NCBI GenBank assembly: GCA_019359515.1
Contig: JAHHHC010000003.1
Span: forward strand, 1 to 64,000
Direction of reading: 5' to 3'
From: Desmonostoc vinosum HA7617-LM4
GTDB lineage: Bacteria; Cyanobacteriota; Cyanobacteriia; Cyanobacteriales; Nostocaceae
Length of the DNA: 64,000 nucleotides
The notes beneath the pieces are model-generated. The model searched no databases. It saw nothing but the letters and a program-made list of their open reading frames with translations, and was not told where the DNA came from. The position numbers were made by a program, and so were the translations under genes. Of this stretch, positions 1-64,000 are shown piece after piece (position 1 is the first letter of the stretch; the number at the start of each line of letters is the position of its first letter).

Positions 1-59
1 CGATACAACTATGACCCATGTAATTGAAAATTTTATCGATTCCCTCAAAGTTAAAAATG

Positions 60-180
60 GCGACTCCTCATCGACCCACTGTCCTGTCAATCCTACGGAT
101 TGATTTGGTTGCGGGTCAATTCGTCGTCGCCCAAAAATTCATCCCGACGCTCAACGAAGCGTTAGAGCGCGGGGCTTCTT
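60..180. repeat. possible IS200/IS605 right-end remnant with hairpin
   Basis: No gene is seen in the first 249 bases. Bases 143-174 fold into a hairpin (CCCGACGCTCAACG pairing with CGTTAGAGCGCGGGG, one mismatch and a bulge), followed by GGCTTCTTTT. This resembles the hairpin after tnpB in IS605-type elements, recalled from family knowledge and not checked. Bases 112-140 also resemble 17781-17809 (GGGTCAA..TC.TC.TCGCCCAAAAATT), so part of this stretch is repeated in the window. It could equally be the terminator of a gene lying to the left. Confidence 0.35.
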
Positions 181-249
181 TTCGATTCTGCTAAAATCTA
201 GCTTTGCTAAGCCACAATAGCTCTAGGACTTTCTTAAGGGAACATTTTG

Positions 250-642
250 ATGTCTCGACAAAAACGTACATACCGGGTTCTAGAAAAAGCTGAGTTGAGA
301 TCTGCCGGACTTAAAGCGATTGATCCCAGCATGGATTTTGGGGATACTCGCAACTTACAAAACATGACACAAATAATGGAGGAGTTACGTACTAAGATAA
401 ATGCTTATAACACTGCTTTATCAATAATTGACTCTTCCAAAACTGAGATTGATAATTTGGAAAAAGTTTTAGCCGACCTCACTGATAGAATGCTGATTGG
501 AGTAGCTTTTAGATACGGCAAAGACAGCTGTGAGTATGAGATGGCGGGTGGTGTTCGCAAAAGTGAACGCATTCGTAGAAGTTCAGTTAGTCGCTTGAAA
601 ACTGGCACGGAGGAAGTGTCTAGCAAAAATCAAACGGCATAG
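250..642 (+). CDS. small hypothetical protein, coiled-coil-like, 130 aa
   Basis: I do not recognise a named family. The ATG at 250 is preferred to the overlapping TTG at 247. The N-terminus is basic (MSRQKRTYRVLEKAE). A central heptad-like stretch (about residues 35-80, rich in I, L, E and K) looks like an amphipathic helix or coiled coil. The C-terminal third is rich in R, K and S and polar. There is no signal peptide or membrane segment. The gene stands alone: its stop is 2 bases before a 103-bp mobile repeat (645-747), so its native 3' end may have been altered. Function unknown. Confidence 0.6.
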   Translation: MSRQKRTYRVLEKAELRSAGLKAIDPSMDFGDTRNLQNMTQIMEELRTKINAYNTALSIIDSSKTEIDNLEKVLADLTDRMLIGVAFRYGKDSCEYEMAGGVRKSERIRRSSVSRLKTGTEEVSSKNQTA

Positions 643-644
643 CA

Positions 645-747
645 TAAGCTAAAAAACATCTAAATTACATAATCAAATTAAATAAAACTCTTGTGGGGTG
701 GGCATCTTGCCCGCCCTAATTATACAAGTTATATATGGAACAGCTTA
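645..747 (+). mobile_element. 103-bp TA-flanked MITE, copy 1
   Basis: This is one of three near-identical 103-bp copies (also 28323-28425, and 36207-36309 on the other strand). Each begins TAAGCTAAAAAACATC and ends GGAACAGCTTA, giving short imperfect terminal inverted repeats (TAAGCT...AGCTTA). The centre is a GC-rich palindrome around GTGGGCATCTTGCCCGCCC. There is no coding capacity. The two other copies interrupt recognisable sequences in a way that implies a TA target duplication, as in IS630/Tc1-mariner-type elements. Confidence 0.75.
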
Positions 748-879
748 GTATGATCAAAGGATGAGCGATCGCATTGCTGTGATCTACTAACTATTTCTGC
801 AAAAGTGCGATCGCTCTGAACATGAGAAATTTTGCTACGAAGATAAGTAAAATCAAATGATTGTTTTTGAGTATTGAGT

Positions 880-3282
880 TTACCCAATAAATCGATACAT
901 TATTACCTTTGCTTTCCAGTTTTCTTCAACAAAGACTAAATACTCGCCATTAGCACGACGAAAAGCACGGATACCGTAGGGTATGTCAATCCAACCACTT
1001 TCATTAGCCACTTCAGGGCCAGGTTTTAAAAGTTTTACTTGCTTCCCTGTCGCTGCATTGTAAACATATACCTCTGCGGTTTTCACTGTGACGGCAAACA
1101 CATAATCTCCAGCAACACTCATGGCAGCGGTAGCAACTTCTCGCTTGCCTGTGGTGTCGTAGGGAACCACAGTACGCCAACGAGGAGTGCGGTTTCCTTG
1201 ACTCCAATTGTCAAACCGGGCAACTTCTGATCCTACAACTCCGCTATCGTCGCCAACCGCAGGGCGATCGCTAGTAAAACCTGATAAATACATGGTATCT
1301 GTTTCTGGAAAATATTCGATACGTCGCAAATCAGTAAATATATTAGGAGTAGCTTGCTTTTGCATCGAACTGTAGCTATAAATGGGGTTGCCCTGAGCAT
1401 CTATTCCCTGTAAAGGATAGTGCCGGATACCATCTTTAGTACGTAAAGTTTTCCACACATCACCTTTGCTGTCTACCCACCAGCCGCCAATGTAGGGATA
1501 ATCGTTGCTGGTATCGTACTCATTTTTTTCAAACGTACCATTACCGTTGCGATCTCGCCAAATCCATTCTCCTTTTTCGGGTTGATGGGGCGGCCAATTT
1601 CCGTCAATGGATTGTTTGCCTCTACTATCAGTGCCGACAAACATTCCAGATGGAATGGCAATTTTACCATCCGTAGCTGGATTGAAGCGGTATATCTGCA
1701 AAAAACTGCTGTACATATTCGTCAAGAACAAAAAGGGCTTACCTTGGATGCGTCGCACAAAAGTAGCATCCGGTGATGTATGCAAACGTGCATCTTGAGG
1801 ATATTTGAAAGCGTTTAAAGTGTAACCCTTGTAAATCCATTGTTGACCAGCAGATTTACTGTAGTCCATCTGGTAGTTTTCTTGTTTGGTAAATACGTTA
1901 ATCCCATCCGTTTTGGGATCAGTATCAGCATTATCTACAAATATTAGTCCTAGTGATCGCCAAAGTAGTTTTCCTGATGGCGAAAACTTCCGTAAATCTG
2001 TTCCTGATTTATTAAAACCGTTACTATTGACGTAAATATTGCCTGCGGCATCTGTACCAACACCAGTTAAGCCATAAAATTTCAAATCTTTGACTTCACC
2101 AGGAATATCTGCATAAATGCCATTTTTATCCCCAAAGCTACCAATCTGCACTGGCTGATTTTTAATGTTGTAAATCAGTATTTGCTGACGCGGCCCATTT
2201 TCTGCTACTAAAAGTCTGCCTTGAGGATCAACAGCAACTGCTGTTGGTTGAACTACATCTTTGATTTGTTGGGGTAATTGCTTTCCAGCCTGGGAATAAT
2301 GCACAATCTTTGCAGGGTTATCAGCATTTTGCTCTTGAACAATCCACAAATTGCCTTTTTTATCAATAGTAATTTGGCCTGGACTAGCAACATTAAAGCT
2401 GCGTAATTCTTTCATTGTGTCTGTGTTGTAGACACGAATTCGATTCGTAGTAGCATCACTCACATATAACTGGCGATCGACAGTTGCTAATCCCGTCACT
2501 TCACTTTTATTGCTGATGATCAGCATACTCTGATCCCAACCTCGCCCTTGGGGAAATGGCGCAGGCTTGCCAGATAAGTCATAACGTCTGACACAATACC
2601 AAATTGTATCTTCTAAAGGGTAATCCTCTTTTGTCTTACCGATCGCACCCTGAATCATCGCGATATAAATATATTTACTGTCTGCTGTGACAGCTTTACC
2701 ACCAGTACGACCCCAGCCATGAGTATCTGCAAGGGCACCAATAACATTACCATCCTTATATCTTCCTGCTTCTGAACCTCCTTCATCCCAATGGCTATTA
2801 GTATAAACTGTACCATCAGCAGCAACATACATTCCCTCAATATTGTTTTGTACCCATTGTTTTCCACCACCAAAGCTATTACCTATCCAAGATGTTTTAT
2901 AAGATTTTTGTTCACCACTCAAGCTATTACTAGTCTGAGACGTTTTGTTACTAGCTAAAGAAGTTACAGGTGTTGCTAAATCTGATATTCTGCTGCTAGA
3001 TACAGAATTTATGTGTTCGGTTGAAGGCTGATTATTAACATTATCTGAACTGGATATTACAGGTGTTGCCCAGTCTGTTGTTATTCCTATTGAAGTAACA
3101 ATTACTGCGATGATGAGACACAATAAAAAATTAAAGCTTCGATTGCGATCAACTTTGACCTTGAGTGGAGTCGAAAAGTTAGCCGTTCTTTTTTGCCAAT
3201 ATCTAATCTGAGATAACCTCCGAATCTGCTGATTAAGCTGGCGACGGAGTTTACTTAACGAAGGAAGGAATTTTTTTTTCAT
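880..3282 (-). CDS. membrane-anchored NHL-type beta-propeller protein, 800 aa
   Basis: A basic N-terminus of about 48 residues is followed by one hydrophobic segment (about 49-68, SFNFLLCLIIAVIVTS), which suggests a signal anchor with the rest outside the membrane. A Ser/Thr/Asn-rich linker leads to a long beta-rich domain. That domain has repeats of the type GLATVDRQLYVSDATTNRIRVYN, ITIDKKGNLWIVQEQ and VAVDPQGRLLVAENG, as in NHL/SMP-30-like propellers. A later block (FEKNEYDTSNDYPYIGGWW) carries an acidic EF-hand-like stretch. No catalytic residues can be assigned. The gene is monocistronic and its upstream region (3283-4096) is full of repeats. Likely an extracytoplasmic binding or scaffold protein; substrate unknown. 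Confidence 0.75.
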   Translation of the reverse strand: MKKKFLPSLSKLRRQLNQQIRRLSQIRYWQKRTANFSTPLKVKVDRNRSFNFLLCLIIAVIVTSIGITTDWATPVISSSDNVNNQPSTEHINSVSSSRISDLATPVTSLASNKTSQTSNSLSGEQKSYKTSWIGNSFGGGKQWVQNNIEGMYVAADGTVYTNSHWDEGGSEAGRYKDGNVIGALADTHGWGRTGGKAVTADSKYIYIAMIQGAIGKTKEDYPLEDTIWYCVRRYDLSGKPAPFPQGRGWDQSMLIISNKSEVTGLATVDRQLYVSDATTNRIRVYNTDTMKELRSFNVASPGQITIDKKGNLWIVQEQNADNPAKIVHYSQAGKQLPQQIKDVVQPTAVAVDPQGRLLVAENGPRQQILIYNIKNQPVQIGSFGDKNGIYADIPGEVKDLKFYGLTGVGTDAAGNIYVNSNGFNKSGTDLRKFSPSGKLLWRSLGLIFVDNADTDPKTDGINVFTKQENYQMDYSKSAGQQWIYKGYTLNAFKYPQDARLHTSPDATFVRRIQGKPFLFLTNMYSSFLQIYRFNPATDGKIAIPSGMFVGTDSRGKQSIDGNWPPHQPEKGEWIWRDRNGNGTFEKNEYDTSNDYPYIGGWWVDSKGDVWKTLRTKDGIRHYPLQGIDAQGNPIYSYSSMQKQATPNIFTDLRRIEYFPETDTMYLSGFTSDRPAVGDDSGVVGSEVARFDNWSQGNRTPRWRTVVPYDTTGKREVATAAMSVAGDYVFAVTVKTAEVYVYNAATGKQVKLLKPGPEVANESGWIDIPYGIRAFRRANGEYLVFVEENWKAKVIMYRFIG

Positions 3283-3451
3283 ATATTTTCCGAGTTGGTA
3301 ATTGCTTGAAACTGGTATTTTGCACTATCAATTACTTGTACTGAGCAAACTTGTGTTCAGCGTAGTCGAAGTATCAATTATCAATAATTTGATAGCTGTT
3401 AAACCTCTGATAGTATTGCACTTACACTATGGTTTATCGGCTTTTCCTCAG

Positions 3452-3815
3452 ATCTTGCACCTTTCAAACTGTCAGTCGCAAAACTTACCTAATTGTTCGG
3501 CTTCGCTCTCTACCGCCAGGGATTGTAAATCCCTGTCTTATAGCAAAAGTCCATTAGAAATGGACTAAATACAGAGACAAATAGATATGTAATTTTTATA
3601 ACTTTATTGCGGCAGACTCATTAGACCTCTTGCAAAAGTCGGATACTCGCCAGAAAATAAATTTTCTGGCTGATAACTCAAGTCGGTTTCAACCGACTAA
3701 TAACAGTATTTTTAGTCCGTTTCAACGGACTTTTGCTATTAGGCAGAGACTTGAGTCTCTGACGGTTCAAGTATTTTTGCAAGAAGTCTATTATTTTCAC
3801 TGGCAGGTGCAAGAT
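3452..3815. mobile_element. palindromic repeat element with ATCTTGCACC ends, carrying a nested MITE
   Basis: The 10-bp perfect inverted termini ATCTTGCACC (3452-3461) and GGTGCAAGAT (3806-3815) match those of the element at 36085-36358. Inside are two hairpins of the four-stem family: one at 3514-3535 (CCAGGGATTGTAAATCCCTG) and one near 3547-3567 (AAGTCCATT...AATGGACT), joined by the connector TATAGCA. The right half is interrupted by the complete 169-bp element at 3622-3790. No ORF in it is credible. The stretch 3283-3451 shows nothing I can assign apart from a CAGCGTAGTCGAAG motif near 3358. Confidence 0.6.
3622..3790. mobile_element. 169-bp four-hairpin MITE, copy 1
   Basis: The terminal inverted repeats are TAGACCTCTTGCAAAA and its near-complement TTTTTGCAAGAAGTCTA. 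Inside are four perfect or near-perfect hairpins: CCAGAAAATAAATTTTCTGG, AGTCGGTTTCAACCGACT, AGTCCGTTTCAACGGACT and CAGAGACTTGAGTCTCTG. The copy at 16213-16381 has the same length and differs by one base. It has no coding capacity, so mobility must come from a transposase elsewhere. The TA at each end is compatible with TA target duplication but cannot be told apart from the element ends. Confidence 0.8.
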
Positions 3816-3933
3816 GTGAGTTTTCGATACTATTAGACTGATTTACACCCAACTCTTTATCTAATCCGGCTAATATGCTTTTACATAGATAACAAAAAAT
3901 TAATTTAGACTTTTCAAACAACCTCTTAGCTTA

Positions 3934-4043
3934 CTTACAGCACATTTCATCTGAATGAAGTACACAAGGGCGGGCAGGATGCCCACCCCACAAGATTTAT
4001 CATATTAAGATGTGTACTTCATTTACTTGCAAAGTGCTGTAAG
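3934..4043. mobile_element. 110-bp MITE-like inverted-repeat element
   Basis: The outer inverted repeat is CTTACAGCAC (3934-3943) with GTGCTGTAAG (4034-4043). A second, inner inverted repeat is ATGAAGTACACA with TGTGTACTTCAT. The core, GGGCGGGCAGGATGCCCACCC, is nearly the same as the core of the 103-bp MITE, so the two families share a central palindrome but have different ends. Non-coding. It lies downstream of the ABC ATPase gene (minus strand) and could act as its terminator. Confidence 0.6.
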
Positions 4044-4072
4044 CGTGGGCTGAGCGAAGTCGAAGCCCACGC
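4043..4072. repeat. hairpin repeat with GAGCGNAGTCGAA loop
   Basis: An 8-bp perfect stem (GCGTGGGC / GCCCACGC) encloses the loop TGAGCGAAGTCGAA. The same loop occurs with different but paired stems at 8461-8480 and 51236-51257, and as a variant at 42048-42066. It lies just 3' of the ABC ATPase gene, where it may help end transcription. Confidence 0.55.
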
Positions 4073-4096
4073 GGGGGAATGGGGAAAAGATTTTTC

Positions 4097-5260
4097 CTAA
4101 TCTTGGGGTGAGATTCTATCACCGGTTTTGGGGTCAAACACAAACAACTGACTTAAATCTAATTGTAGAGACAAGCGATCGCCAGGATGTGAACGCACAT
4201 CTCCACCCACCTGCACATTCAACAACACCAACGAACCAGGTAAACTCACACGCATCAAAGTTTCCCTTCCCAAAGGTTCCACAACCTTAACCTCAACCGA
4301 CAATTCTCCCAACTCTTCCTCTGCGTGTTCTCCGTCTTGAAAAGTTCTGTTCGTCGGAAGCTGGCGCTCAGACTTTTCGCTGCGCCTCTGTGGTTCGTTA
4401 ATATAAATATGCTCTGGTCTAATACCCAAATCAAAACTTTGTCCCGTAGGTAAATGCAAACTCTCCCGCATTTGCGGCGTTATTCTTAACAACTGTCCGC
4501 TAACATCAAAACCCTCATGCTTATAAATAGCTGGTAAAATATTCATCGGTGGACTGCCCAAAAAAGTTGCTACCATCTGATTAGCTGGGCGTGCATAAAT
4601 ACTTTGAGGCTCACCAATTTGTTGAATCCGTCCTCGATTTAGCACCACAATTTTATCAGCCAGAGTCATTGCTTCAACTTGATCGTGAGTCACATAAACA
4701 GTTGTAACACCTAACTCTTGGTGTAACTGTTTCAACTCAGCTCGTGTATCATCCCGTAACTGAGCATCTAAATTAGATAAAGGCTCATCAAGTAAAAATA
4801 CTTGTGGTTGACGAGCGATCGCCCTTCCTAATGCTACCCGTTGTTGCTGTCCACCAGAAAGCTGTTTCGGCTTACGATCTAGCAAGTGTTCCAAAGAAAG
4901 CGATCGCGCCACCGTCACCACCCGCTCTTGAATCACCTTCGAGTCAACCTTCCGCATCTTTAACCCAAAGGCGATATTTTGCGCCACACTCATGTGAGGA
5001 TAAAGAGCGTAGTTTTGGAATACCATCGCCACATCTCGCTGTCTAGCCGGGACATTATTTACCAATTGTTCGCCAATAAAGAGTTTGCCAGACGTAGCAG
5101 TTTCCAAACCAGCGATCGTGCGTAAAATTGTAGACTTACCACAACCCGACGGGCCGACTAAAACCCAAAATTCCCCATCAGGAATTTCAAAAGTAATGTC
5201 CTCGATGGCGGTGACATTGTTAAATCTACGCTTGATATCTTCTAGACGAACTTTTGCCAT
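4097..5260 (-). CDS. MalK/UgpC-type ABC transporter ATPase, 387 aa
   Basis: ATP-binding subunit of a CUT1-type importer (sugars, polyols or glycerol-3-phosphate), acting on the cytoplasmic side of the inner membrane. The Walker A motif GPSGCGKST is at about residue 36, the signature LSGGQQQRVALGRA at about 134, Walker B VFLLDEPLSNLD at about 154, and the H-loop VTHDQ at about 190. The length (387) and the C-terminal region from about 240 (TOBE-like regulatory domain, with PEHIYI) fit MalK/UgpC. A polar insert at about residues 295-320 is unusual. No permease or binding protein lies nearby, so this ATPase probably serves one or more remote transporters, which is common in cyanobacteria. Confidence 0.88.
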   Translation of the reverse strand: MAKVRLEDIKRRFNNVTAIEDITFEIPDGEFWVLVGPSGCGKSTILRTIAGLETATSGKLFIGEQLVNNVPARQRDVAMVFQNYALYPHMSVAQNIAFGLKMRKVDSKVIQERVVTVARSLSLEHLLDRKPKQLSGGQQQRVALGRAIARQPQVFLLDEPLSNLDAQLRDDTRAELKQLHQELGVTTVYVTHDQVEAMTLADKIVVLNRGRIQQIGEPQSIYARPANQMVATFLGSPPMNILPAIYKHEGFDVSGQLLRITPQMRESLHLPTGQSFDLGIRPEHIYINEPQRRSEKSERQLPTNRTFQDGEHAEEELGELSVEVKVVEPLGRETLMRVSLPGSLVLLNVQVGGDVRSHPGDRLSLQLDLSQLFVFDPKTGDRISPQD

Positions 5261-5338
5261 TATTAAGAGTTGATACTTGAGATTTTGAATTTAGGAATGG
5301 CTTGGGGAAACTTCCCTAACCTTCTGATTCCAGCAATG

Positions 5339-5551
5339 CTAAGAACTTTCCCTTGTTAGTTCAGCATCGCGTAGTATCTTGCGTAGCAATCCTCTACCAA
5401 TGGTTTTACCAGCATGAACAGGAATAGTTAGTGTGCATCCATCCTCATGTTTCATTTGTACATGGTTGCCTTTTTGACGCACTACCTGAAAGCCTATTTC
5501 TTCTACAATATTAATAATTGCTTTTCCTGTCAAACTTGGTAGCTTCGGCAT
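5339..5551 (-). CDS. hicA: HicA-family mRNA-interferase toxin, 70 aa
   Basis: A small dsRBD-like protein of the HicA/YcfA family, which cleaves mRNA when not bound by its antitoxin. The sequence GFQVVRQKGNHVQMKHEDG contains the family G-[SN]-H block with the catalytic His. VPVH-type (here IPVHAGKTIGRGLLRKIL) and the closing basic helix also match the family. Its ATG shares one base with the stop codon of hicB (TAATG), so the two are translationally coupled. The order antitoxin then toxin is the less common arrangement for hic loci but occurs in cyanobacteria. Confidence 0.88.
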   Translation of the reverse strand: MPKLPSLTGKAIINIVEEIGFQVVRQKGNHVQMKHEDGCTLTIPVHAGKTIGRGLLRKILRDAELTRESS

Positions 5552-5769
5552 TAAATCGCTATTTTTTGAATCCCTACAAATTCTGGTATTATTTCAACAT
5601 TTTCTGTTTCCAAACAAAGTTCTATTACTTCTTTAATATTTACAATTAACTCATCAATTGTTTCTCCCTGACTATAACAAGCTTTTAGCTGAGGGACTTC
5701 TCCTACATAGTAGCCATCTTCATCTCGTTCAATGATGACGTAAAATTCTCGTTTGGCAGCGTTCATCAT
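5551..5769 (-). CDS. hicB: HicB-family antitoxin, 72 aa
   Basis: It is built from the HicB partial RNase-H-like fold: FYVIIERDEDGYYVGEVPQLKACYSQGETIDELIVNIKEVIEL is the family core. It ends soon after, with no C-terminal helix-turn-helix or ribbon-helix-helix. It therefore neutralises HicA but probably cannot bind DNA itself, so autoregulation may be absent or indirect. Two ATG codons stand in tandem at the start (5769 and 5766). It is the first gene of the hicBA unit on the minus strand. Confidence 0.85.
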   Translation of the reverse strand: MMNAAKREFYVIIERDEDGYYVGEVPQLKACYSQGETIDELIVNIKEVIELCLETENVEIIPEFVGIQKIAI

Positions 5770-5827
5770 AATTTATCTTTACCTAGACTCACAATCATTG
5801 TTTAGAGCGTTTCCAAAAGGAGAAGCA

Positions 5828-6553
5828 TTACGAATTATTACTAGACCAAGCTGGATGAGACAATAAAGAGGCAATCACCCGCACCCCTCGTAATTGATTA
5901 GAAAGGGGTAAATGACCTTTAGGGGCGCTGAGATCCCAAGTAAATTCATGGGGATATCGCGTCCAATTGTTACCGATTTTCCAGCCAATTTTTGGCCAGA
6001 AGTTGTCCCAGTTTTTACCCAAACTTAACCAGATTTCTCGCTGCACCGAAAAGCCAAACTTACCTTCAGAGTGGACTAACCATAAGTTGTTAATGGTTTG
6101 CAAGTCAACAGCTGGGGTATTTTCCACCTCAGTAAAATACAACCATTTTCTTTGTATAGCCGTTGGCCCTGACAATTCACACATTTTTTGGATGGTTATG
6201 CGATCGGCTGCTTCAAAGTCTTGAGCAGCGAGTAACTGTTGCAAGGGATTGTAATTAACCCCGCATTCTGATTTTAGAGTTACAATTCCCTCAGGAAAAT
6301 AAGCAAGCAGAAATTCTTGGGCTTGGGGTGCATCTGAGTTATAAAGGGCTTGATAGGCCTTGCCATCAATCCAAGTCGCCGGGTGATCACGACGTTTCAA
6401 TAAAAATTCCATCAACACATCCAGTCCTTCATTACCCTTTGCAGCTAACTGTGGGATGATCTGTTGTTGAATTTGAAGAGACCCAGCGATTAGCGATTGT
6501 CGGAGGGAGTCGATGTCATTAGCAGTGCCTGATACAATCATTGGGTCTGTCAT
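5828..6553 (-). CDS. gun4: GUN4, porphyrin-binding activator of Mg-chelatase
   Basis: GUN4 binds protoporphyrin IX and Mg-protoporphyrin and stimulates Mg-chelatase, the entry to chlorophyll synthesis. The C-terminal half is the typical GUN4 core (PLQQLLAAQDFEAAD, then LYFTEVE, FGFSVQREIWLS, WPKIGWK, FTWDLSAPKGHLPL and NQLRGVR). The N-terminal roughly 85 residues form the helical bundle seen in cyanobacterial GUN4. I chose the ATG at 6553 (MTDPMIVSG, 241 aa), which matches the length of the Synechocystis protein; an upstream ATG at 6592 would add 13 residues. It is transcribed divergently from icd, and the 172 bp between the starts must hold both promoters. Confidence 0.93.
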   Translation of the reverse strand: MTDPMIVSGTANDIDSLRQSLIAGSLQIQQQIIPQLAAKGNEGLDVLMEFLLKRRDHPATWIDGKAYQALYNSDAPQAQEFLLAYFPEGIVTLKSECGVNYNPLQQLLAAQDFEAADRITIQKMCELSGPTAIQRKWLYFTEVENTPAVDLQTINNLWLVHSEGKFGFSVQREIWLSLGKNWDNFWPKIGWKIGNNWTRYPHEFTWDLSAPKGHLPLSNQLRGVRVIASLLSHPAWSSNNS

Positions 6554-6725
6554 GCCATTACTCGTGTTAGCGGTCAGTGAAAAAGCAATCAACTATCGGG
6601 TGTTCTCAAAAGCGAATCACTGATAGCGAAATGTAGTTTACTATTTTTGATCGTACAAAATTGCGACAGTTTCACTGAAATTCTATTTCAACAGCGGCGG
6701 CATATCGATCAGGAGCGCGTGAAAT

Positions 6726-8150
6726 ATGTACGATAAAATTACACCCCCCATTACTGGAGCAAAAATCACCTTTAAGAATGGTGAACCGATTGTCCCAAAT
6801 AATCCAATTATCCCTTTTATTCGGGGCGATGGAACAGGGATTGATATCTGGCCCGCTACCCAAAAAGTACTGGATGCTGCGGTAGCAAAGGCCTACAAGG
6901 GACAACGGCAAATTAGTTGGTTTAAGGTCTATGCCGGCGATGAGGCTTGTGATTTATACGGCACTTATCAGTATTTACCTCAAGACACTTTAACGGCTAT
7001 TCAAGACTATGGCGTGGCTATTAAAGGGCCTCTCACTACTCCTGTGGGTGGTGGGATTCGCTCTTTAAATGTTGCTTTACGGCAAATTTTTGACCTGTAT
7101 GCCTGCGTGCGTCCTTGTCGCTATTATGCAGGTACGCCTTCACCTCACAAAAATCCTGAGAAATTGGATGTAATTGTTTATCGGGAAAATACGGAAGATA
7201 TTTATCTGGGGATTGAATGGCGGCAAGGTAGCGAAATTGGCGATCGCCTCATCTCCATCCTCAACAAAGAGCTGATCCCCGCCACGCCAGAACACGGCAA
7301 AAAGCAAATTCCTCTCGATTCTGGCATTGGCATCAAACCTATCAGTAAAAAGGGTTCCCAGCGCTTAGTCCGGCGTGCCATCAAACATGCTCTACAACTC
7401 CCTAAAAATAAGCAACAAGTAACTTTGGTGCATAAAGGGAACATCATGAAATACACCGAAGGCGCTTTCCGGGATTGGGGTTATGAATTGGCAACTACTG
7501 AGTTTCGTCAAGAAACTGTTACCGAACGGGAATCTTGGATTTTGAGTAATAAAGAGAAAAATCCCCAGATCTCGTTAGAAGACAATGCCCGTCAGATCGA
7601 TCCAGGATTTGATGCCTTGACAGACGAGAAAAAAGCCCAAATTGTCAAGGAAGTTGAAACAGTTCTTAACTCAATTTGGGAAACCCACGGTAACGGCAAA
7701 TGGAAAGATAAAATTTTGGTCAACGACCGGATTGCTGACAGTATTTTTCAACAAATCCAAACTAGACCAGATGAGTATTCGATTCTGGCGACAATGAACT
7801 TAAACGGTGATTACTTGTCTGATGCAGCGGCGGCAATTGTGGGTGGGTTAGGAATGGGGCCCGGGGCCAACATTGGCGATGCCTGCGCCATCTTTGAAGC
7901 TACCCACGGCACCGCACCCAAACACGCTGGTTTAGACAAGATAAATCCTGGTTCAGTGATTTTGTCTGGTGTGATGATGCTGGAGTATTTGGGTTGGCAA
8001 GAGGCAGCAGACTTAATCAAGCAAGGATTAGGAGATGCGATCGCCAACAGTCAAGTTACCTACGACTTAGCAAGATTGCTAGAACCACCCGTTGAACCCT
8101 TGAAATGTTCTGAATTTGCCGAGGCAATTATTCAGCGTTTCGGGGAGTAG
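6726..8150 (+). CDS. icd: NADP-dependent isocitrate dehydrogenase, 474 aa
   Basis: Oxidatively decarboxylates isocitrate to 2-oxoglutarate in the cytoplasm. In cyanobacteria this is the main source of 2-oxoglutarate for ammonium assimilation. Substrate-site motifs are visible: [12 protein letters not shown] near the start, [20 protein letters not shown] with the phosphorylatable-type Ser, [14 protein letters not shown], and [16 protein letters not shown]-binding residues follow in the [19 protein letters not shown] block. The insertion at about residues 270-310 is typical of cyanobacterial Icd. The stop codon TAG lies inside the first variant unit of the 7-bp array that follows, so the final Gly-Glu may derive from repeat DNA. 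Confidence 0.95.
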
Positions 8151-8406
8151 GGACTGGGGACTGGGGACTGGGGACTGGGGACTGGGGAGTAGGGACTGGG
8201 GACTGGGGACTGGGGACTGGGGACTGGGGACTGGGGACTGGGGACTGGGGACTGGGGACTGGGGACTGGGGACTGGGGACTGGGGACTGGGGACTGGGGA
8301 CTGGGGACTGGGGAGTAGGGACTGGGGACTGGGGACTGGGGACTGGGGACTGGGGACTGGGGACTGGGGACTGGGGACTGGGGACTGGGGACTGGGGACT
8401 GGGGAC
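8144..8406. repeat. 7-bp tandem array (GGGGACT)n, about 36 units
   Basis: An almost uninterrupted run of the heptamer GGGACTG starts at the icd stop codon and fills the icd-sodA gap. It is broken only by a GGGGAGTA variant near 8144, 8184 and 8312. As 7 is not a multiple of 3, all three frames of one strand stay open and read the same GTGDWGL-type peptide; these are not genes. This is a classic STRR of heterocyst-forming cyanobacteria. A CACTGAGCGTAGTCGAAGTG hairpin follows at 8461-8480. Confidence 0.95.
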
Positions 8407-8558
8407 GCGGAGAATAATCAATAACAAATGACTATTCCCTGTTCCCTATTCCCTGCGATGCACTGAGCGTAGTCGAAGTGTTCCCTATTCTTTTACTGCC
8501 ATAATCTAAGAAAATAAGAACTGGCAACAGATTGAATGGATTCGCTGCAAAAAATCTT

Positions 8559-9320
8559 ATGACTATTAATCGACGCCATTTCTTGTTTTTACTAGGAGTC
8601 GGTACGGGTGTTTTTGCTCTAGATGCTTGTGCTTTGGCTGAGAAAACTCCCAGTGGCAATGCTACAACTCCCAGCCCCGCAACTAACACAACAACGGCAA
8701 AGGCTATCCAATTACCGCCTCTGCCTTATGCTAACAACGCGCTAGAACCATACATTGATGCGAGAACGATGCAGTTTCACCATGATAAACATCATGCAAC
8801 TTATGTCAAAAACCTGAATGCCGCATTAGACAAATATCCAGAACTCAAAAGTAAGAGTGTTGAAGAATTATTACAAAATCTCAACACTGTGCCAAAAGAT
8901 ATCCAAAAGGTAGTACAGAATAGCGGTGGTGGGCATGTGAACCACTCGATGTTTTGGAAAATTATGAAACCGAAAGGTGGCGGGGAACCGACAGGAAATA
9001 TAGCCACCGCCATTAATCAAAACTTTGGCAGTTTTGCGGCTTTCAAAAAACAGTTTAACGAAGCTGGTGCTAGTCGTTTTGGTAGTGGTTGGGTTTGGCT
9101 AGTGAGAAACAAAGACGGCAAACTAGAAATAACAACTACACCTAATCAAGATACTCCTTTAAGTGAAGGCAAGTATCCCATCATGGGTAATGACGTGTGG
9201 GAACACGCGTACTATCTTAAATACCAAAACCGCCGCGCTGATTATCTAGATGCCTGGTGGAACGTGCTTAATTGGGATGAGATCAACAAGCGGTTTGCAG
9301 AAGCTAGCAAATCTGGTTAA
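8559..9320 (+). CDS. sodA: Mn-type superoxide dismutase, Tat-exported lipoprotein, 253 aa
   Basis: Dismutates superoxide. The metal ligands are visible: the first His of the [14 protein letters not shown] block, His in [11 protein letters not shown], and Asp and His in [33 protein letters not shown] and GSGWVWL favour the Mn form. I start at the ATG at 8559 ([13 protein letters not shown]), not the upstream TTG at 8532. The N-terminus has a twin-arginine motif (NRRHFLFLL), a hydrophobic stretch and a lipobox-like LDAC. A Thr/Pro/Asn-rich linker precedes the enzyme. This agrees with the membrane-bound SodA of Anabaena; the lipidation is my inference. Confidence 0.9.
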
Positions 9321-9495
9321 TGGGGAGTAGGGAGTAGGGAATGGGGAATGGGAACTCGGGGCCCAGTCCCCAAATTGCTCTAGATACTGGCAAAATATGA
9401 AAAGAACTAATAAAATCCTCTTCTGTACGGCTTTGTTTCTTGAAAAACTACAGATGAATCACTATGCTTTACCTATTATTTAAATAGCCGTCACA

Positions 9496-12400
9496 ATGAC
9501 CATCTCTCGAATTAAATCTGATTTCCTTGACCAAGAAAAAACTCTTGTTGAGTTCTTACACCAACGGGCAAAACACCAACCACACCACAAAGCTTACGTA
9601 TTTCTGGAAGATGGAGAAATACAAACTAGCTGTTTAACTTACCAAGAGTTAGAACATCAAGTCAAGGCGATCGCAGCTTATCTACAATCTATCTCTACAC
9701 CAGGCGATCGCGCTTTACTACTTTACCCTTCAGGATTAGACTTTATTATTAGCTTTTTAGCCTGTCTCTATGCCGGAATTATCGCTGTTCCTGCTTATCC
9801 ACCCAAACGCAACCAGAAGCTATCCCGATTGCAGGCAATTGTCCGGGATGCTCAAGCTAGTTTATTATTAACTACCACAGATATTTTTCCCCTGATCGAA
9901 AAACAGGGCATGGAGGAATCTGCATTCACGCAGTTGCGGTGTGTGTTAACTGATCGGATAAATGCTCAGGCTGATGAATTTACGCCTGTAACTATAGAAC
10001 CTCACACCACGGCATTCTTACAGTACACCTCCGGTTCCACAGGCACCCCCAAAGGAGTGATCGTTTCCCATGGAAATTTAGCTCATAATTGTCATGTTAT
10101 CCAACATAGCTATCAAGAGAGTGCTGAAGGTATAGTGTTAAACTGGCTACCGCTCTACCATGACATGGGATTAGTAGGCGGAACGCTCCAACCTCTAGTC
10201 GTGGGATTTCCAGTCATATTAATGTCACCGATGGCATTCTTGCAAGACCCGATCCGTTGGTTGAGGATCATTTCTACCCACAAAGTCACGGTGACAGTCA
10301 GTCCCAACTTCGCTTACGATCTTTGTATCCAAAAATTTAACCCAGAGCAGTTAACCAATCTTGACCTGAGTAGTTGGCAAATTGCCATCAATGGAGCTGA
10401 ACCTGTACGAGCAGAAACGATCGCCTCTTTTATTAAAACATTTGCTCCCTATGGATTTCGCCCCACCACTTTCCGTCCCTCCTATGGAATGGCAGAAACA
10501 ACTCTGTTGGTGACAGGTGCAACTCAGACTAAATCGCCTGTAATTAAGGTTTGTGATGCCAAAGCTTTAGAGCAAAATCAAGTAATTAACTGCACTACAG
10601 AAACTCAAATTAAGAGAAAAATCGTTAGTTGTGGTCATCCTTGTCTTGGTCAAACTGTAGCGATCATCAATCCTGTTTCCTTAACCAGATGTGCAGCAGG
10701 TCAAATAGGCGAAATTTGGGTTAGTGGTGAGAGTGTAGCACAGGGATATTGGCATCAAGAAGAATTGACAAAGCAAACATTTAATGCATATCTAGCAGAT
10801 ACCAAAGAAGGGCCGTTTTTACGAACTGGGGATTTAGGGTTTTGGGAAGATGAAGCAGGGTTATTTGTGACTGGACGCATTAAGGATATATTGATTATCC
10901 GGGGTCGAAATCATTATCCTCAAGATATTGAAAAAACTGTAGAAACCAGTCACCCAGCATTGAGTTTTCACAACATTGCAGCTTTTTGTATAGAAATAGA
11001 TGGGGATAATCGCCTGATTGTTGCCTGTGAAGTCAAGCGAGTTGATCTGCGGAATTTGAACGTTGAGGAAGTAGCAAAAGCCATTAGACAAGCGGTGTTA
11101 AGGGAACATGACTTGCAAGTTTATCAAGTCTTGTTGCTTAAACCCGGAACTCTCCCTAAAACCTCCAGTGGTAAAGTACAGCGTCAGTTTACTCGTGAGG
11201 CTTGCTTAGCGGGGAATTTAGCGTTGGTAGCTTCAGAATCGATAGATATTTCTCCAAGAGAAACATATCCGCAGCAGTATTCTGTAGAATCAATCCAAAG
11301 CTGGATCTGCCAATGGTTAGCAGCACAATTACATATTCCCAGCCAATCTATTAACCAAAATGAATCTTTTGAAGCTTACGGTTTAGATTCCCTCACGGCT
11401 GCCAAATTCATCCAAGACTTAGAAATTTGGTCAGGATATCTGCTAAATATTTCTACACTACAATCATTGGGAGCGATCGCCAACTTAGTACAATATCTTG
11501 CCCAAGAACTTGCTCACCATCATAGCCAGCCTTTGGCACAAACTCCCCCTGAATACTATCAAATTGAATCCTTTCCAGAATACGCCCAACTCCAGCAACG
11601 CTTAACCCAGATTCAAACTCTAGAAATTCCCAATCCATATTTTCAAGTGCAGGAATCTTTAACTAGGGATTGTACTCAAATTCAAGGACGTACACTAATT
11701 AACTATTCAACCTATAACTATCTGGGGTTATCGGGAGAACCGAAAGTTTCCACAGCAGCCAAAGCAGCAATTGATTGCTATGGTACATCAGTCGGTGCTA
11801 GTCGTTTGGCATCAGGTGAACGCTTGCTACATCAACAACTAGAACAAGAACTAGCAGAGTTGATTGGTACAGAAGACTGCATTGTCTATGTCAGCGGTCA
11901 TGCGACCAATGTTACTACCATCGGTCACTTGTTTAATTCTCAAGATTTAATTTTTTATGATGCCTTGAGTCACAATAGCATTTTGCAAGGCTGTGTTTTA
12001 TCCGGTGCTAAAACCGTGCCGTTTCCCCATAATGATTGGCAAGCTTTAGATAAAATGCTGCAACACCAACGCCAGCACTATCGGCGGGTTTTGATTGTTA
12101 TAGAAGGCGTTTACAGTATGGATGGGGATATCCCAGACTTACCTCGATTTATTGAGTTGAAGCAACGACACAAAACTTTACTCATGATAGACGAAGCCCA
12201 TTCTATGGGTGTATTAGGTCAAACTGGACGGGGTATTGGTGAGTTTTTCGATGTAGACCGAAATCATGTAGATTTGTGGATGGGGACATTGAGTAAAGCT
12301 TTTGCCAGTTGTGGGGGATATATTGCTGGGTCTAAAGCTTTGGTGAATTATTTAAAATACACTGCTCCAGGTTTTGTTTATAGTGTAGGATTATCCCCTG

Positions 12401-12741
12401 CGAATACAGCTGCCGCCTTAACATCCGTGCGGCTACTGAAATCAGAGCCTCAACGAGTTAAAATTTTACAACAGCGATCGCAACAATTTTTGCAACTAGC
12501 TCAAGCACAGGGTTGGAACACAGCCACAAGTCAGAATTCTCCCATTATTCCGATTATTGTAGGAAATTCTCTTACTTGTATGCAGCTATCTCATACTCTC
12601 TTCCAAGCCGGAATCAACGTCCAACCAATGATCTATCCATCTGTTGCCAATGATGCTGCACGTCTGCGCTTTTTTATCAGTTGTTTGCATACAGAAGCAC
12701 AGATTAATCAAACGATCGCAACTCTAGCAAATGCTAAATAA
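9496..12741 (+). CDS. fusion: fatty acyl-AMP ligase + ACP + alpha-oxoamine synthase, 1081 aa
   Basis: There are three domains in order. Residues about 1-590 are a FAAL adenylation domain: TSGSTGTPKGVIVSHGNL, LPLYHDMGLVGG, NGAEPVR, PSYGMAE, and the closing KTSSGKVQR. Residues about 605-680 are an acyl carrier protein with the phosphopantetheine Ser in YGLDSLTAAK. Residues about 690-1081 are a PLP enzyme of the AONS/serine palmitoyltransferase/KBL family, with YNYLGLSG, GASRLASGE, MIDEAHSMG and the Schiff-base Lys in GTLSKAFASCGG. Inferred reaction: a free fatty acid is adenylated, loaded on the ACP and condensed with an amino acid, giving a 3-keto amino product. With serine this would be 3-ketosphinganine. 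The next gene, 45 bp away, looks like its reductase. Confidence 0.9.
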   Translation: MTISRIKSDFLDQEKTLVEFLHQRAKHQPHHKAYVFLEDGEIQTSCLTYQELEHQVKAIAAYLQSISTPGDRALLLYPSGLDFIISFLACLYAGIIAVPAYPPKRNQKLSRLQAIVRDAQASLLLTTTDIFPLIEKQGMEESAFTQLRCVLTDRINAQADEFTPVTIEPHTTAFLQYTSGSTGTPKGVIVSHGNLAHNCHVIQHSYQESAEGIVLNWLPLYHDMGLVGGTLQPLVVGFPVILMSPMAFLQDPIRWLRIISTHKVTVTVSPNFAYDLCIQKFNPEQLTNLDLSSWQIAINGAEPVRAETIASFIKTFAPYGFRPTTFRPSYGMAETTLLVTGATQTKSPVIKVCDAKALEQNQVINCTTETQIKRKIVSCGHPCLGQTVAIINPVSLTRCAAGQIGEIWVSGESVAQGYWHQEELTKQTFNAYLADTKEGPFLRTGDLGFWEDEAGLFVTGRIKDILIIRGRNHYPQDIEKTVETSHPALSFHNIAAFCIEIDGDNRLIVACEVKRVDLRNLNVEEVAKAIRQAVLREHDLQVYQVLLLKPGTLPKTSSGKVQRQFTREACLAGNLALVASESIDISPRETYPQQYSVESIQSWICQWLAAQLHIPSQSINQNESFEAYGLDSLTAAKFIQDLEIWSGYLLNISTLQSLGAIANLVQYLAQELAHHHSQPLAQTPPEYYQIESFPEYAQLQQRLTQIQTLEIPNPYFQVQESLTRDCTQIQGRTLINYSTYNYLGLSGEPKVSTAAKAAIDCYGTSVGASRLASGERLLHQQLEQELAELIGTEDCIVYVSGHATNVTTIGHLFNSQDLIFYDALSHNSILQGCVLSGAKTVPFPHNDWQALDKMLQHQRQHYRRVLIVIEGVYSMDGDIPDLPRFIELKQRHKTLLMIDEAHSMGVLGQTGRGIGEFFDVDRNHVDLWMGTLSKAFASCGGYIAGSKALVNYLKYTAPGFVYSVGLSPANTAAALTSVRLLKSEPQRVKILQQRSQQFLQLAQAQGWNTATSQNSPIIPIIVGNSLTCMQLSHTLFQAGINVQPMIYPSVANDAARLRFFISCLHTEAQINQTIATLANAK

Positions 12742-12786
12742 AGGGAACAGGGAACAGAAAGGAATTCTTCAACATCCTGAATAAAG

Positions 12787-13611
12787 ATGTATAAACACGC
12801 AATGATTACAGGTGGTTCTAGTGGTATCGGCAAAGCGATCGCCACTTTGCTAATTAAATATGGTGCTAATATCTGCATTATTGCCCGCAATCAAACCAAA
12901 CTCAACTCTACCAAAGCAGAACTCGCAGCCTTAAAAACCCACCCCGAACAGCAAATCTTAGCCATCTCCACAGATGTGTCTCAATGGGAACAAGTACAAA
13001 AAGCGATGAATTTGGCGATCGCTTCTTTAGGTTCACCGGACTTATTAATCACCTCTGCTGGTATTGCCCATCCAGGATATTTTACAGAGCTAGAAATCGC
13101 CATTTTTGAGGAAACAATGGCGATTAATTATTTTGGTACTCTTTACTGTATCAAAGCTGCTTTACCTAGCATGATCCAACATCAAAAAGGTCATATTGTG
13201 GTCATTTCTTCAGGAGCAGGACTTATTGGTTTGTATGGATATACACCATATAGCCCTAGTAAATTTGCTGTGCGGGGATTAGCTGAATCATTGCGGGGTG
13301 AACTCAAAACCACAGGTTTGTACATTTCCATAGTTTATCCACCAGATACTGATACACCCCAACTAGCAGCCGAAAATCAAACTAAGCCAGCCGAAACCAA
13401 ACTAATTACCCAATCAGCCCAAATTATGACAGCCGAGAAAGTGGCAATTGAGATTTTGCAAGGAATCAATCGCAAAGCCTTTGTAATTACACCAGGGCTA
13501 GAAATGTCTCTTCTGATGCGGTTGCACAGTCTTTTTGCTCCCCTACTGCAATGGTATTTTGATCGTCTTATGAGGAAATTGCACAAAACCAGAAACACAG
13601 ATGATAAATGA
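12787..13611 (+). CDS. SDR resembling 3-ketodihydrosphingosine reductase, 274 aa
   Basis: NADP-dependent short-chain reductase. The cofactor motif TGGSSGIGKA is at about residue 8, NYFG in place of the usual NNAG-type block is further on, and the catalytic Ser and YSPSK (Tyr, Lys) lie at about 140-160. The stretch YPPDTDTPQLAAENQTKP closely follows the signature of eukaryotic KDSR/TSC10 (PPDTDTP..E.N.TKP), which points to a 3-ketosphingoid substrate. A hydrophobic C-terminal segment (LLMRLHSLFAPLLQWYF) may tether it to the membrane. It lies 45 bp after the FAAL-ACP-oxoamine synthase gene, presumably in the same operon, and would reduce that enzyme's keto product. Function is inferred from motif plus context. 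Confidence 0.82.
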   Translation: MYKHAMITGGSSGIGKAIATLLIKYGANICIIARNQTKLNSTKAELAALKTHPEQQILAISTDVSQWEQVQKAMNLAIASLGSPDLLITSAGIAHPGYFTELEIAIFEETMAINYFGTLYCIKAALPSMIQHQKGHIVVISSGAGLIGLYGYTPYSPSKFAVRGLAESLRGELKTTGLYISIVYPPDTDTPQLAAENQTKPAETKLITQSAQIMTAEKVAIEILQGINRKAFVITPGLEMSLLMRLHSLFAPLLQWYFDRLMRKLHKTRNTDDK

Positions 13612-13617
13612 TATTAG

Positions 13618-13983
13618 TCACGCTGATTCTAGATGAATAACCGGAATTTGTTCGGTTCGCTCAGGAGCTTTTGCACCAGTTGCAACTGCATGAACTGCAT
13701 GAAGAATATCAGCTGAGTAGTATCGATTACCACAGGTATCACAGACACCTATTGTTACATCTTCGAGTATGACAAATCCATCTCTATGTTTGAATACTTC
13801 ACGTTTGACGATTCGAGGTTGAACAGTTCCTTGACAGGAGATTTTCAGTATACGTGTAGCAATCATGGCATCGCCAGCACCTTCAAAAGCTCCGGTTTCG
13901 GTGTCAATCACCACAATCTTGCCATAATTACCTTCCTCATTCATACTGGGTTCTGGCTTCTGACTTTTGAATTCTATTTTCAT
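13618..13983 (-). CDS. YgiT/MqsA-like zinc-finger protein, 121 aa
   Basis: The second half (about 50-105) has the layout of YgiT-type antitoxin zinc fingers: a C.GTV start, a beta hairpin (FVILEDVTIGV), then CDTCGNRYYSADIL. Only the second CxxC pair is complete; the first knuckle keeps a single Cys (ISCQG), so zinc binding may be altered. I use the ATG at 13983; a TTG at 13995 is possible. No toxin partner is adjacent. It is convergent with the reductase gene (7 bp between stops) and divergent from the glycosyltransferase, with its start only 19 bp from that gene's start. It appears inserted into the lipid operon on the opposite strand. Confidence 0.6.
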   Translation of the reverse strand: MKIEFKSQKPEPSMNEEGNYGKIVVIDTETGAFEGAGDAMIATRILKISCQGTVQPRIVKREVFKHRDGFVILEDVTIGVCDTCGNRYYSADILHAVHAVATGAKAPERTEQIPVIHLESA

Positions 13984-14002
13984 AGTCAATTTCAATTAAT
14001 AT

Positions 14003-15151
14003 ATGAGTGAAAAAACCTTTGCGCTACATATTTTTACTCTCAATGCAGGTGGAGGACATTATGCCACTTTAAAAGCTTTAAATGCGATCGCCAATCAGCA
14101 AAAACGACCTTGGCAAATTACAATTACAGATATTGGTCAATTAACGGACTTGTTAGACCCCTATAAAAAACTGTTTGGGGTCAATGCCAATGATGTATAT
14201 AACGATATGCTCAGTATGGATTGGACATGGTTTCATCCTGTGAGTATGTTTCTCGACAAGTTTTTGATTAACTTGTTGTACCCGCAAGCAGTAAAAGTGG
14301 GAGAACAGCATTGGAGAAGTCAAACAGCTGTTGATTTAGTAATTTCTTTAGTACCTCTGCATAATCGAGCCATTTGGGAGAGTCTGCAACGAGTTAAACC
14401 AGACACGCCAATGGTGACAATTTTAACCGACTTTGCAGATTGTCCATCCCATTTTTGGATTGAACCAGAAACCAAGAGTTATTTTCTCTGCGGTACAGAA
14501 CGAGCCACTAATCAAGCCCGTGCTTTAGGTGTATTAGAAGAGTATATTATTCAAACTTCAGGATTAATCGTTCATCCCCAATTTTATCAACCAATTGATG
14601 GCGAGCGCCGTACCGAAAGACAGCGTTTAGGATTAGATCCAGATAAAATCACAGCGATCGTCTCATTTGGGGCTAAAGGTTGTGCCACAATGTTAGACAT
14701 AGCCCACGATTTAGAACGTATCAGTAACAAAGTACAGGCAATTTTTCTCTGTGGTACTAATCAAAAACTGGTACAAACATTAAAAGAGCGTCCGACTCAA
14801 TTAAAGCAGCATATCCAAGGTTTTACCGATAACGTACCATATTTTATGAATTTGGCTGATTTTTTGATTGGTAAGCCCGGTTCTATTAGTATCAGTGAAG
14901 CGATCGTCATGAATTTACCTGTAATTGTTGATCGCAATTTCTCTACACTGCTCAATGAAAAATATAATGCTGAGTGGATTTTAGAGAAACAAGTTGGGAT
15001 GTCAATTCCAAATTTTCGCAAGATTGTTCCAGCGGTGGAAGAACTTTTAAAACCTGAAAATTGGCTGGGCTATCAGGCAAATGTTACAGCAATTCAAAAC
15101 CGGGCTGTGTTTGAAGTTCCTGATATTTTGCAGCGCATTCTTGACGGGTAA
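14003..15151 (+). CDS. MGDG-synthase-like glycosyltransferase (GT28 type), 382 aa
   Basis: GT-B glycosyltransferase of the MGDG synthase/MurG/processive diacylglycerol glucosyltransferase group. The N-terminal acceptor domain begins HIFTLNAGGGHYATLKAL, matching the family GGGH loop. The C-terminal nucleotide-sugar domain has VSFGAKGCATM, then GFTDNVPYFMNLADFLIGKPG and ISEAIVMNLPVIV. Cyanobacteria make their galactolipids by an unrelated GT2 route, so this enzyme probably glycosylates another lipid. The neighbouring oxoamine synthase and reductase genes suggest a sphingoid or amino-lipid acceptor. That acceptor is inference only. The start has almost no room for a ribosome-binding site (AATTAATAT precedes the ATG). 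Confidence 0.85.
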   Translation: MSEKTFALHIFTLNAGGGHYATLKALNAIANQQKRPWQITITDIGQLTDLLDPYKKLFGVNANDVYNDMLSMDWTWFHPVSMFLDKFLINLLYPQAVKVGEQHWRSQTAVDLVISLVPLHNRAIWESLQRVKPDTPMVTILTDFADCPSHFWIEPETKSYFLCGTERATNQARALGVLEEYIIQTSGLIVHPQFYQPIDGERRTERQRLGLDPDKITAIVSFGAKGCATMLDIAHDLERISNKVQAIFLCGTNQKLVQTLKERPTQLKQHIQGFTDNVPYFMNLADFLIGKPGSISISEAIVMNLPVIVDRNFSTLLNEKYNAEWILEKQVGMSIPNFRKIVPAVEELLKPENWLGYQANVTAIQNRAVFEVPDILQRILDG

Positions 15152-15235
15152 AATTATTATGGCGATCGCGCTACTAGATTAGGGGACAAAAGGAAGCTGA
15201 GGATTGGAAACAAAACTGTCAATTAGCTAACAAGC

Positions 15236-15366
15236 CCGCCAGGGAATTAAATTCCCTGTCTCATAGCAAAAGTCCTCTGAAGAGGACTGAGAAAAATGAG
15301 AAAGACAATTTTAGTCGGTTTCAACCGACTTCCGCTATTAGCCCGGAAATTGATTTCCGGACGGGT
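15236..15366. repeat. four-hairpin palindromic repeat
   Basis: The stems in order are GCCAGGGAATTAAATTCCCTG, split here as GCCAGGGAAT and ATTCCCTG, then AGTCCTCTGAAGAGGACT, AGTCGGTTTCAACCGACT and CGGAAATTGATTTCCG. The connectors CATAGCAAAAG and CCGCTATTAG match those of the other family members. It lies 3' of the glycosyltransferase gene and upstream of the RAYT-like gene. Confidence 0.75.
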
Positions 15367-15389
15367 GTGAATGTAAACAATATGATTAA

Positions 15390-15530
15390 TCAATCGACCT
15401 TAACCAAAAACGGGCGCAAGTTGAAATTATCGGTGGTAAAGCTGCACAAAAGAAACCCAAGGCTAAAGCTAGTAAACCGCTTAAAATTAAGGAAGATGTA
15501 CCAATAGTACCAGGGTTAGATGGGTTGTAG
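15390..15530 (+). pseudogene. 3' remnant of an unidentified gene (46 codons)
   Basis: An open stretch beginning just after a stop encodes SIDLNQKRAQVEIIGG, then a Lys/Pro/Ala-rich tail ending IVPGLDGL and TAG. Its composition looks like a real C-terminus, but there is no start codon and nothing recognisable upstream. It lies between two palindromic repeats, so the 5' part of the gene was probably lost when they inserted. Identity unknown. Confidence 0.35.
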
Positions 15531-15534
15531 TAAA

Positions 15535-15688
15535 TAGCCAGGGAATAGCCAGGGAATATAATTCCCTGTCTAATAGCGTAAGTCCTCTAAAAGAGGACTG
15601 AGACAAATTTGGTTTAATTCCTGTAGGTTTTACACAGTCGTCTTCAGACGACTTTAGCTTTGAGACGGGGAATTTCATTCCCTGGCTA
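15535..15688. repeat. four-hairpin palindromic repeat with TAGCCAGGGAAT ends
   Basis: The 12-bp inverted termini are TAGCCAGGGAAT (15535-15546) and ATTCCCTGGCTA (15677-15688). The internal stems are AGGGAATATAATTCCCT, AGTCCTCTAAAAGAGGACT, AGTCGTCTTCAGACGACT and GGGGAATTTCATTCCC, joined by AATAGCGTA and TTTAGCTTTGAG. It is the upstream flank of the RAYT-like transposase gene; its right end is 73 bp before that gene's start. Confidence 0.75.
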
Positions 15689-15761
15689 ACTGACTAGCTG
15701 ACGAACACCGCTAATATGATAATTTTTCAGCAACATGGGAAACATAAATATATGTAAATAA

Positions 15762-16193
15762 ATGCAAAATTTTAAAAGTGTTATGTCTCTGTGGCGACTT
15801 TATTATCATATTGTTTGGGCAACAAAAGAACGCCTACCTCTAATTACATCTGATAAAGAAACTGCGCTTTATAATTACATAATTGGTAAATCCAATAGTT
15901 TAAATTGTATACTTCATGCCATTGGTGGTACTGAAGACCACATACATTTAGTAGTATCTATTCCTCCAATAATGGCGATCGCAGAGTTTGTGAAAAAAAT
16001 TAAAGGAAGTAGTTCTCACCATTTCAACCACAATCTTTGTCCTACATCAGAAAAATTTGCTTGGCAAGAAGGATACGGTATATTCTCTTTGAGAAGCAAG
16101 CAACTTGAGCAAGCCATTATATATGTTCAAAATCAAAAAACACATCATCTTAAAGGAACAATAAACTCTCATTTAGAAAAAGTAAGCGCATAA
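15762..16193 (+). CDS. tnpA: IS200-like / RAYT-type Y1 transposase, 143 aa
   Basis: Single-strand DNA transposase of the HUH Y1 type (Transposase_17 family). The HUH motif is DHIHLVVSIPP at about residue 75, and the C-terminal helix with the candidate nucleophilic Tyr is AIIYVQNQKTHH. WRLYYHIVWATKERLPLI is the usual opening. I keep the ATG at 15762; MSLWRLYYH at residue 8 is an alternative. Palindromic repeats lie close on both sides (15535-15688 and 16213-16381). This is the layout of REP-associated tyrosine transposases, which mobilise hairpin repeats. No tnpB is adjacent. Confidence 0.85.
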   Translation: MQNFKSVMSLWRLYYHIVWATKERLPLITSDKETALYNYIIGKSNSLNCILHAIGGTEDHIHLVVSIPPIMAIAEFVKKIKGSSSHHFNHNLCPTSEKFAWQEGYGIFSLRSKQLEQAIIYVQNQKTHHLKGTINSHLEKVSA

Positions 16194-16212
16194 CTAAACC
16201 TGTTTTATACAA

Positions 16213-16381
16213 TAGACCTCTTGCAAAAGTCGGATACTCGCCAGAAAATAAATTTTCTGGCTGATAACTCAAGTCGGTTTCAAGCGACTAATAACAGTAT
16301 TTTTAGTCCGTTTCAACGGACTTTTGCTATTAGGCAGAGACTTGAGTCTCTGACGGTTCAAGTATTTTTGCAAGAAGTCTA
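16213..16381. mobile_element. 169-bp four-hairpin MITE, copy 2
   Basis: Same length and sequence as 3622-3790 except for one base (a C to G change that breaks one pair of the second stem). It begins 20 bp after the stop codon of the RAYT-like gene. Near identity of two copies 12.6 kb apart implies recent movement or gene conversion. Bases 16382-16477 show nothing further. Confidence 0.8.
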
Positions 16382-16477
16382 ATATTACTAAGTTTAGTAT
16401 TGAGTCATTTTATCAAAAATTCAAAAACTAATATTTAACAGGTATAACTAAAATACATGAAAAGTCTTGTAATTAAA

Positions 16478-17749
16478 TTACAAGAGGATCTCGCATAATT
16501 TTTTCTGTTGTTCTGCAAATGTTGAAGGATAATTTTTAAGTAATTCCTCGATTCGCTGTTGGTATAGCTCTTTGTTTTCTAACAGTTGCTTCAATTTTAC
16601 CTGCAAATCTTGCTGATTTCTAAAGCATTCACCCAAGTGATATTTTTCTACAAAATTAATCGCTCCTCGGTCGTTGGCTGCTGCTTGTTGGGGAAGAAGT
16701 AAGGGTGTGTGAGCGAGTAAAGCTTCCAATAAAATACCTGCTGATGGACGAGCTAAAATCACATCTACAGCAGACATCCATTCATGGAGATTATCTACAA
16801 AACCGAGCGATCGCACTTGATAATTTTGATTTTTTCCAGCTATTTGCTCAATCTTCAAACGCAGGTTTTCATCGCGTCCGCAAGCTACAATAACAACTAA
16901 AGAATTTAGAGAAAAATCTTGTAGATGTTTTAGGTATTTTGTACAAAAATTACCGCCGAAACTACCACTGATAATCAGAATACAGGAATCTGTTGGAGAG
17001 AATTTAAAGCGATCGCGCAGTTCTTTTCGCTCTCTAATTTCAAAATGTTTTGCTTCACGCAGGGGGCCGATTACCTGGCAACGAGCCTGATTCTGGGGTT
17101 GATAATCTCTATCTATATTTCGATAAATTCGATTTTGCGGATAGCAAATCACAAAATCATAAAGATATTTACCAACAAACCAGATTTGCTCAGATAATTT
17201 GCTAGAACGGGTTAACTCATCAGCCCAATAAGTAAGTTTCCATGGGAAACTCTGTATAGCATTTACAGTTTCTGGAAAATAGCAAATATGGATGGCATTT
17301 GGGGAAACTAAATCTATAAAAACAGCCAAATCTGTAATTACGATATAAAAGGGAATTTGCTTTTCTTTAGCCCAACTGCCCAAGCACTTACCAGCAGTAT
17401 CGGCAGTGCATATTAAAATATCTGGTGCAATCTGGTCTAAAGTCTGATGCATGGCCGCAACTGAACTAACCTCACCTATGGGCAATAAAATCAAGCGCAT
17501 CAGGTAATTAATTAGTATATCTGCCAAATTAATCCAGTTATGGCAAATGAAAAAGTTCCATGCACTAACCCAGGTTTTTGTCAATAGTTCGCTTAATGGG
17601 TCTTGCAATAATTCAGTTATGGTGTATCTGAGAATTTCCCAATCAGTACCCTGTAAAATCTCGTTGGCGAGAATATTAGCCATAACCTCATGACCCATTC
17701 CCGATCGCTCATAGACAATCAAAATCTTAATTTTGGTAGCATCAGACAT
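16478..17749 (-). CDS. second MGDG-synthase-like glycosyltransferase, 423 aa
   Basis: GT-B protein of the same group as the gene at 14003 but clearly divergent. The N-terminal loop reads ILIVYERSGMGHEVMA (GMGH in place of GGGH). The C-terminal donor domain has ILIISGSFGGNF, GFVDNLHEWMSAVDVILARPS and ILLEALLAHTPLLL. The N-terminal half contains hydrophobic helices (FFICHNWINLADILINYLMRLILLPIG), consistent with a membrane-bound lipid acceptor. It is convergent with the RAYT-like gene and separated from it by a MITE. With the other glycosyltransferase it could build a two-sugar head group, but this is inference. Confidence 0.82.
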   Translation of the reverse strand: MSDATKIKILIVYERSGMGHEVMANILANEILQGTDWEILRYTITELLQDPLSELLTKTWVSAWNFFICHNWINLADILINYLMRLILLPIGEVSSVAAMHQTLDQIAPDILICTADTAGKCLGSWAKEKQIPFYIVITDLAVFIDLVSPNAIHICYFPETVNAIQSFPWKLTYWADELTRSSKLSEQIWFVGKYLYDFVICYPQNRIYRNIDRDYQPQNQARCQVIGPLREAKHFEIRERKELRDRFKFSPTDSCILIISGSFGGNFCTKYLKHLQDFSLNSLVVIVACGRDENLRLKIEQIAGKNQNYQVRSLGFVDNLHEWMSAVDVILARPSAGILLEALLAHTPLLLPQQAAANDRGAINFVEKYHLGECFRNQQDLQVKLKQLLENKELYQQRIEELLKNYPSTFAEQQKKLCEILL

Positions 17750-17869
17750 GGAATCTAGTTAGGTGAATAAAAATACACAAGGGGTCAACTCATCATCGCC
17801 CAAAAATTGATCTCATCGCCTCCCGTTCCCGGTAGCAAGAGGCTTATTTTTGTTCAAGCTAAAATTAAG

Positions 17870-18028
17870 ATGCTGATTCAGCAGGTTGAGAGTATTGGCA
17901 GTATGAATGTGGAATCTTTGGGCAAAATTCCTTTAATGCCTCTAATATTACTCTGGTTAGCTTACGCACTTCTGGGGTGGTATCTTGCTGCTCATCAAAT
18001 TATTTGGTTAGTGGGAGCTTTTAGATAA
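17870..18028 (+). CDS. small membrane protein, 52 aa
   Basis: Not recognised. The ATG at 17870 gives MLIQQVESIG; an internal ATG at 17903 (MNVESLGKIP) would give 41 residues. A single strongly hydrophobic segment (LMPLILLWLAYALLGWYLAAHQIIWLVGAF) nearly fills the C-terminal half, and the protein ends shortly after it. The reading frame is open further upstream to 17807, but that part overlaps the TCATCGCCCAAAAATT repeat and is unlikely to be coding. The bases 18029-18193 before the permease show no gene. Confidence 0.5.
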   Translation: MLIQQVESIGSMNVESLGKIPLMPLILLWLAYALLGWYLAAHQIIWLVGAFR

Positions 18029-18193
18029 TAACTTTCTACTTTGCATAAAATCTCACTCATGGAAGACGTTTTATAAAGTTGGATATCCTAAGCTAACTAA
18101 GTTATTGTTTGCTTTGATTATAAATTTTGACCTGCTTACAGCGCCGTAGAAGCATCTACAAAACTCAGCGCTCAAAACTACAGAGGTGCTATT

Positions 18194-19543
18194 GTGAGCA
18201 AACGTGAAAACTACAATTTACTTGATCAGGGGGCAACAACTGAAGCAGCACCCAAATTATCGCTGACATTACCAGATGCTGTGGCTGTGATTGTTGGTAT
18301 TGTTATCGGTGCGGGGATTTTTGAAACCCCTGCTTTGGTAGCGCAGCAAGCCAATAATGATGTAAGTGTATTGCTTTTTTGGGTAGTTGGTGGCGTGGTG
18401 TCCCTCATAGGGGCATTGTGCTACGCAGAGTTAGCAACAGCTTATCCCCATGTCGGGGGTGTCTATTACTACCTTAAGCGTGCATTCGGGCGAGAAATCG
18501 CCTTTTTATTTGCCTGGGCGCGGATGTCAGTGATTCAAACTGGTTCAATCGCTCTATTGGCTTTTGTTTTTGGTGACTATGCTTCTCAAATATGGAGATT
18601 GGGCACGTTTTCATCTTCGGTTTATGCCGCAATAGCGATCGCTCTTTTATCTGCTCTGAATATTGTAGGTTTGCAACAGGGTAAGTGGACACAAAACTTG
18701 CTAACTGCGGCCAAAGTTTTGGGTTTGTTATTAGTAATAATCATTGGACTTACCGCTATTCCTAATTCTGTCGCACCTGCACCTGTAGAACCTTCATCCC
18801 CAGGAACTTGGGGATTAGCAATGGTATTTGTGCTACTGTCCTACGGGGGTTGGAATGAAGCAGCTTATATTTCAGCAGAAATCCAAAATAGCCAACGTAA
18901 TATCTTGCGAGCTTTAGTTTGGAGTATTGGGATCATCACTACCATTTACCTGCTGATTAATCTCGCTTACCTGCGCGGACTGGGATTAACAAACATGGCC
19001 AATTCCGAAGCCGTAGCCGCCGATTTAATGCGCTTACTTTGGGGCGCATCAGGAGCTTTCTTCATCAGCCTGCTGATTGCAATTTCTACTTTGGGGGCAC
19101 TCAACGCCACAATTTTTACTGGCGCGCGTCCGATTTTCGCCATGGGGCAGGATTTTTCTCTATTTGGCTTTACAGGACGCTGGCAACAAAAGCCCAGTAC
19201 TCCCACCCATGCCTTAATCTTACAAGCGGCGATCGCCTTAGCACTAGTTTGTTTAGGCACGATTACACGCAAAGGCTTTGAAACGATGGTGGATTACACT
19301 GCCCCCGTTTTTTGGTTTTTCTTCTTACTTTCAGGAATCTCACTATTCGTATTGAGAAACCGAGAATCCCACATCCCTCGCCCTTTTAGCGTGCCGCTAT
19401 ATCCTTTTACACCCTTGCTTTTTTGTGCCGTCTGTGCATACTTACTCTACTCAAGCTTAGTTTACACAGGTATAGGCGCAGCCATAGGTGTTGTAGTCGT
19501 AGCGACAGGCATTCCGTTATTGCTTTGGAACCGTTCTCGTTGA
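18194..19543 (+). CDS. APC-family amino acid permease, 449 aa
   Basis: Cytoplasmic-membrane transporter of the amino acid/polyamine/organocation superfamily. The first membrane helix carries the signature [19 protein letters not shown]. About twelve hydrophobic helices follow, with [21 protein letters not shown] in the loop after helix 2-3, typical of the family. The start is GTG at 18194 (an in-frame ATG is lacking nearby). Substrate cannot be told. It is followed by a STRR region and then by a lipoprotein gene in the same direction. Confidence 0.87.
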
Positions 19544-19544
19544 G

Positions 19545-19718
19545 GAGGATGAGGGGGATGAGGGGGATGAGGGAGAAATTTTCTCCGTGTCTCCGCGTCC
19601 TCTTCCCCAGTCCCCAATCCCCAATCCCCAGCCCCAGTCCCCAATCCCCAATCCCCAGTCCCCAGTCCCCAGTCCCCAGTCCCCAGTCCCCAATCCCCAA
19701 TCCCCAGTCCCCAGTCCC
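19545..19718. repeat. mixed tandem repeats: GAGGGGGAT units then (CCCCAGT/CCCCAAT)n
   Basis: Just after the permease stop come about four 9-bp GAGGGGGAT-like units. A TCTCCGTGTCTCCGCGTCC stretch follows, then about 16 heptamers CCCCAGT or CCCCAAT. This is the STRR type of 8144-8406 on the opposite strand. It fills the whole gap before the next gene. Confidence 0.9.
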
Positions 19719-19745
19719 AATGACAAATAACAAAGGAGAAAATAC

Positions 19746-20396
19746 ATGAATTTGAAGAAGATTCTATTTGTACTAGTTACCGGAGTTAGTATTACTAGCT
19801 TGGGAGTTGCTGGATGTACAACAACGCAACAAAGTACTCCAGAAGCAGAAGTGCAAGCACCTACTTTAACGAATCAAACTGAAACAGCATCTCCCACTAC
19901 TCAACCTCAAGAACGTCCTGGGGATGTTCCTTATGTGCCAACACCACAAGCGGTAGTGGATGCAATGTTGGAAGTAGCAAAGGTAGGCAAGAATGATCTA
20001 CTTTATGACCTCGGTAGTGGTGATGGACGAATCGTAATTACAGCCGCACAAAAGTATGGTACTAAGGGAATTGGTATCGATATTGATCCAGAACGCATTA
20101 AAGAAGCTAAAGAAAACGCCAAGAAAGCAGGAATCAGCAGCGATCGCGCCCAGTTTGTTCAGCAAGACCTATTTAAAACTGACTTCAGTAAAGCAACAGT
20201 AGTTACACTTTATCTACTACCCGAAGTCAACCTCAAACTCCGTCCCAAGATCCTCAAAGAACTCAAACCCGGTACTAGAATCGTCTCTCACGCTTTCGAT
20301 ATGGGTGATTGGAAGCCAGAAAAAACACTTAATGTCGAAGGAAAAACTATTTACTACTGGGTAGTTCCTGAGAAATTACCCGCGAATTTGCAGTAG
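19746..20396 (+). CDS. lipoprotein with class I SAM-methyltransferase domain, 216 aa
   Basis: The N-terminus is a lipoprotein signal ([21 protein letters not shown], with lipobox GVAGC), followed by a Thr/Pro/Gln-rich linker to about residue 55. The rest is a Rossmann methyltransferase: motif [18 protein letters not shown], the acidic residue of motif II in GIDIDPERI, and a motif IV-like [11 protein letters not shown]. The family resembles SAM methyltransferases seen free in the cytoplasm. Placing one behind a lipobox is odd, because S-adenosylmethionine is not expected outside the cytoplasm. An RBS (AAAGGAGA) precedes the ATG. Substrate unknown. Confidence 0.82.
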
Positions 20397-20514
20397 GGAT
20401 TGGGGATTGGGGACTGGGGACTGGGGATTGGGGATTGGGGAAGAGGACGCGGGGACACGGAGAAAATTTCTCCCTCATCCCCCTCATCCCCCTCATCCCC
20501 CTCATCTTCCCCTA
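20397..20514. repeat. tandem repeats (GGGGATT/GGGGACT) and CTCATCCCC units
   Basis: Right after the lipoprotein stop there are about six GGGGATT or GGGGACT heptamers. A GAGGACGCGGGGACACGGAG stretch follows, then four 9-bp CTCATCCCC units. It has the same composition as 19545-19718 in mirror order, so this gene is bracketed by inverted STRR blocks. Confidence 0.85.
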
Positions 20515-20562
20515 CTCGCCAAACCAAATACAAATAACAGCAACACCAGCTTAGTAAACGAT

Positions 20563-21372
20563 ATGATAGGACTAGAGGGGAAAAACGCTTTAATTACGGG
20601 TGCGACGTCAGGTATCGGTCAAGCGATCGCCATTAGACTTGCTCAACAAGGGTGCAACATCGCTATCAATTACCGTAAAGATCCACAAAAAGGAGTGGAT
20701 GCGGAAGAGATGGCAATCCAAAAAGCTTGTGGAGATATCAACAATTGTGGTGTAAAGTCGCTATTGGTTCAAGCAGATGTCTCCCAGGAATCAGACATTG
20801 TTGAGATGATTAACACCGTGGTTGAGGAATTTGGCAGTGTAGATATTTTAATCAACAATGCTGGTATACAGACCGAATGCCCGTCCCACGAAATGACTAC
20901 AGCAGATTTTGACCGGGTGATTACAGTCAACCTCCGGGGCGCTTATCTCTGCGCTAGGGAAACTATTAAACACCTCCTATCTCAAAACCGTCCTGGGGTG
21001 ATTATTAATGTTTCTAGCGTCCATGAAATTATTCCTCGACCGATGTATGTTAGCTATTCAATTAGTAAAGGTGGTATGGAAAATTTGACCAAAACCTTGG
21101 CTTTGGAATATGCTAACCGAGGTATTCGTGTGAACGCTATTGGCCCTGGAGCGACGATTACACCCATAAATCAAGATTGGATAAATGACCCAGAAAAAAA
21201 GGCGATCGTGGAAAGTCACATTCCTATGGGGCGTGCTGGTACTGCGGATGAAATGGCAGCAGCAGTAGCCTTTTTAGCCTCTGATGAAGCCGCCTACATT
21301 ACTGGACAAACACTTTTTATAGACGGTGGTTTAACTCTGTATGCTGATTTCCGTGATAATTGGTCAGCCTAA
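20563..21372 (+). CDS. SDR-family oxidoreductase, glucose-1-dehydrogenase-like, 269 aa
   Basis: Classical short-chain dehydrogenase. TGATSGIGQAIAIRL is the cofactor loop, NNAGIQ the structural motif, and Ser with YSISK (Tyr, Lys) the catalytic set at about 155-175. C-terminal FLASDEAAYITGQTLFIDGG is typical of FabG/glucose dehydrogenase types. I start at the ATG at 20563 (MIGLEGKNALITG); the frame is open to 20407, but that part is repeat DNA. The gene is 56 bp before an invertase gene, so a role in sugar metabolism is plausible. The exact substrate is unknown. Confidence 0.83.
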   Translation: MIGLEGKNALITGATSGIGQAIAIRLAQQGCNIAINYRKDPQKGVDAEEMAIQKACGDINNCGVKSLLVQADVSQESDIVEMINTVVEEFGSVDILINNAGIQTECPSHEMTTADFDRVITVNLRGAYLCARETIKHLLSQNRPGVIINVSSVHEIIPRPMYVSYSISKGGMENLTKTLALEYANRGIRVNAIGPGATITPINQDWINDPEKKAIVESHIPMGRAGTADEMAAAVAFLASDEAAYITGQTLFIDGGLTLYADFRDNWSA

Positions 21373-21428
21373 GAGTTGAATTAGTGTGCTTTCCGCGATT
21401 GAGCTGAGAATAGTAAAATTAAACACCT

Positions 21429-22832
21429 ATGACTCGCTCCATCAATCAGAAAAGTCAACTAGATAAAGAAGCCTGGCAACTCCTAGATAACTCTATAATT
21501 TATTACCAAGGGAAACCCGTTGGTACTGTAGCTGCTCACGATCCAGATTCAGATGCACTGAACTACGATCAATGTTTCTTACGTGATTTTGTTCCTTCTG
21601 CCTTAGTGTTTTTGATGTCTGGAAAAACAGAAATTGTTCGCAATTTCTTAGTAGAAACACTGAGATTGCAAAGCCATGAAAAGCAGATGGACTGTTTTCG
21701 ACCTGGTTCGGGGTTAATGCCTGCGAGTTTCAAAGTAGAATTGTTTGGCAGTGAGGAATTATTAGTTGCTGATTTTGGAGAACAAGCGATCGCTCGTGTT
21801 CCACCTGTAGATTCTTGTTTATGGTGGATTCTGCTTTTGAGGGCTTATGAAAAGGCTACGGGTGATTTGGAACTGGCGCGTCAACCCAATTTTCAAGCAG
21901 GAATCAAACTGATTTTGGATCTTTGTTTGGCGCATCGATTTGCCATGTATCCCACAATGTTAGTTCCCGATGGCGCGTTTATGATTGACCGTCGGATGGG
22001 AGTCTATGAACATCCTTTAGAAATTCAGGTTTTATTGTACGCAGCTTTGAGGGCTGCTGGTGAATTACTGTTGCCCGATGGTGATGGCGATCGCTACCTG
22101 CATAATTTAACTGGGCGATTGGGTGCTTTAAAATATCATATCCGCAACTATTACTGGCTAGATCTGAAGCGATTAGGAGAAATTTATCGGTATAAAGGCG
22201 ACGAATTTGGTAAAGAAATCGCCAATAAATTTAATATTCAATCACAATCAATACCCGGTTGGTTAGCTGAATGGTTGCCTGAAACTGGAGGATACTTAGC
22301 AGGAAATCTCGGCCCTGGACGGATGGATTTTCGCTTTTTTGCTTTAGGAAATCTCATGGCAGTTTTGGCTTCTTTGTCCAGTGAATTAGAATCGCAACGC
22401 ATTATAAATTTATTTGCAAAGCGTTGGGAAGACCTGATTGGTTATATGCCTGTCAAAATCTGCTTTCCAGCCTTGCAAGGTTTAGAATGGCAGATTGTTA
22501 CAGGATGCGACCCGAAAAATATTCCTTGGTCTTATCACAATGGTGGTAACTGGCCAGTTTTACTTTGGATATTTACCGCAGCAGCATTGAAAACAGGTCG
22601 TGTAGAACTTGCCCAAGAAGCGATCGCCGTTGCCGAAAGCCGCTTACATCACGACCGCTTTCCTGAATATTATGATGGCAATAATGGCCGTTTGATTGGT
22701 AAAGAAGCCAGAGTTTATCAAACTTGGACTATTGCCGGATTAATAGCAGCAAAAGAATTATTAGCAAATCCAGATTACTTAAATTTAATCACTTTTGCTG
22801 AAAGTTTTGAAGATATGCAGTGTATTTTGTAG
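21429..22832 (+). CDS. neutral/alkaline invertase (GH100), 467 aa
   Basis: Cytoplasmic invertase that hydrolyses sucrose to glucose and fructose. Family blocks are clear: [60 protein letters not shown], and [16 protein letters not shown]. The Asp in FLRDF and a Glu in the C-terminal half are the usual catalytic pair. The length matches Anabaena InvA/InvB; I cannot say which paralogue it is. It shares direction and spacing with the SDR upstream. In filamentous strains this enzyme handles sucrose imported into heterocysts. Confidence 0.92.
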
Positions 22833-23112
22833 GGAATGGGGATTGGGGATTGGGGACTGGGGACTGGGGATTGGGGAATGGGGATTGGGGAATGGGGATT
22901 GGGGAATGGGGATTGGCGATTGGGGACTGGCGATTGGGGACTGGCGATTGGGGACTGGCGATTGGGGACTGGCGATTGGGGACTGGGTAATTGGAAGTGC
23001 TGAGTGAGGAATGAGGAGTGAGAAGTGAGTGTTAGTGATTTCTTCCCCTGCCTCCCCTGCTCCCTCATCCCCCTCATCCCCCCACTCCCCACTCCCCACT
23101 CCCCACTCCCCG
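22833..23112. repeat. 7- and 14-bp tandem arrays downstream of invertase
   Basis: About 20 heptamers (GGGGATT, GGGGACT, GGGGAAT) run to about 22985. They include five copies of a 14-mer GGGGACTGGCGATT. After a short AATGAGGAGTGAG stretch come CTCATCCCC and CCCCACT units to 23112. The array starts at the invertase stop codon. No gene is seen between here and 23226. Confidence 0.9.
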
Positions 23113-23225
23113 GTTGATTAACTTTTTTGCTTGATTGATTTGTCCTGGTATCACATATTCAATTGCGAAATTGATGGTACTTTTATGTTTGCACAAACTT
23201 CCATATCCCAATTGCGATACAACCT

Positions 23226-23864
23226 ATGACACTCAATTTATATTTACTGCGACATGGAGAAACTACTTTTAGTCAAAGTGGTAATTTCTGCGGTGAAACT
23301 GATGCGGAGTTGACCTCTGAAGGGATGCAAATGGCGCGGAGTTTTGCCGATGTTTATCAAAAATTGAAGTGGGAAGCTGTTTATGTTAGCCCAATGAAGC
23401 GCACAATTGCAACTGCTAAGCCATTTTGTGACGCTATCGGTATGGATATGCAGTTGCGTGACGGACTTAGAGAAGGTAGTTACGGTAAATGGGAAACTAA
23501 GAGTAAATCGTTTGTCCAAGAGAATTACGCAGAAAACTATGTAAAATGGTTGACAGAACCCGCTTGGAATGCACCACTAAGCGGAGAAACTGCGGTAGAT
23601 ATTGCTAACCGTTCTATGCCTGTAATTGCTGAAATTCAGGAAAAACATCCCCAAGGTAATGTTTTAGTAGTTTCCCATAAAGCCACGATTCGGATTATAC
23701 TTTGCTCTTTACTGGGAATTGATTTGGGACGCTATCGCTATCGGGTGAATATTTTGGTCGCGTCGGTAAGTATGGTTAAATTTGACGTTAATGGCCCTTT
23801 GTTAGAAATATTAGGCGATCGCCATCATATACCCGATCATATTCGCTCTCGTCCGGGAACATAA
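23226..23864 (+). CDS. histidine phosphatase (phosphoglycerate-mutase-like), 212 aa
   Basis: The phosphohistidine loop LYLLRHGETTFS is at residue 7 (RHG), the second Arg in YVSPMKRTIATAKPF, the acid in LREGSYGKWE, and the second His in VLVVSHKATIRIIL. This is the complete catalytic set of the histidine phosphatase superfamily. It could act on a sugar phosphate or another small phosphate; the length of 212 fits a broad-specificity phosphatase, not a true glycolytic mutase. Monocistronic, with repeat DNA on both sides. Confidence 0.87.
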   Translation: MTLNLYLLRHGETTFSQSGNFCGETDAELTSEGMQMARSFADVYQKLKWEAVYVSPMKRTIATAKPFCDAIGMDMQLRDGLREGSYGKWETKSKSFVQENYAENYVKWLTEPAWNAPLSGETAVDIANRSMPVIAEIQEKHPQGNVLVVSHKATIRIILCSLLGIDLGRYRYRVNILVASVSMVKFDVNGPLLEILGDRHHIPDHIRSRPGT

Positions 23865-23909
23865 TAGTTCCTACTAGTAGTTTGTCAATTACGAATTACG
23901 AATTACGAA

Positions 23910-24523
23910 TTATTTCCACACCCAACGCAAATTCAGCACAAAACCCAATAACACCTCTTCCCCAGACAACTCTACCGGATTTTCTAAAACTTCCACAGCC
24001 GAACCCTGTCGATAAATTTCCACTCGTCGCAACTGTGGATCGATTAACCAGCCCAGCAAAGCGCCATTGTCAATATATTCTCTCATCTTCGCTTGCAGAG
24101 ACTCAATTCGATCTGAGCTAGAACGTAACTCCACGACAAAATCAGGACAGATATAAGCAAAGGTTCCTTTTTGTTCTGGAGTCAGCGCCTGCCAACGTTC
24201 TTGGCTAATCCAAGAAACATCGGGGGAGCGAGTTGCACCATTGGGTAAAATGAAGCCTGTCGAGGAGTCAAAAGCTTCACCCGGTTCACCCGAATTACGC
24301 TACCACAAATATAACTCTCCAGAGATACTCCAATTGCGTTTTCCAGTTTCCCAACCCGTTGGTGGATTCACAGCTAACTCTCCTTGTGCTGTTCTTTCTA
24401 GTCTTAAGTCTGGGTTGGCTACTGCTAAGGCTGCAAATTGTTCCTGGGTAACATGCAACACAATTGTTTTAGGCAACTCAATCGATAAGTTTCGGTTTCT
24501 GGGCTAGCGGATGTCTGTACCAT
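23910..24523 (-). pseudogene. Uma2-family gene with frameshift and nonsense mutation
   Basis: A close paralogue of the intact gene at 29718-30335. Reading from the ATG at 24523 (MVQTS), one T is missing where the intact copy has GAAACTTTATTG, so the frame shifts at about residue 13. Later the second Trp of the LWWRNSG block is TAG in place of TGG. Downstream of that the frame is intact to the end (ELSGEEVLLGFVLNLRWVW). The catalytic-region residues PDFVVELRSS are still encoded. The stop lies inside an ATTACGA heptamer repeat (23887-23912). Two separate lesions mark it as dead. Confidence 0.85.
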
Positions 24524-24591
24524 TTTGACCTTTGACCTAAATATCATGCTCGCTTGAAGACTTAAGCTTGGAAAATGATAAAAGCGATCGC

Positions 24592-25167
24592 TTAATTTAG
24601 AATCTGTGCTAAATCCAGCACAAACCCAGGTAGTACATCTTCTCCCGACAAACTAGTGGGAGATTGTAAAACCTCAACATCTTGCCCTGGACGGTAAATT
24701 TCTACTTGCTGGTTTTGGGGGTCAATCAGCCAACCTAGATGTACACCATTATCAATATACTCTTGCATTTTTTGTTGCACAGTCTGCAAGCTATCGTTAG
24801 CAGACCGTAATTCTACGGCAAAATCAGGAGCTATCGGTAAAAATTTTGCCGGGTCTGGGTTGAGGGCTGCTAATCTTTTGCGACTCACCCAAGATGCGTC
24901 AGGCGAACGGTTCGCCCCATTGGGAAGTTTGTAACCCGTTGAAGAATCAAAAGCTAGCCCTGTACCATCAGCATCAGTCCAATTACCTAAACGCTGTGTC
25001 AATTTACTATTGCGATTTCCACTTTCCCATCCAGTTGGAGGCATAATAATTAGTTCTCCCTCAGCCGTGCGCTCAAGGCGCAGATCGCGATTATTAAGGC
25101 AGAGTTGCAAAAACTGGTCATCTGTTAGCTCAATCGCAGGACTTAAGTTGAGAATTAGGGCAGTCAT
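24592..25167 (-). CDS. Uma2-family (DUF820) restriction-endonuclease-like protein, 191 aa
   Basis: Small PD-(D/E)XK-fold protein of the Uma2 family, which is very numerous in cyanobacteria and has no settled function. Family blocks are RLERTAEGELIIMPPTGWESG, the Asp in RSPDASWVS, and the catalytic-type PDFAVELRSANDSL followed by KMQEYIDNGVHLGWLIDP. It is a different subtype from the two neighbours at 23910 and 29718 and has no visible lesion. It lies 68 bp upstream of the pseudogene's start in the reading direction and may once have been tandem with it. Confidence 0.87.
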   Translation of the reverse strand: MTALILNLSPAIELTDDQFLQLCLNNRDLRLERTAEGELIIMPPTGWESGNRNSKLTQRLGNWTDADGTGLAFDSSTGYKLPNGANRSPDASWVSRKRLAALNPDPAKFLPIAPDFAVELRSANDSLQTVQQKMQEYIDNGVHLGWLIDPQNQQVEIYRPGQDVEVLQSPTSLSGEDVLPGFVLDLAQILN

Positions 25168-25349
25168 AATCGCTTCTCAAGCTTGGTAACTGTAGTTTAG
25201 CATTTGCTGTTGTAGTTTCTTTACGATAGATGCGATCGCCCTGATCTCACCTCCACATTGCCATCTCAGGAATTAAGAAAAAATGATTGTATAAAAATGC
25301 GGAGATATTTTCCTGTATAGTCAAGTAATTACCTATTAAAAATTCAAAT

Positions 25350-27998
25350 ATGAAATTTAACTATGTAGTTGCACCAGTACTGATGGGAGTATCAGTTGTT
25401 CTTGTGCAAACACAAACTGCTATGGCGTTATCCCCAGCAGAGGTGTCTAAACTTGCCAAAGCAATCACGGTGCAGATTGATTATCAAGATGCTCCTGGTT
25501 CAGGGGTAATTATTAAAAAGGAAGGCAATATTTATACTGTCCTCACGGCTAGGCATGTCGTAGAAGATCAAGCTAAGTATGAAATTATCACCCCAGATGA
25601 CCAACGTCATGCACTCAACTACAGCACTGTTAAAAAGCTGCCGGATGTGGATTTAGCAGTTGTGCAGTTTACCAGCAGTCAAAATTACCCAACTGCCAAG
25701 ATAGGCAACTCCGACGAATCCTCAGAAGGGACAACCGCTTATGTAGCTGGTTTCCCCAAAACAGGATTTTTCAACACAATTTACAATTTTGTTCCTGGGC
25801 TAATTACTGCTAATGCCTCAAAACCCCAGCGCGATGGCTATGCTCTAGCTTACAACAATCTGACGCTACCGGGGATGAGCGGTGGCCCGGTGTTGAATGA
25901 AAAAGGCGAACTAATCGGAATTCATGGTAGAGGAGAGCAAGCAGACTACGAAACCTCGAAAATCAATCCTACAGTTGCCCAGTTAAAATCGGGTTTTAAT
26001 TTGGCAATTCCCATCAATCTTTTTTTGAGACTGTCGGCTAAAGTTGGGGTGGATACAGGTGTTAGTCCTCCCAGTACACCCATAGCCACAGCACCGAAAG
26101 CAGACGATTTCTTTATTCAGGGTGAGGATAAATCTGAAAGGGGAGACTATCGAGGAGCAATAGCTGATTACAGCCAAGCTATAAAAATTAATCGCAACTA
26201 TGCCGAGGCCTACTACAGACTAGGGATAAACTACTATTACTTGGGAGATAAACAGAAGGCTGTTAAGGAGTTACAGAAAGCTACAGAATTATTTGCAGCA
26301 CAAAGAAAGCAAGCTGATGCCAAACGTAGCCAGGGTATTGTTCGTTCTTTATTAAAAGACTATAAAGGAGCGATCGCAGCTTTCACAGAAGCAATTCGCC
26401 TCAATCCCAACGATGTCCAAACCTACAATAACCGAGGACTTGCCCGCTATGACTTAGGAGATAACCAAGGGGCAATAGACGACTTCAACCAAGCCCTCAA
26501 GATTAATCCCAACTATACCAATGCATATAACAACAGGGGAAATGCTCGCTCTTACTTAGGAGACAAACAAGGGGCAATCGCCGATTTTAACCAAATCCTC
26601 AAGATTAATCCCAACTATGCCAATGCCTACAACAATCGGGGAAGTGTCCGTAGTGACTTGGGAGACAAACAAGGAGCAATCGCCGATTTCAACCAAGCCC
26701 TTAAGATTAATCCCAACAATACTTTAGCCTACAACAAGCGGGGAAATGTTCGTAGTGAATTGGGAGACAAACAAGGGGCGATCGCCGATTTCAACCAAGC
26801 CCTCAAGATTAATCCTAACGATACTTTCGCCTACAATAACCGGGGAGTTGTCCGCTCTGCTTTGGGAGACAAGCAAGGGGCGATCACTGATTTCAACCAA
26901 GCCCTCAAGATTGATCCCAAAGATACTTTAGCCTACCAAAATCGGGGAGATGTTCGCGTTGCTTTGGGAGATAAGCAAGGAGCAATAGACGATTACAACC
27001 AAGCCTTCAAAATTAATCCCAATGATGCCGCATACCACAGCCGAGGAAATGGTCGCTATAAGTTGGGAGATAAGGAAGGAGCGATCGCTGATTACAACCA
27101 AGCCATTAAGATTAATCCCAAATTTGCCGATGCTTACATCGGCCGGGGAATTATTCGCTATGAGTTGGGAGATAAGCAAGGCGCGCTCAGCGATTATGAC
27201 CAAGCCCTCAAGATTAATCCTAATAATGCCTATGCCTACAACAACCGGGGAAATGCCCGCTCTAACTTGGGAGAGCAACAAGGGGCGATCGCCGATTATA
27301 ACCAAGCCCTCAAAATCAATCCCTACTTTCCCGAAGCTTACATCGGTCGGGGAGTTGTCCGCTTTGCTTTGGGAGATAAGCAAGAAGCAATAGCCGATTA
27401 TAACCAAGCCCTCAAAATTGATCCTAATAATGTCTATGCCTACAACAACCGGGGAAATGCCCGCTCTAACTTGGGAGAGCAACAAGGGGCAATGGACGAT
27501 TTTAACCAAGCTATTAAGATTAATCCCAACTTTGCTCAAGCCTACATTGGCCGGGGAATTGTGCGCTATAACTTGGGAGACAAGCAAGAGGCAATAGCCG
27601 ATTTCACTACAGCTATCAAGATTGATCCCAACTATGCTGATGCCTATAATAACCGTGGATATATTCGCTATGAGTTGGGAGACAAACAACAGGCAATAGC
27701 TGATTACAACCAAGCACTCAAGATTAATCCCAACTTTGCTAATGCCTACAATAACCGGGGAAATGCCCGCTATGAGTCAGGAGACAAACAAGGGGCAGTA
27801 GCTGATTTCGACCAAGCAATCAAAATTAATCCCAACTTAGCCCAAGCATATCTCAGACGAGGAATTACCCGCGCTGAATTGGGAGACAAACAAGGGGCAG
27901 TAGCTGATTTACAAAAAGCAGCTAACTTCCTTCAACAAGAAGGAAAAACAGATGCGTACCAAAAACTACTGGCAGTAATTAAAGAACTTCAACGCTAA
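25350..27998 (+). CDS. secreted trypsin-like protease domain fused to about 18 TPRs, 882 aa
   Basis: A signal peptide (about 1-27, cleavage after AMA) is followed by a chymotrypsin-fold domain. The triad is His69 in LTARHVV, Asp101 in DVDLAVV and Ser177 in LPGMSGGPV. From about residue 250 to 860 there are about 18 TPR units of 34 residues, most reading NRGNARSxLGDKQGAIADFNQALKINPN-like; one unit is a residue short. The DNA repeats with a 102-bp period from about 26350 to 27900, so recombination may change the repeat number. Likely an extracytoplasmic protease or adaptor that uses TPRs for protein contacts. Start: ATG at 25350, with a clear signal sequence. Confidence 0.9.
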   Translation: MKFNYVVAPVLMGVSVVLVQTQTAMALSPAEVSKLAKAITVQIDYQDAPGSGVIIKKEGNIYTVLTARHVVEDQAKYEIITPDDQRHALNYSTVKKLPDVDLAVVQFTSSQNYPTAKIGNSDESSEGTTAYVAGFPKTGFFNTIYNFVPGLITANASKPQRDGYALAYNNLTLPGMSGGPVLNEKGELIGIHGRGEQADYETSKINPTVAQLKSGFNLAIPINLFLRLSAKVGVDTGVSPPSTPIATAPKADDFFIQGEDKSERGDYRGAIADYSQAIKINRNYAEAYYRLGINYYYLGDKQKAVKELQKATELFAAQRKQADAKRSQGIVRSLLKDYKGAIAAFTEAIRLNPNDVQTYNNRGLARYDLGDNQGAIDDFNQALKINPNYTNAYNNRGNARSYLGDKQGAIADFNQILKINPNYANAYNNRGSVRSDLGDKQGAIADFNQALKINPNNTLAYNKRGNVRSELGDKQGAIADFNQALKINPNDTFAYNNRGVVRSALGDKQGAITDFNQALKIDPKDTLAYQNRGDVRVALGDKQGAIDDYNQAFKINPNDAAYHSRGNGRYKLGDKEGAIADYNQAIKINPKFADAYIGRGIIRYELGDKQGALSDYDQALKINPNNAYAYNNRGNARSNLGEQQGAIADYNQALKINPYFPEAYIGRGVVRFALGDKQEAIADYNQALKIDPNNVYAYNNRGNARSNLGEQQGAMDDFNQAIKINPNFAQAYIGRGIVRYNLGDKQEAIADFTTAIKIDPNYADAYNNRGYIRYELGDKQQAIADYNQALKINPNFANAYNNRGNARYESGDKQGAVADFDQAIKINPNLAQAYLRRGITRAELGDKQGAVADLQKAANFLQQEGKTDAYQKLLAVIKELQR

Positions 27999-28079
27999 TT
28001 TTGGTATTGAGAATTGGAGAATTTTTTTGCGTAAGTCTTATGAGCAATACAGCTTTGATAAAATTATTAGACAACTTGA

Positions 28080-28205
28080 AGCGTCCTGGGTTCGGGGATT
28101 GCTTCACCTTCTGCTCATTTGTCACAAGTTAAGGAAAAGAGTAAATTGTCAAGCCAAGTATCTGAAGGGGTGAAAAATCGTGTGAAGTTCATGATAGACA
28201 AGTAA
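28080..28205 (+). pseudogene. short coding-like remnant
   Basis: An open stretch following a stop encodes GIASPSAHLSQVKEKSKL, SSQVSEGVKNRVKFMIDK and then TAA. A start-containing segment (ATG at 28040, MSNTALIKLLDNLKRPGF) runs into the same region in another frame, as if one base had been lost near 28094. Composition looks coding, but no family is recognised. It lies just upstream of the transposase remnant and may be part of the same decayed element. Confidence 0.25.
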
Positions 28206-28225
28206 TTGAGCTATTGTGAACAGTC

Positions 28226-28480
28226 ATGACTCAGAGCCGAAAGACCAATCGAGACCACGCCAAAAAAACTCAAAGACCGATGGTGGAAGACGAAGTAATT
28301 GCCGACCAACTATCTGCATTACTAAGCTAAAAAACATCTAAATTACATAATCAAATTAAATAAAACTCTTGTGGAGTGGGCATCTTGCCCGCTCTAATTA
28401 TGCAAGTTATATGTGGAACAGCTTAACACCAGCCATCACCATTGGTATCAACTTAAGCTAGAAATAGCTTTGGTGTTGGC
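28226..28480 (+). pseudogene. N-terminal fragment of a transposase, split by a MITE
   Basis: The ATG at 28226 opens MTQSRKTNRDHAKKTQ, then RPMVEDEVIADQLSALL. This resembles the start of cyanobacterial IS4-type transposases (recalled, not checked). The frame then hits TAA inside the 103-bp MITE at 28323-28425 and resumes just after it with TPAIT. Removing the MITE and one TA restores LLTPAIT. Beyond about 28440 only shifted, degraded coding sequence is left, and a four-hairpin repeat follows at 28488. Confidence 0.6.
28323..28425 (+). mobile_element. 103-bp TA-flanked MITE, copy 2
   Basis: Same element as 645-747, with a few differences (GTGGAGTGGGC in the core). It interrupts the transposase remnant: the empty site would read TTACTAACACC, and the filled site has TA on both sides of AGCT...AGCT. 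This supports a TA target-site duplication. Confidence 0.85.
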
Positions 28481-28487
28481 TTCCTCA

Positions 28488-28613
28488 CCCGCCAAGAAAT
28501 TTATTTCTTGGCTAATAGCTCAAGTCTACTGAAGTAGACTCAAAATCTTGGGGGATATTCAGTCATCTTCAGATGACTTTTGCTATCAGCAAGGAACTTC
28601 AATTCCTTGCGGG
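28488..28613. repeat. four-hairpin palindromic repeat
   Basis: The stems are GCCAAGAAATTTATTTCTTGGC, written here as GCCAAGAAAT and ATTTCTTGGC, then AGTCTACTGAAGTAGACT, CAGTCATCTTCAGATGACT and AAGGAACTTCAATTCCTT. The connectors TAATAGCTCA and TTTTGCTATCAGC are as in the other members, and outer CCCGC/GCGGG closes the element. The rest of the gap to 28731 holds no gene; it includes ATCATCCCACAATTATGCAA (near 28677), repeated with one change near 51537. Confidence 0.75.
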
Positions 28614-28731
28614 ACATCGGTTCTACGTTCAGGTTTTTTTTCGACTTGTGTGTACACGGTAGGCCTCTTCGGTGAAATCATCCCACAATTATGCAACGCC
28701 AAATAGCCCTGCTGGCCCCAAGGGGGCTTGG

Positions 28732-29586
28732 TTAAGAGGAAATAATGGCTAAACCAATGAAACTAGCTTCAGGTACATCGGCGATTTTACTAGCAGCACC
28801 AGTGGATAAGTTGATTGTGTAAAGCGTTGAACCAGATAGTGCATAGGCAGTGTTGTTGCCTTGTGCGTCTGTCAAGATATCGAATCCACCTAGAGGTGCA
28901 AAGTTAACACCGAGCTTACCTATAGTTTTGAGAGTGCCATCATTGGGTGGGTTTTGCAATACTAATACATCAAGGTCATAGTCAATGCCAAATAGTTGAG
29001 TTGATGTAGCTCCAGCAACCGAATTTGTGTAAGCAGCAGCGGTAACATTGGGGTCAACATTGGCATTCATATCATCACTAGCATAAGCTAAGGGTTTATC
29101 AACACTAACTTCACCAGTTTCTACATTGGTACGTAAATTTTGGTCATTGCTACCTACTATTCGTAAGCGGTCTGGTACAGGATTGAAGTCAAACCCTGAT
29201 TGAAACCCTCCATTAAAGCTGTTAGATAGTTGGCTAACAAACGTTGCCTTACCGTTTTCTGGATTAATTGTATACACTTTGTCAGTGTCCGTAACACCAT
29301 AAAGCAAACCGTTGGCTGGACGAAAGTCAATACCTTGTAAGTTGCCCTCAATTCCCTTAACTAGAATTTTTCGAGCAAATCCAGATGGATTTATGTTGAC
29401 AAGAGTATTGTTTGGAGTTAAACCAATGAATTTTAAGCGGGCCTTTTTACTTGCGATATTGAATTGAAACGACTCAGCAACTTTAGTGTTGTCAATTTCA
29501 GCCGAAACTTTGTTAACACTAAAACCTAAACAAGTAGTTGCTAGAGCAACTGCAATAGCAATTTTGTGAACCATAAAACGCTTCAT
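28732..29586 (-). CDS. secreted DUF4394 protein, 284 aa
   Basis: A signal peptide (MKRFMVHKIAIAVALATTCLGF, cut after VSA) is followed by a DUF4394 domain. Typical blocks are FIGLTPNNTLVNINP, GIDFRPANGLLYGVTDTDKVYTINPENG, FDFNPVPDRLRIVGSNDQN and GGFDILTD. The short repeating beta units suggest a propeller fold. No enzymatic residues can be pointed to. The gene stands alone and is exported; its function is unknown for the family. Confidence 0.85.
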   Translation of the reverse strand: MKRFMVHKIAIAVALATTCLGFSVNKVSAEIDNTKVAESFQFNIASKKARLKFIGLTPNNTLVNINPSGFARKILVKGIEGNLQGIDFRPANGLLYGVTDTDKVYTINPENGKATFVSQLSNSFNGGFQSGFDFNPVPDRLRIVGSNDQNLRTNVETGEVSVDKPLAYASDDMNANVDPNVTAAAYTNSVAGATSTQLFGIDYDLDVLVLQNPPNDGTLKTIGKLGVNFAPLGGFDILTDAQGNNTAYALSGSTLYTINLSTGAASKIADVPEASFIGLAIISS

Positions 29587-29717
29587 TTAACACCTTGAAT
29601 CTGAGATTATTGAGAATAGTTTGTTGTGTAGTCATACTATGTTTGAAACAACTACTCACTTTACAGGTCAAACTTTACTCAATTTATGTTCAATTTCTGC
29701 TCAGAATTTTCTGGCAA

Positions 29718-30335
29718 TTAAATGCTTACCCACACCCGACGCAAATTCAGTACAAAACCCACTAATACCTCTTCCCCAGACAACTCCACCGGATTCTCTA
29801 AAACTTCCACTGCCGAACCCTGTCGATAAATTTCCACTCGTTGCAACTGTAGATCGATTAACCAGCCCAACACAGCCCCATTGTCAATATATTCTCTCAT
29901 CTTTGCTTGCAGTGACTGAACCGAATCTGAGCTAGAACGTAACTCCACGACAAAATCAGGACAGATATGAGCAAAGGTTCCTTTTTGTTCTGGAGTCAGC
30001 GCCTGCCAACGTTCTTGGCTAACCCAAGAGGCATCAGGGGAGCGAGTTGCACCATTGGGTAAAATAAAGCCTGTCGAAGAGTCAAAAACTTTACCAGGTT
30101 CACCCGAATTACGCCACCACAAATACAACTCTCCAGAGATACTGCAATTGCGTTCTCCTGTTTCCCAACCTGTTGGTGGGTTTACAATTAACTCTCCTTG
30201 TGCTGTTCTTTCTAGTCTTAAGTCTGGGTTGGCTGCTGCTAAGGCTGCAAATTGTTCTTGGGTGACGTACAACCCGATTGTTTTAGGTAACTCAATCAAT
30301 AAAGTTTCGGTTTCTGGGACGGGTGTTTGTACCAT
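29718..30335 (-). CDS. Uma2-family (DUF820) protein, 205 aa
   Basis: Intact version of the pseudogene at 23910-24523. Blocks: RLERTAQGELIVNPPTGWETG, LYLWWRNSGEPGKVFDSSTGF, SPDASWVSQERW, and the PD-(D/E)XK-type PDFVVELRSSSDSVQSLQAKMREYIDNG, here cited in part. The start ATG at 30335 gives MVQTPVPETETLLIELP. It is on the same strand as its paralogue 5.8 kb away, and the two form long direct repeats. Molecular function of the family is unsettled. Confidence 0.87.
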   Translation of the reverse strand: MVQTPVPETETLLIELPKTIGLYVTQEQFAALAAANPDLRLERTAQGELIVNPPTGWETGERNCSISGELYLWWRNSGEPGKVFDSSTGFILPNGATRSPDASWVSQERWQALTPEQKGTFAHICPDFVVELRSSSDSVQSLQAKMREYIDNGAVLGWLIDLQLQRVEIYRQGSAVEVLENPVELSGEEVLVGFVLNLRRVWVSI

Positions 30336-30596
30336 CTTGACCTTTTACACAATAGGGATTTGGTGAAAGATGCCTGCCCTATTAACTAACATAGGACAAA
30401 TGACCAACAAGAGTTTTAATAACAAATTTGCTGAAACATTACAATTTATTTAAATAGAACAACCCAGGGGTTGTTTGATTCTAAGCTTAAATCCTAATCT
30501 GCGACTCGATTTGAGCGATCGCAACCCCCAATAACACTGCTAAAACCCCTACTTCTTCAGGTCTACAAGTTTTGAGACAATCAGAAGCGACGTTTT

Positions 30597-30826
30597 GGGA
30601 CTGGGGACTGGGGACTGGGGACTGGGGACTGGGGACTGGGGACTGGGGACTGGGGACTGGGGACTGGGGACTGGGGAAGACACAAAGACGGGGGGACGCG
30701 GGGACGCGGAGAATAATCAATTCCCAATTCCCAATTCCCAATTCCCAATTCCCAATTCCCAATTCCCAATTCCCAATTCCCAATTCCCAATTCCTAATTC
30801 CTAATTCCTAATTCCCAATTCCCGTT
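30597..30826. repeat. double STRR: (GGGACTG)n then (CCCAATT)n before chlB
   Basis: Bases 30597-30676 are eleven heptamers GGGACTG. After a short GACGCGGGGACGCGGAG stretch, 30719-30826 are about fifteen heptamers CCCAATT, a few as CCTAATT. They end 31 bp before the chlB start, so the chlB leader contains or abuts the array. The remaining gap sequence (30336-30596) shows no clear gene; a minus-strand open stretch ending at 30487 ([18 protein letters not shown]) could be a remnant whose start was overrun by the array. Confidence 0.9.
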
Positions 30827-30856
30827 TTATTTATCAGTCATAAGGGAGAACACAAG

Positions 30857-32383
30857 ATGAAATTGGCTTACTGGATGTATGCAGGGCCTGCCCACATCGG
30901 CACTTTGCGAATCGCCAGCTCGTTTAAAAACGTCCATGCCATCATGCACGCCCCACTTGGCGATGACTACTTTAATGTCATGCGCTCTATGCTAGAACGG
31001 GAGAGAGATTTTACCCCAGTTACAGCCAGTGTAGTTGACCGCAACGTTTTGGCTCGCGGTTCCCAAGAGAAGGTAGTAGATAATATTACTCGCAAAGATG
31101 CTGAGGAACACCCAGATTTAATTGTGTTAACTCCTACCTGCACTTCTAGTATTTTGCAAGAAGACCTGCAAAACTTTGTAGAGCGGGCGCAGTTGGAAGC
31201 TAAAGGAGATGTGATGCTGGCAGACGTGAATCACTATCGCGTCAATGAGTTGCAAGCAGCCGATCGCACTCTACACCAAATCATCCAATTCTACATTGAG
31301 AAAGCCCGCAAAAAAGGCGAACTACCAGCAAGCAAAACCGCAGAACCATCGGTCAACATCATCGGCATTTCTACTCTTGGTTTCCACAACCATCACGACT
31401 GCACCGAACTCAAACGACTCATGGCTGACTTGGGAATTAAGGTAAACACCATAATTCCAGATGGGGCTTCGGTTCATGAAATCAAGAATATGCCAAAAGC
31501 CTGGTTTAATTTGATACCTTATCGTGAACTCGGCTCAATGGCGGCTAATTACCTAGAAGCAGAATTCGGGACGCCTTACGTAGATATTACACCAATGGGT
31601 GTTGTAGAAACTGCTCGTTGTATCCGCAAGATTCAGCAGGTAATTAATGCCCAAGGCGCTAATGTTGATTACGAAGACTTCATCAACGAGCAAACCTTGC
31701 ATGTATCCCAAGCTGCTTGGTTTTCCCGTTCCATTGACTGTCAAAACCTGACTGGCAAAAAAGCTGTAGTGTTTGGCGATAACACCCACGCCGCAGCCAT
31801 TACCAAGATTTTGACAAGGGAAATGGGCATTCACGTAGTTTTGGCTGGAACCTATTGCAAGTATGATGCAGATTGGTTCCGCGAACAGGTAAGCGAGTAC
31901 TGTGATGAAGTATTAATTACCGACGACCATGGTGCAATTGGGGATGCGATCGCCCGTGCTGAACCCTCCGCCATCTTCGGTACGCAGATGGAACGCCATG
32001 TTGGTAAGCGATTAGACATTCCTTGTGGTGTGATTGCTGCACCCATCCACGTGCAAAACTTCCCTATCGGTTACAAACCATTCTTAGGTTATGAAGGTAC
32101 CAATCAAATCACAGATTTAATCTATAATTCCTTCACTTTAGGAATGGAAGACCATCTGTTAGAAATATTTGGTGGTCATGATACCAAAGAAGTAATTACC
32201 AAAGGAATTTCTGCGGAATCTGACCTGAATTGGACAAAAGATGGCCTAGCAGAATTGAACAAAATTCCTGGTTTTGTGCGTGGTAAAGTCAAGCGTAACA
32301 CTGAAAAATTTGCACGCGATCGCGGCATCAAAGATATCACAACTGAAGTGTTGTACGCTGCCAAAGAAGCCGTGGGAGCTTAG
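30857..32383 (+). CDS. chlB: light-independent protochlorophyllide reductase subunit B
   Basis: Catalytic subunit of the nitrogenase-like dark-operative protochlorophyllide oxidoreductase. With ChlN it forms the tetramer that takes electrons from ChlL and reduces ring D of protochlorophyllide. The N-terminus [20 protein letters not shown] is characteristic. Conserved Cys and Asp near [14 protein letters not shown] and Asp in [13 protein letters not shown] fit the cluster and substrate sites. The C-terminal helical domain ([33 protein letters not shown], cited in part) is present. Length 508 is normal. chlL and chlN are not nearby, as usual in Nostocales. AAGGGAGAA precedes the ATG. Confidence 0.97.
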
Positions 32384-33033
32384 TTTCGTAGGGTGTGTTA
32401 TCGCGTCGGTGTAACGCACCACCAAAGATTTGCGGTGCGTTAAAACTAACGTCCATAACGCACCATACCAAAATCTATCTTAAATAATTCGTAATTCGTA
32501 ATTCGTAATTCGTAATTCATAATTCGTAATTCGTAATTCGTAATTCGTAATGACGCGACGCTCCTGTGTCGCTCTAAGCGAAGCTATGCCGTAGGCTTTA
32601 CGCTGACGCTCGTACCGACGCTCGATGACTCGCTCTAAGCGAAGCTATGCCGCAGGCTTTACGCTACGCTATCGCTGCGAAGCGCGTAATTAAGTTTTGT
32701 AATGGGGATTTAGTGCAAAGTCACCAGGGGGTTTCGTCCGATTTGAACTTTGAACGAAATTTTCTCATACCTGGGAAGTAAACGACGGTTACTCCATTAG
32801 AAAGAAGTAATTAGCTGTCCGACTTTCTAGAGTAAATCAGACGAAGATTTTAGTGAAATTCATATCCATAGCAATGTGTGCAGAAATTATCAGCTCACTG
32901 CTGTGGCTGTCATGGGAACTGGGAACTGGGGACTAGGGACTAGGGACTGAGTAATTATCTTTCTCCCTCATCTCCCTCATCTCCCTCACCTCCCTCATCT
33001 CCCTCACTCCCCTTAACCAAAAGAAAAATACCT
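32384..33033. repeat. repeat-rich gap between chlB and transketolase
   Basis: No gene is seen in these 650 bases. Items in order: a hairpin TAACGCACC/GGTGCGTTA (32412-32440) repeated on to 32464; about nine heptamers AATTCGT (32487-32550); two copies of a roughly 36-bp unit starting CGCTCTAAGCGAAGCTATGC (near 32572 and 32632); an unassigned 200-bp stretch; GGGACTA/GGGACTG heptamers (32915-32950); and CTCCCTCAT units (32963-33010). The first hairpin is well placed to terminate chlB. Confidence 0.8.
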
Positions 33034-34929
33034 ATGACCACACAGCAGCCACAACACCAATGGACTGAGTTGGCACAACAGCTACGCATAGATAGTATAC
33101 GTGCTACAACCGTTGCCGGTTCGGGTCATCCCACTTCATCGATGTCCCCTGCTGATTTAATGGCGATTTTAATGTGCAAGTATCTCCGCTATGATTTTGA
33201 CAATCCCGATAATCCCAATAACGATCGCTTCATTCTCTCTAAAGGACATGCTGCACCGTTGCTCTATGCTATGTATAAGGCTGCGGGCGTCATTACTGAT
33301 GAGGAATTGCTGTCATTACGACATTTGGGGAGTCGGTTAGAAGGTCATCCAACGCCAATTTTACCTTGGGTTGATGTGGCAACTGGCTCATTAGGACAAG
33401 GATTACCTATTGGTGTAGGGGTAGCTTTAGCAGGTAAATATTTAGATCAACTTCCCTATAATGTGTGGGTGCTGTTGGGTGACAGCGAAACAGCAGAAGG
33501 TTCGATTTGGGAAGCTTTTGATCATGCTGGACACTATACTTTAGACAATTTGATCGCTATTATTGATGTCAATCGACTGGGGCAGCGGGGTCAAACTGAA
33601 TTAGGCTGGAATACACATGCTTATGCGGCTCGTGCTAGAGCTTTTGGTTGGCAAGCGATAGAGATTGATGGTCATGACTTGATAGAAATCGATCAAGCCT
33701 ACAGTGCGGCTTTGAGTATCAACGATCGCCCCACAGTAATTATTGCACGAACAAAAAAGGGTAAAGGTGTAGCTTCTTTGGAAGATTTGGGTGGTTGGCA
33801 TGGCAAAGCTTTAAAACCGGATGACGAGAAAAAAGCAATTGCCGAGTTAGGAGGTGAACGCCACATTACCATCCAAATTAGTAAACCTGAAGAACAAGAA
33901 CAACCTGCTGCTACAGGCAAAGCTAAATCGCTGCAACTCCCCACCTATGAGAAGGGTGCAAAGGTGGCAACGCGTCGGGCTTATGGTGACGCCCTCAAAG
34001 CCTTGGGAGCCGCTCAACCTCATGTAGTCTGTCTTGATGCTGAAGTCAATAATTCTACTTATGCTGAAGATTTTGCAGAGGCTTATCCTGAGCGCTATTT
34101 TGAAATGTACATTGCTGAACAACAAATGGTAGCAGCAGCGGTAGGGTTACAGGTGCGACAATACAAACCCTTTGCATCTACCTTTGCTGCCTTTTTGAGT
34201 AGAGCTTATGACTTTGTGCGGATGGCTGCGATCTCTCGTGCCAACATTAAACTAGTTGGTTCACATGCAGGGGTGTCAATTGGTCAGGATGGCCCTTCAC
34301 AAATGGGGTTGGAAGATATAGCAGCCTTTCGGGCGGTGTGGAATAGTACTGTACTTTATCCCAGCGATGCCAATCAGACTGCTAAACTAGTAGCTCAAAT
34401 GAGCGATCGCGATGGTGTTGTTTACCTACGTACCACAAGGGAAAGTACGCCCGTAATTTATGGCTCAAATGAAGGATTTATCATCGGTGGTAGTAAGATA
34501 GTCCGTAGTTCCCAGAAAGACCAAGCCACTGTGATTGCTGCGGGAATCACTCTGCACGAAGCGATTAAAGCAGGCGATCGCTTGAAAAATGAAGGTATCA
34601 TAGTACGTATCATCGATGCCTATTCGGTTAAACCTATTGATGTGCAAACACTGCATCAATCTGCACGCGATACCAAAGGTAACTTAGTAGTCGTCGAAGA
34701 CCATTGGATGGAAGGCGGACTAGGTGCAGCCGTGCAAGATGCTTTTGTTGGTACTAGCAACACCCCTATTTATGATGGCCCCCAACTGCGGCTGATTAAG
34801 CTTGCAGTACACAATTTACCAGGCTCCGGTACACCAGAAGAACTTCTTCATGCCGCCCAAATCGACGCCGACGCCATTGTTGAAGCCGTGAAATCGCAAG
34901 TCAGACAACCCATAGGTGCGTCGGCTTAA
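33034..34929 (+). CDS. transketolase, short animal-type, 631 aa
   Basis: Thiamine-diphosphate enzyme moving two-carbon units between sugar phosphates. The ThDP-binding motif is GDSETAEGSIWEAFDHAGHY with the closing Asn in DVNRLGQ. IRATTVAGSGHPTSSMSPADLMA, SKGHAAPLLYA and GSLGQGLPIGVGVA are conserved, and the pyrimidine domain has FEMYIAEQQMVAAAVGL. The length (631) and the TKT/TKTL-like pattern differ from the roughly 670-residue Calvin-cycle TktA, so this is probably a second transketolase, not the main photosynthetic enzyme. That role is inference. Monocistronic. Confidence 0.88.
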   Translation: MTTQQPQHQWTELAQQLRIDSIRATTVAGSGHPTSSMSPADLMAILMCKYLRYDFDNPDNPNNDRFILSKGHAAPLLYAMYKAAGVITDEELLSLRHLGSRLEGHPTPILPWVDVATGSLGQGLPIGVGVALAGKYLDQLPYNVWVLLGDSETAEGSIWEAFDHAGHYTLDNLIAIIDVNRLGQRGQTELGWNTHAYAARARAFGWQAIEIDGHDLIEIDQAYSAALSINDRPTVIIARTKKGKGVASLEDLGGWHGKALKPDDEKKAIAELGGERHITIQISKPEEQEQPAATGKAKSLQLPTYEKGAKVATRRAYGDALKALGAAQPHVVCLDAEVNNSTYAEDFAEAYPERYFEMYIAEQQMVAAAVGLQVRQYKPFASTFAAFLSRAYDFVRMAAISRANIKLVGSHAGVSIGQDGPSQMGLEDIAAFRAVWNSTVLYPSDANQTAKLVAQMSDRDGVVYLRTTRESTPVIYGSNEGFIIGGSKIVRSSQKDQATVIAAGITLHEAIKAGDRLKNEGIIVRIIDAYSVKPIDVQTLHQSARDTKGNLVVVEDHWMEGGLGAAVQDAFVGTSNTPIYDGPQLRLIKLAVHNLPGSGTPEELLHAAQIDADAIVEAVKSQVRQPIGASA

Positions 34930-35053
34930 TGAAAGAGGGTAGAATGTAGCTTGAAAATATATAGAAAAATTAAAACTCTCGACAAATCAGAGCTTTTTGC
35001 AGTCACCATAGTTAACCTACAAATAATTAACCTCAATTAAAGGCGCTGCATAA

Positions 35054-35920
35054 ATGACAATGACTTTAATTCAGGGCAACTTTAAAATTATTAAAGCTGC
35101 ACCTGATGGTGACTCAATTCGTTTCTATCCCAATAATCCTGAACTGTGGGAGAAGTTACCAACAAGAGTTAGACCTAACCGTGCAGGAGGCGCACAATTA
35201 CGTTTAGATAGCATTGATAGTTTAGAAACTCACTTCCAAGCTAAGGGTGGTAGTGTAGGGATGCAACATCAACCACTAGAATTTGCTCATGGTGCTGCTA
35301 GTGAGTTACTCAAGTTTTTTGGCTTTAAAAAAGTTACCCGTAACGACAATGAAATAGTCACTGCCGCTGAACCGGAAGAAGTACCTGGTTTTATTCTCAC
35401 GAGATTCGCAGATGCCTACGGTAGAAGTATTGCTTTCGCTTTTAAAGGCAATTCTGAGCAAGAGGATGGTAGCGATATCTATTTTGATAAATCGTTACTT
35501 AAAAAAAGTGCCAACTATCATATTTTGAATAAAGGGTTAGCCTATCCTACTTTTTATTCCAAGTTATATCCCGATATTCGCAAAGAGTTAATCAATGTAA
35601 CTGAGAAAGTTCGCAAGGAAAAGAAAGGTTTATGGGCATCAGATAAAACTAACAAAGGTTTTGTTTTAGAAGAGTTAGAAACTATTACTGAAAACATCGT
35701 TATTCTACCCAAATTATTTCGTCGCCTTCTTGGTTATTTGGCAATTAATGATGGTAGTGTGGAGCTAGGCGGATTTTTAAAATATCTCAAATCTCTCGAC
35801 GATCGCATCATAATTTTGCCGCAAGGACATGTAACTGGATTTTACTTTGTAGTTGAAGTTGATGGTCAGAATCTCAAGTTAACTACTCAACCTGAAGATT
35901 TAGTATTCATCGAAAAATAG
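35054..35920 (+). CDS. SNase-like (thermonuclease family) protein, 288 aa
   Basis: The staphylococcal-nuclease-like pattern is visible: APDGDSIRFYP (for DGDT), a RLDSIDSLETHF block where active enzymes have R.IDxPE, and the closing AYPTFYSKLYPDIRKELINV followed by VRKEKKGLWASD. The insert GMQHQPLEFAHGAASELLKFF corresponds to the helix that carries the catalytic-site loop. A 90-residue C-terminal extension (ITENIVILPKLFRR onward) is not part of SNase. No signal peptide is seen. The changed active-site residues leave nuclease activity uncertain. Confidence 0.75.
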   Translation: MTMTLIQGNFKIIKAAPDGDSIRFYPNNPELWEKLPTRVRPNRAGGAQLRLDSIDSLETHFQAKGGSVGMQHQPLEFAHGAASELLKFFGFKKVTRNDNEIVTAAEPEEVPGFILTRFADAYGRSIAFAFKGNSEQEDGSDIYFDKSLLKKSANYHILNKGLAYPTFYSKLYPDIRKELINVTEKVRKEKKGLWASDKTNKGFVLEELETITENIVILPKLFRRLLGYLAINDGSVELGGFLKYLKSLDDRIIILPQGHVTGFYFVVEVDGQNLKLTTQPEDLVFIEK

Positions 35921-35953
35921 GGAATAGGGTGCAGGGACAAAGAATTACAGTTA

Positions 35954-36031
35954 AAATTCCTCGCCCACAAGGGTACGAGGAATTTGGTAATTGGTAATGG
36001 GTAATTGGCCAATTACCCATTACCAATTACC
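35954..36031. repeat. hairpin plus 46-bp perfect palindrome
   Basis: Bases 35954-35985 form a 10-bp stem (AAATTCCTCG / CGAGGAATTT), a likely terminator for the upstream gene. Directly after it, 35986-36031 is a perfect palindrome with no spacer: the 23-bp arm begins GGTAATTGGTAATGGGTAAT and ends TGG, and the second arm is its exact complement. The arms contain heptamer-like GGTAATT units. Confidence 0.9.
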
Positions 36032-36084
36032 TGCACTTCTAGGGGCGGCTTTTCTCCCCACCCACGAGGGGATGGGGAACTTAG

Positions 36085-36358
36085 ATCTTGCACCTGCCCA
36101 ATCTCCCGCCAGAGAATAAATTCTCGCTCTTATTAGGTCAAGTCCACTTAAGTGGACTAAAATCTATGCTTTTCGTGAGATTTAGTCCTCTTGAGAGGAC
36201 TTTTGCTAAGCTGTTCCACATATAACTTGCATAATTAGGGCGGGCAAGATGCCCACCCCACAAGAGTGTTATTTAATTTGATTATGTAATTTAGATGTTT
36301 TTTAGCTTATTAGCCATAGGTTAGAAACCTATGGCGGTTTTTGGGACTGGTGCAAGAT
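36085..36358. mobile_element. four-hairpin element with ATCTTGCACC ends, carrying MITE copy 3
   Basis: Perfect 10-bp inverted ends (36085-36094 and 36349-36358) match those of 3452-3815. Stems: a GAGAATAAATTCTC core, AGTCCACTTAAGTGGACT, AGTCCTCTTGAGAGGACT and ATAGGTTAGAAACCTAT. The connector after the third stem, TTTTGCTATTAG, is split after TTTTGCTA by the 103-bp MITE (36207-36309, minus orientation). Without the MITE and one TA it is about 173 bp. Confidence 0.8.
36207..36309 (-). mobile_element. 103-bp TA-flanked MITE, copy 3
   Basis: Reverse-oriented copy of 645-747. It sits inside the four-hairpin element at 36085-36358: joining the flanks with a single TA restores the connector TTTTGCTATTAGCC seen in the intact relatives. 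This is independent support for TA target duplication. The remaining gap to 36441 holds CCCCCTGCCTCCCC-type tandem units and no gene. Confidence 0.88.
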
Positions 36359-36441
36359 ATTAGGGGATCAAGCGCCGCTTTCGATGAGGAGTGGGTGTTT
36401 GTTATTTCTCCCCCTGCCTCCCCTGCCTCCCCTGTTCCCTT

Positions 36442-39288
36442 TCATTGCGTAGGTTTAGGATTTCCAGGGCCAGCCGTAACAATCACGAGATTTTCCGGTT
36501 TAATTAAATCCTGGATTGCTTGCTGTATCTGAGCCATAGTTACTGCTTGAATTTTTTGGGGAAATTCTCGAATTTCTGCTTGTGACAGCCCCATAACAGC
36601 ATTGTCTAAAATGATGCTTGATACGGCGCTGGGATTAGCTAAATCCACGGGATAGCTGTTAGTAATTGAGCGTTTTGCTGTGTTTAATTCTGCCTCGGTG
36701 ATGCCTTGCTCACGCAACTGTTTGAGTAACGCGATGGTGCTGGCGATCGCTTTTTCGGCATCTTTGGGATCTGTCTGCATCTGAATTAGGAATGGGCCAG
36801 GATTTATACCTGCGGCAAATCCGCTGTAGATACCATAAGTTAAACCTTGGCGATCGCGCACTTCAGTACCCAGGCGACTAGATAAGGTATCACCACCTAA
36901 GATTTGATTCAGTACTAATGCGGCATAAAAACGGGGGTCTTTGCGAGAGATGCCGTTGTAGCCAATGTAGGTGACGGCCTCAGCTTTACCGGGAATTACT
37001 TTACTTAAACGTGTTGAAGTTGGCGGTAATTTTACGGTTGGTAAGTTAAGAACGGGTGACTTGCCTTTGGCTTGCCATTTGCCAAATTCTTGGTTTAACA
37101 ATGCTTTGACCTTCGCTGGTTCAAAATCACCCACTAAAGCGATGGTTGTGGTATCTGGACGGTAATGTTCTTGATAGAAACGCAGCAAATCATCGCGAGT
37201 AATACTTTGCAAACTTTCAACTGTAGGAAAGCTGTGGAAGGGATGATTTTCTGGGTAAATGGCTTGCTGAAATACCCGCCGTCCCAGTCCGTTAGGATCA
37301 TCTAGCTGTGCTTTGAGACTAATCAAGGCTCGTTGACGACTTAATTCTAGTTGATCCGCCGGGAAGGTAGCATTTTGCAGTACATCAGCGAGGGTTTGAA
37401 TCAATATTGGTAGGTTTGCTGACAGACTTTGACCGCCAATATTCATCCCCTCGCGACTGGCAGCAAAGTTGAGATCAGCTCCTCGGTCTTCTAGTGTTTG
37501 TGCTAGGTTAAGGGCGTTTTTAGTGCGAGTTCCATTCATTAAGTTGGTAGCAGTGAGATCTGCTAATCCCGCTTTTTGATTACTATCAAATTCATCACCA
37601 GCATCAACTTGTCCACTCAGGTTAATGGTAGGAAGGGTGCGATCGCTCAACAAAAAAACCTTCAAGCCATTTGCTAAGGTAAACTGCTCTGGTAAAGGTT
37701 TTTTGCCAGAATCTGTAACTGATGTGCTGGGAGGCAGATATTTGGCTAATTCTGCTGGGTCTACAGGTTTACCGGGGTTGAAGTTTTCTACGGTGCGACC
37801 AGAACCAGCACTAGAGACTTCGGGTTGACCATCAAGTTGGGTTGGTTCAAAGAAGCCAATGGTTTGTTTGGCGGGATTGAGGTAAGTTTTGGCAACTCGT
37901 TGTACCTCTTGGGGGGTGACTTTTGCGATCGCTGCGAGATACTTTTCAATAAACCGATAATCCCCAGCAACATTTTCGTTATACGCTAACTGGCTTGCCT
38001 GACTAGTGATATCTTGATTACCCAAGACAAACGAGGCTTGCAGTTGCGTTTTGGCTCGGTTTAATTCTGCGGCGGTGACTGGCTGTTGTTGCAGTTGTAA
38101 CAAAGTTTTTTGCAGTACCCCCGCAATTTTTGTTACCTGTTGACCTGGAGTTGCCGTGGCATTAATCTCATACCAACCCGGTTCAGTGAGTTCAGCAGCA
38201 GCCCCACTCACTGAACTAGCGAGTCCTGATTCCACTAAAGCTTGGTAAAGTCGAGAACTACGTCCACCCGTCAAGATGGCATCCATCACATCAATTGCTG
38301 GGACATCAGGATGCTTGATATCTGGTAGCGGATACACGACTTGCAGTAGTGCAGCACTTCCCGGTTCCTTCAAGACTATTGGTGCTTTGCTAGGGGAAGA
38401 AGAAGACGCGGTGACGGAGGGACGGGGGGACGCGGTGATTGAATTCTCTATGTCCCCGCGTCCCCTTGTCTCCGTGTCCCCGCGTCCCCGTGTCCCCGTG
38501 TCCTTTTTCGCTCGTCGTGGCAGTTTCCCGAAGGTTGCTTTCACGACTTTAAGTGTAGGTTCTGTGGCAAAATCCCCTGTGATCACTAATGTGGCATTGT
38601 CTGGACTGTAGTATTTCTGGTAATAATTCCGTACCTGTTCTAAGGTAAATTGCTCTACATCCAATTTTGTGCCACCCACTGGTAAACCGTAGGCTCGGTT
38701 GGGGAAAGCAGCTCGCATTACTGCCTTACTCAGGCGATAACCAGGCGAATTTTCATACCCTTGCAACTCGGAGATGACGACGCGTTTCTCACTTGTCAGT
38801 TGCTCAGCTCCTATTAAAGCATTAGCCATGCGATCGCTTTCCAAAGTCAGCAGTGCTTCTAGCTTGTCTTTTTGCACTGTCCCAAAGTAAGCTGTTGCGT
38901 CATAGCTGGTAAATGCATTAAATTGGCTACCCAAAGCACTAAACAGCCGCCCAAACTGTACTGGACGATCACTAGTACCCTTAAACATCAAATGCTCTAG
39001 CTGGTGAGAAATCCCATTTTCTCCCTTGCCTTCATTACGGGAGCCAACTTTATACCAAACCTGTACACTCACTACTGGAGCGGTATGCACTTCTTTGGTT
39101 AGCACTGTTAAGCCGTTATCCAACACTGTTTTTTGCACTCCTTGGGTAAATGAGGGTGCAGATACAGGTGCAGGTGCAGGTGTTGTTACGGTTGGTGTTG
39201 CAGCATCGATTAAGCCCGAAAACGGCACGACACTCAACAGAAGACTAAGGATTAATCCTATAAGCATGTAGCGTGGTTTCATAAGCAA
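36442..39288 (-). CDS. M16-family zinc peptidase, tandem domains, 948 aa
   Basis: Exported peptidase of the pitrilysin/processing-peptidase group. A signal peptide or anchor (about 1-29) is followed by a Pro/Thr/Val-rich linker. The first M16 domain has the inverted zinc motif HQLEH in NGISHQLEHLMFKGT, with the distal Glu in LESDRMANALI. The second domain (from about 510) lacks HxxEH and is the usual inactive partner. Unusually, the first domain contains a low-complexity insert of about 45 residues (DTGTRGRGDTETRGRGD onward, about 38399-38515), encoded by GTCCCCGTGTCC-type tandem repeats in frame. Length is otherwise normal. Monocistronic. Confidence 0.9.
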   Translation of the reverse strand: MLMKPRYMLIGLILSLLLSVVPFSGLIDAATPTVTTPAPAPVSAPSFTQGVQKTVLDNGLTVLTKEVHTAPVVSVQVWYKVGSRNEGKGENGISHQLEHLMFKGTSDRPVQFGRLFSALGSQFNAFTSYDATAYFGTVQKDKLEALLTLESDRMANALIGAEQLTSEKRVVISELQGYENSPGYRLSKAVMRAAFPNRAYGLPVGGTKLDVEQFTLEQVRNYYQKYYSPDNATLVITGDFATEPTLKVVKATFGKLPRRAKKDTGTRGRGDTETRGRGDIENSITASPRPSVTASSSSPSKAPIVLKEPGSAALLQVVYPLPDIKHPDVPAIDVMDAILTGGRSSRLYQALVESGLASSVSGAAAELTEPGWYEINATATPGQQVTKIAGVLQKTLLQLQQQPVTAAELNRAKTQLQASFVLGNQDITSQASQLAYNENVAGDYRFIEKYLAAIAKVTPQEVQRVAKTYLNPAKQTIGFFEPTQLDGQPEVSSAGSGRTVENFNPGKPVDPAELAKYLPPSTSVTDSGKKPLPEQFTLANGLKVFLLSDRTLPTINLSGQVDAGDEFDSNQKAGLADLTATNLMNGTRTKNALNLAQTLEDRGADLNFAASREGMNIGGQSLSANLPILIQTLADVLQNATFPADQLELSRQRALISLKAQLDDPNGLGRRVFQQAIYPENHPFHSFPTVESLQSITRDDLLRFYQEHYRPDTTTIALVGDFEPAKVKALLNQEFGKWQAKGKSPVLNLPTVKLPPTSTRLSKVIPGKAEAVTYIGYNGISRKDPRFYAALVLNQILGGDTLSSRLGTEVRDRQGLTYGIYSGFAAGINPGPFLIQMQTDPKDAEKAIASTIALLKQLREQGITEAELNTAKRSITNSYPVDLANPSAVSSIILDNAVMGLSQAEIREFPQKIQAVTMAQIQQAIQDLIKPENLVIVTAGPGNPKPTQ

Positions 39289-39689
39289 TTTTTAAGGGGA
39301 ATTGGGAACTTATACTGAGCAAAGGAGAAGTATGGGGAATTGGGAATTGTCATTTCGTTATTGATTATTCTCCGCGTCCCCGCGTCCCCGCATCCCCGCG
39401 TCCCCGCGTCTTCCTCATCTCCCCCACTCCTTCTGGCTATTATCAAGGTTTTAAACTGAAAACCGAATCAGTGATTGCGATCGCTTTACAAAATAGACTT
39501 TTCTATTTATTAGTTTAATTAGCGATCGCTTTTATAGAGCAGTAATCATACTAATTGAACTACCCGACCTGCTTATCGTGGGGTAAGATACGGAGCGAGT
39601 ACGCTTTTGAGGCTACAGAGTTGCTCATAAAAAGGTTGTAGTTTTCTGGAACTCGTAACTCAGATGTTGTAGTCATTAATAGAATAAAT
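39289..39689. other. upstream region of M16 gene without a recognised gene
   Basis: Next to the M16 start are GGGAATTG units (39299-39350), then CGCGTCCCCG-type tandem repeats (39372-39412). Two HIP1 sites follow (39478 and 39522). The stretch from about 39540 to 39690 is unassigned, free of repeats, and leads into the terminator-like hairpins at 39705-39755. It could be part of a small RNA transcript. Confidence 0.4.
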
Positions 39690-39755
39690 AAGTTTATAAA
39701 TAACCTTTGGGGGATATACCCTATCCAAAGCCCAGTCTTAACGATTGGGTTTTTT
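39690..39755 (+). terminator. two hairpins and T-run; possible 3' end of a small RNA
   Basis: CTTTGG/CCAAAG (39705-39730, with an inner GGG/CCC) is followed by CCCAGTC-TTAAC-GATTGGG (39731-39749, one G-T pair) and six T residues. This is a good plus-strand intrinsic terminator. No protein gene on the plus strand lies upstream: the M16 gene runs the other way from 39288. It must therefore end an unannotated plus-strand transcript, perhaps starting within 39500-39690. No promoter is obvious. Confidence 0.5.
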
Positions 39756-39959
39756 GGTAAATAGATATACTCCTTACATAACGCTCATACTTAATCACCA
39801 TTGGTAAATGCGATCGCACTTTTGATCAAGTTTTTACAAACAAGGCAGGAGGCAAAGATACAAGCTGTTGCTTGCTATCAAGATGAGTAGATTACCATGG
39901 ATAAAAGCAGACTCGGCCAATTGGGGTAAAAGCGTAATTTACGTTAAGGAAAGTGACTC

Positions 39960-40703
39960 ATGAAAGAATCAGGGAAAAATGTTGCACCCTTTCTTACTCA
40001 AGAAGCCCCACCAACTGTAGAACGTATGGGGCTAACCTGGCTAATTGGAGCAGCGATCGCAACCATCTTACTGTGGCAAATTCCAGCTGGAAATTATATT
40101 TTATATCCATTTACAATCCTAGCTACTTGGTTTCATGAAATGGGTCATGGCTTAATGGCCCTGCTTTTAGGAGGACAATTTCAGAAATTACAGATTTTCG
40201 GCAATGGTTCTGGTGTTGCAAGTTACGCTATTTCTAGAGCTTTATGGCCAATTGGCCCGGCTTTAGTTGCAGCAGCAGGGCCGATGGGGCCACCTCTTGC
40301 GGGTGCGGCTTTGATTCTAGCTTCTCGTAGCTTTAAAGTAGCCTCTTTGAGTTTAAAAATTTTGGGGGGTTTCTTGTTGCTATCAACATTAATTTGGGTA
40401 CGTTCTCCCTTTGGATTTGCGGCAATTCCCCTACTAGGTTTAATTATCTTGGGTATGGCCCTTAAGGCACCTCGGTGGGCCCAAGGTTTTGCTATTCAAT
40501 TTTTGGGTGTGCAAGCTTGTGTGAGTACTTACCATCAACTGGATTATCTATTTAGTTATAGTGCTGGCCCTTTGGGACTTTCTGATACAGCACAAATGCA
40601 AAAGTATTTATTACTACCTTATTGGTTTTGGGGTGGGTTAATGGCGATCGCATCTTTGGTAATTCTAGTTCAAAGTCTCCGCATTGCCTATCGTGCGGAG
40701 TAA
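39960..40703 (+). CDS. M50-like membrane metallopeptidase, 247 aa
   Basis: Polytopic membrane protein with the zinc motif HEMGH in ILATWFHEMGHGLMALLLGG (about residue 60), as in M50B-type peptidases. Several hydrophobic helices follow: ALVAAAGPMGPPLAGAALIL, IWVRSPFGFAAIPLLGLIIL and FWGGLMAIASLVILV. GNGSGVASYAI after the first block also fits the family. It may process membrane proteins; the substrate is unknown. AAGGAAAG precedes the ATG. Confidence 0.85.
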   Translation: MKESGKNVAPFLTQEAPPTVERMGLTWLIGAAIATILLWQIPAGNYILYPFTILATWFHEMGHGLMALLLGGQFQKLQIFGNGSGVASYAISRALWPIGPALVAAAGPMGPPLAGAALILASRSFKVASLSLKILGGFLLLSTLIWVRSPFGFAAIPLLGLIILGMALKAPRWAQGFAIQFLGVQACVSTYHQLDYLFSYSAGPLGLSDTAQMQKYLLLPYWFWGGLMAIASLVILVQSLRIAYRAE

Positions 40704-40977
40704 AAGTATGCAGATATTGCGTTTCTGACTTCCGGGTGGCATCAAAACATCATAACTAAAGCAAATTGCAACGATCAATTATAAATTTAACTTTTCTACG
40801 ATTCAAAATTCTCCGTGTCCCCCTTCGGGTGACGCTCGCAAGCTCGCTAACGCAGTCGCCTGCGGAGGGAAACCCTCCTTTACTCGCTGTCTCACCGCGT
40901 CTCACCGTCTCCGCGTCATTCTTATCGTAAGTATTTAGGCGAACCTGATATAACTAGACCCTGCCCTTGCTTTCATA

Positions 40978-41051
40978 AGGCAGTTGCGTGGGCGGGTTTC
41001 CCGACTTGAGCAAACTGCCGTCCCCAGGTTCAGTAAACTACACCTGGGGAC
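40978..41051. terminator. pair of hairpins between convergent genes
   Basis: GGCAGTT...AACTGCC (40979-41019, loop containing GGGCGGGTTTCCC) is followed by GTCCCCAGGT/ACCTGGGGAC (41020-41051, perfect 10-bp stem). They lie between the 3' ends of the M50-like gene (plus) and the beta-lactamase-like gene (minus) and probably serve as a bidirectional terminator. The preceding bases 40704-40977 hold CGTGTCCC and CTCACCGC tandem units and no gene. Confidence 0.55.
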
Positions 41052-41091
41052 TTCCCGCAAGGCAAGTTAAAATGTTTTGAATTTTGAATTT

Positions 41092-42180
41092 TTACCTAGT
41101 AATCTCGTTAGGAGAATCAACCGACGCTACAGGGTGAGGCTGACTCAGGTAATCGTAGACTGTTCGAGAAACTTGACGGATAAAGTCTCTTCCCCTGACA
41201 TCTTTGTAAGGACGTTTGACGAAGATAGCAGCCAGGTATCGCTTACCGCTGGGCATAGTGATAAATCCAGCATCACCAATGAGAAAGCCAATGTCTCCCG
41301 TTTTGTGAGCGATGAGCGCACCTTTGCCTAAACCGGCGGGGAGTAATGTACGCGTAACAGTACGATTGAGGATATCCAAGACTTGCTCTTGACTCTGTGG
41401 GGAAACTAACTTGTTATTAACTAGCAAAGCTAGTACTCTAGCCATGTCTTGCGAACTGGTGGTGTTAGTTCCCTTTAAGTCGGCTAAAAGATGGCGAATT
41501 ACTGTGTCTTTCAGTCCCCAACTGCGGAAACGCTGATTTAGTTTTGCTGCTCCACCCAAGCGATCAATAATCATATTGGTGGCTGTATTGTCGCTAATTG
41601 TAACCATTTTGGTTACGGTTTCTAAAGCTGTGTACTTTTTGCCAACTCGCTCATACTGCATTGTTCCAGAACCGTTGGTCATCAAATCGCGCCGCATAAC
41701 CAGTTTTTCATCCAAGCTGACTTTGCCGGCGTCTAAATGTTGAAAAAAAGCTACAAGAATTGGCAGTTTGATTGTACTAGCAGCTGGAAAGACGCGATCG
41801 CCTCCTATATCGAGATAATCTCCCGTATCCAAATCTAGAAAAAACATCCCTGTTTTGAGAAAGCTATACCGACCCATCAAAGCTTTAATTTGAGGTTCTA
41901 GCGTCTTCATAGGTGAATTTAAGGGAACCACACCAGCAAACAAACTACTGTCATCTACCGTTGGAGAAACGCTGGGTTGAGCTGAAGTCAGATGTAGTTG
42001 AGGTTGAAGATTATCTACATCTAGGAGATTCCCAGTCCCCAGCGATGCACTGAGCTTGTCGGAGTGTCCCTGGTTATTGACAGTTGTCACAGCTTTAACG
42101 TTCGAGCCGAGTAGGAACACACTTAAAAAGCTGGTTAAGAGCCAGCTTGCTTGTAAAATCACTTTGGGTGTGAGTCGCAT
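41092..42180 (-). CDS. class A beta-lactamase-like serine hydrolase, 362 aa
   Basis: Exported penicillin-recognising enzyme. Active-site elements are visible: S-x-x-K in AASTIKLPIL, SDN in TISDNTATN, and KTG in HKTGDIGFL. The ATG at 42180 gives MRLTPKVILQASWLLTSFLSVFLLG, a signal peptide; the ATG at 42261 would add 27 residues. The linker after the signal (HSDKLSASLGTGNLL) is encoded by interspersed-repeat DNA: a CACT...AGTG hairpin at 42048-42066 and a GGGGACTGGGA heptamer piece. Whether it degrades beta-lactams or acts on the cell wall cannot be told. Confidence 0.87.
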   Translation of the reverse strand: MRLTPKVILQASWLLTSFLSVFLLGSNVKAVTTVNNQGHSDKLSASLGTGNLLDVDNLQPQLHLTSAQPSVSPTVDDSSLFAGVVPLNSPMKTLEPQIKALMGRYSFLKTGMFFLDLDTGDYLDIGGDRVFPAASTIKLPILVAFFQHLDAGKVSLDEKLVMRRDLMTNGSGTMQYERVGKKYTALETVTKMVTISDNTATNMIIDRLGGAAKLNQRFRSWGLKDTVIRHLLADLKGTNTTSSQDMARVLALLVNNKLVSPQSQEQVLDILNRTVTRTLLPAGLGKGALIAHKTGDIGFLIGDAGFITMPSGKRYLAAIFVKRPYKDVRGRDFIRQVSRTVYDYLSQPHPVASVDSPNEITR

Positions 42181-42410
42181 CAATGAAAGTCTTTTGTGTG
42201 AGGAGTTAAGGACAAACAAAAATACCGTTGATAGAGACACGAGCCGAAAAATAGGCATCACGCACTACTACTAACCAGTGATGTTTTGCAATGTAGAATT
42301 GACAAGTGTATCAATCTAAGGAGATCTACAATATTTTCACGGTTAGCGATCGGTACTTCCGGTAAGTTGTAGCGTATTTTAAGAAAAATTACGAGTCGTG
42401 ATGCGTAAAG

Positions 42411-42502
42411 CCCCCAAGTACAAGGCACAAAACTTTTTTGGTTTTGTGCCTTGTACGTCTTTAAAGTGGGGGATATAAGCGAATGACCGAATTTATTCGG
42501 TC
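42411..42502. repeat. long hairpin and small hairpin 3' of the 41-codon ORF
   Basis: A perfect 16-bp stem GTACAAGGCACAAAAC (42418-42433) with GTTTTGTGCCTTGTAC (42441-42456) has a 7-base loop TTTTTTG, enclosed by an outer CCCCC/GGGGG pair (42411-42415 and 42468-42472). A second perfect stem GACCGAAT/ATTCGGTC (42485-42502) overlaps the stop codon of the minus-strand ORF at 42493. Both probably terminate that gene; neither has a proper T-run. The rest of 42181-42410 has no gene I can support. Confidence 0.6.
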
Positions 42503-42618
42503 GTGGCGTGTTCTTCAGGAAGTGCGGCAGAAATGACATACGCGAAGTATTTACCTGTCTGGTGATCAAAGTCTTTGTGCAAATTTTTTAGGTATTCATC
42601 GAGGGAGATATTAGCCAT
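42493..42618 (-). CDS. 41-codon ORF, possibly the 3' end of a truncated gene
   Basis: From ATG 42618 it reads MANISLDEYLKNLHKDF, then DHQTGKYFAYVISAALPEE and ends HATTE. Composition is protein-like, and hairpins follow the stop. The frame stays open upstream (NIFGIAGGG before the Met) into the left flank of the tnpB element. It may therefore be the C-terminal end of a gene cut by that insertion, or a small gene whose promoter was displaced. GGTGGTGGA precedes the ATG as a weak ribosome-binding site. No family recognised. Confidence 0.4.
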   Translation of the reverse strand: MANISLDEYLKNLHKDFDHQTGKYFAYVISAALPEEHATTE

Positions 42619-42676
42619 TCCACCACCAGCAATCCCAAATATGTTATGCTGGCATCTTAGCGTAAGAAGTTATCAA

Positions 42677-43915
42677 TTGCTAGTATACGAGTTCAAGTTA
42701 AAGGGCAAACAGCAACAGTTCAATCTGATTGATGAAGCAATCAGGACTGCTTTGTTTGTCCGTAACTCTTGCGTTCGCTACTGGATGGATAACCCAAAAG
42801 TCGGCAAGTACGATTTAAGCGCATACTGCAAAGAACTAGCCGCTAACTTTGAATGGGCTGGCAAGCTTAACTCAATGGCAAGGCAAGCATCGGCAGATAG
42901 GGCTTGGGCTGCAATTTCTCGGTTTTATACTAACTGCAAGAAAAAAATTCCAGCTAAAAAAGCGGAAAACGCGGTCTTGGGGAGACCCCAAGTCGAGCGA
43001 TTTTCCAAGACAGGTTTCCCGAATTTCAAAAAACGTGGACATTCTGTGGAGTACAAAACCACAGGATGGAAGCTGTCAGACGAGAGAAAATATCTCACCC
43101 TGACTGATGGTTTTGAAATTGGGAGACTAAAGTTAGTTGGAACTTATGACCTGCATTTTTATCACCTCAAGGACATCAAGCGTGTCCGATTGGTAAAACG
43201 CGCAGATGGTTACTACGCTCAATTTTGCATTGCTGTTGAGCGAGAAATTCAGGTAGAACCAAGCAAAAAAGTTGTTGGTCTAGATGTCGGTTTAAACCAC
43301 TTCTACACTGATTCCAATGGGGATAAGGCAGAAAACCCGAGATTCTTGAGGAAATCCGAGAAGGCATTAAAACGCCTACAAAAACGGGTTTCCAAGAAGT
43401 TCAACAAAGGTAAACCTCAATCCAATAACTACAAAAAAGCTAGAAACAAACTAGCGAGAAAACACTTGAAAGTTAGTAGACAGCGTCAAGACTTTGCTGT
43501 GAAGTTAGCAAGGTGCGTAATCCAGTCTCACGACGTGGTTGTTTACGAAGACTTGCAAGTGCGGAATCTGGTTAAAAATCACAAACTAGCCAAAAGTATT
43601 AGTGATGCTTCTTGGTATCAGTTCCGGTGTTGGCTTGAATATTTTGGCAAAGTCTACGGCAAGATAACTATTGCTGTACCACCACATTGGACAAGCCAAA
43701 ACTGTTCTAATTGTGGGGAAACTGTTGTCAAAACTTTGTCAACTAGAACCCATGAATGCCCCCATTGCCAAACTGTTTTAGACCGAGATGATAATGCAGC
43801 ACTGAATATTTTAGCTCAAGGATTAAGTACGGCGGGACACATCGGAACTAACGCTTGGGGAGAGAACGACCTCTGTTTGGAGCTGGTGACAGGTTCAACT
43901 AAGTTGACTCAGTGA
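42677..43915 (+). CDS. tnpB: IS605-type TnpB RNA-guided nuclease, about 412 aa
   Basis: TnpB proteins are RNA-guided DNA nucleases carried by IS200/IS605 elements. The start is probably TTG at 42677 (reads LLVYEFKLKGKQQQF as translated); an ATG at 42641 is possible. The RuvC-like residues are all present: Asp in VVGLDVGLNHF (codon 43283), Glu in VVVYEDLQ (43547) and Asp in LDRDDNAALNIL (43787). The zinc knuckle has CSNC and CPHC. The gene is intact and full length. No tnpA accompanies it, so it depends on a transposase in trans. The guide RNA should run across its 3' end into the right-end hairpin. Confidence 0.93.
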   Translation: MLVYEFKLKGKQQQFNLIDEAIRTALFVRNSCVRYWMDNPKVGKYDLSAYCKELAANFEWAGKLNSMARQASADRAWAAISRFYTNCKKKIPAKKAENAVLGRPQVERFSKTGFPNFKKRGHSVEYKTTGWKLSDERKYLTLTDGFEIGRLKLVGTYDLHFYHLKDIKRVRLVKRADGYYAQFCIAVEREIQVEPSKKVVGLDVGLNHFYTDSNGDKAENPRFLRKSEKALKRLQKRVSKKFNKGKPQSNNYKKARNKLARKHLKVSRQRQDFAVKLARCVIQSHDVVVYEDLQVRNLVKNHKLAKSISDASWYQFRCWLEYFGKVYGKITIAVPPHWTSQNCSNCGETVVKTLSTRTHECPHCQTVLDRDDNAALNILAQGLSTAGHIGTNAWGENDLCLELVTGSTKLTQ

Positions 43916-43921
43916 ACCAAG

Positions 43922-43957
43922 AATCCCCGAAATAGAATTTCGGGGAGTGTCAAAACC
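43922..43957 (+). mobile_element. right end of the tnpB element (hairpin)
   Basis: TCCCCGAAAT-AGA-ATTTCGGGGA is a perfect 10-bp hairpin 9 bp after the tnpB stop, followed by GTGTCAA. Such a subterminal hairpin is typical of IS200/IS605 right ends and of the 3' end of the TnpB guide RNA. The cleavage point is probably at or near TCAA, and the guide would be read from the bases to its right. Exact ends are not proven. Confidence 0.65.
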
Positions 43958-44033
43958 TCAACTCTATACCTACATAACAAGTGCAGATAAATTCCCCAAA
44001 TATCTCTGCATTCAATCTCCCACCAAAAACAAC

Positions 44034-44531
44034 ATGGTTGATAAGTTTGTGACATTAGCCACTTATACCAACTCTATTGAAGCGAATCTAGCCAAACAAC
44101 ACCTAGAAACTGCGGGCATAAGAGCTTTTTTAGCTAATGAATCTACCGTAGATGTTGCATGGCATTTAACCATCGCGGTTGGTTGGATTAAATTACAAGT
44201 TCCTGAATCAGACGTAGACCTCGCCATATCTTTGCTGACAACCGATGTAGAAGCTGAAACCACAGAACAATCTGAGTTTCAAGATGATGCAGATGATGAT
44301 ATCGAAAAACTTTCATGGGCAGACCAAACCGCAGACCGAGCCTTTCGAGCAGCCGTTATTGGTTTAATTTTATTTATCTTGCCCATTCAAATTTACTCGC
44401 TATGGCTTTTACTTCGTCTATTAGTTTCCCGTCGCCGCATTAGCCGAAACAGACGTGTAAAAGTCATAGTGGCTTTAATCCTCGACTTAGTAAACCTTTT
44501 TATCTTATTTAGCTTCTGGGGTCTTTTATAA
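44034..44531 (+). CDS. DUF2007-type protein with C-terminal membrane helices, 165 aa
   Basis: The ATG at 44034 gives MVDKFVTLATYTNSIEANLA, the start of a DUF2007 (signal-transducer-like) domain that continues HLETAGIRAFLANE and LQVPESDVDLAISLL. An acidic linker (EFQDDADDDIEK) is followed by two hydrophobic segments (AAVIGLILFILPIQIYSLWLL and VIVALILDLVNLFILFSF) separated by a very basic loop. The open frame from 43947 runs through the IS right end and is unlikely to be used. It may sense or dock a partner at the membrane; function unknown. Confidence 0.72.
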   Translation: MVDKFVTLATYTNSIEANLAKQHLETAGIRAFLANESTVDVAWHLTIAVGWIKLQVPESDVDLAISLLTTDVEAETTEQSEFQDDADDDIEKLSWADQTADRAFRAAVIGLILFILPIQIYSLWLLLRLLVSRRRISRNRRVKVIVALILDLVNLFILFSFWGLL

Positions 44532-44687
44532 AGCAACCCATCTCCCTCATCCTTTCAAAGGTAGGTTTTTAATATTCAGCCTGAAAAAACCCATTTTTTT
44601 GTTCTAAAATCTTTCTGTGCGTCTCCCCATCCCCGCGTAAGCGCGTCAACCAAAACGCGAAATCATCAAAGCATCCCCCTATCCCCC

Positions 44688-46190
44688 TCAAAGCCCCAAA
44701 TCTACAGCAATGCGATGAGCGCAAGCGAAACCAGAAAAAGCCACTGCATTTAACCCTTGTCCTGGAAAGGTACTGTCTCCTACACAATAAAGACCAGGAA
44801 CAGCGGTTCGATTAAATGGCATTCCCAACAACCCGCGTAACTTTCGCCGAGGAATTGGCCCATAAGTGCCATCCTCACGCCCCAAAAAGCGGCGATGAGT
44901 GCGAGGTGTTCCAATCTCTAAATAATCTAATCCCGCGTCTAAACCAGGAAAAATCTTCTCTAGGCGGTCAATAATTCGCCCTGCTGCTTCTTCTTTCTTT
45001 GCTTCGTATTCAAGGTCAGAAAGTCCTTGCCACTGATCAATCCAATGAGGGGTGAAGGCGTGGATGATATGATATCCGACTGGAGCTAGGTCTGGGTCAA
45101 GCAAGGTGGGAATCGAAACGAAAATCGTGCCTTCTGGTGCTGTCATTTGCGCCCAATTTTCTAACAAAATATGATGGCACTCTGTCCCGCTAGGTAAAAC
45201 GGATTCTTTTACCCCCATGTGCAAACTCAAAAAGCTCGGTGATTTTTGATATTTTTGTTGCCACTTTTTCTCATTACGTGGTATTTGCTGTGCTGGTAGC
45301 AATTTTTCAAATGTGTCCCAACGTGTAGCATTAGAAACTATGCGTTTACCCCGATATACTTTACCATTTGCTAGTTGCACACCTACAGCTCGCCCTTGTT
45401 CTGTGAGAATTTTCGTGACTCTAGCTTGGTAAACAATCTTACTTCCAGCTTTTTCTAATCCATCGGCTAGCTTTTGAGCAATTTGCCCTACTCCACCTTT
45501 GGGATAATTAACTCCGCCGTAATGCCTATCAGAAAAGACCATGCCAGCATTAATCATGGGAGTCATATCGGCGGGTACTACCGACCAGCAATAACACTCT
45601 ATATCGATAAATTTCAATAACTGAGGATCTTTGATGTAACGTCGTGCGACATCCCCAACATTTTGCGGTAGATACTTAGCTAAACCAAGACATGCTTGGG
45701 GATGTTGAAAAAATACACGCCTTAAGTAGCCAGGTTCTTCTAGAGACAGTAATTCCATGCTATTGAGGCACTGAAAAACTTTTTGGCATTCGTCATAAAA
45801 GCGACGAATCCCTTGTGCTTCATGGCGAAAGTAAGCAGTAAGATTTTGCAAAAATTTTTCATAAGACCGATCTACTTTTAAGTCTAAACTCTCAGGTAGA
45901 TGATAATGAATCTGCACGGGATCAGCGATCGCCTCTACACTAACGTTCACAGCTGCTAGTGCCTGGGTGAGTAAGTTAGTAGTACCATGAGTTCCTAACC
46001 CAAAAATCATTGATGCTCCCACATCAAAGCGATAGCCTTCGCGTTCAAAATAACCAGCACTACCGCCAGGGATTAAATAACGTTCCAAAACCAGTACCTC
46101 AGCACCCTTCGTTGCAAGTTGAGTAGCTGTTACTAACCCACCAATCCCAGACCCAATTACAATCACATCAAATTCTTGTGTTTTCGTCAT
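44688..46190 (-). CDS. crtH: carotenoid (prolycopene) isomerase CrtH
   Basis: FAD-dependent isomerase that turns poly-cis lycopene into all-trans lycopene, upstream of beta-carotene and other carotenoids. The dinucleotide motif [18 protein letters not shown] is at the N-terminus, with [25 protein letters not shown] after it (cited in two parts of the same block). The C-terminus has the second FAD block [20 protein letters not shown]. Length (500) fits CrtISO. Only heptamers TTTGTCC separate its start from a candidate small-RNA terminator, so its leader is unusual. Monocistronic. Confidence 0.93.
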
Positions 46191-46236
46191 TTGTCCTTTG
46201 TCCTTTGTCCTTCGTCAATTGTCCTTTGTCCTAAAA
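46191..46236. repeat. heptamer array (TTTGTCC)n at the crtH start codon
   Basis: Six heptamers TTTGTCC, some as TTCGTCA or ATTGTCC, begin right at the crtH initiation codon. The crtH ribosome-binding region therefore consists of repeat DNA (GGACAAA on the coding strand). Confidence 0.8.
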
Positions 46237-46255
46237 CAAATAACCAATGACAAAC

Positions 46256-46330
46256 AACAAAAAAAGAGGGACGAGCCTGCTACCGCTGGCTAATCCCGTC
46301 TGCCGATCCTTAAAGAGAGGAGAACACTAA
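46256..46330 (-). ncRNA. candidate small RNA (about 73 nt) or crtH leader
   Basis: The minus strand carries a full transcription unit. A sigma-70-type promoter (TTGACA at 46365-46360, 18-bp spacer, TATATT at 46341-46336) predicts a start near 46330. An intrinsic terminator follows: GGGATTAGCC (46297-46288) pairs with GGCTCGTCCC (46277-46268), one mismatch, loop of 10, then TCTTTTTTT. The 5' half is unstructured and pyrimidine-rich (GTGTTCTCCTCTCTTTAAGG), with CTCCTC that could pair with Shine-Dalgarno sequences. It may be a trans-acting sRNA or an attenuator before crtH. I cannot match it to a named RNA. Confidence 0.55.
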
Positions 46331-46335
46331 ATCAT

Positions 46336-46365
46336 AATATAACCTTGATTGAGAATAGGTGTCAA
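46336..46365 (-). promoter_or_regulatory. sigma-70-type promoter for the candidate small RNA
   Basis: The -35 box TTGACA is perfect, the spacer is 18 bp, and the -10 box is TATATT. It reads leftward toward the terminator at 46297-46256. No NtcA palindrome (GTAN8TAC) is visible near it. The divergent upp gene begins 123 bp to the right. Confidence 0.6.
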
Positions 46366-46487
46366 CTATTAATGAAAAATATTAGCAATAATTTTGAGAG
46401 TGTTGATTCTTAGCTGTCAGGTGTGCGCGGGAAAGAGTATTATGATGTTTCAGTTCTTGTATAATAAAAAATCGCCTAGTTTTGGCT

Positions 46488-47138
46488 ATGACGCTACAAT
46501 TGCGTGTTTACGTTCCCCCCCATCCCCTGATCAAGCACTGGCTGGCAGTTGCTCGTGATGCTGCCACACCCTCAGTATTATTCCGCAGTGCTATGACCGA
46601 ATTGGGAAGATGGCTGACTTATGAAGCAGCGCGAGACTGGTTGCCTACACTGGAGACAACGGTAGAAAGTCCTTTGGACTTTTGTCCAGCGACTTTGGTT
46701 GATCCACAAATGCCCGTGGCAGTCGTACCGATTCTGCGGGCTGGGCTAGGATTACTAGAAGGAGCGCAGACTTTGCTACCCTTAGCATCAATCTATCATT
46801 ATGGCTTGGTGCGGGATGAAGAGACACTGCAACCTCAGTGCTACCTCAATAAATTGCCAGAAAAATTTGACTCCCAAACGCGAGTATTAATTACCGATCC
46901 GATGTTGGCGACAGGAGGGTCAATCATGAGTGCAATGGCAGAATTGACACAGCGGGGCGTCGATCCAACCCTGGCGCGAATTGTCTGTGTGGTGGCAGCT
47001 CCACCAGCTTTACAAAAACTGAGTGCTGCATATCCAGGTTTAATTGTTTACACCGCTGCCATTGACGAAAAAGTCAATGATCGGGGTTTTATTGTACCAG
47101 GGTTGGGGGATGCAGGCGATCGCATCTTTGGGACTTAA
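46488..47138 (+). CDS. upp: uracil phosphoribosyltransferase, 216 aa
   Basis: Pyrimidine salvage enzyme making UMP from uracil and PRPP. The PRPP loop is VLITDPMLATGGSIMSA, with VAVVPILRAGLGLLEGAQTL and the uracil-binding YTAAIDEKVNDRGFIVPGLGDAGDR at the C-terminus (cited in part). I use the ATG at 46488; a TTG at 46482 would add two residues. Length and pattern fit Upp well. Two small genes follow in the same direction. Confidence 0.94.
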   Translation: MTLQLRVYVPPHPLIKHWLAVARDAATPSVLFRSAMTELGRWLTYEAARDWLPTLETTVESPLDFCPATLVDPQMPVAVVPILRAGLGLLEGAQTLLPLASIYHYGLVRDEETLQPQCYLNKLPEKFDSQTRVLITDPMLATGGSIMSAMAELTQRGVDPTLARIVCVVAAPPALQKLSAAYPGLIVYTAAIDEKVNDRGFIVPGLGDAGDRIFGT

Positions 47139-47212
47139 GTTAGTATGCAGCTAAGGGAAAACATAGCTTCACTACTTTTGGAGTTGTAAGTTTTGTTGAA
47201 GGCGGTAAAAAT

Positions 47213-47545
47213 ATGAGTCAGCAAAATGGTTTTGCTAGCGGTTTTTTCGTAGGAGCAGTTGTTGGTAGTGTATTTGGTGGAGTTGTGGGGGCACTGATTG
47301 CTTCTAGAAGCGATCTAGAATTAGCAGAGGAACAAGAAACAGAATTTATCAATGGTCAATCTCCAACCAAGAAAGTATCAACAAAAAGGCGTCAAATGAG
47401 AGCCTCCGAAAGTGATACTGTGGGCATGGAAACAGCCCGGCGATCGCTAGAGGATAAAATAGCCCAGCTCAATGCCACAATTGATGAAGTGCGAAAGCAA
47501 CTAGGGAATGTCAATGGCGGTTCATCCCCAGAAACTCATGATTAA
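47213..47545 (+). CDS. small membrane protein with glycine-zipper segment, YtxH-like, 110 aa
   Basis: The N-terminal hydrophobic stretch FASGFFVGAVVGSVFGGVVGALIA has GxxxG spacing and resembles YtxH-type envelope proteins. A charged middle and a C-terminal heptad-rich helix (TARRSLEDKIAQLNATIDEVRKQL, cited as part of a coiled coil) follow. It probably spans the membrane once and self-associates. It lies 74 bp after upp and may be cotranscribed. Function unknown. Confidence 0.72.
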   Translation: MSQQNGFASGFFVGAVVGSVFGGVVGALIASRSDLELAEEQETEFINGQSPTKKVSTKRRQMRASESDTVGMETARRSLEDKIAQLNATIDEVRKQLGNVNGGSSPETHD

Positions 47546-47691
47546 TCTGTTACTACAGATTCCTAGCGCTCTCAAGGGTGGTAAAAGTAGTAATTCGGTA
47601 AATGCGGTATTCGCAGACGCCACGACATGGGCTAAATTAAAATCAAGAATAAGACCGCGTTGAACACTTAAAGTAGGAAACTAAGTTATCC

Positions 47692-47985
47692 ATGGAATCA
47701 ACCATCGGTTTACTGATTACGACACTAGCTACCTTCATTACCTTCTATAGCTACTTGCTAATTATTAGGGTTTTGTTGACCTGGTTCCCAACTATCAATT
47801 GGTACAATCAACCATTTGCCGCTTTGAGCCAAATCACTGACCCCTATCTCAATCTATTTCGCTCAATCATTCCCCCGTTAGGCGGTATAGATTTTTCTCC
47901 AATCCTGGCCTTCTTATTACTTAATTTAGTTGGCGGACTTCTCAACAATTTGGCTGTTGGTATGAGATTCACTCAGGGATTTTGA
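47692..47985 (+). CDS. YggT/YlmG-family membrane protein, 97 aa
   Basis: Two-helix membrane protein of the YggT/Ycf19 family. Signature blocks are LLIIRVLLTWFPTINW and ITDPYLNLFRSIIPPLGGID.FSPI (cited in two parts). The second hydrophobic helix is LAFLLLNLVGGLLNNLA. Relatives affect thylakoid or nucleoid organisation and cell division in cyanobacteria and plastids. A strong terminator follows at 48008-48047, closing the upp-side unit. Confidence 0.88.
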   Translation: MESTIGLLITTLATFITFYSYLLIIRVLLTWFPTINWYNQPFAALSQITDPYLNLFRSIIPPLGGIDFSPILAFLLLNLVGGLLNNLAVGMRFTQGF

Positions 47986-48007
47986 CTACTATCTCAATAA
48001 AAACTGT

Positions 48008-48047
48008 TGTAGAGACGTTAAGTGTAAAAACGTCTCTACAATTTTTA
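48008..48047 (+). terminator. intrinsic terminator after yggT
   Basis: A perfect 13-bp stem (TTGTAGAGACGTT / AACGTCTCTACAA), a 9-base loop and TTTTT. The same sequence is common as an interspersed hairpin in Nostoc-type genomes (from memory). Confidence 0.85.
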
Positions 48048-48201
48048 GTGAAAAGATACTTATCGAAAAAAGACTTATCATTAAGACCGCAGGCAGTACC
48101 AGGCAGGGGAGCTTTCTAGCAGGGGGAGAAATAATAAATATCCATTCCCCATGCCCCTAATGCCTACTGGGCTTCGCTAACGTGGGTTCCGCATTCCCCA
48201 C

Positions 48202-48636
48202 TCACTTCCGCACTTGAGCGCTAAAACCAGAAGCTTTAAACTGCTTCAGTTTTAAGGGTAATGGTTGGTTTGCAGGCACAGAAATTCTCATTTCAAAATC
48301 GCTAATACCTGGCGGTACTTCAGGAATGGAACCAAGACGGGTACGGTTTTGCATCACTGAGTCGTTATTAGCGTCATAGATGCGCCCAAAAATATCAGCA
48401 TCATAGACTGTTTTGTAAGTACCATTTTCAGCCTTACCAGTGACAATAAAGCAATTGGCAGCCGTTGCACTGCCGCCACTAGTAACAGCTCCTTTTGCAA
48501 GATCTGGTGGACACTCATTATAAGAAATATCAAATAGTCTAATAGGTGTCAGTGCTATAGCAGGTGGAGTAAATACCCACAACAGAAACCCGACTACACA
48601 AGAAATAAAGATGACAGTAAGTGAGCGCAACCGCAT
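48202..48636 (-). CDS. conserved-looking secreted protein, 144 aa
   Basis: The signal peptide is residues about 1-28 (LTVIFISCVVGFLLWVFTPPAIALT, cleavage after IAL or ALT). The mature part is a small beta-rich domain with three Cys residues (ECPPD, NCFIV). It includes DADIFGRIYDANNDSV, which looks like a short acidic turn, not a full EF-hand. I do not recognise the family. It is convergent with the upp-side genes. Probably periplasmic or thylakoid-lumenal. Confidence 0.65.
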   Translation of the reverse strand: MRLRSLTVIFISCVVGFLLWVFTPPAIALTPIRLFDISYNECPPDLAKGAVTSGGSATAANCFIVTGKAENGTYKTVYDADIFGRIYDANNDSVMQNRTRLGSIPEVPPGISDFEMRISVPANQPLPLKLKQFKASGFSAQVRK

Positions 48637-48971
48637 AAAAGACCCCGTAACTTAATCCAATGGTATGCTACTTGTAAACTCAGCTTACCTGAATTTCACT
48701 ACTAAGAAACTTCTAAATCAAAAAATATCTAATGGATGTAAGCTTTGTCAGATCCACCTCAACTGACAGCTACATCTGTAGAAATTATCTCTACATCAAT
48801 AGAATAACCTGACCAGATAATCTATAGTAAACTTACCTGAAAATAGCATTAGAGACAAACTAAGCGATATCTAAATGTCTACGCTTGTTGTCAAAATATA
48901 CCACACATGAGGTAGAACTATCCCAAACATAACTGCTACTCTACTTTGTTGTAGATAGATAAAATTGAAAT
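48637..48971. promoter_or_regulatory. intergenic region with inverted repeats upstream of hyuA
   Basis: No gene is seen. A short palindrome TGTAGA-AATTATC-TCTACA is at about 48776-48794, and ACATCTGTAGA overlaps it; this could be an operator between the divergent genes. It does not fit the NtcA pattern (GTAN8TAC). The rest is AT-rich and unassigned. Confidence 0.3.
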
Positions 48972-51071
48972 ATGTTAAAAGTCTTTGCAGATAGAGGTGG
49001 CACATTTACAGATATTGTAGCTGTGACTGATGACTGGGTAATTATTGACAGACTCTTAAAACATCAGGAACGGTTTTTAATCGTGCCTGTGCCTAATCAA
49101 CAATGGGTAATAATCTATAAATTACTGTCTGAAAACCCTGAACAATACCAAGATGCAGTTATTCAGGGAATTCGAGATATTTGCGGTTTGAAAAATCATC
49201 AATCTATTCCCTATACAGCCATAGAAGTAGTCAAAATGGGGACAACAGTTGCTACCAATGCACTGTTAGAAAAGCAAGGGGATAGAGTAGTGCTGATTAT
49301 TACAAAAGGGTTTAAAGATGCGTTGCGAATTGGCTACCAAAACCGTCCTGATATCTTTGCTCGTCACATCATTTTACCAACTATGCTTTACGAGCAGGTG
49401 ATTGAAGTGGACGAACGCTATGATGCTCAGGGAAATGAATTAAAACCTGTGAATATTGCCCAGATAAAACAAGATTTACAAGCAGCTTATCGTGCAAACA
49501 TTCATAGTTGTGCAATTGTATTTATGCACAGCGATCGCTTCCCTAAACATGAGCAACAAGTGGCAGCAATTGCTCAAGAAATTGGCTTTACTCAAATTTC
49601 TGTATCTCATCAAGTCAGTCAATTAATGAAACTAATAAATCGAGGAGATACAACTGTTGTAGATGCTTATTTAACTCCTATTTTACGCCGTTATGTTAAT
49701 CAAGTAGCTAATCAGTTACCTGGAGTTAGATTAATGTTTATGAAATCTGATGGTGGCTTAACTGACGCGGCACAATTTCAAGGCAAAGATAGTATTTTAA
49801 GCGGCCCGGCTGGCGGAATTGTTGGCGCGGTGCAAACTAGTAAAAGAGCCGGCTTTGATTTAGTAATTACCTTTGATATGGGAGGAACAAGTACAGATGT
49901 TGCCCATTTTAAAGGAGAGTACGAACGCCAATTAGATTCTGAAATTGCTGGGGCGCGAATGCGAGTTCCGGTATTATCAATTAATACCATTGCAGCTGGT
50001 GGCGGTTCAATTTTGATGTTCGATGGTTCAAGTTATCGTGTCGGGCCAAAATCGGCTGGTTCCAATCCCGGCCCGGCTTGTTATCGGCGGGGTGGCCCGT
50101 TAACGGTGACAGATGCTAATGTAATGTTAGGTAAAATTCATCCCCAATATTTTCCATCTGTCTTTGGCAGTGATGGCAATTTACCATTAGATAAAAATGT
50201 TGTCATCGAGAAATTTCAACAATTAGCCCAAGAGATTACAACCGTTACAAAAACTTATTTTACTCCCGAAAAAATAGCAGCAGGATTTATGGCGATCGCA
50301 GTCGAAAATATGGCTAATGCTATTAAAAAAATCAGTTTGCAACGAGGTTACGATGTTACTAAATATGTACTTTGTTGTTTCGGTGGTGCAGGCGGACAAG
50401 TTGCTTGTTTAATTGCTGATACTTTAGGGATGAAACAGATATTTTTGCATCCTTATGCTGGTGTTCTTTCTGCTTATGGAATGGGATTAGCTGATGTGAG
50501 AGCTACCAGAGTAACAGGAGTAGAACAGCCTTTAGATCAAGACTTAATTCCTCAATTAATCCAGTTGATGGAGTCTTTAAAAACTCAGGCTAGAAGTGAA
50601 CTTAGTCAAGATGAAAGTAGCGTTGCGGCAAAAGTAATACACAAACTGAATTTAAAATATGAGGGAACAAATTCTACTTTAAGCGTTGATTTTAATGCAG
50701 ATGTAGCGGTAATGCAAAGAGCATTTTCAGACGAGCATAAATCTCGCTATGGTTTCATTCAACCAGAAAAATTATTAATTGTAGAATCTATTTCCGTGGA
50801 AGTAATTCAGAAAATAGATACTCCTGAAGAACCTGTAATTACTCGTACCCGTCCTATAGAATCAAACCCTCAACCTATTGAAACAGTCAAGATATTTACT
50901 GCTGACAAATGGCATAATACACCAGTTTATCGCCGGGAAGATTTACAACCGGGAGATTGTATCAACGGTGTGGCTATTATTGTCGAAAAAATTACCACAA
51001 TTGTAGTTGAACCTAACTGGCAAGCCAGATTAAATGAGTATAATCACTTGATTTTAGAACTTCCATATTAA
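48972..51071 (+). CDS. hyuA: hydantoinase/5-oxoprolinase subunit A, 699 aa
   Basis: ATP-dependent subunit of hydantoinase/5-oxoprolinase enzymes. The actin-like ATPase blocks are FADRGGTFTDIVAVTDD at the N-terminus, KMGTTVATNALLEKQG, and FDMGGTSTDVAHFKGEYE. The metal/substrate block GGGSILMFDGSSYRVGPKSAGSNPGPACY (cited as one region) and the C-terminal GGAGGQVACLIADTLGM are present. With subunit B it would open 5-oxoproline (pyroglutamate) to glutamate, linking to glutathione turnover. Length is normal. The B gene lies 580 bp downstream. Confidence 0.9.
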   Translation: MLKVFADRGGTFTDIVAVTDDWVIIDRLLKHQERFLIVPVPNQQWVIIYKLLSENPEQYQDAVIQGIRDICGLKNHQSIPYTAIEVVKMGTTVATNALLEKQGDRVVLIITKGFKDALRIGYQNRPDIFARHIILPTMLYEQVIEVDERYDAQGNELKPVNIAQIKQDLQAAYRANIHSCAIVFMHSDRFPKHEQQVAAIAQEIGFTQISVSHQVSQLMKLINRGDTTVVDAYLTPILRRYVNQVANQLPGVRLMFMKSDGGLTDAAQFQGKDSILSGPAGGIVGAVQTSKRAGFDLVITFDMGGTSTDVAHFKGEYERQLDSEIAGARMRVPVLSINTIAAGGGSILMFDGSSYRVGPKSAGSNPGPACYRRGGPLTVTDANVMLGKIHPQYFPSVFGSDGNLPLDKNVVIEKFQQLAQEITTVTKTYFTPEKIAAGFMAIAVENMANAIKKISLQRGYDVTKYVLCCFGGAGGQVACLIADTLGMKQIFLHPYAGVLSAYGMGLADVRATRVTGVEQPLDQDLIPQLIQLMESLKTQARSELSQDESSVAAKVIHKLNLKYEGTNSTLSVDFNADVAVMQRAFSDEHKSRYGFIQPEKLLIVESISVEVIQKIDTPEEPVITRTRPIESNPQPIETVKIFTADKWHNTPVYRREDLQPGDCINGVAIIVEKITTIVVEPNWQARLNEYNHLILELPY

Positions 51072-51652
51072 TTAACGAAAATATTCCTAACTATATCTGA
51101 GAGGTTATTTATAAAGTAAAAATAAAATTACCTTAGTAGCGTTGCACAGCTAAAACAGTGCATTAAGTAGGAAGTTGCAATCATTTGTCAGACGCATTTA
51201 GACTTCGCTCAATGCTCGCTCCCTGAGAAGACGAGGGTTGAGCGGAGTCGAAACCCGGCTACTTAAGATTTACTTTATAAATAGTCTCTAAAAATTAGGT
51301 ACTTTGTACAACCAAACTGTTGTGTAATTCTGTTACTGAGTTAAATCAGAACAGCGCGGTAAACTCAACCAAATGTCTCAAGCTTGGATTGAATGGGGAA
51401 AAGTAAATGGGTACAGATGGTAAGTTGGAAAGTTACAAAGCAAACAAGTTTCCCAACTTATCACGGACAGACTATGCCATAACCAGCAAGCCAACTTTAT
51501 TCTCTCTGCGCCTCTGTGCCTCTGCGTGAGATAAATCATCCCGCAATTATGCAACGCCGCAAATTTTAAAACGTCCAATTTCTATACAAGTATGATTTAA
51601 TCACTTATCTGTTGTCGAGTTTGAGTGAATAAATAAGGAGGCAAAAATCAAA
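51072..51652. other. 580-bp gap between hyuA and hyuB with repeat debris
   Basis: No gene is seen. It contains the hairpin GGGTT-GAGCGGAGTCG-AAACCC (51236-51257), CTCTGCGCCTCTGTGCCTCT tandem units (51503-51525), and ATCATCCCGCAATTATGCAA (51537), also present near 28677 with one change. The hyuB start has a good AAGGAGGC ribosome-binding site at 51637. The gap looks like an operon opened by insertions. Confidence 0.55.
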
Positions 51653-53245
51653 ATGTACACTACATCTCAACCCGACCCCGTTCGCTTAGAAATATTTAAA
51701 AACCTCTATCAATTTATCGCTGAGCAAATGGGGATTGTTCTCCAAAACACTGCCGCGTCAGTCAACATCAAAGAACGCTTAGATTTCTCCTGCGCTATTT
51801 TTGATGCTTCGGGATTATTAGTTGCTAATGCTCCCCACATTCCTGTACATTTAGGTTCAATGAGTGAAAGTGTTCGGAGTTTAATTAACGCTCAAGGCAA
51901 CACAATCAAACCGGGAAATGTATATCTATCTAATAATCCTTATAACGGCGGCACACATCTTCCTGATGTCACAGCAATTACCCCTGTGTTTCTAGAAACT
52001 GGCAAAAATCTCCCCAATCCCCTATTCTATGTTGCGGCTCGTGGACATCAAGCGGATATTGGCGGAATTACTCCCGGTTCCATGCCCCCTCACAGTACTA
52101 CGGTAGAAGAAGAAGGAATTATATTTGATAATTTTCTATTAGTTGAACAGGGAAGTTTTCAAGAAACAGCGGTCAGAGAGTTACTGTTAAATCATCCTTA
52201 TCCTGCTCGCAATCCCAATCAAAATATCGCTGATTTTAATGCACAAATTGCCGCCAATGAACGAGGAGTGCAAGAACTCCGAAAAATGGTTTCTCAGTAT
52301 GGACTGCAAACAGTACAAGCTTACATGAAATTTGTGCAAGATAATGCGGAAGAGTCAGTTAGACGGGCAATTAATGTTCTCAAAGATGGCTCATTTATCT
52401 ATGAAATGGATGGCGATGCCGTCATTCAAGTTAAAGTCACAATTAACCGAAAAAATCGCAGTGCAATTATTGATTTTACTGGCACATCTGGACAACTAAA
52501 GAGTAACTTTAATGCTCCCAAAGCCGTTACTCAAGCAGCAGTTTTATATGTCTTTCGGACTCTAGTTGATGATAGTATTCCCCTCAACGCTGGATGTCTT
52601 AAACCTTTAGAAATTATCATTCCTGAAGGCTGTATGCTCAACCCAACCTATCCAGCCGCAGTGGTAGCTGGTAATGTAGAAACATCTCAAATCGTTGTTG
52701 ATGCATTGTATGGTGCTTTGGGTGTAATGGCTGCTTCTCAAGGAACAATGAATAATTTTACTTTCGGCAATCAGCGTTATCAATATTATGAAACCATCTG
52801 CGGTGGTTCTGGTGCAGGGGCTAACTTTGATGGTACTGATGCAGTTCACACCCACATGACTAATTCTCGCTTAACCGACCCAGAAATTTTAGAAACTCGT
52901 TATCCTGTCTTAGTAGAAAGCTATGGTGTGCGTCCTGATAGCGGCGGTAAAGGAAAATATTCAGGCGGTAACGGTGTGATTCGCCGCATCAAGTTTCTAG
53001 AACCAATGACAGCTAATATTCTTTCTAATCATCGCCGTGTCCCTCCCTTTGGATTGAATGGTGGAGAAGCCGCAAAAGTCGGACGCAACTGGATACAGCG
53101 TCAAGATGGAACACAAGAGAATTTAGACAGCACAGCAACAGTCGAAATGCTATCTGGAGATGTTTTTGTCATAGAAACCCCTGGTGGTGGTGGATTTGGT
53201 TCCATTCCTAATTCACCGTCAAAGGAACTGGGGACACTTCGTTGA
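51653..53245 (+). CDS. hyuB: hydantoinase/5-oxoprolinase subunit B, 530 aa
   Basis: Hydrolytic partner of HyuA. Typical blocks: FKNLYQFIAEQMGIVLQNTA, SVNIKERLDFSCAIFDASG, HIPVHLGSMSESVRSLI, NNPYNGGTHLPDVTAITPVF, ARGHQADIGGITPGSMPP, and the C-terminal ETICGGSGAGANFDGTDAVH and VFVIETPGGGGFG. The metal-binding-type Asp and His residues of these blocks are kept. The final 14 residues are encoded by a CAGCGATGCACT-type repeat border, so the native end may have changed slightly. Together with hyuA this is the split bacterial form of the fused eukaryotic enzyme. Confidence 0.91.
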   Translation: MYTTSQPDPVRLEIFKNLYQFIAEQMGIVLQNTAASVNIKERLDFSCAIFDASGLLVANAPHIPVHLGSMSESVRSLINAQGNTIKPGNVYLSNNPYNGGTHLPDVTAITPVFLETGKNLPNPLFYVAARGHQADIGGITPGSMPPHSTTVEEEGIIFDNFLLVEQGSFQETAVRELLLNHPYPARNPNQNIADFNAQIAANERGVQELRKMVSQYGLQTVQAYMKFVQDNAEESVRRAINVLKDGSFIYEMDGDAVIQVKVTINRKNRSAIIDFTGTSGQLKSNFNAPKAVTQAAVLYVFRTLVDDSIPLNAGCLKPLEIIIPEGCMLNPTYPAAVVAGNVETSQIVVDALYGALGVMAASQGTMNNFTFGNQRYQYYETICGGSGAGANFDGTDAVHTHMTNSRLTDPEILETRYPVLVESYGVRPDSGGKGKYSGGNGVIRRIKFLEPMTANILSNHRRVPPFGLNGGEAAKVGRNWIQRQDGTQENLDSTATVEMLSGDVFVIETPGGGGFGSIPNSPSKELGTLR

Positions 53246-53419
53246 GCTTCAGTGCATCGCTGGGGATTAGGGGCTGGGTGTAAAATCGAATTGGCCTTTA
53301 TCAATGAAATAAACACTTTCTTCCCCTACTCCCCGCTCCCTGTGTTTCTTAAGAGATTAGAAAGTTTAATTTAACTTTTGTAATAATTAGGGAAATGAAC
53401 CCTTAATTATAATTAGCTT

Positions 53420-54022
53420 ATGACCCCAGATGAGATAGCAGCAGCTTTAGAAGCATCTTTTAATCGTTGTGATGTAGTTGGCTGTCCTCTCACTGATGTG
53501 CAGAAACAAATATTACTGCAAGTAGTCGAGCAAATTCAAGGAAACTCTAAAGCATCAGATGTTAATCCTCTAGATGAACTGAATTCGGAGGAATTAGAAG
53601 CATTTTTAGAGTTTGTTAAAACAGAAGAACAACAAAACCGCACTTGGAAGGTGCAGTTACTTAACGACTGGCTGCTAGAAAAAGATTCTGGTTCGGTGCA
53701 GTTTATTCGCCAACGCTATGGTTTGCAGTGGCTAAATCGTGTTGAGTCATGTCATTTTGATAAGTACTCTTATTTTGAGGATGCACTAAAACTAAGATTA
53801 GGCGATCGCATTGAAATTTCCAATGCTTTATGGGAATGGGTACAAGAAGATGGCCCCTGTAAGCGTGAATGGTTTCCTTGCATCGTGATTCAGGTTAATG
53901 AAATTAGCGAAGGCGATGATTCCTACACCAATTGTGTAGTTCGCTTTTTCAACGGCGCTGAGTATGAAATTCAAGGCATTTACGAATGGAATCGCTATAA
54001 TTGGCGCTGGCCGCAAGGTTAG
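53420..54022 (+). CDS. conserved-looking hypothetical protein, 200 aa
   Basis: Not recognised. The N-terminal 70 residues are helical and acidic (DEIAAALEASFNRC, LTDVQKQILLQVVEQIQGN, LNSEELEAFLEFVKTEEQQ). The C-terminal half (from LRLGDRIEISNALWEWVQE) is beta-rich with many Trp/Tyr residues and ends NRYNWRWPQG, reminiscent of an SH3-like or hydrophobic-pocket domain. No signal peptide or membrane helix. It lies in an AT-rich context with its own promoter region. Confidence 0.7.
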   Translation: MTPDEIAAALEASFNRCDVVGCPLTDVQKQILLQVVEQIQGNSKASDVNPLDELNSEELEAFLEFVKTEEQQNRTWKVQLLNDWLLEKDSGSVQFIRQRYGLQWLNRVESCHFDKYSYFEDALKLRLGDRIEISNALWEWVQEDGPCKREWFPCIVIQVNEISEGDDSYTNCVVRFFNGAEYEIQGIYEWNRYNWRWPQG

Positions 54023-54098
54023 AATGAGATAGAAGAGATCACATTAGCAATATTCAAAAGGAATGGGGAATTAGTTATTTCTCCCCAATTCTTTTACC

Positions 54099-54977
54099 TT
54101 ACTTTAAGCTAAGCTGACTTTGCAAAGCTTGCCGCATTACATCTACGGGTATATTTTCCTGTTGTAACCAAATTTTGAGTGCTGCTACGCCTTGTTGAAC
54201 TAACATTTCTAATCCATCTATTGCGATCGCACCTTGGTTTTGTGCTTGTTGTAAAAACTGTGTAGGATTAGGAGTATATATTAAATCATAGGCGATCGCT
54301 CCTAGTGTAAGATTCGCTATTTCCTCTACACTCAAAGGCGACTCTGCAACTTTAGGATACATGCCAATGGGGGTTGTGTTTACTAACAGATTTGCTTGCG
54401 GTATGAGTTTTGGCAGTTCCTCCCATGTATGAACTTGGAAACTGTCAGCTAGGGCTGAATTGTGCCAACTACGACGAAATTCTTGTAATTTCTTTTCATT
54501 GCGCCCAACGATGTGTATTTCCGCAAAACCTAGCTGGGTACAACCTGCAATTACAGCCCTCGCCGCACCCCCATTACCTAAAACTACTGCTACCTTCTGA
54601 CTCCAATCTTGGTGATATGTTGTTTGCAAAGGGGCAATAAATCCCGTGATATCCGTGTTTGTGCCCACCCACCCATGATCTTTGCGGCTAACGGTATTCA
54701 CTGCCCCCACGGCTTGAGCAATAGGCTCTATTTGTGACAACAAAGGTAATATTGCTTGTTTATGAGGAATTGTCACGTTAAAACCAACAATTCCCATAGC
54801 GGCAAAGCCTGCGATCGCTATCTCTAGATTTTCTGGTTTTATAGGAAAAGCTAGATAAACATAATTTAATCCTAAACTTGCGATCGCTGCATTGTGCATC
54901 ACCGGTGACAGCGAATGTTCCACCGGATGCCCAATCACTCCTAGTAGTTTAGTTTTGCCTGTAATTGTATTTGTCAT
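54099..54977 (-). CDS. aroE: shikimate 5-dehydrogenase, 292 aa
   Basis: Reduces 3-dehydroshikimate with NADPH in aromatic amino acid synthesis. Substrate motif: GHPVEHSLSPVMHNAA and NVTIPHKQAILPL with the catalytic Lys; NTVSRKDHGWVGTNTDITGF with the catalytic Asp. The NADP-binding loop is VVLGNGGAARAVIAG. C-terminal DGLEMLVQQGVAALKIW is typical. The start codon at 54977 is directly preceded by ATTAGTCA heptamers. Confidence 0.94.
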   Translation of the reverse strand: MTNTITGKTKLLGVIGHPVEHSLSPVMHNAAIASLGLNYVYLAFPIKPENLEIAIAGFAAMGIVGFNVTIPHKQAILPLLSQIEPIAQAVGAVNTVSRKDHGWVGTNTDITGFIAPLQTTYHQDWSQKVAVVLGNGGAARAVIAGCTQLGFAEIHIVGRNEKKLQEFRRSWHNSALADSFQVHTWEELPKLIPQANLLVNTTPIGMYPKVAESPLSVEEIANLTLGAIAYDLIYTPNPTQFLQQAQNQGAIAIDGLEMLVQQGVAALKIWLQQENIPVDVMRQALQSQLSLK

Positions 54978-55132
54978 TAGTCATTAGTCATTGGTCATTT
55001 GTTATTGGGAATTAGGAATTGGGAATGGAAAATTGTTATTGATAATTCTCCGCGTCACCGCGTCACCGCGTCTCCCTCATCTCCCTCATCCCCCTCATCC
55101 CCCTCACTCCCCACTCCCCACTCCCTAATCGC
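54977..55132. repeat. STRR block between aroE and the hydrolase
   Basis: Heptamers TTAGTCA and TTGGTCA (54975-55000), GGAATTG/GGAATTA (55003-55022), GTCACCGC units (55054-55070), 9-bp CTCATCTCC/CTCATCCCC units (55075-55108) and CCCCACT units to 55128. This separates the two divergent genes and must include their promoters. Confidence 0.85.
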
Positions 55133-55169
55133 TACAATTATTAAAAGCTACTTAACATTTCTTATCATC

Positions 55170-56093
55170 ATGCAGGTAACTACAGCTCCAATTCCAGGTA
55201 AATATTGGCAGTGGCGAGGGCACAGTGTTTACTACGTGCAAGCGGGAGAGAAACAACCGCAACGTCCACCTTTACTTTTGGTACATGGGTTTGGTGCTTC
55301 TACAGATCATTGGCGCAAGAATATCATAGGATTGTGTCAAGATTTTGAGGTGTTTGCGATCGATCTTTTGGGATTTGGACGCTCAGCAAAGCCCAAATTG
55401 CAATACAGTGGTGATCTATGGCGTGATCAGCTTAATGATTTTATCAGTGAAGTGGTTGGCCAAAAAGCAGTTTTAGCAGGTAACTCCCTTGGTGGCTATG
55501 CTTGCCTATGTGTTGCAGCCCAGCGCCCCGATAGTGCGGCTGGTTTAGTTTTGTTAAATAGTGCTGGGCCATTTAGTGAAAGCCAGCAAACAGCTGAACC
55601 TGAAGCTTTACAATCACAAATTCAGCCTCCTAAACAACCTTCACCTCTAGAGAAACTACTTGGCGACTCTGTGAAGTGGATTTTTCAACAACCTTTAGCT
55701 CAATTTCTCTTATTTCAATATGTGCGACAACGTTGGGTGATTCGCCAAACTCTCGAAAAAGTTTATCTTGACAAAAGCGCCATTACAGAGCAATTAATAG
55801 AAGAAATTTCTCGCCCTGCTTATGATGCAGGTGCTTTAGATGTATTTGTTTCTGTTTTTAGTACTCCTCAAGGTGAAAAAGTTGATGTTTTATTGAAGCA
55901 ATTAACTTGTCCTTTACTGTTGTTATGGGGAGAAGCCGATCCTTGGATAAATGCTCGTGAACGTTCTCAGAAATTTCGTCAATATTATCCCGAACTTATA
56001 GAGCATTTCTTAACAGCCGGTCATTGTCCTCATGACGAATTACCAAATCGGGTAAACCCTCTTTTACGTGATTGGGTTTTGTCTATTGCTTAA
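55170..56093 (+). CDS. alpha/beta hydrolase, 307 aa
   Basis: The start is ATG 55170 (MQVTTAPIPGKYWQWRGHSV); the frame is open upstream to 54999, but that part is repeat DNA. The oxyanion loop is LLLVHGFGASTDHWRKN, the nucleophile elbow GNSLGGYACLC, the Asp in WGEADPWIN, and the His in AGHCPHDELP, so the triad is complete. The pattern resembles cyanobacterial and plastid pheophytinase-like or lipase-like hydrolases. Substrate unknown. Confidence 0.87.
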   Translation: MQVTTAPIPGKYWQWRGHSVYYVQAGEKQPQRPPLLLVHGFGASTDHWRKNIIGLCQDFEVFAIDLLGFGRSAKPKLQYSGDLWRDQLNDFISEVVGQKAVLAGNSLGGYACLCVAAQRPDSAAGLVLLNSAGPFSESQQTAEPEALQSQIQPPKQPSPLEKLLGDSVKWIFQQPLAQFLLFQYVRQRWVIRQTLEKVYLDKSAITEQLIEEISRPAYDAGALDVFVSVFSTPQGEKVDVLLKQLTCPLLLLWGEADPWINARERSQKFRQYYPELIEHFLTAGHCPHDELPNRVNPLLRDWVLSIA

Positions 56094-56226
56094 TCAAAGG
56101 GAACAGGGAAATCTCTATAATTAAAAATAGGTAGCTAGTAATAGCTAAATATCTAATATGTAGGGGTGCGTCAGTTTCAGAAACCCTTAAGAACCCAAGA
56201 ATTTATTCCTACTTACGAATTACGAA

Positions 56227-56943
56227 TTATTTAATATATGATTTAATATCCTGTTCTGTTTGGTCGCTAATAATCTCATTACCCATACCAGGTTGGTCAA
56301 GATTTACTCTGATAAAATTTGTTTCGTCTTCTTCTGTAAATTTTTTGTTATTATCAGAGTCTTTGATAATTTTGATAAAAATTGCATTTTGTCCGGGAAC
56401 GAGAACCCAGTTAATAATTTGGCTATTATTTGGGGTAATCTGCTGGAGATTCTTACCCGATAAATCAGAAAGATAGCCAAGGATAGCATCTTTGTTGTTG
56501 ATTTTTTTATCTCCATTTGTGTCTTGGTCTATGATTCTATATAACCAAACTCTTGTAGGCGTTTTACCTGATACTTTGGTTTCCAATAAATCAAAAGAAG
56601 TAATAATAGCTTTTTTATTTAATAAAAGATGATTCTCCCCATCTTGTTTACGATAAAATATCATATTGTACAATAGTTTGTTTTTTTCATAAGAGCGTGA
56701 AGAAAGATTTAGATTATTCTCTTGATCTTGATATTGCTCGGTCAAATAAACTGGAATCATCAAGTGATCTGATTGCTCTTTGATAACTAATTCTCCATAA
56801 GTAATATTTGTTTGTGATTTTGATTCATTAGTTGCCTTTGCTTGCTCTGTTTTTTTGGTAGCTGTTGATGTACAAGCAAAAGAAAATGTAGCTGTCATAA
56901 TGACTGTAATAAGTTTCTGTAAAAATCTATAGTTTTTCATCAC
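56227..56943 (-). CDS. lipoprotein with two EF-hand-like loops, 238 aa
   Basis: The N-terminus KLITVIMTATFSFAC is a lipoprotein signal (lipobox FSFAC). A Lys/Thr/Gln-rich linker follows. The C-terminal half holds two Ca-binding-type loops: DQDTNGDKKINNKDAIL and DSDNNKKFTEEDETNF, each with D-x-[DN]-x-[DN] spacing and a closing acidic residue. The middle is beta-rich. It may bind calcium at the membrane surface. No enzyme family recognised. Base composition is more AT-rich than that of its neighbours. Confidence 0.72.
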   Translation of the reverse strand: MMKNYRFLQKLITVIMTATFSFACTSTATKKTEQAKATNESKSQTNITYGELVIKEQSDHLMIPVYLTEQYQDQENNLNLSSRSYEKNKLLYNMIFYRKQDGENHLLLNKKAIITSFDLLETKVSGKTPTRVWLYRIIDQDTNGDKKINNKDAILGYLSDLSGKNLQQITPNNSQIINWVLVPGQNAIFIKIIKDSDNNKKFTEEDETNFIRVNLDQPGMGNEIISDQTEQDIKSYIK

Positions 56944-56984
56944 ATTTTTTCAATTGCACTGTAATAGCAAGTTTATAAAAACTC

Positions 56985-57017
56985 AAAAACCTGGTCGAGA
57001 TTGACCAGGTTTTATCG
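56985..57017 (-). terminator. intrinsic terminator on the minus strand
   Basis: AAAACCTGGTC-AATCTC-GACCAGGTTTT is a perfect 11-bp stem followed by TTTGAG on the minus strand. It ends the leftward transcript of the aldo/keto reductase (57435-58394) before the lipoprotein gene begins at 56943. Confidence 0.82.
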
Positions 57018-57434
57018 AATTTACAGTTTTCAAATCGCTAAAGTCGTAAATTAATCGAGAGTCAACAACTAAGGTGGATATAACTAGCAAACTCAGCATT
57101 CTTGCGTTTTTCCGCTTTGGGATTTGGCTTGCCTCTTTAAATTAGACTTTTGCCACTTCGTACAGTCGATATGCCGATGTTTGCCTGGGTTAATGACAGG
57201 AGACATCGGATCATTTACCCTTTTGGTTGGTTGTGTGTTGTTTTGATGTCCTACTATTTAAGTTATCACCTAGTTGTTGAGTTGGGACTCCTTGTTTACT
57301 AAAGTTGATGTTTTGTTGGATTTTGCAATCTAGACAAAAATATTCTCCAAACCAAGAATATTTGATCCCCAGCGTTATTTTTCTGAATCTTGCAGTGATC
57401 CTTAACAAATGTGCTTGACTTAGTAGCTGTGTTG
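57018..57434. other. 417-bp gap without a clear gene
   Basis: It contains no repeat array. A minus-strand open frame at 57211-57447 (starting MELVTTQLLSQAHLL) overlaps the aldo/keto reductase end. It is weak: low-complexity, without a convincing ribosome-binding site. It may be decayed coding sequence. Confidence 0.35.
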
Positions 57435-58394
57435 TCACCAATTCCACATAATCGGATTATCATCGAGATGGTCGGTAACGATACATCCAATTGCATCAAT
57501 TTCTGCTAATTCAGCGGCAGAAAGTTTGACTTCAGCAGCTTGTGCGTTTGCTGTTGCTTGTTCAGGGTAACGCGCACCAGCGATCGCATTTGCTTGAGGT
57601 TGAGCAATTAACCACGCCAAAGCCAACTGAGCAAGGGTACAATGATGACGCTCTGCTATGGGACGCAGTTTTAAGAGCGCTTGTTGGGCACGTTCAAAGT
57701 TTTCGCCTTGAAACAGCTTATTTCTAGCACGATTATCTGTTGGGTCAAATTGATGGCCCTGAGCAAACTTGCCTGTCAATAAACCCTGTGCTAAAGGCGA
57801 ATAGGCTAGGATAGAAATGTGATTTTCGATACAATAAGGAATTGCATCTTGTTCTGCTTGTCGCCAGAATAAAGAATATGGTGGTTGTAAACTATCAATA
57901 CGTCCATATTTTGCGGCTTCAATTAATTGAGCGCGAGAAAAATTAGAAACACCGATCGCCCGAATTTTACCTTGCTCTTTGAGCCAGTTAAGAGCGCTCA
58001 TAGTTTCTGCAATTGGGACTATTTCTGTATTAAAAGCGCCGGAGGGCCAATGAATTTGGTAAAGGTCGATGTAGTCTGTTTTGAGGTTTGTCAGGGAGCG
58101 ATCGCAAGCTGCAATCACTTGCTCGTATTTGAGGTGGCTAGCGAAAACTTTCGTGGCATATTCGACGCGATCGCGCACATTTGATAAAGCTTCAGCTACA
58201 ATGCGCTCAGAGTGTCCCTCACCATAAACTTCGGCCGTATCAATTGTTGTAATTCCAGCACTAAATGCTGCTTGGATAGTTTTAATTGAATCAGCGTCCT
58301 CAATTCCCACCCACATTCTTTTGCCTGCTTGCCAAGTTCCCATAAGAATGGGTGTAATTTGTACCTCAGAAGTACCTAGTGTTCGCTTCTCCAT
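57435..58394 (-). CDS. aldo/keto reductase, 319 aa
   Basis: NADPH-dependent TIM-barrel oxidoreductase. The catalytic tetrad is visible: Asp in TTIDTAEVYGEG, Tyr in the same block (AEVYG), Lys in YATKVFA and His in LYQIHWPSG. The cofactor blocks GVSNFSRAQLIEA and the C-terminal NAIAGARYPEQATANAQA are normal. It resembles the broad YajO/IolS-type subgroup; the physiological substrate is unknown. Its start faces the DUF1802 gene across 80 bp. Confidence 0.9.
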   Translation of the reverse strand: MEKRTLGTSEVQITPILMGTWQAGKRMWVGIEDADSIKTIQAAFSAGITTIDTAEVYGEGHSERIVAEALSNVRDRVEYATKVFASHLKYEQVIAACDRSLTNLKTDYIDLYQIHWPSGAFNTEIVPIAETMSALNWLKEQGKIRAIGVSNFSRAQLIEAAKYGRIDSLQPPYSLFWRQAEQDAIPYCIENHISILAYSPLAQGLLTGKFAQGHQFDPTDNRARNKLFQGENFERAQQALLKLRPIAERHHCTLAQLALAWLIAQPQANAIAGARYPEQATANAQAAEVKLSAAELAEIDAIGCIVTDHLDDNPIMWNW

Positions 58395-58474
58395 AATGTT
58401 TGCCTAATTGATTACCCCGGATAGTTTCTCACTTTAATCGGTCTTAGCTTGAAATTAAATCAGAGTTACAGTAG

Positions 58475-59074
58475 ATGTTGATGGAATTGACTTCGACTTC
58501 GCACGCACTGAAAGAATGGGCTGTTGCTATCAATGCCTTGGAAAGTGGCAAGACAATCATGTTGCTGCGTAAAGGTGGTATCCATGAACGACATGGACGT
58601 TTCCAAGTTGCCCATGAGCAGATTTTGCTTTATCCTACCTACGAACATCAACAGCCTTTCCTACTCAAGGCTGAATATGCCAATAGTGTTTATCCGGTGG
58701 CTCCTGGTTGGCATCCAGAAACAATCCGCATTACCAGTTGGGCTATAATTACTGATATTTTGCCAATCAGCGACGAGTCAACTGTTAACGCCTTGCTACC
58801 CTTTCATATCTGGAACGAACATTTCATTAGCGATCGCCTCAAATGGAAAGTAAGTCAGCCTCTGTATATCCTCCTACTGCGGACTTATAAACTACCCCAA
58901 GCACAGGAAATTTCCTATCGTCCTGAATACGGCGGTTGTAAATCATGGATTGATTTAGCTCAAACCATTCAATTGCCAGGAGCAGAACCAGTTTTATCTG
59001 ACTCTGCATATACTCAACTAGTAGAGACAATCCGCAAAATTGTTGTCGATAAATTATATGCTCCGTATTTCTAA
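58475..59074 (+). CDS. DUF1802-family protein, 199 aa
   Basis: The N-terminal part HALKEWAVAINALESGKTIMLLRKGGIHE and ERHGRFQVAHEQILLYPTYEHQ (two cited segments) are the hallmark of DUF1802, widespread in cyanobacteria. No catalytic motif, signal or membrane segment is seen. ATG 58475 is followed by MELTSTS, so a start at 58481 is also possible. Function unknown. Confidence 0.85.
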   Translation: MLMELTSTSHALKEWAVAINALESGKTIMLLRKGGIHERHGRFQVAHEQILLYPTYEHQQPFLLKAEYANSVYPVAPGWHPETIRITSWAIITDILPISDESTVNALLPFHIWNEHFISDRLKWKVSQPLYILLLRTYKLPQAQEISYRPEYGGCKSWIDLAQTIQLPGAEPVLSDSAYTQLVETIRKIVVDKLYAPYF

Positions 59075-59144
59075 TACTCAGTTTTTTTGCATATAATTGC
59101 AGTCTCGACCTTTTTATCTTAGTGGAACTCTGGTTAAATTACTC

Positions 59145-60077
59145 ATGCGTTTAATAGCGGCTCGTCGCCCCATCAAGCCGGCTGGCTTTCTCAGCTTGAT
59201 TATCTATGTAGTAGTCTTGAGTGGATTGTTACTCTCATCTGGGCAAGTCTGGGCACAAGATTGGCGTCCTGTTCGCGGTGGGATCACTTTTGGTATCAGC
59301 GGTATGGCTTTGTTGGAGGGGCAAAGCAATTCTTGGGACTTTTTGATTGTGCATGATAACAAACAAAAAAACCAAGGCCGCCTGGCAATTATCACTATTA
59401 AAGGTAAAAATCAACCCGAATATCTCTCTTTAAATTGGCCAAGCAACACAGAATTACCTAGTGATTTAGAAGCTTTAACATCTGTGCCAGAGAAAACAAA
59501 ATCTACTTTTATCGCTTTAGGTAGTTCTGGCAAAGCTTACCATATCAAGGTCGATCCTGCCAATAAAAATGTTTCACTCATCAAGGAATTTGACTTACCA
59601 AACATTCCGCCAAAAAGTAATTTTGAAGCATTTAGCTTGCAAAATATCGACGGTAAATTAGTTGCTATTTGGGCAGATCGCGGTGATGGAGAACAGCCAG
59701 CAATTATTTACTGGGGAATATTTGATTTAGCTAAATATCAAATTAATCTTGTAGGTTCTGCCAATCTCAGAGTTCCATTTCCATCTGGCAATGTTCGTGA
59801 TATCTCTGATATTAAGGTAGACCAAGCAGGGATTGTTTACATTACCTCAGCCACTGATGGTGGAGATGATGGCCCATTCCAATCAGCTATGTATGTTGCT
59901 GGTTATTTGGAATATCGTGGTAACAAAATAGCATGGCGACAGAATCCGCAACTTGTTCCCCTCTACCGTTTTAACTATCACAAAATTGAAGGTATGGAAC
60001 TAGTACCAGGTGCAAATGGTGGTGTTTTTGTTGGTACAGATGATGAGAACTTAGGTTCTTATGTATACATTTTATAG
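59145..60077 (+). CDS. exported beta-propeller-like protein, 310 aa
   Basis: I choose the ATG at 59145 (MRLIAARRPIKPAGFLSLII), not the TTG at 59097. Residues about 14-38 (FLSLIIYVVVLSGLLLSSGQVWAQ) form a signal peptide, cleaved after WAQ. The mature part has repeating beta units (DFLIVHDNKQKNQGRLAII, FIALGSSGKAYHIKVDP, VYITSATDGGDDGPF), as in propeller or lactonase-like folds. Not recognised as a named family. Lies 70 bp after the DUF1802 gene. Confidence 0.7.
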   Translation: MRLIAARRPIKPAGFLSLIIYVVVLSGLLLSSGQVWAQDWRPVRGGITFGISGMALLEGQSNSWDFLIVHDNKQKNQGRLAIITIKGKNQPEYLSLNWPSNTELPSDLEALTSVPEKTKSTFIALGSSGKAYHIKVDPANKNVSLIKEFDLPNIPPKSNFEAFSLQNIDGKLVAIWADRGDGEQPAIIYWGIFDLAKYQINLVGSANLRVPFPSGNVRDISDIKVDQAGIVYITSATDGGDDGPFQSAMYVAGYLEYRGNKIAWRQNPQLVPLYRFNYHKIEGMELVPGANGGVFVGTDDENLGSYVYIL

Positions 60078-60526
60078 GAACATCTAAAAGTTGCAAATAG
60101 TTCTCAATTATTTTTAAAGAAAAGGGTGAGCAAATCAAGAAAAATCACTTAAAAGAGGTTTTTTCACACTTAATAAACCAAAATAGCTATTTAGCATCTA
60201 TCCAAAGACATAAAACCAATTGATATTATGTATCAATTGGTTGAATATTATTGATAATGATTATCTATGCATCTTAATGTTGTTAAAAGCCAGCTTTTTC
60301 TACTATAGTGTTGACTAATAGCAGGAATTATCAAATAATCCACGATGAGATTATTATTTCTTGCATAGCTGTTGAGTAGAAACTCAAAGTCTAGTTTAAA
60401 ATTTTCGTTGGCTTATCCTATAAAACTCGTCAAATGATCAAGGGAGTGACGAAACGATAGATAACCAGAGAATTTCTAGTTTCTACTTCCTTAAATTTCA
60501 CGATCAACTAATGGATGTTAAGCACA
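60078..60526. other. gap with a perfect 12-bp inverted repeat
   Basis: No gene is seen. AACCAATTGATA-TTATG-TATCAATTGGTT (60214-60242) is a perfect 12-bp inverted repeat with a 5-base spacer and no T-run. It could be a protein-binding site or a hairpin. The rest is AT-rich. Confidence 0.5.
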
Positions 60527-60772
60527 ATGGCACCAGAATCTGATTTTTTAGCTAATCTATCTGATTTTCTTTATCCCCAGAGTAGTTATTATGGTCAGTT
60601 TAAACCAGAGTATTTAGTTTTTAACGCTAATCTCCAAGAGTTTTCGCAACGGGTAAGCCACATCAGTAATTTGCAAACAAACGGCAAGCTTTCTCCACAA
60701 GAGGCTTACACCCATATTAAAATGCTCTGGAAAGATTTAAAACGCAGCAAAAAAGAATTGGGAATTGATTAA
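60527..60772 (+). CDS. small conserved cyanobacterial protein, 81 aa
   Basis: The likely start is ATG 60527 (MAPESDFLANLSDFLYPQ); ATG 60515 adds four residues. The pattern FLYPQSSYYGQF.PEYLVFNANLQEFSQRVSHIS followed by LSPQEAYTHIKMLWKDLKRSKKEL (cited as segments) is one I recall as recurring in cyanobacteria as a short stand-alone protein or a domain fused to hydrolases. It is largely helical and cytoplasmic. Function unknown. Confidence 0.7.
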   Translation: MAPESDFLANLSDFLYPQSSYYGQFKPEYLVFNANLQEFSQRVSHISNLQTNGKLSPQEAYTHIKMLWKDLKRSKKELGID

Positions 60773-60896
60773 ACCCTATTTAGAGCAGTCCAAGCATAGT
60801 TGAAAACATTAACAGAACATAAAACCCAAACACTAAGGGACTTTCAAACCTGTTCTTTGTTCCCTGTTATGTAGGCTAGGTTTTTTGGGAAAATTA

Positions 60897-60939
60897 AATA
60901 TTGCGATCGCACAGTATAAGCTGGTGCGATCGCAATATT
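60897..60939 (-). terminator. HIP1-containing perfect hairpin after ychF
   Basis: AATATTGCGATCGCAC (60897-60912) pairs perfectly over 16 bp with GTGCGATCGCAATATT (60924-60939), with an 11-base loop. Each arm contains the HIP1 octamer GCGATCGC. It lies 11 bp after the ychF stop on the minus strand and probably ends that transcript. Confidence 0.7.
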
Positions 60940-60949
60940 CTATTAACAA

Positions 60950-62041
60950 CTATACATTAAATCGGAATAACATTACATCCCCTTCTTGCACAACATATTC
61001 TTTACCTTCACTGCGAACTAATCCTTTTTCTTTTGCACCACTCATCGAACCGTTTGCCACCAAATCATTAAATGCAACGGTTTCGGCACGAATAAATCCC
61101 CGCTCAAAGTCAGTATGAATTACGCCAGCAGCTTGAGGTGCAGACATGCCTGCATTAATTGTCCAAGCACGAGTTTCTTTAGGGCCACTAGTAAAATATG
61201 TCCGCAGACCTAAAAGAGTGTAAGTAGCGCGAATCAGAGATTTCAAGCCACCTTCCTGTACACCTAAAGAAGCCAGAAAATCGGCTTTATCTTCTTCTGG
61301 TAATTCTACTAATTCCGCTTCAACTTGAGCCGAAACTATCACGACTTGGGCATTTTCTTGAGATGCAATCTGCCGTACTTTTTCCACAAAATTATTACCT
61401 GTTGCCAAGTCATCCTCAGATACATTGGCAGCATAAATAATCGGTTTATTAGTGAGTAGTCCCAGTCCTTGAATAATCTCTGCTTCTTCTTCAGTCAAGC
61501 TCACTTGACGTACCGATTTACCTTCATTTAAAGTAGCAGCTAGTTTTTCTAAAATTGTCACTTCAAATTGTGCGTCTTTACTAGTGCGAGCTTGTTTACG
61601 AGTACGGTCAATTCGTCGCTCAATTTGGGCTAAATCTGCTAAACCCAATTCTAAATTAATGATTTCAATATCTCGCGCCGGATCAACAGAACCAGCAACG
61701 TGAATAATATCATCATTCTCAAAACAACGCACTACATGGACAATCGCATCAACTTCCCGGATGTGGGACAGGAATTGATTACCTAGTCCCTCACCCTGAC
61801 TTGCACCTTTAACCAACCCAGCAATATCGACAAATTCAACACGCGCCGGGACAATTTGTGCCGAACCGGAAATTTGAGACAGAACATTTAACCGCTCATC
61901 CGGTACTGCGACAACGCCGACATTCGGTTCAATCGTGCAAAAAGGGAAGTTAGCCGCTTCGGCCTTGGCGTTAGCAACTAAGGCATTAAATAAAGTAGAT
62001 TTTCCGACGTTGGGAAGTCCGACAATTCCGGCTCTTAGCAT
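60950..62041 (-). CDS. ychF: YchF/OLA1-type P-loop ATPase, 363 aa
   Basis: Universal Obg-family NTPase that prefers ATP and associates with ribosomes; involved in stress responses. G1 is GIVGLPNVGKSTLFNAL, switch and G3 VEFVDIAGLVKGASQGEGLG, and the G4 position reads IIYAANVSEDD (NxxE in place of NKxD, as in YchF). The C-terminal TGS domain is LRTYFTSGPKETRAWTI to VQEGDVMLFRFNV. Full length. A HIP1-bearing hairpin follows. Confidence 0.95.
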   Translation of the reverse strand: MLRAGIVGLPNVGKSTLFNALVANAKAEAANFPFCTIEPNVGVVAVPDERLNVLSQISGSAQIVPARVEFVDIAGLVKGASQGEGLGNQFLSHIREVDAIVHVVRCFENDDIIHVAGSVDPARDIEIINLELGLADLAQIERRIDRTRKQARTSKDAQFEVTILEKLAATLNEGKSVRQVSLTEEEAEIIQGLGLLTNKPIIYAANVSEDDLATGNNFVEKVRQIASQENAQVVIVSAQVEAELVELPEEDKADFLASLGVQEGGLKSLIRATYTLLGLRTYFTSGPKETRAWTINAGMSAPQAAGVIHTDFERGFIRAETVAFNDLVANGSMSGAKEKGLVRSEGKEYVVQEGDVMLFRFNV

Positions 62042-62086
62042 TTTGGAGTTTAGATTTGAGATTTTGGATTAGAGTACAAAGATCAT

Positions 62087-62284
62087 TTAAACAGGTTTAG
62101 GAATCGTTTGCGGAATTGGCCCTGGAACTGTCTGAGGAATGGGAGCAGGTACGGGTTCTGGTACAGGCTCAGGTAAAGGTTGGGGAATTGTTGGCCCCGG
62201 TAGAGGTTCAGGTTTTGGCAGAGGATTTGGTTCGGGATTAGGAATCGATGGTTCAGGTAAAGGGCCAGGAGTATGATAAATCAT
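62087..62284 (-). CDS. proline-rich small protein, 65 aa
   Basis: MIYHTPGPLPEPSIPNPEPN is followed by repeating P-x-P units with Glu (PLPEPVPEPVPAPIPQ, TVPGPIPQTIPKPV). About 40 percent is Pro. It has no signal peptide and would be extended (polyproline II). Short tandem CCTGAACC-like DNA units encode it. It may be a genuine small protein or an accidental open frame in repeat DNA; it starts with ATG and is not 7-bp periodic. Confidence 0.45.
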   Translation of the reverse strand: MIYHTPGPLPEPSIPNPEPNPLPKPEPLPGPTIPQPLPEPVPEPVPAPIPQTVPGPIPQTIPKPV

Positions 62285-62611
62285 GATTCAGTCTAATTAA
62301 ATTATTCGACTTTCCCAACCTAGATGACAATATCAGATGCTGACATCCACCCAAATACCTATACTTACTTTGACAAGGGGTGTAAGGATGTGGGGGACAT
62401 TTGAATTGTAATTATCTAGTTTGGCATAACAGAGACTGAAGAACCAAAAATATTAAAATAGAACAGGCGAGACGCCCACCCCACAAGAGATTTGATTAAT
62501 CTTGTCGGATGGGCGTTTTGTTTGCTTTTTTATAAAAATAGCATTTTATATTTAATTTAAGTCAGCCTACTTAAAGGTTTTAGAAAACCTAGACTGTTTG
62601 TTTTTCTTGTT
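62285..62611. repeat. gap with a compound inverted repeat
   Basis: No gene is seen. Near 62468-62515, ACGCCCACCCCACAAGA and TCTTGTCGGATGGGCGT form an imperfect inverted repeat followed by TTTGTTTGCTTTTTT, a plausible plus-strand terminator. The CCCACCCCACAAGA motif is shared with the 103-bp and 110-bp MITEs. Confidence 0.5.
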
Positions 62612-63010
62612 TTAAACATCACCACAATATTTGGTAGCAATTAATTTATTATTTTTGTAAATTAATACTCTACCATAACCTGAATTTTTGATAGCAGCAT
62701 ACAAATAATTTTTATTTCTAAATCTGTAAACTACCTCTCCATCTTGATTACGTCTAGCTGTACCACCACGAATTATCAAATCTGGTCGTCGCAATGTGGT
62801 GGGAATATTATATGCTGAATAACTTAATACTCCATTATTGAGGCGAGAAACTTCAATATACACATCTTCAGCACTACAGCTAAATACTGATGTTGTCGCA
62901 AGCGCAGAGGCCGGTATTCCTAGTGTGGCTGTGAATATCGAAGCAGCTCCGCAAACTGTAGCGAAAATACCGGAAATAGATTTTGTGCTTTTGCTGTAGA
63001 AGATTTTCAT
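62612..63010 (-). CDS. secreted hypothetical protein, 132 aa
   Basis: The signal peptide is residues about 1-38 (SGIFATVCGAASIFTATLGIPASALA, cut after ALA). The mature part has two Cys residues (VFSCSAED and the terminal KYCGDV) that could form a disulfide. It is mostly short beta strands (LIIRGGTARRNQDGEVVYRF, YLYAAIKNSG, RVLIYKNNKLIATKY). Not recognised. Very AT-rich surroundings. Confidence 0.68.
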   Translation of the reverse strand: MKIFYSKSTKSISGIFATVCGAASIFTATLGIPASALATTSVFSCSAEDVYIEVSRLNNGVLSYSAYNIPTTLRRPDLIIRGGTARRNQDGEVVYRFRNKNYLYAAIKNSGYGRVLIYKNNKLIATKYCGDV

Positions 63011-63262
63011 GATAGGTTCCTTTAAGTTTGTATATATTTGCTCTACAAGCTTAAATTACCCTTTTTCAGATTTTGTTCAACATTTGAGCTAATAAATTTT
63101 GACTCGCTATTTTGTTTTTCAAATCAGACTTAACCATTCACATTAAGCGTTAGAATTTCGAGATCAAAGCTATAAAGATTTAATAAAATCTTGTAAACTT
63201 TGCGTAATTAATTACGAATTACGAATTACGAATTATTTAATTCTGCCTGAGTACTCAACAAA
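63011..63262. promoter_or_regulatory. divergent intergenic region with ATTACGA heptamers
   Basis: It holds the promoters of the secreted protein (minus) and the decarboxylase (plus). Four heptamers of the ATTACGA type (63207-63236) end 27 bp before the decarboxylase start; the same repeat is at 23887-23912 and 56215-56230. No operator is obvious. Confidence 0.45.
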
Positions 63263-64000
63263 ATGCTCAATCAAAACCAAACACCTTTATTAGATGCCAT
63301 CAAAACCTGGATGACACGTTCCCATGCTGCTTTTTACACTCCAGGACATAAGCAGGGAGAGGGAATCTCTGAACTATTGACTGATTTATTGGGTAAAGCC
63401 GTGTTTCGTGCTGATTTAACAGAATTAACAGGGTTAGATAATTTGTTTGCGCCTGGTGGTGCCATTCAAGAAGCACAACAGCTAGCGGCTGAGGCGTTTG
63501 GTGCTTCACAAACATGGTTTCTTGTCAATGGTTCCACTTGTGGAGTTGAGGCGGCAATTTTAGCTACCTGTGGTGTTGGGGATAAAATTATCTTGCCACG
63601 GAATGTACATTCTTCTGCGATCGCTGGTTTAATTCTCTCTGGTGCTACACCAATTTTTGTCAATCCTGAATATGACCTACTGTTAGATATTGCTCACAGT
63701 ATCACACCCTGTAATGTACAATCTGCACTCCAACAGCATCCCGATGCTAAAGCAGTGTTGGTAGTTTACCCCACATATTACGGTATTTGTGGTGATTTGC
63801 AGGCGATCGCTCACATTACTCACCAATACAATATTCCGCTACTGGTAGACGAAGCCCACGGCGTACACTTTGCTTTTCATCCTGAGTTACCCACCCCAGC
63901 CTTAACCGCAGGTGCTGATTTAACTGTACAATCTACCCATAAGGTACTTGGTGCGATGACGCAGGCATCAATGTTGCACACTCAAGGTGATAGGGTAAAT
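63263..64000 (+). CDS. Orn/Lys/Arg decarboxylase family protein, partial (first 246 codons)
   Basis: Fold-type I PLP enzyme of the group that decarboxylates lysine, ornithine or arginine. The start is ATG 63263 (MLNQNQTPLLDAIKTWM). Family blocks: FYTPGHKQGEGIS, ELTGLDNLFAPGGAIQEAQ, FLVNGSTCGVEAAILA, LVDEAHGVHFAFHPELP with the PLP-contacting Asp, and the Schiff-base Lys in STHKVLGAMTQASML. The frame is open to the last base, so the C-terminal half lies outside the window. In cyanobacteria this family supplies polyamine precursors; the substrate cannot be told from this part. Confidence 0.92.
   Translation, partial: MLNQNQTPLLDAIKTWMTRSHAAFYTPGHKQGEGISELLTDLLGKAVFRADLTELTGLDNLFAPGGAIQEAQQLAAEAFGASQTWFLVNGSTCGVEAAILATCGVGDKIILPRNVHSSAIAGLILSGATPIFVNPEYDLLLDIAHSITPCNVQSALQQHPDAKAVLVVYPTYYGICGDLQAIAHITHQYNIPLLVDEAHGVHFAFHPELPTPALTAGADLTVQSTHKVLGAMTQASMLHTQGDRVN

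Follow-up and report, generated by a model that had tools for sequence, protein, structure and literature searches.

Among the described systems, the arrangement reported here comes closest to the REP and REPIN repeats of RAYT (class 2) transposases, in which a Y1 gene is flanked by palindromes that are dispersed through the genome, often as inverted pairs, and in which each enzyme has its own repeat (PMC2817692, PMC3116915, PMC8266576; here and below, papers are cited from the parts of their text that were available). IS200/IS605 insertion sequences and their short nonautonomous derivatives belong to the same enzyme family and carry hairpins near their ends. A further group, TnpA subclass 1.2, comprises proteins of about 148 amino acids from Cyanobacteria and Bacteroidetes with the motifs DH[IV]H, WQ, and Y---Q--HH; in the available part of Quentin et al. 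2018, this subclass is entered as "no" under REP and as "generally without" terminal IS200 structures (PMC6006769). In filamentous cyanobacteria, the GTAG-12/15/16 REPs are GTAG tagged, form dimers, and in some cases lie inside longer palindromic sequences (Di Nocera 2013, PMC3733652, as there described). According to the accessible text of the respective papers, REPINs have been reported in Nostoc punctiforme, but for RAYTs (PMC3116915), and 147 MITEs of Anabaena sp. 90 have no insertion sequences that match them (PMC3542288). Our literature search, with most subscription papers outside its scope, returned no paper tying TnpA subclass 1.2 to repeats. Small mobile repeats of cyanobacteria were reportedly treated by Elhai in 2008. 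In the present study, a 64-kb stretch of DNA (the window) was analyzed, in which a four-hairpin repeat and a subclass 1.2 Y1 transposase gene probably form a REPIN/RAYT-like system with paired-hairpin ends. We take the partnership of the repeats with a subclass 1.2 enzyme as new; as sequences, the repeats may already have been noticed by others.

The repeat unit in the window is a half-module in which CCCGC is followed by an 8-bp stem A, 1 base, the connector CTAATAGC, 2 free bases, an A, and stem B, which consists of AGTCNNNT and ANNNGACT separated by 2 to 3 bases; two half-modules in inverted arrangement make up the four hairpins. A covariance model (R1) built from four window half-modules (15313-, 28488+, 3646+, and 3714-) found 12 half-modules in the window at 41 bits or more, of which 8 were outside the training set, and the four-hairpin repeat family proposed in a first-pass annotation of this DNA is therefore real. 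The 12 matches are the intact halves listed in Table 1; they include five +/- pairs with 15 to 36 bp between the halves, that is, two inverted REPs and a spacer, as in a REPIN. The common layout of the members named in that annotation was borne out, with two amendments. The members at 3622-3790 and 16213-16381 represent a single MITE in two nearly identical copies and make up one member, and in the member at 36085-36358 the half starting at 36105 is intact and the second half (36184-) has been broken by an insertion, leaving an R1 score of 21.5 bits and a displaced stem A. The stem triplets that had been named are present in the stems of the window repeats. The connectors, which had been called nearly constant, vary more than that, as 106 of 133 distinct half-modules from the window and its relatives fit CTNAWAGC. 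The genome from which the window comes has 7.2 Mb in 94 contigs, and 864 kb of it contains 36 half-modules of 39 bits or more. Twelve of these 36 lie inside the 64-kb window, a local excess. A perfect palindrome with 22-bp arms, composed of GGTAATTGG-like repeats (35986-36031), adjoins the M3 element.

Table 1. Repeat elements and transposase gene of the window (R1 scores from the window-trained model)
Feature	Coordinates	Strand	Parts	Remarks
Single half-module	3512..3566	+		R1 53.5 bits; within a longer element, 3452-3815 (ATCTTGCACC ends), invaded by M1
Second window copy of MITE M1	3623..3789		core halves 3646-3698 (+), 3714-3766 (-)	target duplication ATT
Complete four-hairpin element	15235..15365		halves 15235-15288 (+), 15313-15365 (-)	R1 62.7 and 79.3 bits; second half belongs to the training set
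Four-hairpin element just upstream of the Y1 gene	15545..15689		halves 15545-15599 (+), 15636-15689 (-)	R1 48.2 and 44.1 bits
Y1 (HUH) transposase, 143 aa	15762..16193	+		Pfam Y1_Tnp 94.4 bits
MITE M1, 167 bp, with four-hairpin core	16214..16380		halves 16237-16289 (+), 16305-16357 (-)	terminal repeats AGACCTCTTGCAAAAG..; target duplication AAT
Four-hairpin element, M2 form	28488..28613		halves 28488-28540 (+), 28561-28613 (-)	outer repeats like TTGGTGTCAANTTAA in other copies
M3 form, ATCTTGCACC ends	36085..36358		half 36105-36158 (+); second half, stem B 36184-36201	stem A of second half pushed to 36313-36335 by insertion

The open reading frame (ORF) at 15762-16193 scored 83 bits with the NCBIfam model transpos_IS200 and 24.3 bits with the NCBIfam RAYT model (REP_Tyr_transpos), below the cut-off of 80, and its product matched the sequence of IS608 TnpA (PDB 2a6m) at an E value of 7e-8, so that the predicted Y1 fold is given by the Pfam and PDB sequence matches. 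Its motifs, DHIH, WQ, and YVQNQKTHH, are those of TnpA subclass 1.2, and NQ stands where RAYTs have NP after the tyrosine. As to the start, the ORFs of two relatives begin at MSLW, the 8th codon of the window ORF. The protein shares 87% identity with those of Nostoc sp. JL34, Nostocales cyanobacterium LEGE 12452, and Nostoc sp. NMS4, and judged by these nearest named relatives the organism is Nostoc-like. Of 145 genomes of the family, 79 contain relatives of the gene (E up to 1e-15). The window gene is the sole match of its kind among 11 Y1 matches in its own genome, and Y---Q--HH was absent from all nine other matches with readable sequence (L017 lies outside this set). Compared with RAYT systems, as far as these are described in the text available, there are two hairpins per "REP" here, and the enzyme is of class 1, with Y---Q--HH and without the NP motif. 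Unlike IS200/IS605 elements, the window gene is single in its genome, the ends are double hairpins, and gene-less elements far outnumber the gene, with at least 196 R1 matches (E up to 10, mostly of the M1 form) in the same genome.

To relate genes and repeats, database rows with at least 55% identity to the window protein were classed as close, and 49 of these 65 rows were taken as loci, the other 16 being second or partial matches. Y---Q--HH was found in 45 of 45 close-clade proteins, which had been selected for HUH and NQ (4 of the 49 loci failed this selection). R1, which was trained on the window alone, detected half-modules of at least 30 bits at all 29 relatives' loci searched with it (63 to 77% identity), and a second model (R2), trained on those 29 loci plus own-genome copies, detected them at 19 of 20 further loci (58 to 66% identity), none of which was in its training set; R1 was run unfiltered on the 29 loci and R2 with default filters on the 20. 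A single locus among the 49 (L159) had no module. At 48 of 49 loci, the nearest half-module lay no more than 186 bp from the matched stretch, and at 47 of 49 no more than 154 bp. By chance, fewer than 1 of 49 loci would be expected to have a module, whether calculated from 7 matches in 388 kb (three genomes of one genus) or from the 36 matches of at least 39 bits in 864 kb of the window's own genome, an expectation that is rough, as other genomes may be denser in half-modules. None of the 10 other Y1 loci of the window's genome reached 30 bits for half-modules. By nearest halves, 15 loci were of a pair-gene-pair type and 13 of a half-gene-half type, and 13 were empty on one or both sides; the gene has cognate palindromes on its flanks, and these recur across the genome, as in a REPtron. 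At five loci (L132, L134, L138, L099, and L259), modules form tandem arrays beside the Y1 gene with periods of about 85 to 120 bp, and at L259 three 166-bp units lie there, which suggests local amplification.

A sister clade of Y1 genes has a module of its own. Twenty of the 53 rows with less than 50% identity were examined as sister loci, and all 20 proteins had HUH and Y---Q--HH. The sister module consists of a stem A, GCGATT-GGA-AATCGC or similar, the connector GGCTACACAGACGA, and a stem B with a CTNC loop; on the other strand it reads ..TTTGCCTGTGTAG-CC-stem A, with a GTAG tag in the position of the close clade's TTAG. In having a tag 5' of the hairpin, TTAG in the window module and GTAG in the sister clade, both modules resemble the REPs of RAYTs as the available text portrays them. 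Like the GTAG-12/15/16 REPs, the window repeats form dimers of which some lie inside longer elements (M1 to M3), but the window module has TTAG in the place of the tag; the GTAG-tagged sister module may be one of the GTAG-12/15/16 families (PMC3733652). A model of the sister module (R3; 17 sequences from 9 loci) scored at least 30 bits at all 20 sister loci, 11 of them outside training, some with modules identical to training sequences, and at 0 of 49 close loci (best, 23.9). Conversely, the close-clade model reached 30 bits at 0 of 20 sister loci (41 to 47% identity; best, 22.0). Among the 10 control Y1 loci, R3 matched at one, L017, where the module lies about 1 kb from the gene. In eight genomes with both loci (G032, G060, G064, G069, G091, G092, G103, and G117), each gene had only its own module, and the pairing of clade and module gave Fisher P values of 2e-16 and 9e-18 (kinship ignored). 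Gene and module are thus associated, and specifically so.

Relative to the connector, the sister stem B loop has a single orientation, CTNC; the search was for that loop, and exceptions may be missed. On the strand with the GTAG tag, this loop is GNAG at L120 to L139, in a search set for it. DNA hairpins of the form d(cGNABg) are among the very stable DNA tetraloops, and a GNAG loop would fit a single-strand hairpin. At 11 of the 20 sister loci (L120 to L123, L126 to L129, L133, L136, and L138), the downstream ORF starts like DndD, and in 10 of these 11 the upstream ORF ends like DndC; NCBIfam named the flanks DndD and DndC at L128, and PADLOC ranked PbeC above DndD for L128, L126, and L136. 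The sister Y1 gene and its modules thus often lie inside an operon of the DNA phosphorothioation type.

The presence of two-hairpin modules at 48 of 49 close and 20 of 20 sister loci differs from the "no" under REP for subclass 1.2 in the part of the source available (PMC6006769). This is a correction to the description of the class and does not exclude the protein from it. The automatic REP search of Quentin et al., as described there, required GT[AG]G next to a G+C-rich stem and retained families close to tnpA_REP genes (PMC6006769), so that it could have missed two-hairpin modules such as these.

Abundance across genomes was also related to the genes. In 145 genomes, genes were classed as close (at least 55% identity) or sister (34 to 47%), with one partial match at 51% left out, and R2 and R3 counts refer to the matches listed, about 40 per genome. 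Five or fewer R2 matches were found in 0 of 52 genomes with a close gene versus 29 of 93 without, and five or fewer R3 matches in 0 of 47 genomes with a sister gene versus 41 of 98 without. Among the matches listed, the R2 median was at least 40 with and 14 without the close gene, and the R3 median was at least 42 with and 11.5 without the sister gene. For each matching pair, permutation within genera gave P = 0.00025 (17 and 18 informative genera), the floor for 4,000 permutations, and the crossed gene-module pairs were weaker but not nil (P = 0.034 to 0.037). With E up to 1e-4, the close-clade module was present in 139 of 145 genomes and the sister module in 127 of 145. Thirty-two genomes had at least 30 R2 matches and no close gene detected, and the window's own genome had at least 42 R3 matches and no sister gene detected. 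Since many genomes keep repeats without a detected gene, the Y1 gene is not needed for the persistence of the repeats.

Many copies of the core lie inside MITEs. M1 is a 167-bp element with terminal repeats AGACCTCTTGCAAAAG, found in the window at 3622 and 16213 and at no fewer than 40 near-identical places (at least 95% identity) in its own genome, this being the best 40 of 229 candidates scored; about 60 halves among the R1 matches listed (150 of 4,127 candidates scored) had the right-half score of M1. A 3-bp target duplication was present in 14 of 15 nonredundant M1 copies with flanks, versus a mean of 4.8 and a maximum of 10 when shuffled. M1 thus has the terminal inverted repeats and the fixed-length target duplication of a MITE, and because it has both, the transposase that moves it would be of the DDE type. 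In M2 (28488) and M3 (36085), the core lies between terminal repeats other than those of M1, and in one relative 10 of 20 copies were bordered on one side or both by an M2-type repeat. Since so many copies sit in MITEs, dispersal has occurred at least partly by a route other than the Y1 enzyme, and the share of the copy number that has the M1 form must be taken out of the earlier proposal that the repeats are copied as single-stranded DNA. Insertions are nested at two places: M1 (3623-3789), a MITE within a MITE, lies together with the lone half-module in the element at 3452-3815 with ATCTTGCACC ends, and at L082 (10751-11055) an additional insertion, with TAGGCTGT..ACAGCCTA at its borders, interrupts the core of an M3 copy.

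These elements raise the alternative that the core is nothing but the interior of the MITEs M1, M2, and M3 and that a Y1 gene lies next to it by coincidence, in spacers rich in repeats. The terminal repeats of all three forms and the duplications of M1 agree with it, as does the fact that the repeat downstream of the window Y1 gene is an M1 copy that is missing in relatives. However, this alternative does not predict a separate module for each of two gene clades, nor modules at 48 of 49 Y1 loci versus 0 of 30 control loci at 30 bits. Moreover, elements that lack the four hairpins (L052, 2707-2951; L087, 5985-6119) bear the terminal repeats of M1 as well, and the four-hairpin core of M1 is therefore cargo of the MITE. 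We regard the alternative as quite improbable and favor a system of repeat and Y1 enzyme.

The history of the locus was examined by comparison with relatives. In four Nostoc or Nostocales relatives (L259, L260, L261, and L263), the element and the gene have a split dnaE (intein N-part) on one side and a fibronectin-binding/RqcH-like gene on the other; the flanking genes were named in L260, and the other three share the flanks. The element at 15545..15689 is kept in these four at 83 to 88% identity, and window positions 15547-16194 match the L260 block at 88% over 673 bases. The window block is flanked by two glycosyltransferase-like genes, of which one scores below its Pfam cut-off, and the window genome's own dnaE piece is 193 kb away on the same contig. 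As all four relatives have the element-gene block at a shared locus, the difference counts as a single event of relocation or gain. In L259 and L263, a further 46 to 58 bp upstream is also shared. The module upstream of the Y1 gene is conserved in the relatives, and the downstream M1 copy is absent there. No clean empty site was found for three elements of relative G113; L172 and L175 were searched in 16 genomes of the genus, followed by alignment, and L176 by search alone, and flanks were located but the spacers between them were rearranged. Likewise, about 110 kb compared in three genomes showed presence and absence of elements with rearranged spacers and no clean junction. Sharp match ends (starts at 501 to 506 in 101 of 126 rows) were rejected as evidence of insertion, as they mirror the ends of the query itself.

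At 43 loci of distant relatives from many phyla, perfect stems of at least 7 bp numbered 3.6 per kb within 250 to 300 bp of the match versus 0.6 per kb farther away, at least one near stem occurred at 33 of the 43, and the densities were 3.7 versus 0.6 per kb when eight nearer cyanobacterial loci were added. At L267, a Bacteroidetes locus, copies of one two-hairpin block stand on either side and point the same way. R2 reached 30 bits at 6 of 51 wider loci, all cyanobacterial (L259 to L264).

The first-pass annotation had also claimed that stem changes are compensated, and it had proposed a covariance model with a covariation test and a comparison with Rfam as checks. Over the 133 distinct half-modules, 97.5% of 2,108 cells pair, compared with 77.2% when shuffled and 31 to 46% with partners slid, and 12 of 16 pairs show two-sided changes. 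The covariation score for the window and related genomes was 0.519, versus 0.145 in shuffles that keep the relatedness among the rows and at most 0.123 with slid partners. By cells, there were 412 two-sided changes, 9 one-sided changes that keep the pair, and 53 unpaired cells. Among 28 distinct own-genome rows, 98.4% of cells pair and 10 of 16 pairs have changed on both sides. A model with this structure underlay both alignments, and the counts therefore lean toward pairing. Compensation thus held; the M1 copy at 16213 has one uncompensated mismatch, in the stem at 16272-16289.

The compensation can be read in more than one way. RNA stems usually change via G-U pairs, whereas G-U pairs in either order made up 13 of the 2,108 cells here; because such intermediates are scarce, the compensation argues for DNA rather than RNA pairing. 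A transcribed structured RNA, for example, a terminator or a stabilizer of mRNA, would account for the stable predicted folds and the covariation, and most of the inspected copies are intergenic. Nevertheless, an RNA family is very improbable, given that the near absence of G-U pairs and the 9 one-sided pair-keeping changes against 412 two-sided ones are unlike RNA stems, that the stems are palindromes with the same reading on both strands, that an Rfam search of the window gave 0 matches at the gathering threshold, and that the repeats are linked to a single-strand DNA enzyme. Where the annotation had left the choice between RNA and single-stranded DNA during transposition, these results speak against the former, and the single-strand transposase that adjoins the repeats and goes with them speaks for the latter.

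The annotation had further concluded from the compensation that the folded form is "selected or copied as a structure". Selection is not a strict consequence, since template-switch (quasi-palindrome) correction would likewise keep stems perfect, and compensation does not by itself establish selection on the folded form. Watson-Crick compensation with few intermediates is what such correction should leave behind, and the association with the enzyme could be real even so. It would not, however, explain why the AGTC/GACT part of stem B is nearly invariant and the unpaired connector largely conserved, or why the CTNC loop of the sister module has one orientation relative to the connector, which symmetric correction leaves unexplained. 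That the stems owe their perfection to this process without selection on the fold strikes us as rather unlikely.

In our preferred reading, a REPIN/RAYT-like system, the four-hairpin repeat would be the counterpart of a REPIN, with two inverted two-hairpin "REPs" (stem A, connector, and stem B). The subclass 1.2 Y1 enzyme would bind the folded single strand, most likely the one on which the tag (TTAG or GTAG) precedes hairpin A on its 5' side, its tyrosine would cut beside the module, and by analogy with what is thought of RAYTs and REPs, the enzyme may copy or move short half-plus-half elements in trans. Cutting and mobilization by the enzyme are inferred. Separately, MITEs with terminal repeats and target duplications have acquired cores and multiplied them.

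A broader proposal is that class 1 (IS200-type) Y1 enzymes gave rise to a REPtron-like system independently of RAYTs, with the pair of hairpins and the tag as the recognition unit, that the close and sister clades diverged in module and enzyme together, and that relatives in Bacteroidota and other phyla follow the same plan; for this proposal, we see the balance as even. If it is true, the element would offer four hairpins to its enzyme, and the system would bridge insertion sequences and REP systems as a living intermediate. A transposase subclass described as REP-less gains a repeat partner, and the two gene clades with two modules, often within one genome, provide a built-in control. With them, the coevolution of a single-strand transposase and its repeat, as well as single versus multiple origins of REPs from insertion sequences, becomes testable in pairs.
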